Made by a program: the position numbers and the translations under genes. From Faecalibacter macacae (lineage in GTDB: Bacteria; Bacteroidota; Bacteroidia; Flavobacteriales; Weeksellaceae): a DNA stretch of 64,000 nt. The stretch spans positions 1-64,000 of the forward strand of contig NZ_RDOJ01000007.1 of assembly GCF_003687725.1 (NCBI RefSeq), given 5' to 3'. Positions within the stretch are counted from its first letter, which is position 1. Each line of letters begins with the position of its first letter. A model generated the notes under the pieces. That model did not search any database. It saw only the letters and a list, made by a program, of their open reading frames with translations, and had not been told where the DNA came from. Of this stretch, positions 1-64,000 are shown one piece after another.

Positions 1-25
1 AGATGCCGTTTTTGATATTCTGAGC
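1..25. repeat. 25-bp direct repeat, copy 1
   Basis: The 25 bases from 1 to 25 are identical to 276-300. The copies are 275 bp apart and bracket the degenerate long inverted repeat. The true start of this copy may lie outside the window. Confidence 0.8.
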
Positions 26-79
26 AAAGCGCATACGAAGTGAAGAATCTACAAAATTCCTCGAGATAACATTTCTTTT

Positions 80-107
80 GTCAAGCTGAACTCGTTTCAG
101 CTTCTCA
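80..107. repeat. 28-bp repeat with CTGAA-N5-TTCAG palindrome, copy 1
   Basis: Identical to 1212-1239. It contains a perfect palindrome with arms AAGCTGAA (83-90) and TTCAGCTT (96-103) around a 5-base spacer. The core CTGAA-N5-TTCAG is shared with the palindromes at 1252-1272 and 24333-24353, whose outer stem bases differ but still pair. Confidence 0.85.
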
Positions 108-275
108 TTTATAAATAATTTTCATTTTTGTCTTGACAACGAAACAAAAAAGTCAAGGCTATAAATCTATTGGACTTAAAATAAATATCATTTCGGGAAT
201 GAATTAAATAATTCGCTATCGCTCACTAATTCATTCTAATCCTACATTCAATTTATTTTTTAACGTCATAGATTT

Positions 276-300
276 AGATGCCGTTTTTGATATTCTGAGC
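276..300. repeat. 25-bp direct repeat, copy 2
   Basis: Identical to bases 1-25. It ends 12 bp before the stop codon of the secreted hypothetical protein on the minus strand. Confidence 0.8.
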
Positions 301-312
301 CTGTCTAAGAAT

Positions 313-906
313 TTATTGATAATATAAACGATAATTAATCGCGTGATTTTTTAAAAGATTTTGTTCTATTAATTGTTCATTTACTCCATAAAATAAAGTT
401 GAAGCTGATTTAGTTTCAAGTAAATCAAAATAACCATTTCCTTCAGGACAAAAAGGATTTTCGTAATGAGTTTCATAACCAATCAAGAAGTTTTTAGCTT
501 CGGATGGTTTGATTTTTAAATGAACAGGAAAAATATATTTCCCCACATAATCTTTATCCACTTCAAACCATTTTTCAGCAATCAAACTATTCTTTGAATC
601 CTTATTTTCTAAAATAATCGGTTTAAAATAATAGTATTCGTTACAGTAATTTTTCTTCTTGATTTTGGATTCGAACAAGATTTCAATTGCTACAATTTCG
701 ATTTCAGATTCTATTGGTAAGTGTAATGTAGAAAAGACTTTTATACCATAAGTCGTATGATCGGTTAAGCGAATAATCTTTTTGGACTTTGGTCTAAATT
801 GCTTGTATTGGGAATAATCCATCAACTGAAATTCATTCAAATTAATTGTATCATTTGATTGCGCAAAAGTTAGAATTGATAAACAAAAGAATACTAAAAA
901 CCTCAT
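313..906 (-). CDS. Secreted hypothetical protein, 197 aa
   Basis: I do not recognise this family. The first 16 or so residues (MRFLVFFCLSILTFAQ) form a short signal peptide with a likely cleavage after the alanine/glutamine region, so the protein is probably exported. The mature part has no cysteine lipobox, a lysine-rich KIKKKN patch and a C-terminal half rich in aromatic residues. The start at 906 directly follows the stop of the upstream 102-aa ORF, so the two are probably co-transcribed. The pair sits between copies of dispersed repeats, which suggests an accessory cassette. No functional claim is possible. Confidence 0.6.
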   Translation of the reverse strand: MRFLVFFCLSILTFAQSNDTINLNEFQLMDYSQYKQFRPKSKKIIRLTDHTTYGIKVFSTLHLPIESEIEIVAIEILFESKIKKKNYCNEYYYFKPIILENKDSKNSLIAEKWFEVDKDYVGKYIFPVHLKIKPSEAKNFLIGYETHYENPFCPEGNGYFDLLETKSASTLFYGVNEQLIEQNLLKNHAINYRLYYQ

Positions 907-1179
907 CTAATCTTTCTTTTTCAACAATTCTTTAATTTCTCTAATTTCTTCTAACAATTGATTATTTTGTCGTTCTAAATCTTCGATTTTTTCTGAATTT
1001 TTAAAGATTTTATCAAAACGTACTAAGTATAATCTGAAGATTAAAACAAATACGATAAATATGATTATTCCTCCTATGTTTTCTATAATTCCCATAGTAT
1101 CAAATTTACTTGATTTTTTTTGAGTTTCCTCGGAATGATATTTTGTTTTATCAAGCTGAATTTGGTCAATATTTTTCAT
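907..1179 (-). CDS. Small single-TM coiled-coil protein, about 90 aa
   Basis: The product has one hydrophobic segment (IIIFIVFVLIFRLYLV) and a C-terminal leucine-rich coiled coil of the type IEDLERQNNQLLEEIREIKE. This suggests an inner-membrane protein with a cytoplasmic oligomerisation tail. Family unknown; the architecture is common in small envelope proteins. The open frame extends up to 1215, but 1179 (MKNIDQ) or 1095 (MGIIEN) are more plausible starts because the bases upstream of 1179 belong to a dispersed repeat (16 bases at 1173-1188 also occur at 119-134). It abuts the secreted protein gene downstream without a gap. Confidence 0.5.
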   Translation of the reverse strand: MKNIDQIQLDKTKYHSEETQKKSSKFDTMGIIENIGGIIIFIVFVLIFRLYLVRFDKIFKNSEKIEDLERQNNQLLEEIREIKELLKKKD

Positions 1180-1211
1180 TTTTGTCTTAACACAAAAAGG
1201 AAACAAGAATG

Positions 1212-1239
1212 TCAAGCTGAACTCGTTTCAGCTTCTCAA
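1212..1239. repeat. 28-bp repeat with CTGAA-N5-TTCAG palindrome, copy 2
   Basis: Identical to 80-107 over 28 bases. With that copy it flanks the two small minus-strand genes at 313-1179 as direct repeats about 1.13 kb apart. Confidence 0.85.
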
Positions 1240-1251
1240 TATATAAAGCGA

Positions 1252-1272
1252 TCCTGAAATAAATTCAGGATA
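1252..1272. repeat. Dispersed palindrome ATCCTGAA-N5-TTCAGGAT
   Basis: Perfect 8-bp arms (1252-1259 and 1265-1272) around ATAAA. The same arms occur inside hsdS at 24333-24353. It is a small REP-like dispersed palindrome 13 bp beyond the 28-bp repeat. Confidence 0.8.
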
Positions 1273-1349
1273 ACGAATCCTTGTAAAAAAACACAATGAA
1301 TCTTCTTCGATAAGCTCAGAATAAATTCTTTTAAAAACTCAGCATTAAA

Positions 1350-1377
1350 AAATCCCAAATCAAATGATTCGGGATTT
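1350..1377 (-). terminator. Terminator of the metB-like gene
   Basis: AAATCCC and GGGATTT arms continue inward through AATCA/TGATT with one wobble. This forms a stem-loop about 20 bp beyond the stop codon of the trans-sulfuration gene, with a T-run on the minus strand. Confidence 0.7.
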
Positions 1378-1399
1378 AAGAAATATTGTAATTAATCGA

Positions 1400-2551
1400 T
1401 TAGATTAAATTTAAAACTTGTTCTAAATCTGCTAATAAATCGTCGATGTCTTCGATACCAACAGATAAACGAATTAAATCGTCTGTAATACCAATTTCAG
1501 CGCGTTTTTCTGCAGGAATTGACGCGTGTGTCATCGTCGCCGGGTGATTTGCTAACGATTCAACTCCACCTAAAGATTCAGCTAACGTGAAAACTTTTAA
1601 GTTTTCTAATAATTTAAAAGCATCTTCTTTTTTACCAGAAGTTAAAGTGAAAGTTACCATTCCACCGAAATCTTTCATTTGCTTCTTAGCAATTTCGTGT
1701 TGTGGATGATTCTCTAAACCTGGATAATATGTATGTGCAACTTTTGGATGAGCTTCTAAGAAACGAGCTACTTTCATACCATTAGAACAATGACGATCCA
1801 TACGAACCGCTAAAGTTTTGATTCCACGTAAAACTAAGTAAGAATCTTGTGGTCCTAAAATTCCACCAGTTGCGAATAAATTAAAGTGAACATCAGTTGC
1901 TAATTGATCAGAATTAACCACAATTGCTCCTGCTACTAAATCTGAGTGACCTCCTAAATATTTTGTTGCAGAGTGCATTACGATATCCGCTCCTAATTCG
2001 ATCGGACGTTGTAAATATGGCGAAGCAAATGTATTATCAACAGCTACTAAAACATCAGCTTTTTTTGCTTTAGCTGCATCATTGATTGCTTTGATATCAA
2101 CCACTTTCATTAATGGATTTGTTGGTGTTTCAATCCAAACCATTTTCGTGTTGTCATTGATTAAAGCTACAGTAGCTTCAACATCTGTCATATCTACGAA
2201 ATGAAATTTTAAACCAAATTTCTCGTAAACACGAGTAAATAAACGGTAAGAACCACCATATAAATCGTCCATAGCGATGATTTCATCACCAGGTTTGAAT
2301 AATTTTAAAACACCATCGATTGCTGCTAAACCAGAACCAAATGCAAAACCTGCTACTCCTCCTTCGATAGATGCTAAAGCATTTTCTAAAGCCGAACGAG
2401 TTGGGTTTGCTCCACGAGAATATTCGTATCCTTTGTAATCTCCAGGAGAACGTTGTGCAAATGTTGATGTTTGGTAAATTGGAGTCATAACCGCTCCTGT
2501 AGATGGATCATGGTGTTGTCCACCGTGTATAGCTTTTGTATTGAATTTCAT
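1400..2551 (-). CDS. Cystathionine gamma-synthase/lyase family PLP enzyme
   Basis: A Cys/Met-metabolism PLP enzyme of about 383 aa, the usual family length. The cofactor lysine is in SATKYLGGHSD at about residue 197; PLP-phosphate contacts include YSRGANPTR (about 44-52) and SGLAAIDG (about 73-80). The family makes or splits cystathionine in the cysteine/methionine trans-sulfuration pathway in the cytoplasm. Synthase (MetB), gamma-lyase and beta-lyase cannot be told apart safely from sequence. I chose the start MKFNTKAIHGG at 2551 over the frame start at 2575, because a TATATTTG -7 box (minus strand, 2573-2580) overlaps the upstream ATG. It is monocistronic, with its own terminator. Confidence 0.9.
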   Translation of the reverse strand: MKFNTKAIHGGQHHDPSTGAVMTPIYQTSTFAQRSPGDYKGYEYSRGANPTRSALENALASIEGGVAGFAFGSGLAAIDGVLKLFKPGDEIIAMDDLYGGSYRLFTRVYEKFGLKFHFVDMTDVEATVALINDNTKMVWIETPTNPLMKVVDIKAINDAAKAKKADVLVAVDNTFASPYLQRPIELGADIVMHSATKYLGGHSDLVAGAIVVNSDQLATDVHFNLFATGGILGPQDSYLVLRGIKTLAVRMDRHCSNGMKVARFLEAHPKVAHTYYPGLENHPQHEIAKKQMKDFGGMVTFTLTSGKKEDAFKLLENLKVFTLAESLGGVESLANHPATMTHASIPAEKRAEIGITDDLIRLSVGIEDIDDLLADLEQVLNLI

Positions 2552-2621
2552 GTTGTATTCTTTAAAGTATAGCAAATATATGGAGTTTTATTTATTCTAA
2601 GTTTTAATGTTTTGTTAGAAT

Positions 2622-3062
2622 TTAGTTCAGAATATTTTTGGATTGAATAAATACATTTTCTACTGCATATATACCAAAAACAGAAGGTTTAGCTTTTACA
2701 ATTACATGATTTTTTGTCAAACTAATTTTCTCAAGCTTTTGATATAAATTTTTATTTAAATCTACTGTCTCTTTATTTCCTCTAAAATTAATTTTTAGAT
2801 TATAATAATCTCCACCTCTTCTATATCTTCCTTTTTTAATTTCTAAAATTTCACAATTTTCTGTAATTGTTGATTCTTCAGCTGATTGATTAATAAGATA
2901 TTTAAATCCAAAATAACTAATCATTGAAATAAAAAACGCTAACACTAATGATCCAAGAATTTTTAATAATAAATCATTTGATTCAAATAACTTATTTTTA
3001 ATAAATGGAATATTAAATATCAAAAAAATTATAATAACATGAAATACATAAAATAATACCAA
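2622..3062 (-). CDS. Hypothetical two-TM membrane protein, 146 aa
   Basis: No family recognised. There are two N-terminal membrane spans (about residues 1-20 and 33-56) and then a roughly 85-residue soluble domain with the basic stretch KKGRYRRGGDYYNL. This domain could be an OB- or DUF3592-like beta domain; that is only a guess. Its start overlaps the end of the upstream 65-aa ORF by 34 bp. It is thus the last gene of the run porZ-recO-65 aa-146 aa, with probable translational coupling. Confidence 0.55.
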   Translation of the reverse strand: MVLFYVFHVIIIFLIFNIPFIKNKLFESNDLLLKILGSLVLAFFISMISYFGFKYLINQSAEESTITENCEILEIKKGRYRRGGDYYNLKINFRGNKETVDLNKNLYQKLEKISLTKNHVIVKAKPSVFGIYAVENVFIQSKNILN

Positions 3063-3226
3063 GTTTTGACATTTAGTAGAATTATTTCATCAGTTATATA
3101 CAGTAAATATATTATTGCAGTATAGACGAAGAAAATAAATGTAGAATACTTTTCTGCCTTTTTATTACTTTTTTCTTCTTGTATTCTTATTCTTTTACCA
3201 ACAGAATTATTAATATTTCTTCCCAT
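3029..3226 (-). CDS. Small membrane protein coupled to recO, 65 aa
   Basis: Lys/Arg-rich N-terminus (GKRIRIQEEKSNKKAEK) followed by a hydrophobic span (FIFFVYTAIIYLLYI). Its ATG overlaps the recO stop codon as TAATG at 3224-3228, a classic coupling arrangement, which is the main support for it being real. Its 3' end overlaps the next gene by 34 bp. Family unknown; topology suggests an inner-membrane protein with a cytoplasmic basic tail. Confidence 0.45.
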   Translation of the reverse strand: MGRNINNSVGKRIRIQEEKSNKKAEKYSTFIFFVYTAIIYLLYITDEIILLNVKTWYYFMYFMLL

Positions 3227-3948
3227 TAACTAAACAATTCGTGTAAAACTTGTAATGAATTTGGTTTCTTAAAATTGTTGGTATGTATTTGATAATACTT
3301 CACTAAAATTTCTAGCAATAAACCACGCTGTTGTTGATTGAAATGATTTTTCGATTCTAAATCAAAAGGTGTATTCAGTAACTTTTTGAATAATTGAGTT
3401 TCGATCGGATTTAGCATATTAATAGATGAATTCGATTCAGAAAAGAATCCATTTTCTAAATCAAAATATTGGGCAGATTCATTATCATCATTGGGATAGA
3501 ATCCTAAAAAGTGCGTTAAATTCATCAAGAAAACCAAATGAAAATCGGCAAATTCTTCCTTCTTCTCATCAAATAAAACTAAACTCTGTTTAATAAATTG
3601 GTATAAATCTTCGTTATGTTCTTCCGCTTTTAAAATCAAATTTAAAAGTTCAGCCAAAAAGAAAACAATTGCAGATTTCACGGGATGAAAATGCAGTGAT
3701 TCATAATAATAAGCAGCTTGCGCTGATTTTATAAAGACCAATTGTTGATCGTTTGACTTTGGTTTATATGCAATATCTATCTCGTTTAATGGAAAATACA
3801 AAGCCGTATTTCGTTTCTTTTTAGAGAAAACTCCTTTAGCTATAAACGATTTCAAGCCTAATTGTTCGGTATAACAACGAACAATTAAGCTTGTATCTCC
3901 ATATTTTAAACTTGATAAAACAATTGCTTTTGTTTCAATCTCTTTCAT
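3226..3948 (-). CDS. recO: DNA repair protein RecO
   Basis: A 240-aa protein with the RecO N-terminal OB-fold signature (KAIVLSSLKYGDTSLIVRCY, then TEQLGLKSFIAKG). The rest is the helical RecO_C domain. RecO works with RecR and RecF to load RecA onto SSB-coated single-stranded DNA during gap repair. The usual RecO_C zinc cysteines are not evident, as in many Bacteroidota. The start overlaps the porZ stop (TAATG at 3946-3950) and the stop overlaps the next small ORF, so it is part of a tightly coupled operon. Length fits the family. Confidence 0.93.
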   Translation of the reverse strand: MKEIETKAIVLSSLKYGDTSLIVRCYTEQLGLKSFIAKGVFSKKKRNTALYFPLNEIDIAYKPKSNDQQLVFIKSAQAAYYYESLHFHPVKSAIVFFLAELLNLILKAEEHNEDLYQFIKQSLVLFDEKKEEFADFHLVFLMNLTHFLGFYPNDDNESAQYFDLENGFFSESNSSINMLNPIETQLFKKLLNTPFDLESKNHFNQQQRGLLLEILVKYYQIHTNNFKKPNSLQVLHELFS

Positions 3949-6257
3949 TATCTCACTACAGCGATTTTTAGCGTTTTAGTTTCTGTTCCGTCTGCATTTG
4001 TCATCAACACTATATAAATTCCAGATGCCACATCTTTTCCTTTACTATTTTTTGTGTTCCACTCTACAATTCCACCATTTGCTTTGGCTTCGTACAATAA
4101 ATTTCCAGTTACATCTGTAATTTTTACTGAAGCACGATTTGGAATATTTTTGATAATCATATTTCCTTTGAACCCAGGCCGAACCGGATTAGGATATGCA
4201 ATAACATGATCAAAATTATCGCCAACATCTTGTACATCTCCATTAAAAACAACTACACCTTTTTCTGTTGCGAAATATACTTTCCCATTCGAGTCGTCTA
4301 TTTCAATATCATAAACTGTATCAGATGGTAGTGCTGAATTTTTAGAAGTGAAGTTATAAATAGTCTGTTCTCCATTATCAGAAACATAGTAAACACCTGC
4401 AGCATTTGTCGCAATCCATTTTCTATTTGCTTTATCCACTTTAATATCGTTGATTCGTGTAGAAGTTAACAAAGCTTCTGGAATACCGTCTTGAATAATA
4501 ACAACTGGTTCTGTTCTATAATTACCTGACTCGATAGAAGAATCAGCATTATTTAAAACAGTTAAACCTAATAAAGTTCCAATCCATGCATTATTATTTT
4601 GATCGATGGCAACTGTTAAAACTCCATCTTCATATAGATTTGCATTAGATTTTGTTAGAGTTACAACTTCCGTCATATTTTTATCTAAAACAGAAACTCC
4701 ACCAGTTCTTGCATTTGGAAACCAAATATAATTCGACGAAAAATCTGGAGATAAAGCCGTAGATGGTCTATTTTTATTAGATCTTAGACGACGCCAAGAC
4801 TGACCTTTTCTTTGGTAATAATGATTAGTTTCCCAACCTGATGGCTCGTCTACGAAAGAACTACTAACATATAAATCTCCATCCTTATCAAATGCACCTC
4901 CACCCATTCGGTAAGACCATACAAAAGGTGAAGTAATGTGATTAACATCAAAAGACTCTCCGTTTTGAGTAAATTCAAACATTCCGATTTTTTGTTCAGT
5001 TCCCCAATTTGGTCGTTCTGCAAATGGGATTGCAATAAAATTATTATCATCTTTTGGATTTACAGAAATCTTCACGAAATCTTTCGCGTTATATAAATCC
5101 GAACTTTTAAAATGTTTCCATTTGAACTTATCAAAATAATAAAATCCATCAGCATTAAAAGTTGGCGCATTAAAATCACTCATTCCACCTGGCGCAATCC
5201 AAACTTTTTGTTTACTAACAGCTAATGAATAAGATAAGTTATTAAAAGGTCCATCAGGTTTATAACCTTCTGAATTATCTAAGTACGTTAAGTCAAAATC
5301 AATCAACCCAAATTTTGCTGTTCCACCAAAATACTTATTATTGTGAAAAATTCCTGTATTTATAGGCATTTTTTGCAGTTGAGTTCCTCCTTCCGTAGTT
5401 TCATAATAATCTTCTGAATGTGTAATTACACTCTGATTCGAATTCATAAAACTTACTTGAGAAGCTTGTGCAATTGCTAAAATATCATGATTCGATTTTA
5501 AATCTTTAATATTAGAAAAACTCTGTACTTGAGAAAATTGTGTATCAGAAGTTAATTTATACAACATTGAATTTGATGCAAAATACATCTGACCATTAAA
5601 AAGCTCTACATATTTTACACCTCCTACAGATTGAGTCCCTGTTAATAGTTGCCAAACATAAAAGTTTGGAAAATTTGTTCCGTTAATTAACTGATAAGAA
5701 TATATTCCACTATCTGTAGCCGAAAAAACACGACCATTGTAAATTGCAGATTCGTTTACTGCAATATAATTACCGTTATTGTAGAAAAAAGTAGTTTCTA
5801 AAAACTCACGATCCGTTAAACTGTAAGAAGCAATACCAAATCCACCAGAAATAATTGCAACATTGTCTTGGATAAAAATGTGATTAATCTTTTTAGCGCC
5901 AGAAAAACTATTCCATGGAATATCTAAAACCATTTGAGTTTCGCCATCAATTAATAAATCTATCGATCCATTTTCGTAACCAATAATTAAAGTATTTGTT
6001 GCTGCATCGTAGTTCATTGCAGTGATACCAACATTACTTAAAATATTTGTCTTGTTATATTTTACCCATTCTCTTTCTGGATTTGAAGAATCAAAAAGGA
6101 AAATTCCGTTTTCTGTAGCGCAATACAAAATACCTTGAACTTCTTCAATGTATTTTACATTAGAATAGGAGAATAAATCAGACCATCTTCCATTTGTATT
6201 CTGCCCAAAAAGCGAGAACACAGGAAAACATAATATTAGTAAAAGGTACTTCTTCAT
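3948..6257 (-). CDS. porZ: PorZ-like type IX secretion component
   Basis: A protein of about 769 aa: signal peptide (MKKYLLLILCFPVFSLFGQ), a long run of propeller repeats of the two-component-regulator type, and a C-terminal T9SS sorting domain of about 85 residues (beginning near VIAYPNPVRPG, containing GNLLYEA and ending in TKTLKIAVVR). PorZ works at the cell surface in the T9SS attachment complex, which links cargo proteins to anionic LPS. Known family context is porZ next to recO, as here, which supports the name. I prefer the start at 6257 (MKKYLLL) over the ATG three codons upstream, because it gives a normal signal peptide. Confidence 0.85.
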   Translation of the reverse strand: MKKYLLLILCFPVFSLFGQNTNGRWSDLFSYSNVKYIEEVQGILYCATENGIFLFDSSNPEREWVKYNKTNILSNVGITAMNYDAATNTLIIGYENGSIDLLIDGETQMVLDIPWNSFSGAKKINHIFIQDNVAIISGGFGIASYSLTDREFLETTFFYNNGNYIAVNESAIYNGRVFSATDSGIYSYQLINGTNFPNFYVWQLLTGTQSVGGVKYVELFNGQMYFASNSMLYKLTSDTQFSQVQSFSNIKDLKSNHDILAIAQASQVSFMNSNQSVITHSEDYYETTEGGTQLQKMPINTGIFHNNKYFGGTAKFGLIDFDLTYLDNSEGYKPDGPFNNLSYSLAVSKQKVWIAPGGMSDFNAPTFNADGFYYFDKFKWKHFKSSDLYNAKDFVKISVNPKDDNNFIAIPFAERPNWGTEQKIGMFEFTQNGESFDVNHITSPFVWSYRMGGGAFDKDGDLYVSSSFVDEPSGWETNHYYQRKGQSWRRLRSNKNRPSTALSPDFSSNYIWFPNARTGGVSVLDKNMTEVVTLTKSNANLYEDGVLTVAIDQNNNAWIGTLLGLTVLNNADSSIESGNYRTEPVVIIQDGIPEALLTSTRINDIKVDKANRKWIATNAAGVYYVSDNGEQTIYNFTSKNSALPSDTVYDIEIDDSNGKVYFATEKGVVVFNGDVQDVGDNFDHVIAYPNPVRPGFKGNMIIKNIPNRASVKITDVTGNLLYEAKANGGIVEWNTKNSKGKDVASGIYIVLMTNADGTETKTLKIAVVR

Positions 6258-6312
6258 AATCAACAAAAATACTGTTATTTATAACAATATTTTTAGTGAA
6301 AAATTGTAATTA

Positions 6313-7410
6313 TCATCGAGAAAGCTCAAAATACTTTCCTGGTAATGGTTGCAGAATATTCTTTAACTCTAAATCCAACAAAACTGGCATCAATTCATAA
6401 GTCAATAAATCTAAACTAATAGATAATGCATCGATATGAGTCTTTCCATTTTGATCTAAAAAATCTACAATTTTCTGCTCTTCTACTGTTAATTCAACAA
6501 ACATTTCTAATTGATTTGTTTTCTTTGGATTATCGTTTAAATTTAGATGGTATGCCAAATCTTTAGATGATTCAATCAAATAAGCTTGATGCGTTTTAAT
6601 CATATAATTACAACCTGAACTCAATATATCTGTTGATTTTCCTGGTAAAGCAAAAACATCTCGATTGTAGTCATTCGCAAATTTAGCTGTTACTAAACTT
6701 CCTCCATGCGAACCAGATTCTACCATAATTGTAACATCTGAAAGTCCTGCTATTATGCGATTTCGTTGTAAAAAATATTTTGGAGAAACACCTTTTATCG
6801 AAGATTGTTCAGAAATCCAACCTCCAGTTTCTAACATTTCTAATGCGACATTTTTATGCTGTGGAGGATAAATATGATTGAGATGATGAGCTAAAACTGC
6901 CCAAGTTGGAATATTAAATTTTAATGCTTGTATATGGGAATAAATATCACAGCCATAAGCTAAACCACTAACGATTGTAACATCATAATCTTTGATTCCG
7001 TCAATTAATTCCTCTATAAATAACTTCCCATAATTAGTCATTTTTCGTGTGCCTACAATTGCAATTTTTTTTGTGTTTTCAAAAAGAATATTCCCTTTTG
7101 TAAATAATACAATTGGTGCATCAGGACATTGTTTTAAAAGTGAAGGATATGAATCATCAAATAAGGTTATAATACTGATATTATTAAATTTACAAAATTC
7201 GATTTCAGCATCTGCTAAATCAAGATACTTTTCATTCCCAATATCTTTAATTAATTTTGGTCCGAAACCACTAATATTAAGTAATTCATTTTTAGAAGAT
7301 TCCCATACAGCTTTAGCACTACCAAAGAAATTAACGAGAAAAAATATTCGATTATCTCCAATTCCTTTGATAAATGACAACGCTAAAATGTATCTTTGCT
7401 CAGAATTCAT
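6313..7410 (-). CDS. dprA: DNA-processing protein DprA
   Basis: 365 aa. The N-terminal helix-hairpin-helix-like part (about 1-60) is followed by a Rossmann-like DprA/Smf core with IVGTR (118-122), SGLAYGCD (148-155) and RNRIIAGLS (216-224), then a C-terminal winged helix (about 305-365). DprA binds incoming single-stranded DNA and loads RecA during natural transformation. The usual SGxARGID motif reads SGLAYGCD here, so the arginine is replaced by tyrosine. It lies divergent from the HU/SPOR gene and 46 bp upstream of the porZ gene start region on the same strand, so it may be read into by nothing and lead the cluster. Confidence 0.92.
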   Translation of the reverse strand: MNSEQRYILALSFIKGIGDNRIFFLVNFFGSAKAVWESSKNELLNISGFGPKLIKDIGNEKYLDLADAEIEFCKFNNISIITLFDDSYPSLLKQCPDAPIVLFTKGNILFENTKKIAIVGTRKMTNYGKLFIEELIDGIKDYDVTIVSGLAYGCDIYSHIQALKFNIPTWAVLAHHLNHIYPPQHKNVALEMLETGGWISEQSSIKGVSPKYFLQRNRIIAGLSDVTIMVESGSHGGSLVTAKFANDYNRDVFALPGKSTDILSSGCNYMIKTHQAYLIESSKDLAYHLNLNDNPKKTNQLEMFVELTVEEQKIVDFLDQNGKTHIDALSISLDLLTYELMPVLLDLELKNILQPLPGKYFELSR

Positions 7411-7496
7411 TCTTTTAAATTAACTATTTACATTCAAGACACACATTTTTAATTATTTATCTTAATAAATCGAAAAAAAATGTTAAATTCGTTGTT

Positions 7497-8717
7497 ATGA
7501 GGTTAGAGAACTATATTAATCAGCTTATGTTTCAGTACGATTGTGTAATCGTTCCGAAATTTGGTGCGTTTATTTCGCATCCGACAAGTGCAACTATTAA
7601 CCAAGAGGATCATACAATCACTCCTCCGCATAATGCAGTTTCTTTTAATTCATCATTAACATCGAGTGATGGAATTCTTGAAAAAAAATATGCTTTAGAA
7701 GAAAAGGTTAGTATTGAAGATGCTTCTTTACAGATTGAAGAAGACGTGAACAATTGGAGATCTCGTTTAAACAACGGTGAAACAATTGTGTTGGATAATA
7801 TAGGAACGTTTACAAATGATACTGAAGGAGTTTTGAATTTTAAACCTCATACTACTGAAAATTTCTTATCAGATGCATTTGGATTGCGAGCTATCAAACC
7901 TAATTTAATTTTAAATACTCCAGAAGTAGCAACTGTGGTACCCTCTTCTAAAAGAAATTGGTCATCGTTTTTAGCTGTTGCATCAATTGTTCCGATTATT
8001 GTAGGTGGATATTTTTACTTTAATACACCTCAACCAGTTCAGAAATTTGTTGATCATCAATGGAGTGGTATTGTTTTACCAGCGATTAAAGAAGCAGCGC
8101 CTAATTTATTAAACTCTGCATCACCAATCGAAAAGATTAGTAAATTAGAAGATGTAATTCATAATTTACCAACAACAATTTCTAATCCTTTAGAGTATGT
8201 TCAAGCTGGAACCTCAGTTTCTGTACCAGCTGAAACTGATTCTACAGGACAAAATGTATTATCTCGTTTTGAGATTACCGTTGTTGAAGAAAAACAATTA
8301 AATGAAGACGAGAAAGAAGTTAAAGCAATTATCCGTAACTCGAAAGTTGATGCTAATTCTTTAAATTCTAAATCATCTAATTCTTCTACAAAAGAGACTG
8401 TAAAATCTGCGAAAGCAGAAGAAAACAACAATGTAGCAGGAAAAGGAAACGATAAAAATGCGGAAGATGTAATTAGAATTGATTCTAATCCAAAAAAATT
8501 CCAAGTTATCGCAGCTTCATTGAGAAGAGCTGATGATGCAGCAAGAATGCTACGTTTCTTAGAAAGTGAAGGTTACAAAAACGCAAGTATCGTTTATGTT
8601 AAAGGTCGTTTCTACTACGTAACTTTTGACGGTTTTGATACAATGGAACAAGCTTCTAAGTATTTAAATAATTTACACAAGCAACGTCCAGACGCTTGGA
8701 TTAGAGAGCATAACTAA
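7497..8717 (+). CDS. HU-CCDC81 / SPOR domain membrane protein
   Basis: 406 aa with three visible parts. Residues 1-130 resemble the two bacterial HU-CCDC81 domains (YINQLMFQYDCVIVPKFGAF and GETIVLDNIGTFTND). About 156-176 is a transmembrane helix (FLAVASIVPIIVGGYFYF). About 328-406 is a SPOR domain (KKFQVIAASLRRADDAARM). SPOR domains bind denuded peptidoglycan at division septa, so the protein probably has a cytoplasmic HU-like head and a periplasmic SPOR tail, with a Ser/Lys-rich linker at about 275-325. Whether the HU-like part binds DNA is unknown. It is divergent from dprA and is followed by a strong terminator. Confidence 0.88.
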   Translation: MRLENYINQLMFQYDCVIVPKFGAFISHPTSATINQEDHTITPPHNAVSFNSSLTSSDGILEKKYALEEKVSIEDASLQIEEDVNNWRSRLNNGETIVLDNIGTFTNDTEGVLNFKPHTTENFLSDAFGLRAIKPNLILNTPEVATVVPSSKRNWSSFLAVASIVPIIVGGYFYFNTPQPVQKFVDHQWSGIVLPAIKEAAPNLLNSASPIEKISKLEDVIHNLPTTISNPLEYVQAGTSVSVPAETDSTGQNVLSRFEITVVEEKQLNEDEKEVKAIIRNSKVDANSLNSKSSNSSTKETVKSAKAEENNNVAGKGNDKNAEDVIRIDSNPKKFQVIAASLRRADDAARMLRFLESEGYKNASIVYVKGRFYYVTFDGFDTMEQASKYLNNLHKQRPDAWIREHN

Positions 8718-8736
8718 TAAATTATTATTATCTTAT

Positions 8737-8770
8737 AAAAAAAGGGTTACTATGTTAGTAACCCTTTTTT
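8737..8770 (+). terminator. Terminator after the HU/SPOR gene
   Basis: AAGGGTTACTA and TAGTAACCCTT arms around a 3-base loop, with A and T runs on the two sides, 20 bp beyond the stop codon. Confidence 0.85.
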
Positions 8771-8864
8771 ATTACACTATAATTATGTTATTTTTAATGA
8801 ATATGTATAATAATTAGTAATTCTTAAATAGAATATTGAACTTTGCAACTCAATAAATAGGTTT

Positions 8865-9383
8865 ATGTTAAAAACTAAAACAGCAAAAGAATCATTAGCA
8901 GTAATGACAAACTTGGTTTTACCGAATGAAACCAATCAATTAAATAACATGTTCGGTGGTGAACTTTTAGCTCGTATGGATCGTATTTCTGCTATTTCTG
9001 CAAAGATGCATTCAGGAAGTTTACAAGTTGTAACAGCAAGTGTGAATCACGTTTCTTTTAATCAACCAATTCCTCTTGGAAGTACAGTTAAATTGGAATC
9101 GAAAGTTACTCGTGCTTTTAAAACTTCGATGGAAGTTTATGTTGATGTTTTTGTTTATAACTATGAAGAAGAAAAGTTTACAAAAACAAACGATGCAATT
9201 TATACTTTTGTTGCTTTAGATGGTAATAATAAGCCTGTTGAAATTCCTGAATTAGTTGCTGAAACTGAATTAGAAATTGAACGTTATAATGCAGCTTTAC
9301 GCAGAAAACAATTAAGCTTAGTATTAGCTGGTCGTTTAAATCCGAAAGATGCCAACGAACTGAAAGCTTTGTTTTTAGGTTAA
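8865..9383 (+). CDS. Acyl-CoA thioesterase (hotdog fold), 172 aa
   Basis: The hotdog signature LNNMFGGELLARMD (about 26-39) and the conserved segment HVSFNQPIPLGSTVKLESKV mark the BACH/YciA acyl-CoA hydrolase family, which frees fatty acids from acyl-CoA in the cytoplasm. About 35 C-terminal residues beyond the domain are helical and charged. The gene is convergent with a second hotdog thioesterase, and the two share a bidirectional terminator. Substrate chain length cannot be read from the sequence. Confidence 0.88.
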   Translation: MLKTKTAKESLAVMTNLVLPNETNQLNNMFGGELLARMDRISAISAKMHSGSLQVVTASVNHVSFNQPIPLGSTVKLESKVTRAFKTSMEVYVDVFVYNYEEEKFTKTNDAIYTFVALDGNNKPVEIPELVAETELEIERYNAALRRKQLSLVLAGRLNPKDANELKALFLG

Positions 9384-9386
9384 TAT

Positions 9387-9414
9387 AAAAAAGCCACTCG
9401 ATTGAGTGGCTTTT
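9387..9414. terminator. Bidirectional terminator between two thioesterases
   Basis: A stem GCCACTCGATTGAGTGGC flanked by A6 and T4 runs serves both convergent genes. A nearly identical hairpin lies at 33513-33537. Confidence 0.85.
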
Positions 9415-9417
9415 CTT

Positions 9418-9816
9418 TTACTTATTTTGTCCCGCAATGCGGTCTCTTACATATTCTACTTTGGTTTTACCATGAGGTTTTGGCACTCCATTTTCGTCTA
9501 AATTTACCATTGTTATTTTATCAACAGTAATAATCGTTTCATGCGTCATTTTGTTACGAACTTCACAATTTAAAACGAGAGATGTTGTACCAAATTTCAC
9601 AACTTCAATTCCAATTTCAACAATATCTCCTTGCTTTGCAGAAGCCATAAAATTAATCTCGGACATGTACTTTGTAACTACATGTGGATTTTCTAATTGA
9701 ACAACACTATAAAGTGCTGCTTCTTCATCAATCCATGCTAATAATCTACCTCCGAAAAGAGATTTATTTGGATTTAAATCTTCTGGTTTTACCCATTTAC
9801 GAGTGTGAAACTTCAT
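9418..9816 (-). CDS. Acyl-CoA thioesterase (YciA-like), 132 aa
   Basis: A short hotdog enzyme: NPNKSLFGGRLLAWIDEEAA (about 17-36) carries the catalytic aspartate region. The canonical family N-terminus HTRKWVKPEDLNPN supports the start at 9816. That start lies inside the upstream oxidoreductase frame, so the two genes overlap by 20 bp (9797-9816), which implies coupled translation. The product probably hydrolyses short or medium acyl-CoA; a precise substrate cannot be assigned. It is only distantly similar to the convergent 172-aa paralogue. Confidence 0.87.
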   Translation of the reverse strand: MKFHTRKWVKPEDLNPNKSLFGGRLLAWIDEEAALYSVVQLENPHVVTKYMSEINFMASAKQGDIVEIGIEVVKFGTTSLVLNCEVRNKMTHETIITVDKITMVNLDENGVPKPHGKTKVEYVRDRIAGQNK

Positions 9817-10798
9817 AAGCGTTCATTTGATGTAATTTATTTTCTTTTGCAAAATCATTAGCGGCTGAAATAAACTTCACTAAATCAACTGCGAATTTCC
9901 CGTCAAGGATACTTTCATTTTTACGAAATAACGCATCAGAAACCTCTTGTATAGCCTCTGGATGAAAGTTCTTTTGTTCTGTAGATACTTTGTTTGAACA
10001 ACAAACATTCTTTAAATCACTGTAAAGCATTTGATTTAAATATTGATCACCAATTTTAATCGTTCCTTTTTCAGCAATAATCGTAATATTTGATTCGAAA
10101 TTTTTATTAAAAACAGACGTCGTGTAAGTCATATGACCAACAGCTTCGTCTGCAATAAAATCAACATATCCACTATCATCAAATTCTGTAATATCAGAAT
10201 GTGAAAAATTAAAACTTCTTGAATTTACGCATTTAACCTCATCAAACCAATAGTTAATGATATCTACGAAATGAGAGAATTGAGTATATAAAACTCCACC
10301 ATCCATATCGTCTGTACCATGCCACTCTCTTAACTTGTAATAATTTCTATTACGGTTCCAATAACATTGTACATTAACCATGTGTATTTTACCTAAAGCA
10401 TTGTTCTCTACCAATTTTTTTACATATTGTACTACTGGAGAAAAACGTAATTGCATAGAAGAAAATACGCGTAACCCTTTCTCATTTGCAACAGCTAAAA
10501 TTTCTTCAGCATCTGCAACATTTAACGAAATTGGTTTCTCGATGAAAACATTTTTTCCAGCCTTTAAACAACGGATAGCATGTTCGCGATGCAAACCATT
10601 AGGTGTTGCAATTACTACCACATCAGTTGTTGTATCTTCTTGTAAGAAACTCTCTAATGTAGAGTAAGTTATTGCATCAAGATCAGAAGGTAAATTAAAA
10701 TCGATAATCGAAATTAAATTAGCATTTTCTGTATCTCTAATCGCTTGTTCATGAACTTTACCTATATGTCCATATCCAAGAATGGAAAAATTTTTCAT
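9797..10798 (-). CDS. Gfo/Idh/MocA family oxidoreductase
   Basis: 333 aa. There is an N-terminal NAD(P)-binding Rossmann fold (ILGYGHIGKVH at about 5-15) and the family EKP motif (FIEKPISL at about 88-95). The C-terminal alpha/beta domain has the segment NRNRNYYKLREWHGTDDMDG followed by a probable catalytic histidine in FSHFVDIINYW. This local pattern resembles UDP-sugar 3-dehydrogenases of the WlbA kind used for surface polysaccharides, but other sugar substrates are possible. It overlaps the thioesterase gene by 20 bp and starts only 4 bp after the upstream DUF6909-like gene, so the three form an operon. Confidence 0.85.
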   Translation of the reverse strand: MKNFSILGYGHIGKVHEQAIRDTENANLISIIDFNLPSDLDAITYSTLESFLQEDTTTDVVVIATPNGLHREHAIRCLKAGKNVFIEKPISLNVADAEEILAVANEKGLRVFSSMQLRFSPVVQYVKKLVENNALGKIHMVNVQCYWNRNRNYYKLREWHGTDDMDGGVLYTQFSHFVDIINYWFDEVKCVNSRSFNFSHSDITEFDDSGYVDFIADEAVGHMTYTTSVFNKNFESNITIIAEKGTIKIGDQYLNQMLYSDLKNVCCSNKVSTEQKNFHPEAIQEVSDALFRKNESILDGKFAVDLVKFISAANDFAKENKLHQMNAYEVSHS

Positions 10799-10802
10799 AC
10801 AA

Positions 10803-12464
10803 TTATTTGATGATTTTTTCTAAAATCTTTTGTGTAATTAGGTAAGTTGGTTTAACACCTGTTAATCCTAAACCTCCTGATGCTAATGTACTTCCAGTTT
10901 CTAATGGATTATCAGAAGCGTAGTAAGCGTACATTACTTTCACATCTTTGTCGATGTGGTGACGAATTTTAGAAGCTACCTGAATTGCTTTGTGGTAATG
11001 TGCTCCTTCCATTTCTAACCCTACCGCTTGGAAAGATGAATTTTTGAAATATTCTAAGATGTCTTTGTTTTGTAAAGAAGTTCCTAAAACCGAAATCATT
11101 GGCCCTTCGTAAACTCCTAAACCTGAATCTTTAAAATCTTCAGCTGTTAATTCATTGTCAAAAAAGTAATTATCAGTTGTTCCTTCAAATACGTGAGATG
11201 TTGCAATCATAATATCTCCTTTAACACCTTCTAAAATTCCAGCTTTCCCCATGATAGACACAGATTTCACATTCATTTTAAAATTAGCTTCTGCTTTTTT
11301 GTATGGTTTTAATAACTCATCCATTGCTTCAAAAGCTTGCTCTCCAAATGCATAATCCATAACGATAATTACTTCGTTATCTTTTGCTTTTGCATAAGAG
11401 AATCCTGTATTTTTAAGATCAACTTTCGCTAAATCGATAATTTGTACATCGATATTAGTTCCTGATTTATCTTTAATGTAAATTAATCCTTGTTTTTTTA
11501 CATAATCAAGTAACTCTGCTCTTAACAATTTATTGTTTGCAGCACTTAAATCTTCGTAAATTTCAACAGAATCACCTTTGTATTTACGTTTTAAACCATC
11601 ATAAGCATATAACATATTAGATACTGAATGCATATTTGCACTGATGATGTGAATATTTCTTTCGTGTAATCCGTTTTCGAATAATTGACGTTTAATTTCA
11701 TTCGCCCATTTTTCTCCAATTACGTGATGTCCGATAGATTCGCGTAAAGTTGATGTAAAAGTAATTTCACGTTTCTTAACTCCGATACGATCTGCCTGAC
11801 TTGTCATTCCCATCCAGTAAATGATAGAGAAGAATTTGTCTGGCTCGTCTGCCGTTCCGAAATATTCGTGAGTAGACTGCGTTTCTTCAAACGTACGTCC
11901 TAAGATGCTTGATAAGTGCATAATTGCAACTTCACGCTCTTGGCGAGTTAAATCTTTTTTCGTTAAAACGATTTCTTCAATAACTTCCCATAATCTACTT
12001 TTAGTTAAAGTTTGATTATCAAATGCGTGATTTCTGATTTTATCAGCTTCGTTGTATAAGAACGTTAAGTGTGTTAAAACATCAAAAATATCTGAACGAC
12101 CTCTAGAAATTTCGATGTTCATCTGATCATCATCGATTCTGTAACAAAAACGACGTCTTTTTGCAGGAATAATTGGAGTAAAGATTGAACGATCGTACCC
12201 TTCATCAGCAGTAAAAGAGATAAACGGAGTTTCTACAATTCCGTCAGGCAAACGATCTAAAACGTACATTAAACCACTTAATTCTACTTTATTAGGATCT
12301 GTCATAGAACCATAAATTTCTGGTTCTAATTCAAATAATAAGCTTCTTAAAATTTTACCAGGATTTCCTGACACTCTATAAACACCACGGTGAAATAAGT
12401 GGCGCATTGAAATATATAATCTTTCGATCGCATCTGTCGATCTTCTAGCTCTTGATATTGCCAT
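10803..12464 (-). CDS. DUF6909-like protein with nucleoside-phosphorylase-like C-terminus
   Basis: 553 aa, conserved-hypothetical in this class as far as I recognise it (DUF6909-type). Residues 1 to about 390 match no enzyme I can name. Residues 401-553 look like a nucleoside phosphorylase/hydrolase fold: SIMGKAGIL, then DIMIATSHVFEGT (about 417-429), then AVGLEMEGAHYHKAI (about 480-494), which recalls the ribose-binding ME motif, and a final SGGLGLTG glycine stretch. The product is probably cytoplasmic. It sits between DUF3109 (8 bp upstream) and the oxidoreductase (4 bp downstream), so it is part of an operon. The activity is inference only. Confidence 0.75.
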   Translation of the reverse strand: MAISRARRSTDAIERLYISMRHLFHRGVYRVSGNPGKILRSLLFELEPEIYGSMTDPNKVELSGLMYVLDRLPDGIVETPFISFTADEGYDRSIFTPIIPAKRRRFCYRIDDDQMNIEISRGRSDIFDVLTHLTFLYNEADKIRNHAFDNQTLTKSRLWEVIEEIVLTKKDLTRQEREVAIMHLSSILGRTFEETQSTHEYFGTADEPDKFFSIIYWMGMTSQADRIGVKKREITFTSTLRESIGHHVIGEKWANEIKRQLFENGLHERNIHIISANMHSVSNMLYAYDGLKRKYKGDSVEIYEDLSAANNKLLRAELLDYVKKQGLIYIKDKSGTNIDVQIIDLAKVDLKNTGFSYAKAKDNEVIIVMDYAFGEQAFEAMDELLKPYKKAEANFKMNVKSVSIMGKAGILEGVKGDIMIATSHVFEGTTDNYFFDNELTAEDFKDSGLGVYEGPMISVLGTSLQNKDILEYFKNSSFQAVGLEMEGAHYHKAIQVASKIRHHIDKDVKVMYAYYASDNPLETGSTLASGGLGLTGVKPTYLITQKILEKIIK

Positions 12465-12472
12465 AATTTTTT

Positions 12473-13051
12473 TTACTTTTTTTGATTATTTAATTCAGCC
12501 TGAATTTGCATTAACTCTCCATACCATTCTTCTCCAAATTTTCGTACCAAAGAATCTTTTGCAAACGTGGCTACATTCACTTTTAATTCTTTACCTAATG
12601 TACAAGCATCTGAACAAATATCCCACACATGGTAGTTAACTGCAGTAAAACTTGAATATTCCTTAACACGAACTGGGTATAAGTGACAAGAAATAGGCTT
12701 TTTATATTCAATAATACCTTCTTCGTACGCTTTTTCTATTCCACACTTAGAAAAACCGTTTTCTTCGAAAACTAAATATGCACATTCTTTGTTGTTAACT
12801 AACGGTGTAACCCAGTCACCATCAGTATCCATTGTATATTTACCTTCGTTTTCAATTACCTCAATTCCTTCAGGTCTTAAAAAAGGTTTTACATCTTCGT
12901 AGATATCGTCTAAAATAGATAACTCGTCCTCTTCTAAAGGAGCACCTGCGTCACCTTCTACACAACAAATTCCTTTACATTTATTCAAGTTACATACAAA
13001 CTCTTCATTAAGCAATTCTTCAGAGACCAAAGTCTTTCCTATTTGAAACAT
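12473..13051 (-). CDS. DUF3109 family Cys-rich protein
   Basis: 192 aa. The N-terminal cysteine cluster (C20, C25, C29 and C30 in CNLNKCKGICC) and later cysteines in NKECAY, SKCGIE, SCHLYPVR and DICSDAC are typical of DUF3109/YkgJ-like proteins, thought to bind zinc or an iron-sulfur centre. Function unknown. It is the first gene of the operon with the DUF6909-like and Gfo/Idh/MocA genes. A TATCTTTG -7 box lies at 13076-13083 on the minus strand, 25 bp upstream of the ATG, without a clear TTG at -33. Confidence 0.88.
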   Translation of the reverse strand: MFQIGKTLVSEELLNEEFVCNLNKCKGICCVEGDAGAPLEEDELSILDDIYEDVKPFLRPEGIEVIENEGKYTMDTDGDWVTPLVNNKECAYLVFEENGFSKCGIEKAYEEGIIEYKKPISCHLYPVRVKEYSSFTAVNYHVWDICSDACTLGKELKVNVATFAKDSLVRKFGEEWYGELMQIQAELNNQKK

Positions 13052-13123
13052 AATCTATCTATTTTTTGTAACCGACAAAGATACGGCGTTTTCTTCAGAA
13101 AATTGTAATTTTGTAAGCTAATA

Positions 13124-14866
13124 ATGAATAAAGCTATCCATAAAATCAATCATCCTAAGCAACTTAGGGAACTAAATCAGGCAGATTTACCTGATTTAGC
13201 AAAAGATTTACGCGAATATATTTTAGATACTTTAAGTGTTAAACCAGGACATTTAGGTGCAAGTTTAGGTGTGATTGAATTAACAATTGCACTGCATTAT
13301 CATTTTGACACACCGACAGATTTGTTAATTTGGGATGTTGGACATCAATGTTACCCTCATAAATTATTGACTGGAAGACGTGATAATTTCGACACCTTAC
13401 GTCAAGAAAATGGTATTTCTGGATTTCCTTCACGTGAAGAAAGTGAATTTGATGTATTTGGAACTGGCCATTCTTCAACTTCTATTTCTGCTATTGTTGG
13501 TATGGCAACTGCTGATGAAATTAATGGTATTAACCGTAAACATATCGCAGTAATTGGAGATGCATCCATCACTTCTGGTATGAGTTTAGAGGCTTTAAAT
13601 CATCTTGGATCTACAGATTTGGATGTTTTAGTGATTTTGAATAACAATTCAATCGGGATTGATCCTTCAGTAGGTGGATTAAAACAACATTTTAATCAAT
13701 TAACAAATAATCAACATTCAATTTTTGAAGATTTTGGTTTGAATTTTCTTGGAACTGTTGATGGACATAATTTTGATTCATTATTAAATGCTTTTCAACA
13801 AGCGAATGAAACCAAAGGTCCTAAAGTTTTACATGTAAAAACAGTAAAAGGAAAAGGATATGAAAAAGCCGAATTGGATCAAGTAAAATGGCATGCGCCT
13901 GGTTTATTTGATAAAGAAACAGGCAAAATTACAAAAGTGTCTAAAAGTAAATCGTACCAAGATGTTTTTGGTGAAACGATGTTAGATTTATTAAATCAAA
14001 ACGAAAAGATTATTGCAATTACTCCTGCAATGATTACTGGTAGTAATTTAGTAAAATGCCATGAGAATTTCCCGAAACGTGTAATTGATGTTGGAATTGC
14101 AGAACAGCACGCTGTTACTTTTGCAGCTGGATTAGCAGCACAAAATACAATTCCGTATTGTACAATATATTCGACTTTTTTACAACGTGCATACGATCAA
14201 GTCATACATGATGTAGCGCTACAAAATTTACCTGTTGTATTTTGTATTGATCGTGCTGGAATTGTAGGTTCGGATGGAGCAACGCATCACGGATATTTCG
14301 ATATCAGTTATTTGAATACAATTCCGAATGTGATTATTGCTTCGCCAAGTAACGAAAAAGACTTTAAAAACATTTTATATACTGCTCAGTTTACTGAACA
14401 ACCTTTTGCCGTTCGTTTTCCAAAAGAAAGTATTGAAACAAACGAAAATACTTTTGAATATCAGAAAATCACGATTGGTAAAGCGAATAAAATTACTGAA
14501 GGAAACAAAATAGCTTTATTGGCTACAGGTCAGTTATCATATACAATTAAAGAAATTATAACAGAGAATAAATTAGAAAACGAAGTCTGTTTAATCGACT
14601 TCCCATTCATTAAACCATTGGATGAACAATTCATTAAAATTTTAGCTTTAAAATACAATGTTATTGCAACTTTTGAAGATGGAATTTTAAATGGAGGATT
14701 TGGTGATTCTGTTTTAAAGATTTTAAATAAATCGAATTATAAAGGTAGTTTTAAAATGAATGGATATCCTGATGAATTTATTACTCATGGAACAATAAAT
14801 CAATTAAATCAACAATTAGGATTAGACAAAGAGTCGATTTTAAAATTCATTCAATCTTATTTATAA
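13124..14866 (+). CDS. dxs: 1-deoxy-D-xylulose-5-phosphate synthase
   Basis: 580 aa, a slightly short form of Dxs, the thiamine-diphosphate enzyme that joins pyruvate and glyceraldehyde 3-phosphate at the head of the MEP isoprenoid pathway. Visible marks are GHQCYPHKLLTGRR (about 73-86), the ThDP/Mg motif starting GDAS (145) and ending LNNN (172-175), the catalytic glutamate in GIAEQHAVTF (E327), and AGIVGSDGATHHG in the pyrimidine domain. GDAS instead of GDG-A is a known variant in this class. A TAATTTTG box at 13106-13113 lies close before the start. The DUF4252 lipoprotein gene follows after 45 bp without a terminator. Confidence 0.95.
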   Translation: MNKAIHKINHPKQLRELNQADLPDLAKDLREYILDTLSVKPGHLGASLGVIELTIALHYHFDTPTDLLIWDVGHQCYPHKLLTGRRDNFDTLRQENGISGFPSREESEFDVFGTGHSSTSISAIVGMATADEINGINRKHIAVIGDASITSGMSLEALNHLGSTDLDVLVILNNNSIGIDPSVGGLKQHFNQLTNNQHSIFEDFGLNFLGTVDGHNFDSLLNAFQQANETKGPKVLHVKTVKGKGYEKAELDQVKWHAPGLFDKETGKITKVSKSKSYQDVFGETMLDLLNQNEKIIAITPAMITGSNLVKCHENFPKRVIDVGIAEQHAVTFAAGLAAQNTIPYCTIYSTFLQRAYDQVIHDVALQNLPVVFCIDRAGIVGSDGATHHGYFDISYLNTIPNVIIASPSNEKDFKNILYTAQFTEQPFAVRFPKESIETNENTFEYQKITIGKANKITEGNKIALLATGQLSYTIKEIITENKLENEVCLIDFPFIKPLDEQFIKILALKYNVIATFEDGILNGGFGDSVLKILNKSNYKGSFKMNGYPDEFITHGTINQLNQQLGLDKESILKFIQSYL

Positions 14867-14911
14867 ATTTTGGAATAAGAATTGTTTACATCTTCCCAAA
14901 TTCAAATGATT

Positions 14912-15394
14912 ATGAATAAAATTATTCCATTTTTAGCACTTGTATTATTTACAATTTCGTCATGTTCTACACCCAAAAACATGAGTGAATTTTATGATAA
15001 ATACGACAAACAATCTACTGTAATTCCTTTACCTAAATTTGCAATCAATTTAGCGAAGAAAAACACCGATTTAAAAATATTAGAGTATATCAATTCTGCC
15101 AAAGTATTCATCATTACAGATGCAGGAAAAGCAAAACAAAATAGAGTAATTAAAAATCTTATCGCTGCAACAAAAGGTGAAAACTATGAACAGATGATAA
15201 AATTAAAAGTGAAAAAGAATAACGTAAATGCCGCGTACTTAGAAGATAAAGGACAAATAAATCAGTTAATTCTTGGTGTTAACGGTTTACGTAATGTTTT
15301 AGTTATCGATTCTAAAGTTAATTTAACGAAAGAACAATTAGAAGAAGCTTTAGATAATGTAGATTTATCTGAATTAGAAGATATCTTAAAATAG
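14912..15394 (+). CDS. DUF4252 family lipoprotein
   Basis: About 160 aa, beginning MNKIIPFLALVLFTISSC. The lipobox LFTISSC predicts export and lipidation. The rest matches DUF4252 in style (SEFYDKYDKQSTVIPLPKFA near the N-terminus, repeated basic segments such as IKLKVKKNN). I prefer the ATG at 14912 to the TTG at 14882, because only the former gives a clean signal peptide. Function unknown; it is likely co-transcribed with dxs. Confidence 0.82.
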   Translation: MNKIIPFLALVLFTISSCSTPKNMSEFYDKYDKQSTVIPLPKFAINLAKKNTDLKILEYINSAKVFIITDAGKAKQNRVIKNLIAATKGENYEQMIKLKVKKNNVNAAYLEDKGQINQLILGVNGLRNVLVIDSKVNLTKEQLEEALDNVDLSELEDILK

Positions 15395-15432
15395 ATTTTT
15401 CTAGTTGTATATTCTCAACGTATCTTTGACCC

Positions 15433-16113
15433 ATGAGTGGAAAATTGTATTTAGTACCTACGCCAATTGGAAATTTGAAGGATATGACTTTTAGAGCGGT
15501 AGAAATTCTAAAAGAATCTGATGTAGTTTTAGCAGAAGACACACGTAACAGTGGAATTCTTCTAAAACACTACGAAATTGAAACGCCAATGCGTAGCTAT
15601 CATATGCATAACGAGCATCAAGCGACTGAAGATATTATCAGACAATTAAAAGACGGACAAACGATTTCGATTATCACAGATGCTGGTACGCCTGGTATTT
15701 CGGATCCTGGTTATTTATTAGCAAAAGAATGTGTTGCAAATAACATCACAATCGAGTGTTTACCTGGTGCAACAGCTTTTGTTCCTGCTTTAGTTGTTTC
15801 TGGTTTACCTAATAATGAGTTTACTTTTATTGGTTTTATCCCTGTTAAAAAAGGAAGAAAATCGAAATTAGATAGTTTAGTTGACGAAAAGAAAACAATG
15901 ATTTTTTACGAATCTCCACACAAAATTGGACGTACGTTGAAAGATTTAGCTGAAACTTTCGGAAATGAAAGAAAAGCGAGTTTATCTCGTGAGATTTCAA
16001 AGAAATTCGAAGAAACTTTAAGAGGTTCTTTAATCGAATTAGCTGAAATTGCTGAAAAAAGAAATTTAAAAGGTGAAATGGTTTTAGTGGTTGAAGGAAA
16101 TCAAGAAAAATAA
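15433..16113 (+). CDS. rsmI: 16S rRNA (cytidine(1402)-2'-O)-methyltransferase RsmI
   Basis: 226 aa. The SAM-dependent tetrapyrrole-methylase fold is marked by YLVPTPIGNLKDMTFRAVEI at the start, AEDTRNSGILLKHY and the loop DAGTPGISDPGYLL. It methylates the 2'-OH of C1402 in the ribosomal P site. It ends convergently with recJ across a terminator. It follows the DUF4252 gene by 38 bp and may share its transcript. Confidence 0.93.
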   Translation: MSGKLYLVPTPIGNLKDMTFRAVEILKESDVVLAEDTRNSGILLKHYEIETPMRSYHMHNEHQATEDIIRQLKDGQTISIITDAGTPGISDPGYLLAKECVANNITIECLPGATAFVPALVVSGLPNNEFTFIGFIPVKKGRKSKLDSLVDEKKTMIFYESPHKIGRTLKDLAETFGNERKASLSREISKKFEETLRGSLIELAEIAEKRNLKGEMVLVVEGNQEK

Positions 16114-16136
16114 AAACATTCTCTAAAAAAATATAT

Positions 16137-16168
16137 AAAACTGTATTCAAGAATTTGAATGCAGTTTT
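16137..16168. terminator. Terminator between rsmI and recJ
   Basis: AAAACTG-ATTCAA pairs with TTGAAT-CAGTTTT around a short loop, with one internal mismatch. A T8 run follows on the plus strand, and the A-run gives a T-tail for the minus strand. Confidence 0.75.
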
Positions 16169-16170
16169 TT

Positions 16171-17871
16171 TTATTCTTCGAAACGAATATCCTTGATATT
16201 TAATTGCCAAGTTCCTTTTCCTTGCCAATAATTCATACCAATTGTATAAACCATATCGAAAGAACAACCTTCTTGTAATTTTTTACCAAATTTCCCTAAT
16301 TTAAAACCAATTGCTGGAAATGTTGAACGTGTATTTTTTTGATGAACATACAAGCGAGCATGTTCTTTTCCTACCAATCTAAAATCAGTAGCAATCAAAT
16401 TCTTAGACAAGAAAACCGGATTCATGTTTTCTGGACCAAAAGGTGCCATTCGCATCACTGTTTCTAAAAATGATTTAGAAATATCATTAAAAGATAATTG
16501 TTTATCAATTTCTATAATTGGAGTAAAATGTTTTGCTTCGCTTTCTTCACGTACAGTTGCTTCAAAAGCTTTTTTAAATGCCTCAAAGTTTTCTTCTTTT
16601 AACGCTAAACCTGCAGCAGCCATATGACCACCAAATTGCGTTAATAAACCAGAATTCTTTTCAATTGCATTATACATATCATACTCTTGAACTGAACGTG
16701 CTGAGGCAACCAATTCGCCTTCGTAATTTTTAGTAAAAACTAAGGTTGGTTTATAAAACATATCAACTAAACGAGAAGCTACAATCCCAATTACTCCTTT
16801 GTTCCATTCTGGGTGATAAACTATTGTAGAAAATGTTTTGGATTGATCCAGATCTTTTAATTGATCTAAAGCTTGTTCAGTTGTATCTATATCTAACTTT
16901 TTACGTTCGTTATTTAACGAATTAATATCAGCTAAATACTTTTTACAATCCTCTTCGTTCTTACTCAACATAAAACGAACTGCTTCAGAACCATGTTTAA
17001 TTCGGCCAGCTGCATTAATTTTAGGTGCTATTGAAAAAACAACGTTAGAAATATTTACATTTCCTTTTATGTTTGTAGGAATCATCTGTTCGAAACCTAA
17101 ACGAGGATTTTCATTCAAACGCTTTAAACCTGCATAAGCTAAAATTCTGTTTTCTCCAGTAATAGGCACAATATCAGCAGCAATACTTACAGCAACTAAA
17201 TCTAATAAAGGATCTAAAATATCATTATCCATATTAAATTGTGCAATGTAAGCTTGTACTAATTTAAAACCTACACCACAACCACTTAACTCTTTGTAAG
17301 GATAAGGACAACCTTTACGTTTTGGATCTAAAACTGCATATGCGTTCGGAATAGATTTATCTGGTAAGTGATGATCGCAAATAATATAATCGATACCTTT
17401 AGAATTAGCAAAATCAATCTGATCATGAGCTTTTATCCCACAATCTAAGGCAATAACTAACGAAATCTTGTTCGCAACTGCATGATCTATACTTTGATAA
17501 GAAATTCCGTAACCTTCGTTGTTACGGTCTGGAATGTAGTATGTGACATTCGAGTAGATAGAGGACAGAAATTCGTAAACCAATGTTACAGCTGTCGTTC
17601 CATCTACATCGTAGTCACCAAAAATAAGGATATTCTCCTCATTATCTATAGCCCATTTAATTCGAGATACGGCAACATCCATATCTTTCATTAAAAAAGG
17701 ATTATGTAAATCTTTTAATGATGGGTTGAAAAACGATTTAGCTTTTTCAAAATCTGTAATCCCACGCTGAGCTAATAAAATAGCAGTTGTTTCGGAAACA
17801 CTTAATGTGGTCCTTATACTCTCTACAACTTCCGTAGTAGGTTGCTCTTTTATTTGCCATTTTTTGTCCAT
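16171..17871 (-). CDS. recJ: Single-stranded-DNA-specific exonuclease RecJ
   Basis: 566 aa, normal length. DHH-family motifs are present: FGDYDVDGTTAV (about 80-91), ALDCGIKAHDQ, CDHHLPD, and the DHHA1-type segment GRIKHGSEAVRF, then SARSVQEYDMY and GGHMAAAGL. RecJ degrades single-stranded DNA 5' to 3' in RecF-pathway recombination and in base-excision and mismatch repair. It is convergent with rsmI. The neighbouring hemD lies 61 bp upstream and probably belongs to another transcription unit. Confidence 0.95.
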   Translation of the reverse strand: MDKKWQIKEQPTTEVVESIRTTLSVSETTAILLAQRGITDFEKAKSFFNPSLKDLHNPFLMKDMDVAVSRIKWAIDNEENILIFGDYDVDGTTAVTLVYEFLSSIYSNVTYYIPDRNNEGYGISYQSIDHAVANKISLVIALDCGIKAHDQIDFANSKGIDYIICDHHLPDKSIPNAYAVLDPKRKGCPYPYKELSGCGVGFKLVQAYIAQFNMDNDILDPLLDLVAVSIAADIVPITGENRILAYAGLKRLNENPRLGFEQMIPTNIKGNVNISNVVFSIAPKINAAGRIKHGSEAVRFMLSKNEEDCKKYLADINSLNNERKKLDIDTTEQALDQLKDLDQSKTFSTIVYHPEWNKGVIGIVASRLVDMFYKPTLVFTKNYEGELVASARSVQEYDMYNAIEKNSGLLTQFGGHMAAAGLALKEENFEAFKKAFEATVREESEAKHFTPIIEIDKQLSFNDISKSFLETVMRMAPFGPENMNPVFLSKNLIATDFRLVGKEHARLYVHQKNTRSTFPAIGFKLGKFGKKLQEGCSFDMVYTIGMNYWQGKGTWQLNIKDIRFEE

Positions 17872-17932
17872 CAGTAAATAGGTTATTTGCTATAAATTTA
17901 TACTATTTAAAGATAGGAAGAAAAGAAAATAA

Positions 17933-18682
17933 CTATTTTGATTTATTTACTTCTTTTACATATTTATCTAACGCCATTGTCATTGACGGAGTTTCTTTTG
18001 TTGGAACCTCGATATCAATACGTAATCCCATCTTTTTTGCTTCAGCTACAGTGTTTTTACCGAAAACAGCAATTCTTGTTTGATCTTGTACAAAATCAGG
18101 GTAGTTTTCGAATAATGAAATGATTCCTGATGGAGTAAAGAAAACTAAGATATCGTATTTTACATCTTCTAAATCAGATAAATCACTAGACATAGTTCTA
18201 AATAATGTAGCTAATTGCCAATCTAAATTTAAACTATCTAATAACTTAGGAACATCTGGTTTGATTACGTCTGCTGCTGGAAGTAAGAATTTTTCTTCTT
18301 TGTGTTTCTTAAATAAAGGAACCATGTCCGAAAATAATTTCTCTCCAATATAAATTTTACGTTTTCTGTAGACAATGTACTTTTGTAAGTAAAAAGCAAT
18401 AGCTTCTGACTCACAGAAATATTTCATCGTATCTGGAACTTGAATTCGTAATTCTTCAGCAATACGAAAGAAATGATCAATTGCATTACGACTTGTAAAG
18501 ATAACTGCAGTAATTCTTTGAAAGTCTATCTTCTGTTGTCTAACATCTTTACCGTCTACTCCAACTACTTGGATAAAAGGACGAAAATCAATTTTAATCT
18601 TATAGCGTTTTTCAATCTCAAAGTATGGAGAATTGTCCGCCTGTGGCTTAGGTTGTGATACTAATATCGATTTAACTTTCAT
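17933..18682 (-). CDS. hemD: Uroporphyrinogen-III synthase family protein
   Basis: 249 aa. HemD sequences diverge widely; the clues are ILVSQPKP at the start, AVIFTSRNAIDHFF (about 58-71), and the second-domain pair DILVFFTPSGIISLFENY and RIAVFGKNTVAEAKKMGL. The enzyme cyclises hydroxymethylbilane to uroporphyrinogen III in haem synthesis. It starts 8 bp after the DUF4271 gene, a pairing I know from other flavobacteria, so the two are likely one operon. Confidence is lower than for other enzymes because no invariant catalytic residue exists to check. Confidence 0.83.
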   Translation of the reverse strand: MKVKSILVSQPKPQADNSPYFEIEKRYKIKIDFRPFIQVVGVDGKDVRQQKIDFQRITAVIFTSRNAIDHFFRIAEELRIQVPDTMKYFCESEAIAFYLQKYIVYRKRKIYIGEKLFSDMVPLFKKHKEEKFLLPAADVIKPDVPKLLDSLNLDWQLATLFRTMSSDLSDLEDVKYDILVFFTPSGIISLFENYPDFVQDQTRIAVFGKNTVAEAKKMGLRIDIEVPTKETPSMTMALDKYVKEVNKSK

Positions 18683-18690
18683 AGTAATAA

Positions 18691-19356
18691 TTAGATTCCT
18701 TTACCAATAATTAGGAACTTTGCTAAAACCATTATTGGTAAAATTTCTAGGGTGCAAAGGTACAAAATATTGTAATACCAAATAGATTTATTCGTTGATA
18801 TTTGATTAGAATACCTAAAATAGATTTCCCATATACGATTAACACATAATAATATAAACCATGAAAGCATGATAATGTTGCCGTCTAAATCAGAATAAAA
18901 ATAAAGAAAACAACTGACAATCAATATTAAAATATTTCTTGCATTTACGTAACTAGAACTTTTCATGAAGAAAGATATCGAGTTATCTTGATAAAAAACT
19001 CGGAAAAAAGCCATTTCAATAATCAGTTTCATCAACATCACAGCAGATATCAATACGAAACAAAAAGCAATTCGCAATGGAATAGTTAGCGTATAATTTA
19101 ATACTTGTACATTAAAATGCGCTACAAGCAGTGCACTAATTAGTACAATCATCATAATATTGATGATTAAACTAAATAAAGTGGTGTTGTCGTCTGTAAA
19201 ACTTAAATACTCCGTTTTATTCTTTAGCGTCTTAAAGTTTTTTGCAAACAAATACTTTGATGCACAAACAATTAATAAACAAATCACTAAGATGATTAGT
19301 ATATAATCGTTGGTTTGCGTGTTTTTAGCAATACTAATTAATTCTGTAGCTTTCAT
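18691..19356 (-). CDS. DUF4271 family membrane protein
   Basis: About 221 aa from MKATELIS, with six or more hydrophobic spans, for example YILIILVICLLIVCASKYLF and LIINIMMIVLISALLVAHF. DUF4271 proteins are conserved inner-membrane proteins of unknown role found upstream of hemD in this class. A TATTTTTG -7 box on the minus strand (19365-19372) supports a start at 19356, not the frame start at 19386. Divergent from the glycosyltransferase gene. Confidence 0.82.
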   Translation of the reverse strand: MKATELISIAKNTQTNDYILIILVICLLIVCASKYLFAKNFKTLKNKTEYLSFTDDNTTLFSLIINIMMIVLISALLVAHFNVQVLNYTLTIPLRIAFCFVLISAVMLMKLIIEMAFFRVFYQDNSISFFMKSSSYVNARNILILIVSCFLYFYSDLDGNIIMLSWFILLCVNRIWEIYFRYSNQISTNKSIWYYNILYLCTLEILPIMVLAKFLIIGKGI

Positions 19357-19422
19357 AATTTTTCCAAAAATACAAAACCCTATCAATCTAATAACTATCT
19401 TTATCCCCTCAAAATGATATTT

Positions 19423-20145
19423 ATGTCAGACAAATTAGTCATCATCCCGACATATAATGAAAAAGAAAATATACAAGCCATTATCAGAGCGGTTTTGGCA
19501 ATGGATGATACTTTTGATATTTTAATAGTTGATGACAGTTCTCCAGACGGAACTGGCGATTTGGTACGTGCATTATTTGATGAAAGTAATGGGCGATTAC
19601 ACTTAGAAGTTCGTACAACAAAAGACGGATTAGGAAGAGCGTATGTACATGGTTTTAAATGGGCTTTAGCGAATAATTACAAGTACATTTTCGAGATGGA
19701 CGCAGATTTTTCTCATAATCCAAACGATTTACCTCGTTTATACGACGCTTTAGCAAGTGGCGCTGATGTTGCTGTTGGCTCTCGTTACAGCAATGGTGTA
19801 AACGTTGTAAACTGGCCAATGGAACGAGTTTTATTATCATATTTCGCTTCAAAATATGTACGTGTCATCACTAATTTACCCGTACACGATGCTACTGCAG
19901 GATTTGTTGGTTATAAAGCTGAAGTTTTAGAAGCTTTAGGTTTAGATGATATCAAATTTAAAGGATACGGATTTCAAATCGAAATGAAATACAAATCTTG
20001 GGTTAAGAAATTTAAAATCCAAGAAGTTCCTATTATATTTACAGATAGAACTTTAGGAGAGTCTAAAATCAGCTCGGATATCATCGGAGAAGCTGTTTTT
20101 GGCGTAATTTCTTTAAGATTAAGAAACATGTTTGGTAAACTATGA
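19423..20145 (+). CDS. Polyprenol monophosphomannose synthase-type glycosyltransferase
   Basis: About 240 aa, family 2 glycosyltransferase: LVIIPTYNEKENI at the N-terminus, IVDDSSPDGTGD, then EMDADFSHNPNDLPRL with the metal-binding DAD motif, and HDATAGFVGYK. The closest functional group is DPM1-like synthases that make polyprenyl-phosphate mannose on the inner leaflet for later protein or glycan mannosylation; no membrane domain is fused here. The frame also has an ATG at 19414; either start is possible. Its last four bases overlap the DUF4296 start (ATGA). Confidence 0.9.
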   Translation: MSDKLVIIPTYNEKENIQAIIRAVLAMDDTFDILIVDDSSPDGTGDLVRALFDESNGRLHLEVRTTKDGLGRAYVHGFKWALANNYKYIFEMDADFSHNPNDLPRLYDALASGADVAVGSRYSNGVNVVNWPMERVLLSYFASKYVRVITNLPVHDATAGFVGYKAEVLEALGLDDIKFKGYGFQIEMKYKSWVKKFKIQEVPIIFTDRTLGESKISSDIIGEAVFGVISLRLRNMFGKL

Positions 20146-20528
20146 AAAAACTAGCTTACATCTTTATTTTATTAATCGGAATCGTTTCTTGTAGCAAACC
20201 TTATGCGAAGAAACCAGATAATTTATTGAGTAAATCTGAAATGAAAAACATTTTAGTAGATATCTATACTAGCCAACAAATGATGAATTCTATACAAGGA
20301 CAATCATCAAATCAGGTGTTAGACATTGCTAAGAACACCATGTATATTTTCGAAAATCACGAAACTACACATAAAATTTTTGAAGAAAGTTTTAAATACT
20401 ATTATACTCAAACAGGTGATTATCAGAAAATATTAGATCAAGTAATTGATGAACTAAAGGATAAGTTATCTGAAGAGGAATTAAAACGATACGAAGAAAT
20501 TCAATCACAGGTTCAACAACCTCAATAA
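20142..20528 (+). CDS. DUF4296 family lipoprotein
   Basis: 128 aa. It begins with a lipoprotein signal (MKKLAYIFILLIGIVSCSK, lipobox GIVSC). The body matches DUF4296 (KPDNLLSKSEMKNILVDIY near the start) and ends in a helical, Glu/Gln-rich tail. Function unknown. It overlaps the glycosyltransferase gene by 4 bp, so the two are translated together, and a terminator follows directly. Confidence 0.85.
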   Translation: MKKLAYIFILLIGIVSCSKPYAKKPDNLLSKSEMKNILVDIYTSQQMMNSIQGQSSNQVLDIAKNTMYIFENHETTHKIFEESFKYYYTQTGDYQKILDQVIDELKDKLSEEELKRYEEIQSQVQQPQ

Positions 20529-20533
20529 TATAT

Positions 20534-20564
20534 AAACCGATTACGAAAAGTAATCGGTTTTTTT
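20534..20564 (+). terminator. Terminator after DUF4296
   Basis: Perfect 11-bp arms AAACCGATTAC and GTAATCGGTTT with a 5-base loop and a T-run, just after the stop codon. Confidence 0.88.
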
Positions 20565-20589
20565 AATTTTAAAAACATACTAAAAAAAC

Positions 20590-20614
20590 AAAGTCGAGAT
20601 TAAATCTCGACTTT
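20590..20614 (-). terminator. Terminator for the 73-aa ORF
   Basis: Perfect arms AAAGTCGAGATT and AATCTCGACTTT, with an A-run at 20582-20588 that gives a T-tail on the minus strand. It ends the minus-strand gene at 20623-20844. Confidence 0.8.
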
Positions 20615-20622
20615 ATGATAAC

Positions 20623-20844
20623 TTATTTCTGTAATTCTTGTTCTATTCCAAAAACCCAAAGGATTTTTTCGTCAGCTAAACGATTTTTCGCTTCTTCGAT
20701 ATAATCGTTCTTTAATCGTTCGTAAGCTTCTTCACTTATATAATTAGGATCGAACGGAGGAACTGGCATTACCTCAACTTTAAAAGTCTTTGTATGTCCT
20801 TTATAGTTCACTTCCTTTTCTATATATTGTTTTTCTTCTGCCAT
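20623..20844 (-). CDS. Small conserved-looking acidic protein, 73 aa
   Basis: Not recognised. A charged soluble protein without membrane spans: MAEEKQYIEKEVNYKGHTK at the start, a Pro-rich VMPVPPFDPNYISEEAYERL middle and a helical acidic end. A dedicated terminator downstream supports expression. It marks the left edge of the accessory stretch that runs to tRNA-Cys. Confidence 0.6.
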   Translation of the reverse strand: MAEEKQYIEKEVNYKGHTKTFKVEVMPVPPFDPNYISEEAYERLKNDYIEEAKNRLADEKILWVFGIEQELQK

Positions 20845-20950
20845 TTATCTGTAATTGAATAATCAAACTCTTACAAAGATAGAGATTATTGAGAAATTAA
20901 ATGAATAATGTAATTTTTCCTAATTAACCTAAACCTATAAAATAAGATCC

Positions 20951-21655
20951 TTACTTAGAAAATTTTCTGATTTTCTTGTATATTAAATATAACTCATCTA
21001 AATCTTTAGATATATTTTCATATTTTAAAATTAAACAAATCGTTTCACTATTTATATTAACACCATCTAATACATTTGTAAAAATTTGTATTGATTGTTT
21101 CATACATTGAATCTTATAAAGTATTTTATAAAAATTGGTATTAATATTATTGTTAATAGCTATTAATTCTTCTGGTAATTGGCTTAGGTGTGAATTCTCA
21201 TTTATCTTAACAGAATTCTCGTTAATATTTTCAATAAAAAGCTTTAAACTATTATAGTCATTTATAAAGTTACTTTTATCATCATTATAATTTTTCTCTA
21301 TTTTAATAAAGTCTTGAAATTCTAATTTATCTATAATTTTATTATTTAAATATTTTTCAGAATACAACGACAAAATACCTTCAAGATTTATTAAAATATT
21401 ATTTAAAAAAACTTTATTAAGATCATATGCTGTTTTTCTTTTAATATAATTAGGCCACCATTGTACAATAAAATAAAAAATACTACTACAAATAATACCA
21501 ATAAATAAATCATTTATAATCTCGTTAATTCGTTTACTTATAATACTATTAAAAACCGAACAAAATTTAAAATCAAATGTTAGACATCCTAAAACAATTA
21601 AAGAAATAACAGATATTAATAATATAGCTTTATCAAAAGATTCTATTTTTTTCAT
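20951..21655 (-). CDS. Uncharacterised membrane protein in the restriction island, about 234 aa
   Basis: Not recognised. From MKKIESFDKA there is a first hydrophobic span (ILLISVISLIVLGCL), a loop of about 25 residues and a second span (LFIGIICSSIFYFIVQWW). A soluble helical domain of roughly 160 residues follows, very rich in Asn, Ile and Lys. The base composition is visibly more AT-rich than the core genes, suggesting transfer. The frame extends to 21706 (MGRKESF), but the internal ATG at 21655 gives a more usual membrane-protein start. It lies downstream of the hsd operon and the decayed AlbA_2-type gene, separated by a hairpin. A defence role is only guilt by association. Confidence 0.55.
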   Translation of the reverse strand: MKKIESFDKAILLISVISLIVLGCLTFDFKFCSVFNSIISKRINEIINDLFIGIICSSIFYFIVQWWPNYIKRKTAYDLNKVFLNNILINLEGILSLYSEKYLNNKIIDKLEFQDFIKIEKNYNDDKSNFINDYNSLKLFIENINENSVKINENSHLSQLPEELIAINNNINTNFYKILYKIQCMKQSIQIFTNVLDGVNINSETICLILKYENISKDLDELYLIYKKIRKFSK

Positions 21656-21714
21656 AATCGAAAATGTAATTAAATTATTAAGTGTAAAACTTTCTTTTCT
21701 TCCCATAAAAAATA

Positions 21715-21741
21715 CCCCAGAAAGTGTCTAACTTTTTGGGG
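21715..21741 (-). terminator. Imperfect palindrome, probable terminator
   Basis: CCCCAGAAAGT and ACTTTTTGGGG (one mismatch) around a 5-base loop. On the minus strand it is followed by TATTTTTT, as expected of a terminator ending the transcript of the decayed gene upstream. Similar strings occur at IS ends in this phylum, so an insertion-sequence scar is an alternative. Confidence 0.5.
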
Positions 21742-21779
21742 CATGTCCACAATTTATGTTGAGGTTTTATTTGATTTTA

Positions 21780-22277
21780 TCATCTTGGTACTTTTTAAGT
21801 ATCATCTTGGTACCTATTTATGACTCTAAAACTGATTAATACCTATTCATGATCATTTCCTAAATCTAAATTAAACTTATCTTGGTACCTTTAACATTAG
21901 AATAAAATACCTATTTTAATTTTACACCTCCTAAAAATAATTTACCCTTATTAGATGTTTTATAACGTTGATATTTAGAGTTAGGTTTATCTGGAAGTGT
22001 TCTCTCTATCAGATCTTCAGCTAATAATCCACCTAAGTACCTTTCCCTAAAAGACTGCTTATTTGAATACCCCATTTTATTAAGAATTTCATCTAAAGGA
22101 AGTGGATCCAAACAAAGAAATAGGATCTGTAATAGGTATAAATTTTTCTTAGGAATAATCTTGGTACCTTTTTCCTCCCATCTTGGTACCTCTTTCCAAT
22201 TATCTTCTGTAAAATTCTTATTAACAGCCCAATCTAAATTTTGCATCTTGATACCTTCTTCATTCCATCTTGATACT
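21780..22277 (-). repeat. Degenerate GGTACCAAGAT repeat array
   Basis: The 11-mer GGTACCAAGAT (minus strand) or a one- or two-base variant occurs seven times: 21781-21791, 21803-21814, 21879-21889, 22158-22168, 22180-22190, 22245-22255 and 22267-22277. The last four lie in the coding frame of the decayed gene and encode GTKI, GTKI/RWEEKGTKI-like and GIKM units; the first three lie beyond its stop codon. Confidence 0.75.
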
Positions 22278-23601
22278 AAATTGAAAATAACATCTGATTG
22301 TTCTATTCCTTCTACTTCATCAGATAATGGAATATTACTAAGATGATCTTCATTAATATAACCAAATGAATTTATACCTATAAACTCTAATAAAATCCCC
22401 GTAAATGGAGATAAATCACGTTGTAATAAAGGTATTTCGGTTTTAAAGATATTATCTTCAAAAAATATAGGGACAGCTCCTTTAGCATATTCTGCTAAAA
22501 ATTTAGCTATATTTCTAACTCCAGAACCTATTTCATCAGTCCATCCAAATGCAGTAAAAAACTTTCTAATATTAGGATTTTTGGCAAATGGTGAGAAATT
22601 CTGAATATCTAGAGCTCCAGTAAAAGTAGCTCTATTAGGATTAGTTGAAATTACTTTGTTTTTATAAATTATAATTTCTGTAGGTTGATTATTAGTATAC
22701 TCTCTATGTACGATTACATTACCAACTAATTCACGAAATATATTTTCTCTTAAACTAATTCTTTGACCATTTTCATCGACATAAAATCTTTCTTCCAAAT
22801 GTTTACGAATAAACTACATTAACCGTAAATATGTATCGATTAAATTAGTTCGTAAAGGTGGTGTTATTCTATCATCCCATCGATCCAAATTATCACGTCT
22901 AACCATTGCTTCTACTTTATAAGCTGGTAATAAACTTTGTATTGTTTCATCCTTTCCAAAGATAAGTGCAGCAGCTAATGTAAACCCCTCTTCACCTGTT
23001 TTAAAATCTTTTCTATACAATGACGAACTTCTCAAAATTTCTAATGGTTCCATATTTAACCAAGGATGTGATGGATTGGATATCTTGATTAAACTTTTAG
23101 CTTTATCAAAAAGATTAATATCTAAATCCTAAAATTTTAAATACTCATAGATTTGACCTTCCGTAAAAATCTGTCTTTTCCTAAAGTAAATTTCATTCGT
23201 TTGGGTGTCATCAACTATTTTTATATCAGCTTCATCAACTCTATCGTAGATATCGTTATTATAACAATGCACTTGTGAGCTCACTGCTAATTTGATAATA
23301 ATAATATTTTTCTCCTTATACTTATAAGGAAAAGGTGAAATAGATATTGGTGGATTATTGTTGAAGGATTATTAACCGTTGTTGATACGGTCGTTATAAA
23401 ACTACTTAACTTATCCTCTGGTATACCATTAACATCTCCATTATCATCTACACCAGCTAAAATAACACCACCTTCCTTGTTTAAAAAAGAACAAATTGTA
23501 TCATAAATACTTCTTGGAACTTTACCGTCATCACATTTTTTAAATTCAATGCGAGTACCTTCTCCTTTAGATAAAATATTTTCAATTTCTTGATTTGTCA
23601 T
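21911..23601 (-). pseudogene. Decayed AlbA_2 / ATP-binding (RecG-C-terminal-like) protein
   Basis: One gene broken in at least three places. The N-terminal piece (23601 to about 23360) is an AlbA_2 domain with GTRIEFKKCDDG and EGGVILAGVDDNGDVNGI. A frameshift near 23360 moves the frame; the continuing frame reads INPPISISPFPYKYKEKN and shows in-frame TAG stops at 23129-23131 and 22814-22816. It then resumes with EERFYVDENGQRISLREN, the ATPase-like motif ELVGNVIVHREYTNNQPTEI, and WTDEIGSGVRNI. The C-terminus carries GTKI/M repeats and a winged-helix-like end. Such proteins are usually transcriptional regulators or phage-defence-linked. The frame remnants at 22814-23053 and 21911-22798 are pieces of this gene, not separate genes. 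Confidence 0.85.
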
Positions 23602-23641
23602 CAGTTCTATGTTACAATTTTAGTAATTTAATAAAGATATT

Positions 23642-23675
23642 AAAAACCTCAACATCATAAAAATGTTGAGGTTTT
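23642..23675 (-). terminator. Terminator of the hsd operon
   Basis: AAAACCTCAACAT pairs with ATGTTGAGGTTTT around a short A/T loop, just beyond the hsdS stop. The right arm with its flank is nearly repeated at 21758-21772 on the other side of the decayed gene. Confidence 0.85.
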
Positions 23676-23700
23676 GATTTATTTTTTATTAAATATTCTC

Positions 23701-24963
23701 TTACTCCACCGTTACTTGCCCATTCATTAGCATAGGTAATAACCAATCGCGTAATTGTGCGAGTTCTTGGTTTTGTTTTGTATTAATTTTTATTTTAGCA
23801 TCATAGATTGATACCATATCATTGAATTTAGCCAAGATATCTTTATTAGGATAAGCTAATTTTAAAGTAAACAAATCGTCTTTAGTTAATGAACCAAAAG
23901 TTGTTCCTACCCCATTTAAAAAATCAAATCTTTTTTTAAATTCATTCATTAAATAAATAATGTAAGAGTTAAACCCTTCCTTACTATTTATACTTGCCAA
24001 CCCTCGACCAATACAACAATCATACATTGCTATATTCATTGTACCAACTGGTGCTCTAACACTTAATAGAATATCATCTTCTTTTGCAAATCTAGTAGGT
24101 TGAGAAGTATACATACGATTTTCTGGATATCTCCACCCAAAATCAGTAGAACCTTGAAAAAATATTATACCCTGAGCATCAGAATTGTATGATTCACCAG
24201 AAGGAGATTGTCCCATTGTTATATTAGCTATTTCATTTAACTCTTTCACCTCCCAACCCTCAGGAATTTCGCGTTTTAGAGTTGGATTGTAAACCATTTT
24301 ACCGCCAGATGATTTGTAGCCTACAGGATGAGATCCTGAAACAAGTTCAGGATGACTTTCGTTGGTGATAGGGAATTCGAATTGGACAAACCAATAATCG
24401 TACAGTGTTTTTGCCATGGCTTCTAACTCTGCATTGATTTTGTTGTTGACTTCGATTTTATCGTCTAAGGCTGAAAGAACTACGGCTATTTTTTGTTGTT
24501 CATTAATAGGCTTATTTATAATCTCAATCTCACCAAAATTTTTTAAAATAATTCTGGGAAGTGCACTACCTGAAACATATTTTTTAGCAACTGTATCTTT
24601 AACTGATTTTGTATGTAAATAATATTTTAAATAATGCGGATTAATTCTTTCAATGTCAGGACGTAATATTCCTATAGAAGATAATATAACTTCCTCTTTC
24701 TCTTCTCTAATTACAAATACGTGTTTTAAATAACTTCCATCTTTAGCAATTAATACATCATTAACTAGAGGTTTACAATCTGCTTTAACTAAATCATTGT
24801 AATCATTCTCAGAAATATATTTACAAGATGTAGAATCGAAACCGTTATGGTTCATATCTTTTACAGAATACATAGGAAAACCTTCATCAACCCCTATAGG
24901 ACTATAATGAGCACCATCAGTAATCTTAATACAAACATCTTTTAGTTTAATAAAGTTACTCAT
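23701..24963 (-). CDS. hsdS: Type I restriction enzyme specificity subunit HsdS
   Basis: 420 aa with the two-half plan of HsdS. Target-recognition domain 1 is about residues 1-150 with the helical spacer INEQQKIAVVLSALDDKIEV (153-172) after it. Domain 2 is about 232-385 with a second helical spacer at the end (KINTKQNQELAQLRDWLLPM). HsdS sets the bipartite DNA target of both methylation and cleavage. An extra peptide HPELVSGS at 204-211 is encoded by a mobile palindrome (24333-24353) in the linker before YKSSGGKMV. It overlaps the end of hsdM by 8 bp, so translation is coupled. The frame is intact. Confidence 0.93.
   Translation of the reverse strand: MSNFIKLKDVCIKITDGAHYSPIGVDEGFPMYSVKDMNHNGFDSTSCKYISENDYNDLVKADCKPLVNDVLIAKDGSYLKHVFVIREEKEEVILSSIGILRPDIERINPHYLKYYLHTKSVKDTVAKKYVSGSALPRIILKNFGEIEIINKPINEQQKIAVVLSALDDKIEVNNKINAELEAMAKTLYDYWFVQFEFPITNESHPELVSGSHPVGYKSSGGKMVYNPTLKREIPEGWEVKELNEIANITMGQSPSGESYNSDAQGIIFFQGSTDFGWRYPENRMYTSQPTRFAKEDDILLSVRAPVGTMNIAMYDCCIGRGLASINSKEGFNSYIIYLMNEFKKRFDFLNGVGTTFGSLTKDDLFTLKLAYPNKDILAKFNDMVSIYDAKIKINTKQNQELAQLRDWLLPMLMNGQVTVE
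24333..24353. repeat. Dispersed palindrome inside hsdS
   Basis: Perfect 8-bp arms ATCCTGAA (24333-24340) and TTCAGGAT (24346-24353) around ACAAG, the same arms as at 1252-1272. Read in the hsdS frame it encodes most of HPELVSGS. Confidence 0.88.
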
Positions 24964-26569
24964 ACTTCAATCCTTTTAATTGTTTCTGAATCTCTTGGTC
25001 TAAGGCGTTGCCTTCTGCAAATAAAGTAGCTAAACGCGTTTCGAAATCGTTCATTTTTTGTTGGAACTCTTCGGGTGTAATGTCAACATATTCAATCTTT
25101 ACCTCGAAGTATTGTCCTGCTGAAAACGAATAATTTTTTGCAATAATTTCTTCTTTGGAAACGACTACGCTTAAATCTTCAACGGCTTCTTTGTTGTTGA
25201 AGGTTTCAATGATTTTTTCTTCCTCATCTTGCGTTAAAACCGTACGTTGGTTCTTCCCATCTTTTACCGTTGTTCCTAACTTTGATGCATCCATTAACAC
25301 AATGTGTTCGTTGTCTGCATTTTTATCTAGGAATACTACCGATACATTAGTCCCCGTACTTGCAAAAATATTAGATGGCATAGAAACTACCCCACGTAAC
25401 CATCCACGCTCTATCATCGCTTGGCGAATTTTCTTTTCGATTCCACTTTGTGCCGTAATAAAACCTGTAGGTAACACAATGGCTGCTTTTCCTTTGTCGG
25501 ATAGGCTGTACATGATGTGTTGAATAAACATTAAGTAAATCGCCATCGATTCCTTTTTTGTTTTAGGCACATTAGGAATCCCAGCGAAGAAACGATCTTT
25601 AAACGCATCCTTTTGTAAATCTTCTCTAAAATCGGAAAAATCTAATTTAAACGGAGGATTAGAAACAATGTAATCGAACTTCTCGTTTAAATACGTTGGT
25701 TCCGCAATAGTATTGGTTTTAATGATATTTGGGATACTGTGTGATAAATTGTTTAACACTAAATTTAAACGCAACATATTAGATGATTTCTGCGAAATAT
25801 CCTCTGAATAAATGGTACAATTTTCTTCCCCAATTTGGTGGGCAATACTCATCAATAACGTTCCTGAACCCGCACTTGGGTCGTAACATTTTACGCCACT
25901 TACAGGATCTGGTGCTAAAATTTTAGCCATAATACGAGCCACCGCGTGAGGTGTGTAATATTCGGCATATTTACCACCCGAATCGGTGTTGTAATCTTTG
26001 ATTAAATACTCGAAAATCGTTGCAAAGAAATCGTATTTCTCTTCGAACATTTTCTCGAAAGAAAATTCGAATAATTTATTGACTAATGCACGACAAAAAG
26101 CATCACGTTGTGAACCATCCGAAATGAATTGGCTTAACTCATCAAACATTTTATCTTTCGCACCAGAAGAAGATTTGATCGAGAAAATCTCTGCATTTTC
26201 TAAACTGATTTGGCGTAACGTATCATCAAACAACTTGGCAAAATCCTCTTGATTTTGGTTGTTGTATAAATACGTAATCATGTGTTGTGGTCTTAACTGT
26301 GGAATATCAGCCCCAATTAACACCGTTAAGAAATTATATTCGTCTTCGGACAAATTTTCTAATGCTTGTTGGAAGTTATCTGCTTCTGCTAAAGTAGGAT
26401 TAACTTTCTTCGCTTCATAACGAAATTTATCATTCAAGAATTTGTATAAGAATACCTGTGTGATAATCTTAAATTCGTTCCCGTCGTTTCCTAAACCATA
26501 ATTGGCACACACACTTTTTAAGTTGTCGATTAATGCCTTTGTTTGGTTAATGAAATTTATATCTGTCAT
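24956..26569 (-). CDS. hsdM: Type I restriction-modification N6-adenine methyltransferase HsdM
   Basis: 537 aa. An N-terminal helical HsdM_N domain (about 8-150) is followed by the N6-adenine methylase with the SAM motif DPSAGSGTLL (230-239) and catalytic NPPF (304-307). Two HsdM with one HsdS form the methylase that protects host DNA; HsdR adds cleavage. It starts 31 bp after hsdR and overlaps hsdS by 8 bp, so hsdR-hsdM-hsdS are one operon on the minus strand. All motifs are intact, so the methylase is probably active. Confidence 0.96.
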   Translation of the reverse strand: MTDINFINQTKALIDNLKSVCANYGLGNDGNEFKIITQVFLYKFLNDKFRYEAKKVNPTLAEADNFQQALENLSEDEYNFLTVLIGADIPQLRPQHMITYLYNNQNQEDFAKLFDDTLRQISLENAEIFSIKSSSGAKDKMFDELSQFISDGSQRDAFCRALVNKLFEFSFEKMFEEKYDFFATIFEYLIKDYNTDSGGKYAEYYTPHAVARIMAKILAPDPVSGVKCYDPSAGSGTLLMSIAHQIGEENCTIYSEDISQKSSNMLRLNLVLNNLSHSIPNIIKTNTIAEPTYLNEKFDYIVSNPPFKLDFSDFREDLQKDAFKDRFFAGIPNVPKTKKESMAIYLMFIQHIMYSLSDKGKAAIVLPTGFITAQSGIEKKIRQAMIERGWLRGVVSMPSNIFASTGTNVSVVFLDKNADNEHIVLMDASKLGTTVKDGKNQRTVLTQDEEEKIIETFNNKEAVEDLSVVVSKEEIIAKNYSFSAGQYFEVKIEYVDITPEEFQQKMNDFETRLATLFAEGNALDQEIQKQLKGLKYE

Positions 26570-26600
26570 TTTATTGTTTTCGTTATTTGTATTCTTTACT

Positions 26601-29600
26601 TTATCTGTATCCGTTGTATTGTTGTTGGTACTCGCTTACGATTAAGTAATTTATTTTTTGGGTTGTTTTAAAATCTAACTTAATGTTTTGGGTTTGCACA
26701 AATTCTTTCACCACATTTTGCATTAAATTCTTTTCGAAGAAAGCGGTATTGCTTAAAATGTTTTGATTTTTAAGGATTTGCTCGTCTGTTTTTTCTTTTA
26801 CTTTGATTAACGCATCAAATAATTTAGACTCTTGCACACCTAACCCTTCATTTTCGGTTAAACGATTATGGATACGCACGTACTTTTCGTCGTTTTGATA
26901 CTTATCTTTTAGGTTATTATTTAAACGATTTAGTTCCTTTACTTTGTCGTGAATATTTTTAAGTAAGTGAATATGCTCTTGCATTTCGTCCTGCGAAACC
27001 TCATCTAATTTCTTGTTGGCAAAGATACGTTCTAACTCTTCTCTTAACGAAATAAAACGAGGATCTTGTTGGTCGAAATTATGTTGTAAGGCTTCTCGCG
27101 TTGTACGAATTTGATTTTTTAATTGATCGGCTAATACCAATTCGTTTTCTCCAATTTTCACAAAATCAAAATAAACCTCCTCTAAAGCCAGGTTTAATAA
27201 TTTAGTATTCTCTTCTTTGTTTTGAAGGTTATCTACTACGTTTAATTTATCTAATTGCGCACGAGCTTCGATTAAAAAGCGGTTGTAATCTGAAAAATTG
27301 ATATCAAGTTCGATGTCTTCGTATCCTTCCAATTTAATTACATTTCTTAAATCTTTGGCTGTTTGTAATGCCTTTACTAAATCTAAGACAATACTTTTAT
27401 CTTTGATTTGTTGAATTTGTTGAGAGAAAATTTCTTTGTTTTGGGTGTTGTATTGGAATAAGGTTTCTTTGACCTGTTGTAAGTCTTTTTGCACCTCTTC
27501 TTTGGATTTGAATAAATTGTTGTAATACTCGAAATCGTCGCCCAATTGATTTTGAAGCTCTTGAAAATACAAGGCATTGGTACGGTCGAATGCTTTAGAA
27601 ATATCTGCAAAATCAACAACGTAACCGTATTCGTAACTTTTATATGGACGGTTAACACGTGTTAAGGCTTGTAATAAATTATGATCTTTAATGACACGAT
27701 TTAGATACAATTTCTTTAAACGATTTGCACTGAAACCTGTTAGTAGCATGTTGTAAACAAATAAGATGTCTACTTTACCACTTTTAAAGCCTTTGATTAA
27801 ATCTTTACGAATTTCTTTGTCGTTGGCATCGTGCAAGATTAAAGCCGCTTTTAATTTAGGCTGTTTTGTTTGGTAGACATTGTATGGTTCGGCTACTAAT
27901 TTGCTTGCATCAATTTCTTGTACGCCATATTTCTCTTCGAACAATTCGAATAACTTTTTAGCTTGAGTTGCTGATTCACAAACGACCATTGCCCCTAATG
28001 AGCTGTCGTTATTAGCAACACGGAATTCGATTAAATCATCTGTAATATATTCTAACAATGGACGAACGTATTGCTCGTGAGCATAGACCTCTGTTTTTAG
28101 AATATCGCCTTGTTTTACCTGTAAACGATCTAAAACTTCTGCCATTTGCATTTGGAATTTACTTTTAATTTCCTCTCGGATTAAACGCAACGTATATCCG
28201 TCGGCAATTGACATGTTGTAATAATATTTGTGAATATAATCCCCAAACAACTTTTTAGAATCATATTCTTTAGCAACCTCTTTTAATAAAGGGGTACCTG
28301 TTAATGCGATTTTAATTGCATTTTTATCCGAACTAATTAAGTTGGCTAAATAGTTACCTTTTGGATTGTATGAACGGTGTGCTTCATCTAAGAAATAGAT
28401 TCGCTGTACATTGATATCATAATCAATAGGCATATCTGTACTTACCTCGTCTGAAAACTTTTGAATGTTAACTACTGTAATTTCTGGTTCACCTGCGTGA
28501 TTCAAAATTGCTCCAACTTTTTTCATATCGTTAATGAACTCTATACGAGAATTGACACGGTTTACTTTTAACCCACGATTTGAAAATTCGGTTGTTGCTT
28601 GTTCTAATAAGTCGATACGGTCTACAATGAAATAGAACTTAGGAATGATGTTTTTCTTTTGGAAATAATCTGTTAAGTGCTTTACGTTGTAATAAGCTAA
28701 TGCTGTTTTCCCTGAACCTTGTGTATGCCAAATGATGCCTTTGTTGATGCCTTGATCTAACTTTGCAGCAATTGCCATGGTTGCGAATATCTGAGGATAA
28801 CGCATGATGTGTTTTTGAACTACAGGAACGCCATTTTCTTCTTCGTGTACATACGCCAATGTGTATTTTAAGATAAAAGCGAAACGCTGACGTGAAAGTA
28901 ATGAAGTTAATATTCTATTGGTTGGTGAATCGTAGTGTTTATTTGTGATGTATTCGGGACTGTCTTTGATGGCGTATAGGTTATTATCCTTTAAGATTTC
29001 GATTTCTTTTTCGGGATTGATTTCTTTTAGTCGATCTTGAACAGGATAGTCTGGATCTTCTCTGAAATAACTGAAATGTAGTTTTTTATATGCTGATGTT
29101 GCATAATAAGCACCTTGTATAGGTTCGATTACCCCGTCTTCGTATTCCATGTTATTAGAGAAGATCATTAACTGCGTAATGTTTGCAAATCTTCTGAATT
29201 TAGGATTTTGAAAACGTTGATTGATACGTTTACGTTCAGCTAGAATACCGTCTTTGTTATTCGGTTTCTTTACTTCGATAAATGATAAAGGAATCCCGTT
29301 GATTAAAATGGTGATGTCTGGACGAAATTCTTCTTCTCCGTTACGACAAGTTAGTTCAGTCGTTACATGAAATGAATTGTTGTTGAAGTCTTTGAAGTCG
29401 ATTAATTTGATTCCTGATGAAGAAGTTAATCTTTTGTAGAATTTTTCTCCTAGGTCTTCAAAATTCGCTTCTAAAGTAATCTCATCTAAGACTACTTTAA
29501 TTTCGTCTTTTGTTGCATCGGGATTGATTCTTTGAATACTTTCAAAGAATATTTCTGTAAATATGTTGGTTTCCTCTTGTCTTTTTTGTTGGTTTTGAGG

Positions 29601-29675
29601 TATGTATTGGTATCCTAATCGTGTTAGATGTAAAAGTGCTGGTATTTTTACTCTTGAGTCTTCGTTGAAAGCCAT
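26601..29675 (-). CDS. hsdR: Type I restriction enzyme motor/nuclease subunit HsdR
   Basis: 1024 aa. The N-terminal PD-(D/E)xK nuclease is marked by RPDITILINGIPLSFIEVKKP. The superfamily-2 helicase has Walker A GSGKTALAYYN, FLDEAHRSYN (DEAH box) and LTGTPLLKEVAKEY, then the second RecA lobe with VYNMLLTGFSANRLKKLYLNR and ALTRVNRPYK. A long helical C-terminal part (about 700-1024) contacts the methylase. HsdR translocates DNA and cuts it at a distance. Length and order resemble the EcoR124 class. It is the first gene of the operon; I see no good TTG/TAnnTTTG promoter just upstream. Confidence 0.96.
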   Translation of the reverse strand: MAFNEDSRVKIPALLHLTRLGYQYIPQNQQKRQEETNIFTEIFFESIQRINPDATKDEIKVVLDEITLEANFEDLGEKFYKRLTSSSGIKLIDFKDFNNNSFHVTTELTCRNGEEEFRPDITILINGIPLSFIEVKKPNNKDGILAERKRINQRFQNPKFRRFANITQLMIFSNNMEYEDGVIEPIQGAYYATSAYKKLHFSYFREDPDYPVQDRLKEINPEKEIEILKDNNLYAIKDSPEYITNKHYDSPTNRILTSLLSRQRFAFILKYTLAYVHEEENGVPVVQKHIMRYPQIFATMAIAAKLDQGINKGIIWHTQGSGKTALAYYNVKHLTDYFQKKNIIPKFYFIVDRIDLLEQATTEFSNRGLKVNRVNSRIEFINDMKKVGAILNHAGEPEITVVNIQKFSDEVSTDMPIDYDINVQRIYFLDEAHRSYNPKGNYLANLISSDKNAIKIALTGTPLLKEVAKEYDSKKLFGDYIHKYYYNMSIADGYTLRLIREEIKSKFQMQMAEVLDRLQVKQGDILKTEVYAHEQYVRPLLEYITDDLIEFRVANNDSSLGAMVVCESATQAKKLFELFEEKYGVQEIDASKLVAEPYNVYQTKQPKLKAALILHDANDKEIRKDLIKGFKSGKVDILFVYNMLLTGFSANRLKKLYLNRVIKDHNLLQALTRVNRPYKSYEYGYVVDFADISKAFDRTNALYFQELQNQLGDDFEYYNNLFKSKEEVQKDLQQVKETLFQYNTQNKEIFSQQIQQIKDKSIVLDLVKALQTAKDLRNVIKLEGYEDIELDINFSDYNRFLIEARAQLDKLNVVDNLQNKEENTKLLNLALEEVYFDFVKIGENELVLADQLKNQIRTTREALQHNFDQQDPRFISLREELERIFANKKLDEVSQDEMQEHIHLLKNIHDKVKELNRLNNNLKDKYQNDEKYVRIHNRLTENEGLGVQESKLFDALIKVKEKTDEQILKNQNILSNTAFFEKNLMQNVVKEFVQTQNIKLDFKTTQKINYLIVSEYQQQYNGYR

Positions 29676-30290
29676 GGTTAGTTTTATAGTAGAGTAAATA
29701 TAATAAAAGGAACCTCAAAAGTCCGAATATTTACTACAATTAAACTTAATCTTATTAACTAACATAAAACACTTTACGTTAGATTAAACCCTATTTTAAA
29801 CAACACCAAACTACTGATTTTGTTTGTTTTAACAACTTTTAAAGACACAAAAGTGTTAGCTTTTTATCTAAACTAGAAACTATACAGTTAGTTATCAGTA
29901 TCTTACAATACTATTTTAGAGTAAATAAATTGTATGACTAAAATTCAAGTGATTTCACCTCATTTATCACATCTAAGATTTTTAAAATCTGAAAAATTAC
30001 CAAAAAATTTTTGGAGCTACCTGCTTCTAATTTATGTTCTTATAGGGAGGGAGGGGGGAATTAAGAGGATACGGAGGGAGGGGTAGAAAAAAACGATTAA
30101 AATAATGTTATTTGATCTGAACCTCCTTTTTCCTTTAACTTAAAATAGTTCTTTTCTTTTATCATAGTTAAGTATAAGTTTAAATAAAGATAACAATAGA
30201 TCTATATTACCAATGAAAATTATTTGTAAATTAGTAACAAGAAAAGTAAGAAATCGAGGAAAATCGGACGAATGTCGGACTTGTAGAAAT
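29676..30290. other. Gene-poor spacer upstream of hsdR
   Basis: Very AT-rich DNA with one striking purine tract at 30045-30083. The only open frame I noticed is a 50-codon plus-strand ORF from ATG 29934 to TAG 30084-30086 whose last part is encoded by the G tract; it has no recognisable product. An 11-bp sequence at 29708-29718 is the inverse of the tRNA-Cys 3' end. Transcription of hsdR must start in this spacer, but I cannot place its promoter. Confidence 0.6.
30045..30083 (+). other. G-rich tract with repeated GGAGGGAGGGG
   Basis: The 11-mer GGAGGGAGGGG occurs at 30046-30056 and 30073-30083. G-runs of three or more lie at 30045, 30049, 30053, 30076 and 30080. This is exceptional in this AT-rich genome and could form a G-quadruplex on the plus strand. 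Confidence 0.65.
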
Positions 30291-30333
30291 AAAAAAACCT
30301 CAACATCCCTGTTTATAAGGAGTTGAGGTTTTT
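30291..30333 (-). terminator. Terminator downstream of tRNA-Cys
   Basis: AAAAACCTCAAC and GTTGAGGTTTTT arms (30293-30304 and 30322-30333) right after the tRNA 3' end, with a T-run on the minus strand. Confidence 0.85.
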
Positions 30334-30337
30334 ATTG

Positions 30338-30408
30338 AGGTTCCTAGCGGATTCGAACCGCTGTGGACGGTTTTGCAGACCGCTACCTAACCGCTCGGTC
30401 AAGGAACC
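30338..30408 (-). tRNA. tRNA-Cys (GCA)
   Basis: A 71-nt cloverleaf on the minus strand. The acceptor arms GGTTCCT and AGGAACC pair fully, the anticodon arm GCGGT-CTGCAAA-ACCGT shows GCA, the T arm is AGCGG-TTCGAAT-CCGCT, and position 73 is U as in cysteine tRNAs. The 3' CCA is not encoded. It forms the right border of the restriction island. Confidence 0.96.
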
Positions 30409-30460
30409 ATTTCCATCATTTTGGTTTGCAAATATAGCAATAATTTTAAAAAAACAAAGA

Positions 30461-30817
30461 CTAATATTCTTTTTCTAAAATAATACTTACTTTTTCTACA
30501 TGCCCACCAATAGGAGGATTCACCTTAGAAAGTTTAATCTTTGCATAAGTAACAGTTGTAAGTTCCTGTCCTATACGATCTAAGACTCTTTTACACACAT
30601 GCTCTAATAATTTTGAACGGATACTAACTTCTTCCTTCACAATATTATTTAATGTTACATAATCTAATGCATCAACTAATTCGTCCGACTCACAAGCCTT
30701 AGAAAAGTCTGCACGAGCTTCTAAATCCACTAAATAATCAGATCCAATACGAGCTTCTTCGTCCAAACACCCATGGTTTGAGTAAATCTTGATATTTTCT
30801 AAAATAATCGTTCCCAT
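30461..30817 (-). CDS. folB: Dihydroneopterin aldolase
   Basis: 118 aa, the normal FolB length. Marks are IYSNHGCLDEEARIGSDYLV at the start, DYVTLNNIVKEE and LLEHVCKRVLDRI, then the C-terminal VNPPIGGHVEKVSIILE. FolB cleaves and epimerises dihydroneopterin in folate synthesis. It stands between tRNA-Cys and the superoxide dismutase gene on the same strand; the hairpin at 30833-30857 separates it from the latter. Confidence 0.93.
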   Translation of the reverse strand: MGTIILENIKIYSNHGCLDEEARIGSDYLVDLEARADFSKACESDELVDALDYVTLNNIVKEEVSIRSKLLEHVCKRVLDRIGQELTTVTYAKIKLSKVNPPIGGHVEKVSIILEKEY

Positions 30818-30832
30818 GTGCCAAAAATAAAA

Positions 30833-30857
30833 AAGACTTGCTTTAAAAGCAAGTCTT
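30833..30857 (-). terminator. Terminator of the superoxide dismutase gene
   Basis: Perfect arms AAGACTTGCTTT and AAAGCAAGTCTT, with an A-rich run to the left that yields a T-tail on the minus strand. Confidence 0.85.
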
Positions 30858-30883
30858 GATATATTTAATTAATTCTGATCGAA

Positions 30884-31486
30884 TTATTTTGCTGCTGCGT
30901 ATAATTCAGCAACTTTAGCCCAGTTAACAACGTTAAAGAAAGCGTTGATGTAGTCTGGACGACGGTTTTGGTAGTTTAAGTAGTAAGCGTGCTCCCAAAC
31001 ATCTAAACCTAAAATTGGTTGACCTTGTACATCAGCAACTGGCATTAATGGGTTGTCTTGGTTTGGAGTAGAAGTAACTACTAATTTACCATCAACAACT
31101 ACTAACCAAGCCCATCCTGATCCAAAGCGTGTGGCAGCAGCTTTAGAAAATTCGTCTTTAAATGCGTCAAAAGATCCGAAAGCAGCATCAATAGCTTCAG
31201 CTAACTCTCCTGTTGGGTTACCTCCTGCGTTTGGAGCTAAAGTTTCCCAAAATAAGTTGTGGTTGTAAAAACCTCCACCATTGTTACGTACAGCTGGAGT
31301 TCCAGTTCCGTTCGCTAAGATTTCTTCGATTGTAGCGTTAGCTAAATCAGTTCCTTCGATAGCTGCATTTAAGTTTGTAGTGTATGCTGCATGGTGTTTT
31401 CCGTGGTGGATTTCCATTGTTTTAGCGTCAATGTGAGGCTCTAATGCATCTAATGCATATGGTAATTGTGGTAATTCAAATGCCAT
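30884..31486 (-). CDS. Superoxide dismutase, Fe/Mn family
   Basis: 200 aa. The four metal ligands are visible: H27 (MEIHHGKHH), H76 ([10 protein letters not shown]), D162 and H166 (LDVWEHAYY). The dimer region is [20 protein letters not shown]. It dismutates superoxide to oxygen and hydrogen peroxide in the cytoplasm. The NNGGGFYNH and DVWEHAYYL contexts look more Mn-type, but the metal cannot be fixed by sequence alone. A TATATTTG -7 box lies on the minus strand at 31539-31546, about 53 bp upstream. Monocistronic, with its own terminator. Confidence 0.95.
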
Positions 31487-31620
31487 GATATTTTATTTTT
31501 TTAGATTATTAATTTGATTAAAATTAAATCAATTTCTACAAATATAAGACCGAAGTCAGAAAATATTAACATAATTTAATATGAATAGTTTAAATTAGTA
31601 ATTCCAGAAGAACAAATCCT

Positions 31621-32799
31621 ATGAAAACACTTTGGAAAATCGTTAAATGGTTTTTAATAATTATTGCTTTAATCCTTCTTGCACTGTATTTTACAGGTAA
31701 TGATTATATTATTAGAGGTGTACAATTAACCTATTTAAAAGGCGAAAAAACAGCCAATATTGATGATTACAGAGATTTCGACAATAATGTCATCTTGGCA
31801 GGAACTCCACAACTGTGGCAAAAGCATCAATCATATAATCTGATAAATATTAATCCTGAATTTGAAAAAGAATTAATCGATTATAAAACCGCTTCATTTA
31901 TTATAATTAAAGATGGACAATTATTAACTGAAAAATATTATTCTGGATATGATGAATCAAGCATTACCAATTCTTTTTCAGTTGCTAAATCTATTACTAC
32001 TATGTTAGTTGGGAAAGCGATTGAAGATGGATATATTAAAAGTTTTGATCAAAAAATAACAGATTTTTTACCTGAATTTAAAGCTGATGAATTTGGTAAA
32101 GATTGTACAATTGCAGATTTATCTGCAATGACTTCTGGCTACGATTGGGCTGAAGATTATTACCTTCCGCTAAATCCAACAGCAAAAGCTTATTATGGTG
32201 ATAACATCGAAGAACAGATTTTAGATCGAAAATTTATCAAAAAATCTGGTGGACATTTCGAATATCTTTCGGGTGATACACAATTGTTAGGAATTCTTTT
32301 AAAACGCGCTTTGAAAGACAAATCTATTTCGCAATACGCACAAGAAGTGCTTTGGCAACCTATGGGAATGGAGTTTGATGCGCAATGGTCGAAAGATAAT
32401 CCAAATGGAATGGAAAAAACGTATTGTTGTTTTAATACGACTGGTCGTGATTTTGCTAAATTAGGTCAATTACTATTAAATAATGGGAGATGGAACAATA
32501 AACAGATTTTAGATTCTGCGTTTGTTCAGAAAATGGTTCAACCAAATTCAAAAGCGTTCATCAATAGAGAAGTTCCAATTTACGGACATTCAATCTGGAT
32601 GGATCCCTCTTACAAAACACCATTTTATGCTATGTTAGGACATTTAGGGCAACGTGTAATTGTTATTCCTTCTCAAAATTTAATCGTTGTAAGAACAGGA
32701 AAGACCCACCAAGATCAGCCACAAAATAACCCAATCACAGATGGCGACGTTTATCGTTTGGTAGATGAGGCAATTCGTATTAATCAAAATGTAAAATAA
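31621..32799 (+). CDS. Beta-lactamase-family serine hydrolase
   Basis: 392 aa. An N-terminal membrane anchor (WFLIIIALILLALYF) is followed by a penicillin-binding-like serine hydrolase: SxxK as SVAK (S120, K123), YxS as YLS (Y215) and a HxG-type element in GHLGQRV. Family members include class C-type esterases and D-aminopeptidases; substrate unknown. The domain is probably periplasmic, tethered to the inner membrane. Its stop overlaps the next start (TAATG at 32797-32801), so it is coupled to the exonuclease gene. Confidence 0.88.
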   Translation: MKTLWKIVKWFLIIIALILLALYFTGNDYIIRGVQLTYLKGEKTANIDDYRDFDNNVILAGTPQLWQKHQSYNLININPEFEKELIDYKTASFIIIKDGQLLTEKYYSGYDESSITNSFSVAKSITTMLVGKAIEDGYIKSFDQKITDFLPEFKADEFGKDCTIADLSAMTSGYDWAEDYYLPLNPTAKAYYGDNIEEQILDRKFIKKSGGHFEYLSGDTQLLGILLKRALKDKSISQYAQEVLWQPMGMEFDAQWSKDNPNGMEKTYCCFNTTGRDFAKLGQLLLNNGRWNNKQILDSAFVQKMVQPNSKAFINREVPIYGHSIWMDPSYKTPFYAMLGHLGQRVIVIPSQNLIVVRTGKTHQDQPQNNPITDGDVYRLVDEAIRINQNVK

Positions 32800-33506
32800 T
32801 GCTAAATACTATTCCATACAAAAAGATACTTTTCTTAGATATAGAAACAGTTCCACAAACGGATAACTGGAATTTATTATCTGAACGAACACAAGAATTA
32901 TGGGCTAAGAAAACAGCATATCAGCGAAATAATGATGAAATTTCTCCTGAAGAATTTTATCACGAACGAGCTGGAATAATGGCTGAATTTGGTAAGATAG
33001 TTTGTATTTCTTGTGGAATTGTAGTGAATGAAAATTACATCCACATTAAAAGTTTCTATGGTCATGATGAAGAAAAGATATTGAAAGATTTTAATTCGAT
33101 GTTAGTCGAAAATTTCTTTAAACCTGATCATTTGTTATGTGCACATAATGGTAAAGAATTTGATTTCCCATACATTGCAAGACGCATGATGATTAATCAA
33201 ATTGAAATCCCTAGAATTTTGCAAATGTTTGGAAAAAAACCATGGGAGATTCCACATTTAGATACGATGGAATTGTGGAAATTTGGAGATTATAAACATT
33301 TTACATCTTTGGATTTAATGGCAAATATCTTCGAAATTCCAACCCCAAAAGATGACATTGACGGTTCGCAAGTTGCAAAAGTATATTACGATGAAAACAA
33401 TGTAGAACGCATCAAAGATTATTGCGAGAAAGATGTTGTTACCCTTGTTAACGTTTTTAGAAAAATGAGATACGAAAGTATACTTTCTCGAAGAGAAGAT
33501 TTATAA
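32799..33506 (+). CDS. PolB-like 3'-5' exonuclease
   Basis: 235 aa, a DEDD-type exonuclease without a polymerase. ILFLDIETVPQ gives the DxE motif, CAHNGKEFDFPYIARRM the second aspartate, and IKDYCEKDVVTLVNVF the last (YxxxD-type). This is the predicted 3'-5' exonuclease family related to the proofreading domain of DNA polymerase B. It probably trims single-stranded DNA; its in vivo role is unknown. Co-translated with the serine hydrolase, an odd pairing without obvious functional link. Confidence 0.87.
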   Translation: MLNTIPYKKILFLDIETVPQTDNWNLLSERTQELWAKKTAYQRNNDEISPEEFYHERAGIMAEFGKIVCISCGIVVNENYIHIKSFYGHDEEKILKDFNSMLVENFFKPDHLLCAHNGKEFDFPYIARRMMINQIEIPRILQMFGKKPWEIPHLDTMELWKFGDYKHFTSLDLMANIFEIPTPKDDIDGSQVAKVYYDENNVERIKDYCEKDVVTLVNVFRKMRYESILSRREDL

Positions 33507-33512
33507 AATAAG

Positions 33513-33537
33513 AAAGCCACTCGAATGAGTGGCTTTT
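33513..33537. terminator. Bidirectional terminator
   Basis: The stem GCCACTCGAATGAGTGGC lies between the convergent exonuclease and CNNM genes. It differs at one position from the hairpin at 9387-9414. Confidence 0.85.
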
Positions 33538-33540
33538 GAT

Positions 33541-34947
33541 TTATTCATTATCTTCTGTTAGATCCTCTAGAATTTCAATTCCTTCATGAATCGTAAGTAA
33601 TATTTGTTCAACAGAATTTCGGTACATCTTTTTAACGACACCTGTATATTCGTTCAGCTCAATAATATCTTCTTCCTCTAATTCACGATCATAACACACT
33701 TCAGAAATTAATCCTGCTAATGTATCATAATGCTCAGATTCTTCAAATTTGTAAGGTAATAAACGATTGATGTCAGAAATTGTATTATGTGCATTAACTA
33801 AATAAACTCCTTTATCTAAACGCTCTACAATTGGATCTTCGTTATCATATTCGTCTTGAATCTCTCCAACTAACTCCTCTAAAATATCTTCCATAGAAAC
33901 AATACCAGCAAGTTCTCCTACCTCGTTGGTAACAACTGCCATTTGTACGTGTTTCTTTTGGAATTGTTTTAATACGTGTTTAATCATTGCACTTTCCGAA
34001 ATAAATAAAGGTTCACGTAATAAACCAGAAATATCAGTTTCGTTCGGATTTGCCATTAATTGACGCATTAAATCTTTTGTATATAAAATACCAATAATAT
34101 TATCTATCGATTCTTCGTAAACTGGGTAACGTGAGTAACCTTCCTGAATTGCAAAATCTATCGCATCTCTAACAGAAGTTGTTACGTTAATTGCAGAAAC
34201 GTTTTTACGAAGTGTTTGAATATTAATTACTCTACGATCATCAAACTCAAATACATTCTGAATTAAATCTCGTTCAGATTCTTCAATCGCTCCACCTTCA
34301 GAACTTTCAGTAATAATCATTTTAAGCTCTTCCTCTGTATGGATATCTCCACCATGTATTGGCTTGATTCCGATAGCACGTAAAATCATATTCGCTAATC
34401 CATTCATTAACCAAATTACTGGTCTGAACACGAAATAGAAAATACGTAAAGGCCACGCTACTGTAAAAGTTGTTTTAGTAGGAAACTGAATTGCTAAAGA
34501 TTTCGGCGCTAACTCACCAAAAACAATGTGTAAAATCGTAATGATAACGAAAGCAATAATAAATGAGAAATTCTGAGCAAAACTCATCCATTCTGGTCCT
34601 GTTAATCCTAAAACTTCAAATAATTTAATTACGACAGGCATTAAAGAAGATTCTCCTACCCAACCTAAACCAAGCGAAGCAAGTGTAATACCTAACTGCG
34701 TTGCAGCAAGATAAGAGTCTAAGTTGTTTACGATAAGTTTGGCAACATTTGAGACACCAGAATTGATATCTTGGTTGACTTCAATCTGAGAAGATCTTAC
34801 TTTCACAATAGCGAATTCGGCTGCCACGAAAAAACCATTTAAAAAAACAAGAAAAATTGTTAGCAAAAGTTTTGCTACTGAAATTTCATCTGTGACATTG
34901 TGATTAGCAACTAAAAACAATGTCGAAATCTGGGAGTATGTATCCAT
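33541..34947 (-). CDS. CNNM/CBS-domain transporter-like protein (HlyC/CorC family)
   Basis: 468 aa. An N-terminal CNNM membrane domain (about 20-210, with FLNGFFVAAEFAIVKVRSSQ and TLASLGLGWVGESS) is followed by a CBS pair (about 230-350, with SRYPVYEESIDNIIGILYTK and VVTNEVGELAGIVSMEDILE) and a C-terminal CorC_HlyC domain. Such proteins are membrane-bound and are linked to magnesium or cobalt efflux and resistance. The hemolysin name in databases is historical. It is convergent with the exonuclease gene and divergent from the ABC ATPase gene. Confidence 0.92.
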   Translation of the reverse strand: MDTYSQISTLFLVANHNVTDEISVAKLLLTIFLVFLNGFFVAAEFAIVKVRSSQIEVNQDINSGVSNVAKLIVNNLDSYLAATQLGITLASLGLGWVGESSLMPVVIKLFEVLGLTGPEWMSFAQNFSFIIAFVIITILHIVFGELAPKSLAIQFPTKTTFTVAWPLRIFYFVFRPVIWLMNGLANMILRAIGIKPIHGGDIHTEEELKMIITESSEGGAIEESERDLIQNVFEFDDRRVINIQTLRKNVSAINVTTSVRDAIDFAIQEGYSRYPVYEESIDNIIGILYTKDLMRQLMANPNETDISGLLREPLFISESAMIKHVLKQFQKKHVQMAVVTNEVGELAGIVSMEDILEELVGEIQDEYDNEDPIVERLDKGVYLVNAHNTISDINRLLPYKFEESEHYDTLAGLISEVCYDRELEEEDIIELNEYTGVVKKMYRNSVEQILLTIHEGIEILEDLTEDNE

Positions 34948-35150
34948 CTGTTGAAATTAAAAACCAGCACGTTCAATTTTTTTTAAAGCTGGGAATCATA
35001 ATCTCTAAATTAATAATTTTTTTTGAAATTTATTTAGATTTTTGATTCTCAGCAAAATTATGAAAAATTTAGATTCAAAATTCATTTTTCGCTTCATCTC
35101 ATACAATCCATAAAAAATCTGTAAATTTCAGCTGTCAATATTTGTTAAAT

Positions 35151-36860
35151 ATGAACACATCAACAACGTCACAACCTTGGATTATTGAAGTTAAAAACCT
35201 AACTGTTTCTTTTGGAGAAAAACAGGTTTTAAACAACATTAATTTTAAGGTACAACAAGGTGAAACTTTAGGAATTGTAGGAGAATCTGGTTCTGGTAAA
35301 TCAATTACATCGCTTGCTATCATGGGATTATTATCGCCTTTGGCGAAGATACATGCTGGAAGTGAAATTCTATTTCATCAAAATGGATCTACAATAAATT
35401 TACTTGAATTAGATACGAACGAAATCAGAAAAATTCGAGGAAACGATATCGCAATGATTTTCCAAGAACCTATGACTTCGTTAAATCCGAGTTTACGTTG
35501 TGGTGAACAAGTAGAAGAATCTATTTTATTACATCAAAAACTTTCTAAAACGGAAGCGAAAGCCAAAGTGATTAGCTTATTTGAAAAAGTTAAACTTCCG
35601 AATCCTGAACGTGTATATAAAGCGTATCCTCACGAATTATCGGGTGGACAAAAGCAACGTGTAATGATTGCTATGGCAATTGCGTGCGAGCCAAAATTAT
35701 TAATTGCAGATGAACCTACAACTGCATTAGATGTTACGGTACAAAAAGCAACTTTGGATCTATTGAAGGAGTTACAACAAGAAGAAAACATGAGTATGAT
35801 TTTTATTTCTCATGATTTAGGTGTGATTGCAAATGTTTGCGAAGAAGTTTTAGTAATGTTTAGAGGTGATGTAGTTGAACAAGGAAATGTTACCGACATC
35901 TTTAATAATCCAAAAGAAAACTATACCAAAGGTTTAATCGCTTGTCGTCCTCGTTTAGAAGAACGCTACAAACGCTTACCAACTGTAAAAGATTTTTTGA
36001 ATGATGCGAATCATCAATCTGAAATATATACAACTGAAGAAAGAGAAGAATTTCATCAAAAAATATATAATCAAACACCAATTTTAGAAGTTAAAAATCT
36101 AAAAAAATACTTTTATCCATCTTCTTTATTTGGACAATCTGATGTTCCTAGTGTAAAGGCTGTGGATGATATTTCTTTTAAAGTATTTCCTGGTGAAACT
36201 TTAGGGTTAGTAGGTGAATCTGGTTCTGGTAAAACAACATTATCACGAACAGTTTTGTTGTTAGAAAAACCTACTGCTGGTGAAATTTTCTTTAACGGAA
36301 CTGATATTTCAAAACTAAAAAAAGAAGAAATCAGAAAATTACGTCGTGATATTCAAATCATCTTTCAAGATCCTTATTCAAGTTTAAATCCACGTCATAC
36401 CATCGCTCAGATTATTACTGAACCGATGGAAGTACATAAAATTGGTTCAAACAAAAAAGAGCGTTTAGAAACAGCTAAAACACTTTTAGAAAAAGTAGGA
36501 TTATTAGCATCGGATTTAAACAAATATCCGCACGAATTTTCTGGTGGACAAAGACAACGTGTCGGAATTGCCCGTGCTTTAGCTTTACAACCAAAATTTA
36601 TCATCTGTGACGAATCGGTTTCAGCATTAGATGTTTCTGTACAAGCGCAGGTTTTAAATCTATTAAACGATTTAAAATCCGAATACGGTTTTACATACAT
36701 TTTTATCTCTCACGATTTGGCTGTTGTAAAATACATGTCGGATCAGTTATTGGTAATGCAACATGGCGAAATGAAAGAATTGGACGATGCAGATAAAGTT
36801 TACGCCAATCCATCTACAACTTATACACAGGAATTAATCGCTTCGATCCCAAAATTATAA
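35151..36860 (+). CDS. ABC transporter protein with two ATPase domains (oligopeptide type)
   Basis: About 569 aa from ATG 35151. Two ABC ATPase halves are fused. The first (about 7-265) has Walker A GESGSGKSIT, signature LSGGQKQRV and Walker B LLIADEPTTALD. The second (about 315-565) has GESGSGKTTL, FSGGQRQRVGI and FIICDESVSALD. This is the DppD-DppF/YejF-like plan that powers oligopeptide or microcin import, yet no permease or binding protein lies next to it. In related genomes the neighbours CNNM gene, ppiD and lptC lie closer together, so this plus-strand gene may be an insertion in that block (inference). A terminator follows. Confidence 0.92.
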   Translation: MNTSTTSQPWIIEVKNLTVSFGEKQVLNNINFKVQQGETLGIVGESGSGKSITSLAIMGLLSPLAKIHAGSEILFHQNGSTINLLELDTNEIRKIRGNDIAMIFQEPMTSLNPSLRCGEQVEESILLHQKLSKTEAKAKVISLFEKVKLPNPERVYKAYPHELSGGQKQRVMIAMAIACEPKLLIADEPTTALDVTVQKATLDLLKELQQEENMSMIFISHDLGVIANVCEEVLVMFRGDVVEQGNVTDIFNNPKENYTKGLIACRPRLEERYKRLPTVKDFLNDANHQSEIYTTEEREEFHQKIYNQTPILEVKNLKKYFYPSSLFGQSDVPSVKAVDDISFKVFPGETLGLVGESGSGKTTLSRTVLLLEKPTAGEIFFNGTDISKLKKEEIRKLRRDIQIIFQDPYSSLNPRHTIAQIITEPMEVHKIGSNKKERLETAKTLLEKVGLLASDLNKYPHEFSGGQRQRVGIARALALQPKFIICDESVSALDVSVQAQVLNLLNDLKSEYGFTYIFISHDLAVVKYMSDQLLVMQHGEMKELDDADKVYANPSTTYTQELIASIPKL

Positions 36861-36881
36861 TCACATCATTTTATTATAAAC

Positions 36882-36914
36882 AAAAAGCCCGAATCAAATG
36901 ATTCGGGCTTTTTT
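36882..36914. terminator. Bidirectional terminator
   Basis: AAAGCCCGAATCA and TGATTCGGGCTTT around AA, between the convergent ABC and ppiD-like genes. The ATCAAATGAT core recurs in the hairpins at 1350-1377 and 41116-41147. Confidence 0.9.
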
Positions 36915-36933
36915 ATATCTATCGAAATAGCAT

Positions 36934-38781
36934 TTATTTAATGATTCTGTCGCGGTTATCTTTGATATCTGCCGCTTGGATTAATGAAGGTAATAATGTT
37001 TGAGAAACTTGACCTTTTAATTGACGGTTTAAGTTTTCTAATAACATGTTTCCTTTTTGTCCTGTTGGAACATTTTGAGATTTTGGAGTAATGTAGAATA
37101 CACCTGCATTACCTGCAATCGCTTTAGAAGATGTATTTGGTTTAACACCAAAAGCAGCTCCTACTACACGAGGCTCTAAACCTACACCTTGGATGTTAGA
37201 GTTTCCAAAGTTAACAGCTGTAGTAGCTTTTGCACCTCCAAATTGTTTAATGAAAGCATCAATACCACCTGTACCAATTTTTTCGTCAACTAATTTAGAG
37301 ATTCTCTCTTGTAATAAAATTGGTTCAACAAACTCTCTAACTACCGATGGAGCAGCTAATCCTTTATCAAAACGATTTACTAAGTGAACTACAATATAAT
37401 CTCCATTTTCTGAAGTAAATAAGTTTGTAGCACCTTGTGCAGTTTTCTTATCAAACGCCCAAGACAAAATTTTATCTGTTTGGTCAGCTGGTAATTCTTG
37501 TGCAACAAATGGAGCAAAACGCTCAATTGATTCTGAAGTTCCAGATACAAAGTTTGATTTTTTAGCTACAGCTGTAAAATCGTTTAATGTTTTATTTTCT
37601 ACATTCTGAGCGAAAGTACGAGCATTTTTAAATGCTGCATCAGTTGTCGCTTTAGATGGTTCGATACGTTTTACTAAGTTCGCAATTTGGTAAACAGTAT
37701 TAGAATTTACTGAATCTTTAACCTCTTTAGATTTAGAGATTTTATAGATTTGGTAAGTATCTCCTACTTTGTAAGGTCCACCAACTTGACCAACTTGCGC
37801 AGTTTTAAAGAATTCTAAAATTTCTGGAGTTAAGTTCGCTTTCGCTAAATCTTCTCTTGAGAAATAGTTAGAAATAAACGGCTGATCTGAATTTAAAGAA
37901 ACAAAAATTGAATCATTTTTAGTAGATCCAAATGCTTCGATTGTATCAGTAACATTGTTTACCTCATCATGTCTAATTTGTTGTGCTAAATACTTTTTAA
38001 TATTACCTAAAGCTACAACATCATCTTGTGCAGATGCTTTTGCTGGAAAATAAGTATATGCAACTTTAACTAATCCGTTCGCTTCGAAACGTTTTGGGAA
38101 TTTTGATGTGTATGCATTGATATCATCATCAGAAATTGTAACGTTTAACTTTTTAGCTAATGATTTGTAATCTACAAACGCATAATCAATAGTTGCATTA
38201 GAACCACCGTATGTTTGTTGTAAATCTGCTTCTTTACCTGTAACTGCTGTACCAGCCATTACATAGCTTAAATATTTACGAGATAAAATTTCTAATTTAA
38301 TCTGTTCAGAAGTTTGTAACCAACCTTTGTAATTCTGCATCATGTTAGGATCAGAAGCTGCTGCCTGCTCTAATTGAGCAATTTGCTGTTGTGCTTCTGC
38401 TGGAGATTTCATTCCGAAATTTTGTGCTACATAATTCCAAAACTCATCATCAGATACTTTTAAACCTAATTTCTCTGCATGTTGCTTTAATACTTTTTGG
38501 CTCACTAAACTTGACCAAGTTTGCTGAGCTAATTGATTACCTGAAACATTTTGCCCTTGTTGCTGTAACATGTTTTGTACAGATTCTTGAGCAGAATAAT
38601 ATTCATTAATACCAATACTTTCACCATTGATACTTCCTATTTGATTAGGATCTCCTGTGAATAACTGTTTAATTTTTGAGTTTTCTCCGAATAAATCACC
38701 CGCTACGAAAGCAAGCATTGCTATTCCGATTACCACAAAAATTAACCAGGTTTTTTTACGAATTTCTCCTAAAACTGCCAT
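36934..38781 (-). CDS. PpiD/SurA-like periplasmic peptidyl-prolyl isomerase
   Basis: 615 aa. Residues about 10-32 are a single inner-membrane anchor (KTWLIFVVIGIAMLAFVAGDLF). Next come a SurA_N-type chaperone helix region, a rotamase-like part (about 330-375, TAQVGQVGGPYKVGDTYQIYKI) and a C-terminal second parvulin-like half. This is the form common in Bacteroidota, thought to help outer-membrane protein folding in the periplasm. The catalytic residues of the parvulin fold are not conserved enough to judge activity. lptC lies 102 bp upstream on the same strand. Confidence 0.88.
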   Translation of the reverse strand: MAVLGEIRKKTWLIFVVIGIAMLAFVAGDLFGENSKIKQLFTGDPNQIGSINGESIGINEYYSAQESVQNMLQQQGQNVSGNQLAQQTWSSLVSQKVLKQHAEKLGLKVSDDEFWNYVAQNFGMKSPAEAQQQIAQLEQAAASDPNMMQNYKGWLQTSEQIKLEILSRKYLSYVMAGTAVTGKEADLQQTYGGSNATIDYAFVDYKSLAKKLNVTISDDDINAYTSKFPKRFEANGLVKVAYTYFPAKASAQDDVVALGNIKKYLAQQIRHDEVNNVTDTIEAFGSTKNDSIFVSLNSDQPFISNYFSREDLAKANLTPEILEFFKTAQVGQVGGPYKVGDTYQIYKISKSKEVKDSVNSNTVYQIANLVKRIEPSKATTDAAFKNARTFAQNVENKTLNDFTAVAKKSNFVSGTSESIERFAPFVAQELPADQTDKILSWAFDKKTAQGATNLFTSENGDYIVVHLVNRFDKGLAAPSVVREFVEPILLQERISKLVDEKIGTGGIDAFIKQFGGAKATTAVNFGNSNIQGVGLEPRVVGAAFGVKPNTSSKAIAGNAGVFYITPKSQNVPTGQKGNMLLENLNRQLKGQVSQTLLPSLIQAADIKDNRDRIIK

Positions 38782-38883
38782 TCTTATGTTAATTTATATA
38801 CGATAATAGGGGCGAAAATACGACAATACATTGAATAATAAAATAGAAGAAAGTAGAAGAATGAGGTATGTTGTAATTTTTTT

Positions 38884-39486
38884 TTAAAATTTCTGATCCT
38901 CACCCATTAAGATATATCCTTCGTTATTGAAAAGAGTATATGTTTCTAAATCATCCGATGCTTCAATTCCATTTTTAGCCGTAACTCTGCTCCCGTCTTT
39001 ACCTATTAGTTCGACTTGTTTTGTGGAATAAATCAATTTTCTGTTTTTATCCCAAAATAATTGTTCTGATTTTACTGAATCGCCTTCATCTGTAATAATA
39101 ATTACATTACCACGGCCTTCGTAAATTCCTGTTTTATCGCTTAACCTTCCCCAATCTGCTTTAAAAAATCCTGGTTTTTCTTTTCCTTTCTCAAAGAAAT
39201 CTAATTCTAACCCTTTCTTAAAAATAGTATAAGGAGAATCAATTAAACTATATTCTTCGATTAAAGGTGAACGCAAATTCATTGTAACTTTCCCTGAATC
39301 TTTAAAGATGATATTTGCATCAATAAGACTTCTATTTGGAAAGTTAGTTTTTTTACCTTTTGTTATAGCTGGAGCCTGTCTGTCACAAGAAAAAAGTGCA
39401 AAAATTAGCGGAAGAAGTACTAAAAATTTCTTTCCAGTATTCCACAAACTCTTTTTTGCACTTTTAATCATTGTATTTTTTATCAT
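38884..39486 (-). CDS. lptC: LPS export protein LptC, lipoprotein form
   Basis: 200 aa. A lipoprotein-like signal (FLVLLPLIFALFSC) is followed by an LptC beta-jellyroll: PLIEEYSLIDSPYTIFKKGL and FFKADWGRLSDKTGIYEGRG, with later repeats of the same kind. LptC carries lipopolysaccharide from the LptBFG complex to LptA in the periplasm. Two starts exist (39486 or 39471); both keep the signal. It begins 9 bp after the outer-membrane protein gene, so the two form one operon. Confidence 0.88.
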   Translation of the reverse strand: MIKNTMIKSAKKSLWNTGKKFLVLLPLIFALFSCDRQAPAITKGKKTNFPNRSLIDANIIFKDSGKVTMNLRSPLIEEYSLIDSPYTIFKKGLELDFFEKGKEKPGFFKADWGRLSDKTGIYEGRGNVIIITDEGDSVKSEQLFWDKNRKLIYSTKQVELIGKDGSRVTAKNGIEASDDLETYTLFNNEGYILMGEDQKF

Positions 39487-39495
39487 TGATTATGA

Positions 39496-40779
39496 TTAAT
39501 CAATTACACGTTTTCTAAACCAAATATCGTTTAAGTCAAATCCTAATCTCATACCAAAGTAATCATCTTGGATTAAACCATGATTTGCTGTTCCTCTTTT
39601 TCCGTATTCTAAAGATATGTTTACCATAGATCCATCATTTGTTTTACCAATTGGTAATCCGGCACCTAAAGTAACACCATATTTATCGATATCATGTCCG
39701 TAGATTGAATAAGGCGCAGATTCGTAGTAAGCACCAGCACGATAAATCACACGATTAAAGTAACTTTTATAACTGTTAAAATCTGGAATCCAGTAACCTC
39801 CAACTGCTACATGTACATTGTTTTTATACTCTGTATTACTTGCAACTGTTGATGGAGCACTTAAAGTTGGTTTACTAAAATCTGACCAAGTGTTAAATTT
39901 CCCTTCTACTGCGATAGACCATGCGTTATCTTTCGTATACGATGTACCAATTGCAAATGTGTGTGGTAATTTAGTGTCTAAAGATGAATTTCTCTTTAAT
40001 GAAATTGTGTCCTTTGACGCTTGAGTTGACCCCATGTAAGTGTACGTAGAAACTAACTCTCTTAAGTCTGTATTAAGATTAGTTCCTAAAGTATAATAAG
40101 CACCTACATATAAATTATTAGTTTTCCCAATTCTCTTCTGATACATTGTACCTAAAGTTAATTGTAACCCTCTATAATTTGCTTTTGTGTCGTAGTCAGT
40201 TAATAAACTAGCACCTTCTAAAGTAACTTTTTCATTCGTTAATAACTCACCGAATAAATAATTAGCTCTTAAACCAACAGATAATCCGTTTGAGATATTG
40301 TGATTGTAAAAAGCATGTAAAGAGTTAATACCTCCACTACCAGTCATAGTAGAAAATTGTTTTAAATCTCCGTTTTCGGTAGAGTTATTAATATTATAAC
40401 CTAAACCTGTAAAAGGTTGGAAACCTACTCCTAAACTACTTTTTTTACTTACAGGAAATGACAATGAAACATTAGATAGTTTAAAACTACCAGCTTCTTG
40501 TTTATCTTCTCCAGTTTTGAATGAACTATTTTGAGCTCTAACACTTGCGTTAAAGTTAGTCATTCGGATACTTTGATTAGCAGCCGGATTCGAAAAATTA
40601 GCATTTTGCCCGTAAGGGTTGGTTGGTACAGTAGAGATTCCACCCATAGCACCTTGTTCCGCACTATTATTAAATAATTGCTCGCCAATACCTATAGAAG
40701 AATATGGGGATACAGATACTGTTTGTGCTTGTATTGTCGTTGCTCCTACAAGAGCAAGACTACAAATAATCCATTTCAT
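39496..40779 (-). CDS. Outer-membrane beta-barrel protein, 427 aa
   Basis: A signal peptide (MKWIICSLALVGATTIQAQ) leads into a protein rich in alternating polar and hydrophobic strands. Examples are SSLGVGFQPFTGLGYNIN, GLSVGLRANYLFGELL and NNLYVGAYYTLG, with an aromatic C-terminal region (FGMRLGFDLNDIWF). It is probably an outer-membrane porin-like barrel, loosely FadL/OmpP1-like. Substrate unknown. It is located directly upstream of lptC, consistent with an envelope-biogenesis operon. Confidence 0.82.
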   Translation of the reverse strand: MKWIICSLALVGATTIQAQTVSVSPYSSIGIGEQLFNNSAEQGAMGGISTVPTNPYGQNANFSNPAANQSIRMTNFNASVRAQNSSFKTGEDKQEAGSFKLSNVSLSFPVSKKSSLGVGFQPFTGLGYNINNSTENGDLKQFSTMTGSGGINSLHAFYNHNISNGLSVGLRANYLFGELLTNEKVTLEGASLLTDYDTKANYRGLQLTLGTMYQKRIGKTNNLYVGAYYTLGTNLNTDLRELVSTYTYMGSTQASKDTISLKRNSSLDTKLPHTFAIGTSYTKDNAWSIAVEGKFNTWSDFSKPTLSAPSTVASNTEYKNNVHVAVGGYWIPDFNSYKSYFNRVIYRAGAYYESAPYSIYGHDIDKYGVTLGAGLPIGKTNDGSMVNISLEYGKRGTANHGLIQDDYFGMRLGFDLNDIWFRKRVID

Positions 40780-40991
40780 ATGAACTTATAATAGAATTCT
40801 AAGGCACAAATATGATGATTTGTTATTAAAATGAAAAATAAGTTGGCAAAAATGAATCGTTAAAACTCTATTAAAATTATTTTCATCCGAAAAACAGAGG
40901 TCTGAAACATTTTTTTTAAAAAATTTTAAATTTTATTTTTCACAATTTCAATCACTTAACAAAAACACCTAAAAAAAAGTTGTAAAAAGAT

Positions 40992-41021
40992 TTGGAGGAT
41001 AAAATTTTCGCTCTATATTTG
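40992..41021 (+). promoter_or_regulatory. Promoter of tRNA-Phe
   Basis: TTG (40992-40994), 19 bases, then TATATTTG (41014-41021). This is a perfect match to the Bacteroidota pattern TTG-N19-TAnnTTTG, 15 bp before the tRNA. Confidence 0.85.
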
Positions 41022-41036
41022 CATCACAATTAAGGC

Positions 41037-41109
41037 GGTGCCTTAGCTCAGTTGGTAGAGCAAAGGACTGAAAATCCTTGTGTCCCTGGTTCGATTCCTG
41101 GAGGCACCA
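41037..41109 (+). tRNA. tRNA-Phe (GAA)
   Basis: 73 nt. The acceptor arms GGTGCCT and AGGCACC pair fully, the anticodon arm AAGGA-CTGAAAA-TCCTT carries GAA, and the T arm is CCTGG-TTCGATT-CCTGG. The discriminator base is A. CCA is not encoded. It has its own promoter and terminator. Confidence 0.97.
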
Positions 41110-41115
41110 CTGCTT

Positions 41116-41147
41116 AAAACCTCAATCAAATGATTGAGGTTTTTTTT
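41116..41147 (+). terminator. Terminator of tRNA-Phe
   Basis: AAAACCTCAATCA and TGATTGAGGTTTT with an AA loop and a T8 run, 6 bp after the tRNA end. Confidence 0.9.
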
Positions 41148-41182
41148 GTTATAAACTTTCGATTTTAACAATTCATCACAAA

Positions 41183-41210
41183 AAAACCGATACAAGAATG
41201 CACCGGTTTT
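41183..41210 (-). terminator. Weak terminator of the acnA-like gene
   Basis: AAAACCG and CGGTTTT arms with a partly paired inner stem; A-run on the left gives a T-tail on the minus strand. Confidence 0.55.
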
Positions 41211-41236
41211 ATATTTTAATTCAAATCAAAAATTAA

Positions 41237-43501
41237 CTAAGCATTTTGTGCTTTAATTAAATTTAATGCAGAACCTGCTTTAAACCATTCGATTTGCGCT
41301 TCATTATATGTATGATTTGCTAAAATTGTATCAGAAGTACCATCCGCATGAACAAATTCTAAAGTTAATGGCTTCCCTGGAGCAAAATCAACTAAATCTA
41401 AAAAGTTAATAGTATCATCTTCCTGTATTTTATCGTAATCTGATTTATCAGCAAAAGTTAAAGCTAACATTCCTTGCTTTTTCAAATTAGTTTCATGAAT
41501 ACGAGCAAACGAACGAACTAAAACAGCTACAGAACCTAAATGACGTGGTTGCATCGCTGCATGCTCACGAGAAGACCCTTCTCCATAGTTTTCATCTCCA
41601 ACAATCACTGAAGGAACACCCGCAGCTTTATAAGCACGAGCAGTTGCAGGAACTGGCCCATATTCTCCAGTTAATTGATTTTTAACTGAATTCACATCTT
41701 GATTGAATGCATTTACAGCCCCAATTAAAGTATTATTAGCAATATTATCTAAATGCCCACGAAAACGCAACCAAGGACCAGCCATAGAAATATGATCGGT
41801 TGTACATTTCCCGAAAGCTTTGATTAATAATTTAGCTCCTGTAATATTTTCACCATTCCATGGTTTAAAACCTTCCAATAACTGTAAACGCTCAGATCCT
41901 GGAGCTACAACAACTTCCACAGAAGAACCATCTTCAACCGCCGCTTGGTATCCATTATCTTCATAAGCATATCCTTTAGTTGGCAATTCGTCACCAACAG
42001 GCGCATCTAACATCACTTCTTCCCCGTCTTTATTTACCAACTTATCTGTCATTGGATTAAAGTCTAAACGTCCCGCAATTGCAATTGCAGCTACCATTTC
42101 TGGAGAAGTTACAAAAGCATATGTATTTGGATTACCATCGGCACGTTTTTTAAAATTACGGTTGAATGAGTGAACTATCGTATTTTTTTCTTCTTTATCA
42201 GCACCTTCACGATCCCATTGACCAATACAAGGTCCACAAGCATTTGTAAAGATTACAGCATTAAGATCTTCGAAAGTCTTGATAAACCCATCACGAGCAG
42301 CTGTATAACGAACCACTTCTGAACCTGGATTAATACCAAAAGAAGCTTTTGTTCCTAACCCTTTTTCTATCGCTTGTTGAGCAATTGAAGCCGCACGCGA
42401 TAAATCTTCGTAAGATGAGTTGGTACAAGAACCGATTAAACCCCACTCTACATCTAATGGCCATCCATTTGCTGCAGCAGTTTCCTTCATTTTAGAAACT
42501 GGCGTCATTAAATCTGGTGTAAATGGACCATTTAAACGAGGTTCAAGTTCAGATAAATTAATTTCAATTAATTGATCATAGAAATTTGCTGGATTAGCAT
42601 ACACTTCGTCATCCGAACGTAAATAAGCCTTCATTGCATTAGCTGCATCAGCAACATCATTACGATCAGTAGCTCTTAAATATCTCTCAGAAGCATCATC
42701 ATAAGCAAAAATAGAAGTTGTCGCACCAATTTCGGCACCCATGTTACAAATCGTTCCTTTACCTGTTGCAGATAAAGATTCAGCACCCTCCCCAAAATAT
42801 TCTACAATAGCACCAGTACCACCTTTTACAGTTAATAAACCAGCAACTTCTAAGATTACATCTTTTGGAGAAGCCCAACCAGATAATTTACCTGTTAATT
42901 TAACACCAATTAATTTTGGCATTTTTAACTCCCAAGCCATTCCAGCCATTACATCTACAGCATCAGCACCACCAACACCAATAGCAACCATTCCTAATCC
43001 ACCAGCGTTTGGAGTATGAGAATCGGTTCCAATCATCATTCCACCAGGAAATGCGTAATTCTCTAAAACTACTTGATGAATAATACCTGCTCCTGGTTTC
43101 CAGAATCCGATTCCATATTTGTTAGAAACTGATTCTAAAAAGTTAAATACTTCTGATGATTTTTTGATTGCTTCTTTTAAATCCGTCTTAGCTCCGACTT
43201 TCGCTTGAATTAAGTGATCACAGTGAACTGTAGACGGAACAGCAGTTTTTGTTTTACCTGCTTGCATAAATTGTAACAATGCCATCTGTGCTGTTGCATC
43301 TTGCATTGCAACACGATCAGGAGCAAAGTCTACATAAGACTCACCCCTTACATATGCTTCAGTTGGTTGTCCACTAAATAAGTGTGCATATAAAATTTTC
43401 TCTGAGTAAGTTAAAGGACGCCCTACGATAGTTTTCGCCGCATCTACACGTTCTTGCATACGCGCGTAAACTCCTTTAATCATATCGATATCAAAAGCCA
43501 T
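41237..43501 (-). CDS. Aconitate hydratase, AcnA/mitochondrial type
   Basis: 754 aa. The three iron-sulfur cysteines are in [13 protein letters not shown] and [10 protein letters not shown]. Other marks are [22 protein letters not shown] and the swivel domain segment [18 protein letters not shown]. The enzyme interconverts citrate and isocitrate in the TCA cycle; its length and [12 protein letters not shown] motif match the mitochondrial-type form. It lies just downstream of the AcnB gene, but the terminator at 43645-43677 separates them, so it probably has its own promoter. Confidence 0.95.
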
Positions 43502-43644
43502 AATGTTTATTTTAGATTTCTTTTATAGTTTAAATAAATTCACAACAATTTACAGAATATTTTCATTAACAGAGCCTTAAAATTTGTTAAATCATTCAAT
43601 TTAAAAACATTTGAACCTCTTTTCAATAAGATTATAACAAAAAA

Positions 43645-43677
43645 AAAAGAGGCTAACCATAACAGTTAGCCTCTTTT
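43645..43677 (-). terminator. Terminator of acnB
   Basis: AAAAGAGGCTAAC and GTTAGCCTCTTTT arms with a 7-base loop, between the acnB stop and acnA start. Confidence 0.88.
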
Positions 43678-43709
43678 GATATTATTTAATTGTATTTATT
43701 TACAACTAA

Positions 43710-46472
43710 TTATTTTGTAGAAATTGGAGTAAACTTAGTTAAATTAATTCCAGCTACTGCAGCTTTGTACTCTTCGATAGAAGGAATACGTCCTAAAATT
43801 GCAGATAAAACTACAACTGGAGTAGATGCTAATAAAGATTCACCTTTTTTACCATCTCTATCCTCTACTACACGACCTTGGAATAAACGAGTAGAAGTAG
43901 CTAATACAGTATCACCTTTTTCAGCTTTTTCTTGGTTACCCATACATAAGTTACATCCAGGACGCTCTAAGTACATAATGTTTTCATATTGTGTACGAGC
44001 TTCAGATTTAGGTAATAAGTCGCTAAATTCGAAACCTGAATATTTTTGTAACATTTCCCAATCACCTTCTGCTTTTAATTCGTCGATGATATTGTAAGTT
44101 GGAGCAGCAACTACTAATGGTGCGTTGAATTTAACTTCACCTTGTTGAGCTTCAACGTTACGTAACATTTGAGAAACAATTTTTAAATCGTCTTTGTGAA
44201 CCATACAAGATCCTACGAATCCTAAATCTACAGTTTTATCGTTACCGTAGTAAGATAATTCACGGATTACATCATGAGTATAACGCTTAGAAACATCTAC
44301 ATTGTTTACATCTGGATCTGCAATCATTGGCTCGTCGATGATATCTAAATCGATAACAACCTCAGCATAGTATTTCGCGTTAGCATCTGGTTGTAAAGCT
44401 GGCTTAGCACCTGAACGAATTTCTTCGATACGAGTGTTAGCTTTCTCGATTAATCCGTGTAACACGTTGTTTTTGTTCTCCATTCCTTTATCAATCATGA
44501 TTTGGATACGAGATTTAGCAATTTCTAAAGATTGGATTAAAGTCTCGTCTTGAGAAATACAGATAGAAGCTTTCGCTTTCATCTCAGCAGTCCAGTCAGT
44601 GAAAGTAAACGCTTGGTCAGCTAATAAAGTTCCGATATGAACCTCGATGATACGACCTTGGAATACGTTTTCTCCGTCAAATTGCTTTAACATTTGTTGT
44701 TGAGTCGCGTGTACAACATCACGGAAATCCATGTGTTCTTTCATCGCTCCTTTGAAGGTAACTTTAACAGATTCTGGAATTGGCATAGAAGCTTCACCAG
44801 TAGCTAAAGCTAAAGCAACAGTACCAGAGTCAGCACCGAAAGCAACACCTTTAGACATACGAGTGTGAGAGTCACCACCGATAATGATAGCCCACTCGTC
44901 AATAGTGATATCATTTAATACTTTATGGATAACGTCTGTCATTGAGTGATAAACTCCTTTAGGATCACGAGCTGTAATTACCCCGAAGTCGTTCATAAAT
45001 TTCATTAATTTAGGAATGTTTGCTTGCGCTTTTTTATCCCATACAGACGCTGTGTGACATCCTGATTGGTATGCACCATCAACAACTGGAGAAATAACTG
45101 TAGCAGCCATTGCCTCTAATTCTTGAGCTGTCATTAAACCTGTTGTATCTTGAGATCCTACGATGTTAACTTTAACACGTACATCAGATCCTGCGTGTAA
45201 AACTGTTCCTTCTGCAACACCTACAGCATTGTTGTTGAAGATTTTTTCAACTGCAGTTAATCCTTGTCCTTCTACAGAAACTTCTTTAGCAGGAGCGAAA
45301 ACTACAGGAGCTTCAACACCTAAAGTTTGAGCTGCGAAAGTTTGAATTTTTTTACCAAATACGATAGCATAAGAACCACCAGCTTTGATAAACTCTAATT
45401 TTTGTGGTGTGAAAGATTTAGAGATATCTTTTAATTCAACGTCACCGTTGTATAATTTTTTAGTTTTAGTGTTAATAGTTAAAACTGTACCTGTTGCAAC
45501 AGAGTAAGCTTCTTCTAAAACAATATCACCAGCTTCGTTACGAACTACGTTTCCGTTTTCGTCTGTTTTCTTAACCCAGTTTTGTAAATCGATACCGATA
45601 CCTCCTGTTACATCAACAGTAGTTAAGAAAATTGGAGAAATACCGTTAGTACCTGCTACAATTGGAGCAATGTTAACGAAAGGAACGTATGGAGATGCTT
45701 GTTTACCAGTCCATAAAGCCACGTTATTAACACCTGACATACGAGAAGATCCAACACCCATTGTACCTTTTTCAGCAATTAACATAACTGATGCATCTGG
45801 ATGAGCAGCTTTTAAAGCTTCGATTTCTTGTTGTTGAGCAGGAGTCATCATACATTGTCCGTGTAATTCACGGTCAGAACGAGAGTGTGCTTGGTTACCT
45901 GGAGATAATAAATCTGTAGAAATATCACCTTCAGCAGCGATATAAGTAACAACTTTAATTTCTTCAGCAACTTCTGGTAATTCTGTAAAGAATTCAGCTT
46001 TAGCGTAACTTTCTAAAATATCTTTTGCAATTGCGTTTCCAGAATTGTAAGCATCAGCTAAACGAGCAGTATCTGCTTCGTATAAGAAAACTTGAGTTTT
46101 TAAAACTTTAGCCGCTTTTTGAGCTAATTCTGCGTTTTCACCTAAAGCGATGTCTAATAAAACTTCAATAGATGGTCCACCTTTCATGTGAGATAATAAC
46201 TCAAATGCGAAAGCAGGAGTAATTTCAGCAACTACTTCTTGACCTAAAATGATTTCTTTTAAAAATTTTGCTTTAACACCAGCAGCAGAAGTTGTTCCTG
46301 GTAAAGTGTTGTAGATAAAGAATTTTACAGAATCCTCACGGTATTCATTTCCTAAATCTTTGATTTGAGCGATAATTTCGCTTAATAATTCAGCACCATC
46401 AATAGGTTTTGGGTGTAATCCTTGACCTTTTCTTTCTTCAATTTCGTTAATATACTCCTTATAAAGGCTCAT
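43710..46472 (-). CDS. acnB: Aconitate hydratase B / 2-methylisocitrate dehydratase
   Basis: 920 aa from MSLYKEYINEIEERK at 46472 (the frame runs on to 46511, but this is the family N-terminus). AcnB has an N-terminal HEAT-like domain, then the swivel and the three catalytic domains. The Fe-S cysteines lie in GCHTASVWDKKAQ, LGFVGSCMVHKDD and PGCNLCMGNQEKA. It carries TCA-cycle aconitase activity and may also hydrate 2-methyl-cis-aconitate. A TATTTTTG -7 box lies on the minus strand at 46569-46576. Two aconitase types in tandem suggest differential use, such as one being more stable under oxidative stress (inference). Confidence 0.96.
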   Translation of the reverse strand: MSLYKEYINEIEERKGQGLHPKPIDGAELLSEIIAQIKDLGNEYREDSVKFFIYNTLPGTTSAAGVKAKFLKEIILGQEVVAEITPAFAFELLSHMKGGPSIEVLLDIALGENAELAQKAAKVLKTQVFLYEADTARLADAYNSGNAIAKDILESYAKAEFFTELPEVAEEIKVVTYIAAEGDISTDLLSPGNQAHSRSDRELHGQCMMTPAQQQEIEALKAAHPDASVMLIAEKGTMGVGSSRMSGVNNVALWTGKQASPYVPFVNIAPIVAGTNGISPIFLTTVDVTGGIGIDLQNWVKKTDENGNVVRNEAGDIVLEEAYSVATGTVLTINTKTKKLYNGDVELKDISKSFTPQKLEFIKAGGSYAIVFGKKIQTFAAQTLGVEAPVVFAPAKEVSVEGQGLTAVEKIFNNNAVGVAEGTVLHAGSDVRVKVNIVGSQDTTGLMTAQELEAMAATVISPVVDGAYQSGCHTASVWDKKAQANIPKLMKFMNDFGVITARDPKGVYHSMTDVIHKVLNDITIDEWAIIIGGDSHTRMSKGVAFGADSGTVALALATGEASMPIPESVKVTFKGAMKEHMDFRDVVHATQQQMLKQFDGENVFQGRIIEVHIGTLLADQAFTFTDWTAEMKAKASICISQDETLIQSLEIAKSRIQIMIDKGMENKNNVLHGLIEKANTRIEEIRSGAKPALQPDANAKYYAEVVIDLDIIDEPMIADPDVNNVDVSKRYTHDVIRELSYYGNDKTVDLGFVGSCMVHKDDLKIVSQMLRNVEAQQGEVKFNAPLVVAAPTYNIIDELKAEGDWEMLQKYSGFEFSDLLPKSEARTQYENIMYLERPGCNLCMGNQEKAEKGDTVLATSTRLFQGRVVEDRDGKKGESLLASTPVVVLSAILGRIPSIEEYKAAVAGINLTKFTPISTK

Positions 46473-46831
46473 AATTGTTATTTTTTGAAAATTAAAGGCT
46501 GTAACATCCAAGGCAATTTAATGCATTTTCCATCCCAACCAGTAATAATTAATTATATATATTTCTTACAAAAATACAGTTCTATTGATAATTTTTCATA
46601 GAACTTCAATCATTTTTAATTATACTCTAACAATTTAGAACAATTACAAAAAATGATTAAATTTCACATTCCTAATAATTTAGGGCAAAAAAATCTATCT
46701 CGAAAAAATAAAACCATTTTAAATATCTACTTGATAATTTTTAGGCCTATTTTTTGTTAAGTTAGGTTATTCCAATAAGACTTAACGGCATTAAAATACT
46801 TCAATACACTTTGTCTTAATATAATAAAATC

Positions 46832-46922
46832 CGTGCAATTATACGATTTTTTTATAATATACATAATTACGTATAATTATAAGTTAAATTAAATATATAT
46901 TCAACATTCGTGTAATTTTATA
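46832..46922 (+). promoter_or_regulatory. Three spaced CGTRYAATTWTA boxes upstream of argH
   Basis: CGTGCAATTATACG (46832-46845), CGTATAATTATAAG (46870-46883) and CGTGTAATTTTATA (46909-46922) lie 38 and 39 bp apart. Each is a near-palindrome. They resemble ArgR/AhrC operator boxes (TGTATAATTATACA-like) and the third overlaps the expected -33 position. Likely arginine-responsive control of argH; inference. Confidence 0.5.
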
Positions 46923-46934
46923 CATTTAATTTTA

Positions 46935-46942
46935 TAAATTTG
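46935..46942 (+). promoter_or_regulatory. -7 box of argH
   Basis: TAAATTTG matches TAnnTTTG and lies 23 bp before the ATG. No TTG is present at the -33 spacing, which fits a regulated promoter. Confidence 0.5.
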
Positions 46943-46965
46943 CGCCCTTAATTATTATTAAGCAT

Positions 46966-48267
46966 ATGAAACTTTGGGACAAAGGTTTTACCATTAATGA
47001 TAAAATCGAAAAATTCACTGTCGGAAAAGATAGAATTCTAGACAGTTATTTAGCTCAACATGATGCAATTGCTTCTAAAGCACAAGCAAATATGTTAGCT
47101 AAAGTTGGTTTAATTACAAACCAAGAGAATGATGCATTACAAACTGCATTAGACGAAATATTACTTTTAATTGAGCAAAACAATTTTGATATTGATGATA
47201 ACTTTGAAGATATCCATTCAAAAATTGAAGCTTATTTAATTGAAAAAACTGGCGATGCTGGTAAAAAGATTCACGTTGCTCGTTCTCGTAACGATCAAGT
47301 TTTAGTTGCTATTCAATTATTCGAAAAAGAATATTTAAAAGATATCAACAAAAAGATTTTAACGTTAATCGATATTCTTTTACAAAAAGCAGATCAGTAT
47401 AAAAATGCACTTTTACCAGGTTATACGCATTTCCAAGCAGCTATGCCAAGTAGTTTTGGAATGTGGTTTTCTGCTTACGCGGAAAGTTTATTAACGGATT
47501 TATACTTTTTTGAAGCTTCTTATAAAATTGCAGATCAAAATCCATTAGGATCTGGGGCTGGATTCGGAACATCATTCCCTATCGATCGTTTGCAAACAAC
47601 ACAAGAAATGGGATTTTCAGAAATCTTAGTTTCTTCTGTTGGCGCTCAAATGTTACGTGGTAAAACAGAAAAATCTGTTGCAACTGCATTAGCAATGATT
47701 TGCGGAACATTATCTAAAATGTCTTACGATTTAGTTTTATACAACTCGCAAGATTTAGCTTTTGTTAAGTTACCAAATGAAATGACAACTGGTTCTTCAA
47801 TTATGCCTCATAAAAAGAACCCTGATGTTTTTGAGTTGACTCGTGCGCATTGTAACAGAATCCAAGCAATACCAAATGATATAATGTTAACTATTAATAA
47901 TCTTCCGAGTGGTTATCACAGAGATTATCAAATCTTAAAAGAGATATTATTTGAACCAATGCTACAATTTGAAAATATTTTAGATATTTTGACTTTTGCT
48001 ATTCCTCAGTTAGAGATAAAAGATGGATACATGGAACAAGATAAATATGACCCAATTTATACGGTAGAAAATATTAACGATGCAATTAAGAACGGAACAC
48101 CTTTCCGCGATGCTTACCGAGAAGTTGGTTTATCTGTAGAAAACGGTACTTACAATCCACATAAAGAATTTAAAACTTCTCATGTAGGTAGTATTCATAA
48201 TTTAAGATTAGATTTAATTCAAAATAAAATCGAAAATTTCAAATTAGATTCAAGTATTTGCAAATAA
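46966..48267 (+). CDS. argH: Argininosuccinate lyase
   Basis: 433 aa. The fumarase/aspartase-superfamily signature GSSIMPHKKNPDVFELTRAH (about 280) is present. Substrate-binding segments are HVARSRNDQVLVAIQLF, GYTHFQAAMPSSFG and QNPLGSGAGFGTSFPI. ArgH splits argininosuccinate into arginine and fumarate, the last step of arginine synthesis. No other arg gene is in the window, so the gene stands alone with its own operator candidates upstream and a terminator downstream. Confidence 0.95.
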   Translation: MKLWDKGFTINDKIEKFTVGKDRILDSYLAQHDAIASKAQANMLAKVGLITNQENDALQTALDEILLLIEQNNFDIDDNFEDIHSKIEAYLIEKTGDAGKKIHVARSRNDQVLVAIQLFEKEYLKDINKKILTLIDILLQKADQYKNALLPGYTHFQAAMPSSFGMWFSAYAESLLTDLYFFEASYKIADQNPLGSGAGFGTSFPIDRLQTTQEMGFSEILVSSVGAQMLRGKTEKSVATALAMICGTLSKMSYDLVLYNSQDLAFVKLPNEMTTGSSIMPHKKNPDVFELTRAHCNRIQAIPNDIMLTINNLPSGYHRDYQILKEILFEPMLQFENILDILTFAIPQLEIKDGYMEQDKYDPIYTVENINDAIKNGTPFRDAYREVGLSVENGTYNPHKEFKTSHVGSIHNLRLDLIQNKIENFKLDSSICK

Positions 48268-48290
48268 TATCATCATATAACGAACACAAC

Positions 48291-48322
48291 AACAGCTTAA
48301 AACATTCTTTTAAGCTGTTTTT
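48291..48322 (+). terminator. Terminator of argH
   Basis: AACAGCTTAAAA and TTTTAAGCTGTT arms with a T-run, 24 bp after the stop. Confidence 0.88.
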
Positions 48323-48442
48323 TATTTTATAATTTCAGAATAAAATAAAACTTAAATAATTGATTTAATGTGTTTTGTAAAATAAAAATGAATTTACAAA
48401 ACTATTACAACATCAATACTATAATTAATTCTGATTTCACTC

Positions 48443-48485
48443 TAATTTTGGTTTGTCAAGTTAACAAAACGTTTAATCGATTAAA
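48443..48485 (+). promoter_or_regulatory. -7 box and palindrome upstream of the repeat lipoprotein
   Basis: TAATTTTG (48443-48450) matches the -7 consensus; the perfect 14-bp palindrome TTTAATCGATTAAA (48472-48485) lies in the leader, 9 bp before the ATG. No TTG at -33. Either could be by chance. Confidence 0.35.
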
Positions 48486-48494
48486 TTTAAAAAA

Positions 48495-48719
48495 ATGAAA
48501 AAATTTTTCGCATTAGTTGCAGTTGCAACTTTATCATTAGGAGCAGTATCTTGTGGAGAGAAAACTGAAACAGTTGAAACTGAAGCAGTAGTTGATTCAG
48601 CAGCAGCAGTAGTTGATTCAGCAGCAGTAGTTGTTGATTCAGCAGCAGTAGTTGTTGACTCTGCAGCAGCAGTTGTTGATTCAGCAGCAGCAGTTGTTGA
48701 AGAAGCTCCAGCTCAATAA
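48495..48719 (+). CDS. Small lipoprotein with VVDSAAA heptapeptide repeats
   Basis: 74 aa. The signal MKKFFALVAVATLSLGAVSC ends in a lipobox (C20). After a short Thr/Glu linker the body is five seven-residue repeats of the pattern (A/V)VVDSAA (residues 31-65), then VVEEAPAQ. The unit is 21 bp at DNA level and could change copy number. The mature chain is acidic and low-complexity. No homologue recognised; probably a small outer- or inner-membrane lipoprotein. A terminator follows. Confidence 0.72.
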   Translation: MKKFFALVAVATLSLGAVSCGEKTETVETEAVVDSAAAVVDSAAVVVDSAAVVVDSAAAVVDSAAAVVEEAPAQ

Positions 48720-48740
48720 TTTTAGCGAAGCTTAAAATAC

Positions 48741-48774
48741 AAAAGGCGTCTAACTAGGTTAGGCGCCTTTTTTT
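48741..48774 (+). terminator. Terminator of the repeat lipoprotein gene
   Basis: AAAGGCGTCTAAC and GTTAGGCGCCTTT arms with one mismatch, then a T7 run; it may also serve the convergent minus-strand gene. Confidence 0.85.
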
Positions 48775-48799
48775 ATGTGAATAATTTGAAATTCTTTAT

Positions 48800-50644
48800 T
48801 TAGTGATTCTCATCAAACTTACCTGATTGAATTTTACGATCCAATTCAGCTTGAATATCATCTAAAACAGGTTGTACTGTAGAATCTGGAATATCTGAAA
48901 CTCGGATATACATTAATCCGTCTATTGCATCATTAAAGTTTGGATCTACATTAAAAGCAATTACTTTCGCATTTTGTTTTACATATTTCTTAATTAAAAC
49001 AGGTAAACGAAGCATGTTTGGTTCTAATTCGTCAATCAATTTATCAAACTTATTTAAATCCGCTTCAGTTTCGTCGAAAATGAATTGTTTATCTTCTTCA
49101 GCTAATTTTACTTTAAATTCTTTTTTAGGGCGAACAAACTGTGCCACTGTTGAATCATAGTAATTAGATTTCATAAACTCAATCATCAAAGATTTTGAAA
49201 AATCAGAGAATTGATCACTAATACTTACACCTCCTATTATAAATTTCTGATTCGGATTTCTTAGCGTTACATGTACAATTCCGCGCCACAACAAGAATAA
49301 TGGCATTGGTTTTTGCTGATATTCTGAAGAAACAAAAGCACGACCCATTTCGATACATTCTTTAAATAATGGATGAATTTCAGGATCAAAATTAAATAAT
49401 TCATTAATATAGAACCCTCTAACACCATATTTCTCGTAGACTTCAGCACCTAAAGCCATACGATATGCACCAACTATTTTGTTAGCTTCTTTATCCCAAA
49501 GAAATAAATGATGATAATGATTATCGTATTTATCTAAATCAATCTCAAGATTCGTTCCTTCTCCTACTTGTCTAAATGTGATTTCTCTTAAACGACCAAT
49601 TTCTCGCATAACATTTGGAATATTTTCTGCCTTAGCAAAATAACATTCGTAATTATTATTTGTAAAAAGTAAAGAAGAAGCGTCTTGTTTCAGTCTGTTT
49701 AAATCATCCATCAAAAACTTTACATCTATCTCAGGAACAACATCTTTTACTTTTGTTTTTGAGGAAATTTTTGGTAAATGAAGTTGAGATGGATTTTTTA
49801 AAACATCTTTAAATGATTTCTTTTTATTGTAATAAGAAGAAAGCATATAGGTCTTCTTCCTAAGAAAAGCCTTGAATTCGTTTATATCCGTAAATTCAGC
49901 TTGTTGCTTTAACAAAATTGGCTTTCCTACACGAATCTGAACCGGCCGAGTTCTTTTCTTTACCATTTCTCCTGGCAACATTGCTGTTTGTAAATCAGGA
50001 TGCATTTTAGCAATTTGGTAAAACATTTCACTATTCTTAGCTCTAAAGAACATAGGAATAATTGGAACTTTAGCTTTCTTTATTAATTTGATAGCAGATT
50101 CTTGCCACTCTCTATCTAAAACATTTCCGTGCTCATCGCGATATGAAACCTCACCTGCTGGAAAAATACCAATACATCCATTGTCTTGTAAAGTTCTTAA
50201 AACTTCGCGCATTCCATTGATACTTGAATAAACTTCTCTTCTAGATTCGAAAGGATTTACAGGAATTACCATTGGTTGTAATGGAACAATTTTATGCAAT
50301 AAAAAATTACCCATTACTTTAAAATCTGGACGAATTTTACTCATCATATGCATTAAAATGATACCATCTAATGCTCCTAAAGGATGATTTGAGATTAAAA
50401 TAAATGGTCCTGATTTTGGAATTCTTTTTAAATCTTCAACATGAATTTCGTAATCCACATTAAGATCATCTATTAAATAAGATAAAAATTCTTTGGTTTC
50501 TAAATGTTTCCCACGATTGTAAATTCTGTTTAATTTATCTAATCGTGTTGCTTTTTTTAAAAACCATGCCGCAGGCTTACCTACGATACCAAATCGAGAT
50601 AAACCTGTAGCATTATAAATATCATTTGTAGTAACTAAACTCAT
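48800..50644 (-). CDS. OlsF-like fused PlsC/OlsB acyltransferase (aminolipid synthesis)
   Basis: 614 aa with two acyltransferase parts. The N-terminal half is a PlsC-type O-acyltransferase with SNHPLGALDGI (H87-D93) and FPAGEVSYRD (161-170). The C-terminal half (about 330-520) is an OlsB-type N-acyltransferase with LREITFRQVGEGTN, FYINELFNFDPEIHPLF and CIEMGRAFV. Fused proteins of this order (OlsF) make ornithine lipid in some Bacteroidota; glycine lipids are an alternative product. Products sit in the membrane. Its ATG overlaps the lysC stop (TAATG at 50642-50646), so the two are coupled. Confidence 0.82.
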   Translation of the reverse strand: MSLVTTNDIYNATGLSRFGIVGKPAAWFLKKATRLDKLNRIYNRGKHLETKEFLSYLIDDLNVDYEIHVEDLKRIPKSGPFILISNHPLGALDGIILMHMMSKIRPDFKVMGNFLLHKIVPLQPMVIPVNPFESRREVYSSINGMREVLRTLQDNGCIGIFPAGEVSYRDEHGNVLDREWQESAIKLIKKAKVPIIPMFFRAKNSEMFYQIAKMHPDLQTAMLPGEMVKKRTRPVQIRVGKPILLKQQAEFTDINEFKAFLRKKTYMLSSYYNKKKSFKDVLKNPSQLHLPKISSKTKVKDVVPEIDVKFLMDDLNRLKQDASSLLFTNNNYECYFAKAENIPNVMREIGRLREITFRQVGEGTNLEIDLDKYDNHYHHLFLWDKEANKIVGAYRMALGAEVYEKYGVRGFYINELFNFDPEIHPLFKECIEMGRAFVSSEYQQKPMPLFLLWRGIVHVTLRNPNQKFIIGGVSISDQFSDFSKSLMIEFMKSNYYDSTVAQFVRPKKEFKVKLAEEDKQFIFDETEADLNKFDKLIDELEPNMLRLPVLIKKYVKQNAKVIAFNVDPNFNDAIDGLMYIRVSDIPDSTVQPVLDDIQAELDRKIQSGKFDENH

Positions 50645-51885
50645 TAATTTTTAACGACAATTTGTAACGTCTCACGAACTGTTTGACGTAATAATTCTTT
50701 ATCCTTATTGATGACAGAGTCAGAATTTGCATCAAAGTGACGAATAGTATATAATAATACATTTTCATCAACTTGTACTTTAAATTCTTCTTCAACATCA
50801 AGAATAAATTGTTCTAAATTATTGTACTTATCCTCTAAACATAAAGATAACGAAATTGCAGAATTCTGCATTAAATTAACTTTGATTTGATATTGATACA
50901 ATTTTGTAAATAATCCACTTAATTTATCTTCAGTAATAAAAGAGAAATCTTTTGAAGATAAACGCACAAGATGTTGTTCTTTCTTTAGAATGAAACAAGG
51001 AACTTGTGGATTTAAAGGTTGTCCTTTCTCTACCGCTGTTCCGGCCTCTAATGGATTAATAAAAGATTTTACAAAGAATGGAATTTCTTTTTGCTGTAAT
51101 GGTTGTAATGTTTTTGGGTGAATTACTGACGCTCCATAATAAGCTAACTCTATCGCTTCCTCGTAAGAGATATGATTTAATAACTCTGTATCATTAAAAT
51201 AACGTGGATCGGCATTTAAAACTCCTGGAACATCTTTCCATATTGTCATACTATCTGCATTAGTACAATAAGCAAAAATTGCTGCAGAATAATCAGACCC
51301 TTCACGACCTAAAGTTGTTGTAAAATAGTTAGGATCTGAACCTAAGAAACCTTGCGTAATGTAAAAACCAGTTTTTGGTAATTGAGCAATGTTACTTTCA
51401 GTTAATTTCCAATCTACTTTACCTTCACGGTAAGTACTATCGGTTTTAATGTAATCTCTTACATCTAACCATTCATTAGCTAAACCAATAGAATTTAAAT
51501 ACATAGAAATAATTTTTGTAGAGATTAACTCACCACAACAAACTACTTGATCGTAAACATAACTTCTATTTGGCGATTTATTTCTTCTTAAAAACGAAGT
51601 TAAATCATTGAAAAATTGACTAATTTCATTCGAAACATCTGTAGCATCTTCAAAAACTTCCTTAGCAATCTCTATGTGTTGTTTTTCAATTTCATTGATA
51701 GTCTCAGTATAATCATCCTGATCAAAATAACGTTTAACTACTTCTTCTAAAGCATTTGTAGATTTTCCCATTGCTGAAACAATCATACAAGTATTTTGAT
51801 ACCCCACAGTCTGTAGCAAATTAGCTACATTTCTTATCCCTTCAGCATCTTTTACTGATGCACCACCGAATTTGAAAACCTTCAT
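50644..51885 (-). CDS. lysC: Aspartate kinase
   Basis: 413 aa, monofunctional. KFGGASVKDAEGIRNVANLL at the start holds the ATP/aspartate site. GREGSDYSAAIFA and the segment IWKDVPGVLNADPRYF follow, then an ACT-like regulatory end (about 305-405). It phosphorylates aspartate as the first step toward lysine, threonine and methionine. The gene is coupled to the OlsF-like gene and divergent from fbp. A TATATTTG -7 box lies on the minus strand at 51913-51920. Its feedback regulator cannot be judged from the sequence. Confidence 0.93.
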   Translation of the reverse strand: MKVFKFGGASVKDAEGIRNVANLLQTVGYQNTCMIVSAMGKSTNALEEVVKRYFDQDDYTETINEIEKQHIEIAKEVFEDATDVSNEISQFFNDLTSFLRRNKSPNRSYVYDQVVCCGELISTKIISMYLNSIGLANEWLDVRDYIKTDSTYREGKVDWKLTESNIAQLPKTGFYITQGFLGSDPNYFTTTLGREGSDYSAAIFAYCTNADSMTIWKDVPGVLNADPRYFNDTELLNHISYEEAIELAYYGASVIHPKTLQPLQQKEIPFFVKSFINPLEAGTAVEKGQPLNPQVPCFILKKEQHLVRLSSKDFSFITEDKLSGLFTKLYQYQIKVNLMQNSAISLSLCLEDKYNNLEQFILDVEEEFKVQVDENVLLYTIRHFDANSDSVINKDKELLRQTVRETLQIVVKN

Positions 51886-52000
51886 TTTATTACATTTCTA
51901 ATAATTAGCCTGCAAATATAAGCAATCGAGAGGTTTAAATCACTAAATTGATAAAATCTACCACTATTTTTTAACTTATTACTAAGTGAATATTTTTCAA

Positions 52001-52022
52001 CAATTTCAATCGTTTGAAATTG
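52001..52022. promoter_or_regulatory. 22-bp palindrome between lysC and fbp
   Basis: CAATTTCAA and TTGAAATTG, a perfect 9-bp inverted repeat around TCGT. Its right end covers the TTG of the fbp promoter candidate. It may be an operator for one or both divergent genes. Confidence 0.5.
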
Positions 52023-52051
52023 ATAATTAACTATAAAATTTACGATATTTG
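52020..52051 (+). promoter_or_regulatory. Possible fbp promoter
   Basis: TTG (52020-52022), 21 bases, then GATATTTG (52044-52051), one mismatch from TAnnTTTG, 17 bp before the start codon. Confidence 0.45.
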
Positions 52052-52068
52052 TAGAGCAAAACAAAACT

Positions 52069-53082
52069 ATGGCACAAAATTCACATCAAACTCTTGGTGA
52101 GTTCATTATCGACAATCAAGAAGACTTTATCTACTCTACCGGTGAACTTTCTAGATTATTAAGTTCTATTAAATTAGCAACAAAAATCGTTAATTACAAA
52201 GTTAACAAAGCCGGATTAGTTAATATCCTTGGTGAATATGGTAACGAAAATGTTCAAGGCGAGAAACAACAAAAATTAGATGTATTCGCTAACGAAACTT
52301 TCATTGAAACTTTATCTCAACGTGAAGTAGTTTGTGGAATTGCTTCTGAAGAAAATGAAGATTTTATCGAAATTAAAAACAATAGAAATTTAGTAAATAG
52401 TAAATATGTTGTTTTAATTGACCCTTTAGATGGTTCATCAAATATTGATGTTAATGTATCTGTTGGTACAATTTTCTCTATCTACAGACGTGTTTCAGAA
52501 CCTGGAACACCAGTTACTTTAGAAGACTTTTTACAACCAGGTAATAAACAAGTTGCTGCTGGTTATGTCGTTTACGGAACTTCGACAATGTTAGTTTACA
52601 CAACAGGAAACGGAGTTAATGGATTTACACTAAACCCAGGTATCGGAACTTTTTATTTGTCACACCCTAACTTACGTATCCCTGAAGACGGAAAAATTTA
52701 CTCTGTAAATGAAGGTAATTACGTTAAATTCCCGCAAGGAGTTAAAAACTTTATCAAGTACTGTCAAGCAGATGAAGGTGATCGTCCTTACACTTCTCGT
52801 TACATTGGCTCTTTATGTTCAGATTTTCACCGTAACATGTTAAAAGGTGGTATTTATATTTATCCTTCTGGAACAAATAACCCCCAAGGTAAATTACGTT
52901 TATTATATGAATGTAACCCAATGGCTTTATTAGCTGAACAAGCTGGAGGAAAAGCATCTGACGGACACCAAAGAATTTTAGATATTGAACCTACAGAATT
53001 ACACCAACGTGTTCCTTTCTTCTGTGGATCTAAAAATTTAGTTGAAAAAGCTGAAGAATTTTTAGCCGATAATCCTGAATAA
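52069..53082 (+). CDS. fbp: Class 1 fructose-1,6-bisphosphatase
   Basis: 337 aa. The metal site is [17 protein letters not shown] (about 124-140), with the upstream acidic residues in [11 protein letters not shown]. Other marks are the substrate-binding [15 protein letters not shown] and [17 protein letters not shown] segments. It dephosphorylates fructose 1,6-bisphosphate in gluconeogenesis. It stands divergent from lysC, with a palindrome in between, and ends at a strong terminator shared with the SGNH gene. Confidence 0.95.
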
Positions 53083-53100
53083 TTTTCAAACCTCATCATA

Positions 53101-53137
53101 AAAAAAGCTTCTCGAAAAATCGAGAAGCTTTTTTTTA
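53101..53137. terminator. Bidirectional terminator fbp / SGNH gene
   Basis: AAAAAAGCTTCTCG and CGAGAAGCTTTTTT arms with a 6-base A-rich loop between the convergent genes. Confidence 0.92.
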
Positions 53138-53154
53138 TGATTTATAGATTTTAA

Positions 53155-54714
53155 TTAAGGAATCTTGATTCCAGGATATTGACCTGGGAATACGTGTCTT
53201 AATGTAGAACCATATTTTGCATTAATTGCATCAGAGAACATATTTGCAACAATTGCATAACCTGTACCTGTTAAGTGAATCCCGTCTAGAGAGAATGCTC
53301 CTCCCGAAACAAATGTTGTTGTATATGTGTTACCATAGTATTTAATACCTTGTACTGATGATAATTTAGCCATCTGAGAGTATACATCTACAATTGCAAT
53401 ATTGTAATTTCTTGATAATTCAAAAATTGCAGCATTATATTTAGCAACCGCAGCTTCCGCTTTAGCAACTTCTTTTTCAGACAATACCCACTCATCTTCT
53501 AAAGGATAAGTAATACCTGCAAATGATAATTGACCAGCTTGCTCTTGAGATAATCCCATTTGCATTAAAGCTTGAACTCTAGAAGTATCAACTTTACCAA
53601 TATAATTTGATGATTTTAATACTAATAAATCTTTAGCTGTCGCTTGACGAGCCTGACCATAAGTCATCCCAAATAAAGTTGCTTGTGCTGCACCTAAAGC
53701 TGGTGTTAAAGCTGCTGTAATTTGAGCTTGTAAGTTTGGTAAATCTTTATCCTTAATAACAACTGGACTAGCAGCCGATTGAGAGAAAGAGATTTTACGT
53801 TCCGGCACACCTAATGCATCAAACACTTGATTTAACCCTGCAAATGTTGCATTTAATGTAGGAATCATTGGGCCGAAAGATGGATTTACCGGTGAAAGTG
53901 GTGCGTGAGGAACAGTTGTAAAATATGGTACAGATGTCACTGAAGGGATATTAGCTATAACACCTTTAGCTCCATTTGCTGTTAAAGCTTGTAAAGCTCC
54001 ATTAATTGCTCCTTTTACTACATTAACATCCGAAATATCATTAGATCCGTAAGTAGATGGATTAGTATTCCCTACTTGATCAACACCAACTCCTCCAGAT
54101 ACAGCATATCCTAAAACATCGTTATTTCCTATCCATAAAGAAAAGAAAGTAGGATTCTGAGCAACTGCATCAGCAACTACTGATGTTGAAGCAGAAGAAG
54201 CAAAACGAGCAAAGTAAGGATTAGCTAAACCTTGTGCTACCCCAGCTGGATTTCCATATCCTGGAGCAACTAAATGGTACGATTTAGCACCTGGAACACC
54301 CATGTTTTGGTATGGACCTGCAGCAGAAATATTATCTAACGAAGTTAATGCTATTGTATCCTTTGGAGTTAAACTCATAGTTTCTCGATCAAGTCTAAGA
54401 GTAAGTTTACCTCTAATTCCTAAGTTTAAAAATCCACCAATTTCATCTTGCATGAATGGAGTTTTAAATTCTCCACCTCCAGCTGGTTTCATTAAACCTG
54501 CTAAAATATTTGGGTAAGAATTTGTTTGTCCTGAAATAAATAATGCATTATCTGTGTAACCAGATGTTAACGAGTTACCTAATGCAACATATTTAGAAAA
54601 GTCAGCTGATCCTGATGTTACAACAAAATCCTCAACAGGATTTTCAAAATCATCATCACAACTAAATAAAGTTATAGCTAAAGCCGCTAATAATATTTTG
54701 TTTAATATTTTCAT
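53155..54714 (-). CDS. SGNH/GDSL-family lipoprotein
   Basis: 519 aa. A lipoprotein signal (LLAALAITLFSCDDDF) precedes the GDSL-like block GNSLTSGYTDN (serine nucleophile region). Further on are the SGNH oxyanion block LWIGNNDVLGYA and the catalytic DGIHLTGTGYAIVANM near the end. The enzyme is probably a surface or periplasmic lipase/esterase; substrate unknown. It starts 11 bp after the FadL-like gene, so barrel and lipase form one operon, which fits import and cleavage of acyl compounds. Confidence 0.87.
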   Translation of the reverse strand: MKILNKILLAALAITLFSCDDDFENPVEDFVVTSGSADFSKYVALGNSLTSGYTDNALFISGQTNSYPNILAGLMKPAGGGEFKTPFMQDEIGGFLNLGIRGKLTLRLDRETMSLTPKDTIALTSLDNISAAGPYQNMGVPGAKSYHLVAPGYGNPAGVAQGLANPYFARFASSASTSVVADAVAQNPTFFSLWIGNNDVLGYAVSGGVGVDQVGNTNPSTYGSNDISDVNVVKGAINGALQALTANGAKGVIANIPSVTSVPYFTTVPHAPLSPVNPSFGPMIPTLNATFAGLNQVFDALGVPERKISFSQSAASPVVIKDKDLPNLQAQITAALTPALGAAQATLFGMTYGQARQATAKDLLVLKSSNYIGKVDTSRVQALMQMGLSQEQAGQLSFAGITYPLEDEWVLSEKEVAKAEAAVAKYNAAIFELSRNYNIAIVDVYSQMAKLSSVQGIKYYGNTYTTTFVSGGAFSLDGIHLTGTGYAIVANMFSDAINAKYGSTLRHVFPGQYPGIKIP

Positions 54715-54725
54715 AATCCTGTAGT

Positions 54726-55958
54726 TTATTTGATGTTATACGCTAATCCTAATCCGAAGTTAAAAGCTTTTAATTTTACATCACCTCTAAAATCTTGATC
54801 TACATTATGAATATAACGCTCTTGACCATTTACAAATGCTCCATATAAATCTAACATAAATCCGTTTTTGAAACTAAACCCTAAACCTGCAGTAAATGCA
54901 TTATTGTCAGTACTTGGAGTTTCAGAAGACCAATATTGGCTTGGAACTGGTGATTCGTCATGGTAATATCCAATACGCCCTTGAATCATATCATTGAATG
55001 TATACTCAGCTCCGATACGGAAAATTGTATTGTCTTTCCAATTTTTAACTGATACTGATTCTTGTTGATATCCTGTTTCTGGATTTTGTAAAATGATCGA
55101 TAAATCTTTATAGCGTGTCCAGTTTTGCCAAGAAACCTCACCGAATAACTCTAATTTTGGAGTAACTTTATAAGAAGTTCCTACTACAAATTCTGAAGGT
55201 AATGGCAATACAGTACTCCATTGTGAAGTTTGGAAAGTTGGATTTGTTGATAAACCTGATGGAACATTATTCCAAGTAACTGTACCGTAATTTGCTTTTG
55301 CATCTACATTAGAGCGGTATGCTAATGCTACATTCCACTTTTCAGTTGGTCTAAACATTGTACCAATGTTAAATCCTAAACCGTGCGCATCATCATCTTC
55401 TAACTCTAATCCAATATCATTACCAGCTACAGTTTGAACTTTTTTCATTGTAGCAGATCCATGTGTATAAATAAATCCTGCTCCAACACTAAACCATTCT
55501 GTAAATTTATACGCTACTGTTGGTTGTACATTAAAAGCTTGTAATTCAATCTCTGTGATATTAGAACGGTTTTCCCAATCGTTAGGCCATGTTAAAGAAC
55601 TTCCAAATGGAGTTGTAACACTTAATCCAACCGCTAAATCATCTGTAGGCTTATAACTAACTGCTAAATAAATAGGAGTAGATAATCCGTTATCTGTAAC
55701 CGCTTTGTTTAATGTTTGAGGATCTTGCCATTTTGCTTCAGATTTTACTCCAAAAACACCAGCTGCTATACTTAATTTTGCATCTACAAACGCTAATCCT
55801 GCAGGGTTATAAAACGCCACACTTGCATCTCTTGCCAAAGTAGTAGAGTTTCCTCCTAATGCTGCTTGTCGCACACCTTGTAAAGCTACACGATATCCAC
55901 CAGCAAATGCTGAAGAAGATAATGCAGCCAAGGCTAATGTTAAGAAAATTTTCTTCAT
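54726..55958 (-). CDS. OmpP1/FadL-type outer-membrane transport protein
   Basis: 410 aa. A signal peptide (MKKIFLTLALAALSSSAFA) precedes the FadL N-terminal plug pattern (AALGGNSTTLARDASVAFYN, PAGLA) and long stretches of alternating beta strands; the C-terminus ends KAFNFGLGLAYNIK. Such barrels import hydrophobic compounds such as long-chain fatty acids. Coupled by short distance to the SGNH lipoprotein gene. Upstream are a TATTTTTG -7 box (minus strand, 55998-56005) and a 23-bp palindrome. Confidence 0.9.
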   Translation of the reverse strand: MKKIFLTLALAALSSSAFAGGYRVALQGVRQAALGGNSTTLARDASVAFYNPAGLAFVDAKLSIAAGVFGVKSEAKWQDPQTLNKAVTDNGLSTPIYLAVSYKPTDDLAVGLSVTTPFGSSLTWPNDWENRSNITEIELQAFNVQPTVAYKFTEWFSVGAGFIYTHGSATMKKVQTVAGNDIGLELEDDDAHGLGFNIGTMFRPTEKWNVALAYRSNVDAKANYGTVTWNNVPSGLSTNPTFQTSQWSTVLPLPSEFVVGTSYKVTPKLELFGEVSWQNWTRYKDLSIILQNPETGYQQESVSVKNWKDNTIFRIGAEYTFNDMIQGRIGYYHDESPVPSQYWSSETPSTDNNAFTAGLGFSFKNGFMLDLYGAFVNGQERYIHNVDQDFRGDVKLKAFNFGLGLAYNIK

Positions 55959-56031
55959 ATTCTTTTTTTGATAGTTTTTTTGTTAATTGTTTATTAACAA
56001 AAATATAATTTTTTATTTATAATGTTATGTT

Positions 56032-56054
56032 TACATAGTAAAATTTACTATGTA
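56032..56054. promoter_or_regulatory. 23-bp palindrome upstream of the FadL/SGNH operon
   Basis: TACATAGTAAA-A-TTTACTATGTA, a perfect inverted repeat with 11-bp arms. It lies just upstream of the expected -33 position of the promoter with -7 box at 55998-56005. Likely an operator for a dimeric regulator; which one is unknown. Confidence 0.6.
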
Positions 56055-56107
56055 TTTTTAAATAAGCAGTTTAATATTAATTCATTAAAGCGTAAAAACT
56101 ACACTAT

Positions 56108-57316
56108 TTAATAAATTTCTTTTAATTTATTTGAAATAATATAAGCTTCAGACCAACATGCTTGAAAGTTAAAACCTCCAGTAATAGCATCTATATTTAA
56201 CACTTCTCCAGCAAAAAATAAATTTGAGACAAGTTTAGATTCCATCGTTTGGAAATTAACTTCTTTTAAGTCAACTCCACCTGCGGTAACGAATTCATCT
56301 TTAAATGTACTTTTACCATTTATAGAATACTCAGCTGCCGTTAACTCTTTAGCTATTTGTTCAATCTGTTTTTTTGATAAATCTGCGAAAACCAAATTTT
56401 CATTGATTTTGCAATATTGAAGTATACTTACCCAAAATCGTTTTGGGAAGTCGAATGGATTATATTTATAGATCGATTTTTTCGCATCTTGATTCTTTTT
56501 TGAATTCAATAGCTCTATCACATCTTCTTTTGATTGTTGAATAAAATTGATCTCTGCGTCAAATTTATATCCTCTTTCATTTAAAGCTAATGCTCCCCAA
56601 GCTGATAATCGTAAAATTCCAGGCCCACTAAATCCCCAGTGCGTAATTAATAAAGGGCCTTCAGATTCTAATTTTTCTGATTTAATTTTCACATCAACTT
56701 GATCAAATGAAATTCCCATCAAACCTTCGATTCGTGGATCTTTACAATTAAATGTAAATAATGACGGAACAGGTGAGATAATTTTATGACCAAGATTTTT
56801 AATTATTTTCCAAAATTTAGGCGTACTCCCAGTTGTTACAACAACATTTTCAAAACGATGAATACCTGAAGCTGTTTCTATTTCGAAACCATCCTCAACT
56901 TTATTAATTGATTTTACTCCGTCAGAAAAATTAACTCGAACTTTATTTTTCTCAACTTCCTTCAATAAACATTCGATAATAGACATCGAACTATTAGAAA
57001 CTGGAAAAATACGGTTATCATCTTCTATTTTCAATTCTACTCCACGATCGTCATACCACGCCATCGTATCTCCTGGTTGAAATTGATAAAATACACTTAA
57101 TAACTCTTTTTTTCCTCTAGGATAAAATTCTACTAAATCTAAAGGATCAAAACATGCATGTGTTACATTACATCTTCCTCCTCCAGAAATACGAACTTTC
57201 TGCAAAGGCATTTGGGCTTGTTCAAAGATTACAGTATCTTTCCCAAGCTCTTTTCCTAAGTTAGCCGCTAGAAAATATCCTGCTGCACCACCTCCTATTA
57301 TCGCTATTTTTCCCAC
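56108..57316 (-). CDS. BaiN/HI0933-like NAD(P)/FAD-dependent oxidoreductase
   Basis: 402 aa. FAD-binding GGGAAGYFLAANL (about 8-20), then the family block KVRISGGGRCNVTHACFDP (about 41-59) and the C-terminal GGFNFQACWSEAYI. Such flavoproteins are widespread with ill-defined reductase activity; BaiN acts on bile acids, but the substrate here is unknown. The gene is alone and divergent from the DUF6646-like gene; the starts are 96 bp apart. Confidence 0.9.
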   Translation of the reverse strand: MGKIAIIGGGAAGYFLAANLGKELGKDTVIFEQAQMPLQKVRISGGGRCNVTHACFDPLDLVEFYPRGKKELLSVFYQFQPGDTMAWYDDRGVELKIEDDNRIFPVSNSSMSIIECLLKEVEKNKVRVNFSDGVKSINKVEDGFEIETASGIHRFENVVVTTGSTPKFWKIIKNLGHKIISPVPSLFTFNCKDPRIEGLMGISFDQVDVKIKSEKLESEGPLLITHWGFSGPGILRLSAWGALALNERGYKFDAEINFIQQSKEDVIELLNSKKNQDAKKSIYKYNPFDFPKRFWVSILQYCKINENLVFADLSKKQIEQIAKELTAAEYSINGKSTFKDEFVTAGGVDLKEVNFQTMESKLVSNLFFAGEVLNIDAITGGFNFQACWSEAYIISNKLKEIY

Positions 57317-57412
57317 GCAACAAAGTTAAACGAATATTTTAAATCAAATTTTAACACAATTTTATAGTTAGGCACAATAATTGTCGCAGGGATTTCACGT
57401 TATACTATAACT

Positions 57413-57844
57413 ATGAAAAAATTATTATTTACAGCCGTACTTACTTTACTTTCTTTCAACTTTGCTAACGCACAGGCATATACAGGAAGTGGAGATCAAA
57501 AAGTATCATTAGGACTTGTTCCATGGGGATATGGAACTGGATTATCAGCAATTTATGATTATGGAATTTCAGACATCATCTCTGTAGGTGGTGGTGGTGA
57601 ATTCTATTTTGGTGGAAAAGAGGACCATGATGATTTTTACATTTTTGGTCGTGCAAATTTTCACTTAGGAGAGATGTTAAACATGCCATCAAACATGGAT
57701 TTATACCCAGGTTTAGATATCGGATTTAATAGTGGTATTGGATTAGGTGCTCACTTAGGTTTCAGATACTTATTCAGTGATAATATCGGTGCTTATATAG
57801 AAGCAGGATCAAGAGGATCTTTAGGTGTTTTCATTAATCTATAA
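57413..57844 (+). CDS. DUF6646-like small outer-membrane protein
   Basis: 143 aa. A clear signal peptide (MKKLLFTAVLTLLSFNFANA) is followed by a short glycine-rich beta-barrel-like chain ending SLGVFINL. It resembles proteins I know as DUF6646; function unknown. Monocistronic, with a long palindromic terminator downstream. Confidence 0.75.
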   Translation: MKKLLFTAVLTLLSFNFANAQAYTGSGDQKVSLGLVPWGYGTGLSAIYDYGISDIISVGGGGEFYFGGKEDHDDFYIFGRANFHLGEMLNMPSNMDLYPGLDIGFNSGIGLGAHLGFRYLFSDNIGAYIEAGSRGSLGVFINL

Positions 57845-57852
57845 TAGAAACA

Positions 57853-57903
57853 ATATTCAATAAAAAAGGAGACAAAAAATTTGTCTCCTTTTTTATTGAA
57901 TAT
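57853..57903. terminator. 51-bp near-perfect palindromic terminator
   Basis: The 24-bp arms ATATTCAATAAAAAAGGAGA... and their complement enclose a 3-base loop. It serves the convergent DUF6646-like and universal-stress genes. It is unusually long for a terminator. Confidence 0.88.
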
Positions 57904-57908
57904 ATTTT

Positions 57909-58739
57909 TTACTTCTCATGAAAAACAAACAATGGAACTTTATTCTTTGAAGCTATTTTCTTTGTAAATCCTGGTGAAAATAATTTATCAAAGAACCCTT
58001 TGTTTCTGCTTACCACTGTTAATACATCAATATCTTTTTCTTCGATAAATTTCAACACTTGTTCAGCTGGTTCAGAATTTGTTTCAACAACAAAACTAAC
58101 TGGTTCATCTTTAAACTCTTCTTTCCAATCAGCTAATGCTTTTTCATTGTATTTACCATCTTTTGTAACATGTAAACATTGAATTTGAGCATTATGCCTC
58201 ATCGCAACTTCACACAAATAATACAATGCATCTTTATCCTTTTCTTCAAAAATAGTGGTAAAACCTAAGGTTTTAATTCCTTTAAATTGGATATGATTTG
58301 GTATGCTTAAAATCGGAACCTTTAAAGAAGTAATTGCATTGATGGTATTAGATCCGAAAATCAACTTCTCTAAACCTGTATTACCTGTTGTCCCCATTAC
58401 CACGAAATCTATATTTTCTTCCGTAATCGTTTCGCGCATTATATATAAGAAATTCCCTTCTTCTAAGATAAATTTCATGTTAATATGCCCTAAACCATTA
58501 TCCTCTGCAATTTTACGTAATTGTGGAATGTTATCTTTAAAATTATCAAACTGACCTAATTTTACAGAATCATATACACTCTGAATTAATCCGGCACTTA
58601 ATCCACCATTAATCACTGGTAATTCGTAAACGTGCAACACATATACGATTGCATCTTGACTTTCAGCCAAACTTAAAGCATATAATAAAGCATTGTTTGC
58701 TGTTTCTGAAAAATCTGTTGGAAATAATATCTTTCTCAT
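57909..58739 (-). CDS. Universal stress protein with two Usp domains
   Basis: 276 aa from MRKILFPTDFSE (58739); the frame runs on to 58802 without further family sequence. Domain 1 (about 1-145) ends in the ATP-type loop VVMGTTGNTGLEKLIFGSNT. Domain 2 (about 150-276) has TVVSRNKGFFDKLFSPGFTK in the equivalent place. Two-domain Usps are common stress proteins; whether ATP is bound needs testing. Cytoplasmic, with no operon partner. Confidence 0.9.
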   Translation of the reverse strand: MRKILFPTDFSETANNALLYALSLAESQDAIVYVLHVYELPVINGGLSAGLIQSVYDSVKLGQFDNFKDNIPQLRKIAEDNGLGHINMKFILEEGNFLYIMRETITEENIDFVVMGTTGNTGLEKLIFGSNTINAITSLKVPILSIPNHIQFKGIKTLGFTTIFEEKDKDALYYLCEVAMRHNAQIQCLHVTKDGKYNEKALADWKEEFKDEPVSFVVETNSEPAEQVLKFIEEKDIDVLTVVSRNKGFFDKLFSPGFTKKIASKNKVPLFVFHEK

Positions 58740-58988
58740 AACATAGTCATTTTGTATTGTATTAAATTTACGTAAATATTGTAGAACTTCATCAAGGTTC
58801 AAAATTTATTTTCCTTTAATACATTATTTTTAATGACAAAAAACTATCAAAAATGATTCGTTTGAAAACCTTAACTTTGCACTAAATATTTATAATAAAT
58901 TTTTTGAAGGAAAAAAGTTATTTTTTTAGACACATATTTCATAATACACTAAAATATAACCACTTCATTATTTAATACATAATAAAGA

Positions 58989-60053
58989 ATGTTAGAAGAT
59001 AAAAAAGTTTCAAAAACAAGTTTAAGCGAAATCGGAGAGTTTGGTTTAATTGAACAAATTAAAGAAGGATTCCCAATTCGTTTAGAAACTTCTATAAAAG
59101 GTATCGGTGACGATGCCGCTGTATTAGATTACGGTAACGAAAAAACTGTTGTTTCTACAGATATGCTAGTAGAAGGTGTAAATTTCAGCTGGTCTTACAT
59201 GCCTTTACGCCACTTAGGTTACAAAGCTGTTGTAACTGCGATTAGCGATATTTTAGCAATGAATGCAATCCCGAAACAAATCTTAGTTTCTTTAGCTTTA
59301 TCTAATCGTTTCACTTTAGAAGCTGTTGATGAGATTTACAATGGTATGAAATACGCGTGTGATAAATACGAAATTGATATCGTTGGTGGAGATACCACTT
59401 CTTCTGTAAATGGATTAGTAATAAACATGACCGCTTTAGGATCTGCTAAAGCAGAGAAAATTTCGTATCGTAAAGGTGATGTTAAAGAAAATGATTTATT
59501 AGTATTATCTGGAGATTTAGGAGCAGCTTTCTTAGGTTTACAAGTTTTAGAACGTGAAGCTCAAGTTACTAAAGTAAATCCTGATAATCAACCAGATTTA
59601 GAACAATATTCTTACTTAGTAGAACGTCAGTTAAAACCAGAAGCACGTTTAGATATCGTTAAGTTATTAGCTGAAATGGAAATTGTTCCAACTGCAATGA
59701 TTGATGTTTCTGATGGATTATCTTCAGAAGTTATTCACTTATCTAAAGAAAATAATATCGGATTTAATATATATGAAGAAAAAATACCTTTAGATCCAGC
59801 TGTAATTCGTACTGCTGAAGAATTTCAGATCAATCCTATTACTTGTGCTTTAAGTGGTGGTGAAGATTTTGAATTATTATTCACTATCAAACAAGAAGAT
59901 TTCGAAAAGATAAAAGCAAATCCTTACTTAACTGTAATTGGACACGCTACTGCAACTGGAGCTGAGAATTATTTAATTACAAAAGGAAGCGAACAAATGA
60001 TTCCTTTAACAGCCCAAGGTTGGGGAACTGGAGAAGAAGAATCTGAAGATTAA
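58989..60053 (+). CDS. thiL: Thiamine-monophosphate kinase
   Basis: 354 aa, PurM-like fold. The marks are IGDDAAVLDY (about 37-46), STDMLVEGVNFSW, VGGDTTSSVNG and IDVSDGLSSEVIHL. ThiL phosphorylates thiamine monophosphate to thiamine diphosphate, the cofactor of Dxs encoded elsewhere in this window. The gene is isolated, with a TAACTTTG -7 box at 58872-58879 and a leader of about 100 nt. The terminal hairpin AAAGCAT...GATGCTTT lies at about 60118-60146. Confidence 0.93.
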   Translation: MLEDKKVSKTSLSEIGEFGLIEQIKEGFPIRLETSIKGIGDDAAVLDYGNEKTVVSTDMLVEGVNFSWSYMPLRHLGYKAVVTAISDILAMNAIPKQILVSLALSNRFTLEAVDEIYNGMKYACDKYEIDIVGGDTTSSVNGLVINMTALGSAKAEKISYRKGDVKENDLLVLSGDLGAAFLGLQVLEREAQVTKVNPDNQPDLEQYSYLVERQLKPEARLDIVKLLAEMEIVPTAMIDVSDGLSSEVIHLSKENNIGFNIYEEKIPLDPAVIRTAEEFQINPITCALSGGEDFELLFTIKQEDFEKIKANPYLTVIGHATATGAENYLITKGSEQMIPLTAQGWGTGEEESED

Positions 60054-60117
60054 TTCGATAATGTGCAAATTAGTTAATTAGCCAATTTTCAAATTAACGA
60101 ATTAAGATCACCTATAT

Positions 60118-60146
60118 AAAGCATTTAATTTTAATTGGATGCTTTT
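60118..60146 (+). terminator. Terminator of thiL
   Basis: AAAGCATTTAA and TTGGATGCTTT arms with a wobble pair and a T6 run, some 65 bp after the stop. Confidence 0.7.
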
Positions 60147-60174
60147 TTATTTCAAGTAAAATAGAAGGTACAAA

Positions 60175-60204
60175 AAAAGCTCATCTACATGTAGATGAGC
60201 TTTT
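60175..60204 (-). terminator. Terminator of rplU-rpmA
   Basis: Perfect 30-bp palindrome AAAAGCTCATCTACA-TGTAGATGAGCTTTT, 40 bp beyond the rpmA stop. Confidence 0.9.
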
Positions 60205-60243
60205 AATATTGTTAGTCTTACACCAATTGATATTAGCTAATAA

Positions 60244-60501
60244 TTAAGCTAATGGTTCAACTGAAACGTAAGATCTGTTGTTACGTTTTTTAGTGAAAAC
60301 AACTTTACCGTCTACTAAAGCGAATAATGTGTGATCTTTACCGATTCCTACATTATCACCTGGATGGTGTTGAGTACCTCTTTGACGAACAATAATGTTA
60401 CCAGCGATAGCTGCTTGTCCACCAAAAATTTTAACTCCTAAACGTTTCGATTCTGATTCACGACCATTCTTCGAACTTCCGACCCCTTTCTTATGTGCCA
60501 T
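60244..60501 (-). CDS. rpmA: 50S ribosomal protein L27
   Basis: 85 aa. The first residues [20 protein letters not shown] and the body [20 protein letters not shown] are L27 hallmarks; L27 sits at the tRNA acceptor end of the peptidyl-transferase centre. No N-terminal processing extension is seen. It follows rplU by 48 bp in one operon. Confidence 0.98.
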
Positions 60502-60549
60502 TTCGTTTTACTTTTAAAGTTAATAATTAAATTAAAAAGTTACTCAATC

Positions 60550-60855
60550 TTATCCGATTGAAACAACTTCAATTTTAGTGAATTGTTGACGGTGCCCGTT
60601 TGATTTTTGGTATCCTTTTCTTCTTTTCTTTTTGAAAACGATTACTTTGTCACCTTTAACGTGCTCAACGATTTTAGCTACTACTGTAACTCCATCTATA
60701 ACTGGGGCGCCGATTGTGATTGTTCCATTGTCAGTTAATAAAACACGGTCGAATTTTACTTCGTCACCTGCTTCACCAGCTAAACGGTTAACAAACAATT
60801 GTTGGTCTTGTTCAATTTTGTATTGAAGCCCTGCTATTTCTACAATTGCGTACAT
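60550..60855 (-). CDS. rplU: 50S ribosomal protein L21
   Basis: 101 aa. MYAIVEIAGLQYKIEQDQQL and the basic KVIVFKKKRRKGYQKSNGHR end mark L21, which binds 23S rRNA. It leads the rplU-rpmA operon and has a textbook promoter upstream. The 101-aa form is shorter at the C-terminus than many L21 that carry an extra tail, which some Bacteroidota have. Confidence 0.98.
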   Translation of the reverse strand: MYAIVEIAGLQYKIEQDQQLFVNRLAGEAGDEVKFDRVLLTDNGTITIGAPVIDGVTVVAKIVEHVKGDKVIVFKKKRRKGYQKSNGHRQQFTKIEVVSIG

Positions 60856-60887
60856 AAATTAAAATTTATTTGATATAAAATTGAGTG

Positions 60888-60917
60888 CAAAGATATAATC
60901 TTTTTTTCAATATCCAA
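60888..60917 (-). promoter_or_regulatory. Promoter of rplU-rpmA
   Basis: On the minus strand TTG (60915-60917), 19 bases, then TATCTTTG (60888-60895). Perfect match to TTG-N19-TAnnTTTG. Confidence 0.85.
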
Positions 60918-60969
60918 CCCGAACTTATTGATTTTTATGCTAAAAGATTGTGAATTATGATATTTATTG

Positions 60970-61001
60970 TATTTAGATTAAATAAAAATTAAATAACTTT
61001 G
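60970..61001 (+). promoter_or_regulatory. feoA promoter region with palindrome over -33
   Basis: TAACTTTG (60994-61001) is the -7 box. TATTTA-GAT-TAAATA (60970-60984) is a perfect inverted repeat lying where the -33 element should be, a typical place for a metal-responsive repressor. Confidence 0.45.
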
Positions 61002-61032
61002 TCAAATCAGTGTTTTTAACGAAAAAGAAATA

Positions 61033-61266
61033 ATGAGTAAAACATTAAAAGACTTAAAGGTAGGAGATTTAGCAACCATCAGCGGATTCACTTCTGAAGA
61101 TGTTCCTGCTAAGTTATATGAAATGGGGTTTACCCCAGGAACTGAGTTACAAGTTAAGAATAAAGCTCCATTTGGAGGTCCAATTTGTATCAGTATAATG
61201 AGTAATAAGTCGCTTTTAGCTATTCGTAAAGCTGAAGCAAGTCAAATTTTGATTGAAAAGAAATAA
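61033..61266 (+). CDS. feoA: Ferrous iron transport protein A
   Basis: 77 aa, a small SH3-like FeoA protein: LKDLKVGDLATISGFTSEDV and KLYEMGFTPGTELQVKNKAP. FeoA is a cytoplasmic helper that likely contacts FeoB. It shares one base with the feoB start (TAATG at 61264-61268), so translation is coupled. Confidence 0.95.
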   Translation: MSKTLKDLKVGDLATISGFTSEDVPAKLYEMGFTPGTELQVKNKAPFGGPICISIMSNKSLLAIRKAEASQILIEKK

Positions 61267-63365
61267 TGAGTTCAACTATCATTACACTTGTCGGGAATCC
61301 GAATGTAGGAAAAACATCTCTATTTAATAAATTAACCGGTCTTCGTCAAAAAGTTGGTAACTACGCTGGTGTTACTGTCGAGAAAAGAGAAGGTAACGTA
61401 GAAAAAAATGGTAAAAAATATCACATTATCGATTTACCAGGAACATATTCTATTTTCCCTAATTCGTTAGACGAAGAAATTGTTTTCCAAACACTTGGGA
61501 ATAAACAAAATAAAGAATACCCAAACTTAGCAGTTGTTGTTGCTGAACCAAGTAACCTAAAACGTTCTATTTTACTTTACTTTCAAGTTAAAGATTTAGG
61601 CGTTCCTGCAATTTTTGTTATTAACATGAAAGACGAAATTGAAGCTAAAGGTCTTTCTATCGATATCAAAAAATTAGAACAATTATTAGAAACTAAGGTC
61701 ATCTTAACTAACGCTCGTAATGGTGAAGGTTTAGATGAATTAATTTCAAACTTCGAATATCAACCAGTTCAAAATCATACAAAATTTAACGCTGGTTCTT
61801 TGTATGAAGGTGCCGTTGCTGATGTAAAAGCAGCATTTAACCTTTCTTCAGATTATTTAGCTTGGTTATATTTAGGTCAAAAGAATATTAATTTCTTAAC
61901 AGCCGAACAAAGCGAAAATTTAAATACACTTAAAAAGAAACATAAAACTGTTGAAAGACGTGTTCAGGTTAAAGAAACTGTAGATCGTAATAAACATTTA
62001 GATCAAATATTAAGTGAAGTTGTTCAATACAATCATAAACAAGAAAGAACCTTTACTGAAAAATTAGATAGCATTTTAATGCATCCAATTTTAGGATACG
62101 TTATTTTCTTAGCGATTTTACTTTTAATGTTCCAAGCTGTTTACACTTGGTCAGGACCATTAATGGATTGGATTGACGGATTATTTGGAAGCTTACAAGA
62201 ATTTACAACAAGTACTATTCCTGCCGGTCCACTTGCAGATATCATCACAGAAGCAATCATTCCTGGTATTGGAGGTATCGTAATTTTCGTACCACAAATT
62301 GCAATTTTATTCCTTTTCATTTCTTTAATGGAAGAAACGGGATACATGAGTCGTGTGGTTTATTTAATGGACAGATGGTTAAAACCATTCGGATTAAGTG
62401 GAAAATCAGTAGTTCCATTAATCTCAGGTGTAGCTTGTGCCGTACCAGCTGTTATGTCAGCTCGTAATATCGAAAATGCAAAAGAACGTATGTTAACTAT
62501 TTTAGTTACTCCGTTTATGACATGTGCTGCGCGTTTACCAATTTACATCGTTATTATTGCTTTAGTTATACCAGACGAAGAATGGTACGGATTAAACTTA
62601 CAAGGTTTAGCCTTATTCTTAATGTATGTATTAGGAGTTGCAGGAGCTTTATTAAGTGCAGTAATCCTTAACATCGTTATTAAAGCAAAGCACAAAAGTT
62701 TATTAATTTTAGAATTACCAACATATAAATTACCTGATTGGAAAAACGTTGCGATTAACGTTTGGGAAAAAACATTAGGATTCTTAGTTGGTGCCGGAAA
62801 AATCATCTTCTCAATTTCTATTATTTTATGGGTTTTAGGTTCTTTCGGACCTGGAGAACAATTTAATAATGCAGAAGAAATTGTAACTGCTCACAATCCA
62901 AGGATGTCTGACGAAGATTTACAAAACGAAATTGCTTCATATAAATTAGAACATTCATATTTAGGAACAATTGGTTCTGTTATCGAACCCGTATTTACAC
63001 CATTAGGATATGATTGGAAGATGGGAATCGGATTAATTTCTTCTTTTGCAGCACGTGAAGTTTTTGTAGGAACAATGTCTACAGTTTACAGCTTAGGAGA
63101 AGTTGATATCGAAGAAGACGAACAAAAAGGAAAGTTATTAGATCGTATGCGTGCAGAAATTAACCGTAACACTGGTGTTGCTGCTTACACATTTGCATCT
63201 GGTATTTCATTATTATTGTTCTACGCATTTGCAATGCAATGTATGAGTACAATTGCCATCGTAAAACGTGAAACGGATTCTTGGAAATGGACTTTAATCC
63301 AAACAGGTTTTATGACTGGTTTAGCTTACGCAGTTGCATTTATAGCTTATCAAATATTAAAATAA
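61266..63365 (+). CDS. feoB: Ferrous iron transporter B
   Basis: 699 aa. A G-protein domain at the N-terminus (G1 GNPNVGKTS at 10-18, G2/G3 in DLPGTYSIFPNS, G4-like INMKDE) and a helical GDI region precede a membrane transport domain with about 8 or more spans and two Gate-type motifs (GYMSRVVYLMDRWLKPFG and TPFMTCAARLPIYIV). FeoB imports Fe(II) across the inner membrane. Operon feoA-feoB-small Cys-rich protein. Confidence 0.97.
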   Translation: MSSTIITLVGNPNVGKTSLFNKLTGLRQKVGNYAGVTVEKREGNVEKNGKKYHIIDLPGTYSIFPNSLDEEIVFQTLGNKQNKEYPNLAVVVAEPSNLKRSILLYFQVKDLGVPAIFVINMKDEIEAKGLSIDIKKLEQLLETKVILTNARNGEGLDELISNFEYQPVQNHTKFNAGSLYEGAVADVKAAFNLSSDYLAWLYLGQKNINFLTAEQSENLNTLKKKHKTVERRVQVKETVDRNKHLDQILSEVVQYNHKQERTFTEKLDSILMHPILGYVIFLAILLLMFQAVYTWSGPLMDWIDGLFGSLQEFTTSTIPAGPLADIITEAIIPGIGGIVIFVPQIAILFLFISLMEETGYMSRVVYLMDRWLKPFGLSGKSVVPLISGVACAVPAVMSARNIENAKERMLTILVTPFMTCAARLPIYIVIIALVIPDEEWYGLNLQGLALFLMYVLGVAGALLSAVILNIVIKAKHKSLLILELPTYKLPDWKNVAINVWEKTLGFLVGAGKIIFSISIILWVLGSFGPGEQFNNAEEIVTAHNPRMSDEDLQNEIASYKLEHSYLGTIGSVIEPVFTPLGYDWKMGIGLISSFAAREVFVGTMSTVYSLGEVDIEEDEQKGKLLDRMRAEINRNTGVAAYTFASGISLLLFYAFAMQCMSTIAIVKRETDSWKWTLIQTGFMTGLAYAVAFIAYQILK

Positions 63366-63371
63366 TACAAA

Positions 63372-63536
63372 ATGGATAATATCTATATTCAATATGCTTT
63401 TATAGCTTTCTTAGTAGGATTTGCTGTTTGGTATATTTTCGGAATGATTAAAAATACATTCAAGAAAAAAGACGACGGAAGCTGCGGATCAAGCTGTGGA
63501 TGCTCTTCCAACTCTATAAAGAATAAGATAAAATAA
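63372..63536 (+). CDS. FeoB-associated Cys-rich membrane protein, 54 aa
   Basis: Short ORF 6 bp after feoB. One membrane span (YAFIAFLVGFAVWYIFGMI) is followed by a basic patch and the cysteine cluster GSCGSSCGCSS. This is the plan of the FeoB-associated small protein family seen behind feoB in many Bacteroidota and Firmicutes; it may bind iron at the inner face. Its position and motifs make it near certain to be real. Confidence 0.9.
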   Translation: MDNIYIQYAFIAFLVGFAVWYIFGMIKNTFKKKDDGSCGSSCGCSSNSIKNKIK

Positions 63537-63539
63537 TAG

Positions 63540-63577
63540 AAAGCTAAAGGTTTTAACATCTTTAGCTTTTATTTTTT
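63540..63577 (+). terminator. Terminator of the feo operon
   Basis: AAAGCTAAAG and CTTTAGCTTTT arms around a 10-base loop, then a T-rich run, 3 bp after the last stop. Confidence 0.82.
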
Positions 63578-63686
63578 ATAAATAATCCCTATTTTTAATT
63601 TCTGATATTTCACAGTCTAATTCATTCATTATCATTGTTATGGATTTTACAAATACTTGAAAATTAAAATTTTATTACAATTACTT

Positions 63687-64000
63687 ATGGAAAACTCTAT
63701 ACTTATTATTGCCATCATAATTCTTGTTCTTGTTTTAGCGATAAGCGTCTACTTTCTAACTATCAAAAAGAAAGACAATGAGATAAGTAATCACACACAA
63801 CCTTTTATCGAGGACAAGCAAACAACTATTATTCCTGAGAAAGATACTGAAACTTCTACAAAAGAAGATTTAGAAATCATTATTGATAAAAAAGTTGAGA
63901 AAATTCAACTTGAAGAAATTAAGGAAATCATCAAACCAACTGAACTTCCTAAAAAAGAACCTAAGAAAGCAAAGAAAACCAACGAAGAAATTCCTACTGA
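63687..64000 (+). CDS. Truncated membrane-anchored acidic/Lys-rich protein
   Basis: Open to the window end (104 codons so far). It begins with a single N-terminal span (MENSILIIAIIILVLVLAIS) and then a long hydrophilic, Glu/Lys/Thr-rich stretch that looks unstructured (EDLEIIIDKKVEKIQLEEIK, then PKKEPKKAKKTNEEIP). The rest of the domain is cut off by the window edge. The layout recalls ZipA- or TonB-like anchored proteins, but nothing specific can be said. Confidence 0.6.
   Translation, partial: MENSILIIAIIILVLVLAISVYFLTIKKKDNEISNHTQPFIEDKQTTIIPEKDTETSTKEDLEIIIDKKVEKIQLEEIKEIIKPTELPKKEPKKAKKTNEEIPT

Follow-up and report, generated by a model that had tools for sequence, protein, structure and literature searches.

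Gene content and genetic context of the locus

At positions 10803 to 12464 (minus strand) of the window, by which we mean the whole stretch of 64,000 nucleotides analyzed here, lies an open reading frame of 553 codons with an ATG start and free of internal stops, the 553-amino-acid product of which is proposed below to be a nucleotide N-glycosidase. This protein is matched by the Pfam profile PF21850 (DUF6909) at 213.9 bits (E-value, 4.4e-63) against a curated cut-off of 27 bits, and what the original prediction had called DUF6909-like is thus a full member of that family. The Pfam entry names no function, and a literature word search returned no paper in which DUF6909 is mentioned. A single DUF6909 copy is present in the genome (2.9 Mb, 47 contigs), which also encodes MTAN, PunA, and Udp-type enzymes, and the closest relatives by protein identity (82 to 88%) are those of Faecalibacter, Empedobacter, Chishuiella, and Algoriella. 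Relatives with 54% identity were also encountered on the large Persicobacter plasmids NZ_AP025295.1 and CP012860.1, these being the only 2 matching records among 72,556 plasmid records.

The DUF6909 gene is preceded, at a distance of 8 bp, by a DUF3109 (PF11307) gene (12473 to 13051, minus strand) and is followed after 4 bp by a gene encoding a Gfo/Idh/MocA-type oxidoreductase (9797 to 10798, minus strand). The close spacing of these three genes, described in the original prediction as co-transcribed, is real, but the gene order is retained in close relatives only, which account for the 12 of 35 loci at which DUF3109 adjoins the DUF6909 gene and for the 11 at which the oxidoreductase gene does so. 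At other loci the neighbors differ and include genes for a GH3 ligase (L052), glutamine synthetase III (L043), and a methyltransferase (L049). Because the neighbors change between genera, gene neighborhood was set aside as a functional clue, and the bearing on function that had been attributed to the two adjoining genes falls away.

Several other features of the window were recorded. A pair of hotdog-type acyl-CoA thioesterase-like genes lies in facing orientation with 34 bp in between (8865 to 9383, plus strand, and 9418 to 9816, minus strand), the second gene being matched by Pfam 4HBT and the first being assigned by sequence reading only. Similar reading pointed to an apparently complete type I restriction-modification set comprising specificity, methylase, and nuclease genes (23701 to 29675, minus strand) and to a pair of adjacent aconitase-like genes on the minus strand (41237 to 43501 and 43710 to 46511), the products of which differ in type (754 and 933 amino acids). 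Two tRNA genes (30338 to 30408, minus strand, and 41037 to 41109, plus strand) represent the sole Rfam matches in the window.

Predicted fold and domain layout

The AlphaFold2 model of the full protein, built on a 31-sequence alignment, reached a mean pLDDT of 88.2 and a pTM of 0.85. A Foldseek search of the PDB with this model returned 369 matches at an E-value of ≤0.001, headed by uridine phosphorylase 4k6o (6.9e-8), with the MTAN structure 5cce near the top of the list and AMP nucleosidase 2guw at rank 35. VIA-align placed adenosine phosphorylase 3uay first (Z 19.5; 2.6 Å over 212 residues), the best 50 rows ranging from Z 19.5 to 18.4 with the leaders tied, and 687 of 999 chains reaching a Z of ≥8. 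Judged by the model, the DUF6909 domain adopts the fold of the PNP/UDP phosphorylase superfamily (PF01048), and the comparison with phosphorylase folds that had been suggested for this protein therefore recovered, through AlphaFold2, Foldseek, and VIA, the predicted nucleoside phosphorylase fold.

Since the part of the model aligned by VIA spans residues 251 to 553, the phosphorylase-type domain covers approximately residues 248 to 553 (10806 to 11723, minus strand). The boundary at residue 401 given in the original prediction was therefore not supported, the domain starting near residue 248 and being about twice the size claimed. With the PF01048 profile (PNP_UDP_1) the protein itself scores 12.0 bits, under the curated cut-off of 25.1 bits, which is passed by one DUF6909 member, from a spirochaete (L069, 25.7 bits), and weak matches (E-value of ≤1) were obtained for 17 of 31 members. 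A sequence search of the PDB yielded a chance match only when performed with the protein itself and 0 matches when performed with the DUF6909 profile A1.

The N-terminal domain (residues 1 to 247; 11724 to 12464, minus strand) is predicted to be mostly helical and contains the KRRR motif (residues 102 to 105; 12150 to 12161, minus strand), in which R103 and R105 are invariant. An N-terminal region lacking a known relative, as had been described, does exist, but its length is approximately 250 residues and not 390. When residues 1 to 254 were modeled alone (AlphaFold2 pLDDT, 87.7), zero Foldseek matches to the PDB were obtained at an E-value of ≤0.001 (best, 0.29), and the best VIA Z was 3.4. 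A related solved fold was thus absent from the Foldseek and VIA searches, which falls short of proof of a new fold. The VIA rows pairing this domain with uridine phosphorylases, at Z values of up to 3.4, were regarded as within chance. Two identities considered for the N-terminal half, a degenerate further copy of the phosphorylase domain and the N-terminal domain of Amn, were rejected, the hhalign E-values of 0.15 to 0.58 amounting to nothing.

Conserved residues and motifs

Conservation was assessed in an alignment of 81 rows, made up of 80 open reading frames and the protein of the window, which is also among those frames and is hence counted twice. Residues R103, R105, N277, H279, K407, Q465, N466, E484, M485, E486, G487, S517, D518, and P520 are the same in every one of the 81 rows. 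In the PNP/UDP superfamily, a Met-Glu pair binds ribose and an Asp is catalytic, with Asn or other residues in some branches; the corresponding residues of DUF6909 are M485, E486, and D518, present in every row. The key glutamate, the loss of which from the family had been named beforehand as a reason to abandon the prediction, is E486 and is identical throughout. Likewise, SIMGKAG, DIMIATSHVFEGT, and GLEMEGAHYHKAI are present where they had been reported, and the invariance of K407, E484, M485, E486, G487, and D518 marks them as features of the family and not of chance.

Along the C-terminal domain, the first strand-loop motif is SANMHSV (residues 275 to 281; 11622 to 11642, minus strand), of which S275, N277, H279, and S280 are invariant. 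It is followed by GKAG (residues 406 to 409; 11238 to 11249, minus strand), which corresponds to GKCG in the short AMP nucleosidases and to GHCG in the long ones, by EMEG (residues 484 to 487; 11004 to 11015, minus strand), which harbors the ribose-binding Met-Glu pair, and by SDNPL (residues 517 to 521; 10902 to 10916, minus strand), a catalytic Asp motif of the kind seen in AMP nucleosidases. The last of these forms part of YYASDNPL (residues 514 to 521), which the original prediction did not mention. By eye, the SANMHSV loop may be read as the counterpart of the TN(Y/F) loop of AMP nucleosidases, a reading that the alignment does not give; the pairing of N277 with Amn N205, also made by eye, was not reproduced by the alignment. 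H247, invariant in a first alignment and considered as a partner-subunit histidine, was dropped, as it is retained in 70 of 81 rows (otherwise Ser, Gly, or Met) and lies where the alignment is uncertain.

In DeoD/Udp-type enzymes, an Arg preceding a GxxG motif has a role in the phosphate site. E. coli DeoD and Udp both have this Arg, but DUF6909 has Ile, Leu, Met, or Val in its place, and this mark of a phosphorylase is therefore lacking.

Relationship to AMP nucleosidases and other subfamilies

In AMP nucleosidase, M404, E405, and D428 (E. coli numbering) stabilize the base and sugar, while R381 and K436 are associated with the phosphate (PMC9584410). The first three residues align with M485, E486, and D518 in 22 of 22 DUF6909 rows. 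In the same rows, R381 is invariably replaced by Thr and W383 by Leu, Phe, or Met, and the K436 position is occupied by Thr, Ser, Asn, Gly, Asp, or Arg and never by Lys. As the counterparts of R381, W383, and K436 are not conserved, the phosphate of AMP would need to be held in some other way, and with the known phosphate ligands gone, the substrate could also be a different one.

A further mark of the AMP nucleosidases, the motif SDxP(L/M) following the final catalytic strand, was derived in this study and not from the literature. In the form SDxP(L/M/I), it occurs in 81 of 81 DUF6909 rows and in 17 of 17 AMP nucleosidases, as opposed to 0 of 16 DeoD, Udp, MTAN, and PunA sequences. Together with GKxG, it points to a kinship of the DUF6909 domain with AMP nucleosidases rather than with DeoD, Udp, MTAN, or PunA. 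Where short AMP nucleosidases read FLGKCGG and EGTSNDYF, DUF6909 proteins mostly read IMGKAG and EGT(T/A)DNY.

Profile comparisons by hhalign between DUF6909 and AMP nucleosidases gave E-values between 1e-4 and 1e-2, and because each of these refers to a single comparison, more weight was placed on a decoy test in which a DUF6909-domain profile was scored on a set of 33 real superfamily sequences plus 660 shuffled copies. Seven of 10 short AMP nucleosidases outscored the best of the 660 decoys, compared to 0 of the 23 other real sequences, with all scores at or below 11 bits. In the reverse test, the short AMP nucleosidase model ranked 9 of 22 DUF6909 rows above all decoys, a combined model 2 of 22, and the long AMP nucleosidase and PunA models 0 of 22 each. 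By these sequence measures, the nearest subfamily of DUF6909 is the short AMP nucleosidase. In a larger set, hhalign placed the PunA profile (E-value, 0.0049, in a different register) about level with the long AMP nucleosidases (0.009), so profile E-values alone cannot select a subfamily. A one-sequence hhalign comparison with E. coli Amn was discarded, having been in the wrong register (E-value, 0.41); the motifs were aligned by deeper profiles only.

The short AMP nucleosidase of Bacteroidota (TIGR01721/PRK07115; PDB 1ybf), whose AMP activity is itself an annotation ("hypoth_equivalog"), shares with DUF6909 the PNP/UDP fold (by annotation), the order of the motifs, the Met-Glu pair, SDxP(L/M), GKxG, and the absence of an Arg before GxxG. 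It differs in its length of approximately 260 amino acids, in having no N-terminal domain, and in retaining the R381, W383, and K436 counterparts that DUF6909 lacks, and no match at an E-value of ≤1 was obtained between the protein and the NCBIfam models, including TIGR01717 and TIGR01721. The long AMP nucleosidase of Proteobacteria (Amn, TIGR01717; E. coli P0002) resembles DUF6909 in possessing two domains, of which the C-terminal one is catalytic, and in M404, E405, and D428, whereas the N-terminal domains are unrelated in sequence and the phosphate ligands differ. The hexameric DeoD/Udp phosphorylases share the predicted fold (Z 19.5 over 212 residues), at 11 to 18% identity in the structural alignments listed, but possess the Arg before GxxG and lack SDxP, both being opposite to DUF6909. 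DUF6909 was therefore not classified as an AMP nucleosidase, since neither the phosphate ligands nor the family models supported such a classification, although it probably works like one.

Distribution in Bacteroidota and Spirochaetota

PF21850 was detected in 43 of 296 Bacteroidota genomes, including all 36 drawn from the order to which the strain belongs, while AMN-like genes (TIGR01721, E-value of ≤0.001) were detected in 129, of which 120 were strong (>140 bits) and 9 weak. DUF6909 and a strong AMN-like gene occurred together in 0 of the 296 genomes. Weak AMN-like matches (<40 bits or an E-value of >1e-10) were excluded as MTAN-type paralogues by a cut of our own, affecting 9 genomes of the 296 and 5 of the 179 described next; 5 and 3 of these exclusions, respectively, fell within DUF6909 genomes. 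Within the class of the strain or closer, 43 genomes carried DUF6909, 29 an AMN-like gene, and 1 (G041) neither, as counted from match lists in which a genome devoid of all searched genes is invisible.

The two genes are also complementary within one order (that of G064; 179 genomes), in which DUF6909 was found in 21 genomes and AMN-like genes in 142 (137 strong), with both in 0 genomes, against 16.1 expected, and neither in 21; the Fisher test applied to co-occurrence ignores the relatedness of the genomes. The genes are interleaved in one family (f5), in which 17 genomes of 12 genera carry DUF6909, 11 genomes of 7 genera carry an AMN-like gene, and none carries both, the total of 28 of 28 again being drawn from match lists where a genome without every searched gene would not appear. 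On an rpoB tree of 30 genomes, 6 changes of state were needed, at least 5 of them forced by well-supported branches. As these genomes (17 of the 21 with DUF6909 and 13 of the 137 with an AMN-like gene) were chosen for carrying exactly one of the genes, the tree counts swaps and says nothing on exclusion. PunA, employed as a control, was found in 20 of these 21 genomes with DUF6909 (155 of 179 overall), and a wholesale loss of purine enzymes therefore does not account for the exclusion. In Bacteroidota, the short AMP nucleosidase (TIGR01721) and DUF6909 are thus mutually exclusive, with at least five swaps within one order.

Among 296 Spirochaetota genomes, PF21850 exceeded its cut-off in 18 and a strong AMN-like gene was found in 26; both were present in 1 (1.6 expected), and exclusion is not visible. 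AMN-like matches below 140 bits, left out of this count, concerned 127 of 153 genomes, including the DUF6909 genomes G359 (37 bits) and G567 (33 bits). The pattern in this phylum is uninformative and counts against a strict rule of exclusion. The genome in which DUF6909 co-occurs with a strong AMN-like gene is G439 (L082), the only such case among the spirochaetes drawn.

In many spirochaete members, DUF6909 is preceded by a cyclic-nucleotide-binding domain. An N-terminal cNMP_binding domain (PF00027) exceeded the cut-off in 8 of 11 spirochaete DUF6909 proteins examined; of the other three, L074 has a match below the cut-off, while L076, whose frame starts near a contig end, and L077 have none. 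The Bacteroidota-like proteins of the spirochaete draw are encoded by frames of approximately 560 to 600 amino acids, which leave no room for such a domain.

Proposed function of DUF6909

It is proposed that DUF6909 is an active enzyme of the PNP/UDP superfamily which removes the base from a purine nucleotide, AMP being the likeliest, through hydrolysis of the N-glycosidic bond, and which stands in for AMP nucleosidase, an enzyme absent from these bacteria; we consider this proposal to have an even chance of being correct. Its broader premise, put forward in the original prediction, of a fused enzyme with a nucleoside or nucleotide as its substrate is well supported on computational grounds because the predicted fold and the key glutamate both proved favorable. 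The active site would lie in the C-terminal domain (residues 248 to 553), where E486 and M485 are presumed to hold the ribose, D518 would donate a proton to the leaving base, and loops bearing N277, K407, and Q465/N466 would complete the pocket. The N-terminal domain (residues 1 to 247) may supply the basic residues R103 and R105 for the phosphate or may have a regulatory role, and in the spirochaete branch the added cyclic-nucleotide-binding domain would gate activity.

Among the alternatives, the most substantial, which we regard as somewhat unlikely, is a nucleosidase of the same superfamily acting on another substrate, such as some other nucleotide, a nucleoside bearing a modification, or a compound resembling S-adenosylhomocysteine, by which AMP nucleosidase would be rendered dispensable only indirectly. 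The missing counterparts of R381 and K436 in all 22 rows are in keeping with such a substrate, as is the presence of MTAN, PunA, and Udp-type enzymes in the same genome, since an extra activity would be needed only for what these do not do. Against this, the one-for-one exchange with AMN-like genes, seen at no fewer than five points of the rpoB tree, and the SDxP motif held in common with AMP nucleosidases both argue for the same or a very close reaction. That DUF6909 instead uses phosphate to remove the base, yielding ribose 1-phosphate or ribose 1,5-bisphosphate, is unlikely: the top structural matches, tied in Z, are indeed hexameric phosphorylases, and the invariant K407 and H279 could bind phosphate, but where E. 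coli DeoD and Udp carry an Arg ahead of GxxG, DUF6909 has an aliphatic residue or Met. The same Arg is lost in AMP nucleosidases, which are hydrolases (PMC9584410). By analogy with these enzymes, which make up the nearest subfamily, hydrolysis by DUF6909 is favored, and the label of phosphorylase is not supported.

A catalytically dead nucleotide-binding sensor that regulates a partner would fit the spirochaete fusions but is very improbable, as E486, D518, and their surroundings are invariant, which is rarely the case for a dead enzyme, and a constant partner gene is absent from the 35 loci. PNP-type domains are known in anti-phage effectors, Detocs being an example, and DUF6909 might likewise destroy ATP or AMP; this we consider the least credible reading by far, given that PADLOC matched none of the three proteins submitted, that relatives were not found among the viral contigs searched, and that the gene occurs in every genome drawn from the order of the strain.

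Should DUF6909 indeed replace AMP nucleosidase, a gap in adenylate metabolism would be filled in an order where this family, without an assigned function, is present in 36 of 36 genomes, and in part of a neighboring order, and a simple test, the release of adenine from AMP, would be feasible. A bolder form of the proposal, which we advance as speculative and rather doubtful, is that DUF6909 represents an AMP-degrading enzyme of separate evolutionary origin whose N-terminal fold is new, one that was repeatedly swapped with AMP nucleosidase in Bacteroidota and made into a single-chain device in spirochaetes, where a cyclic nucleotide would directly gate the breakdown of AMP. A literature search for such a cyclic-nucleotide fusion found no paper, and the spirochaete proteins, if they function in this manner, would to our knowledge provide the first known case of direct cyclic-nucleotide control of AMP breakdown.
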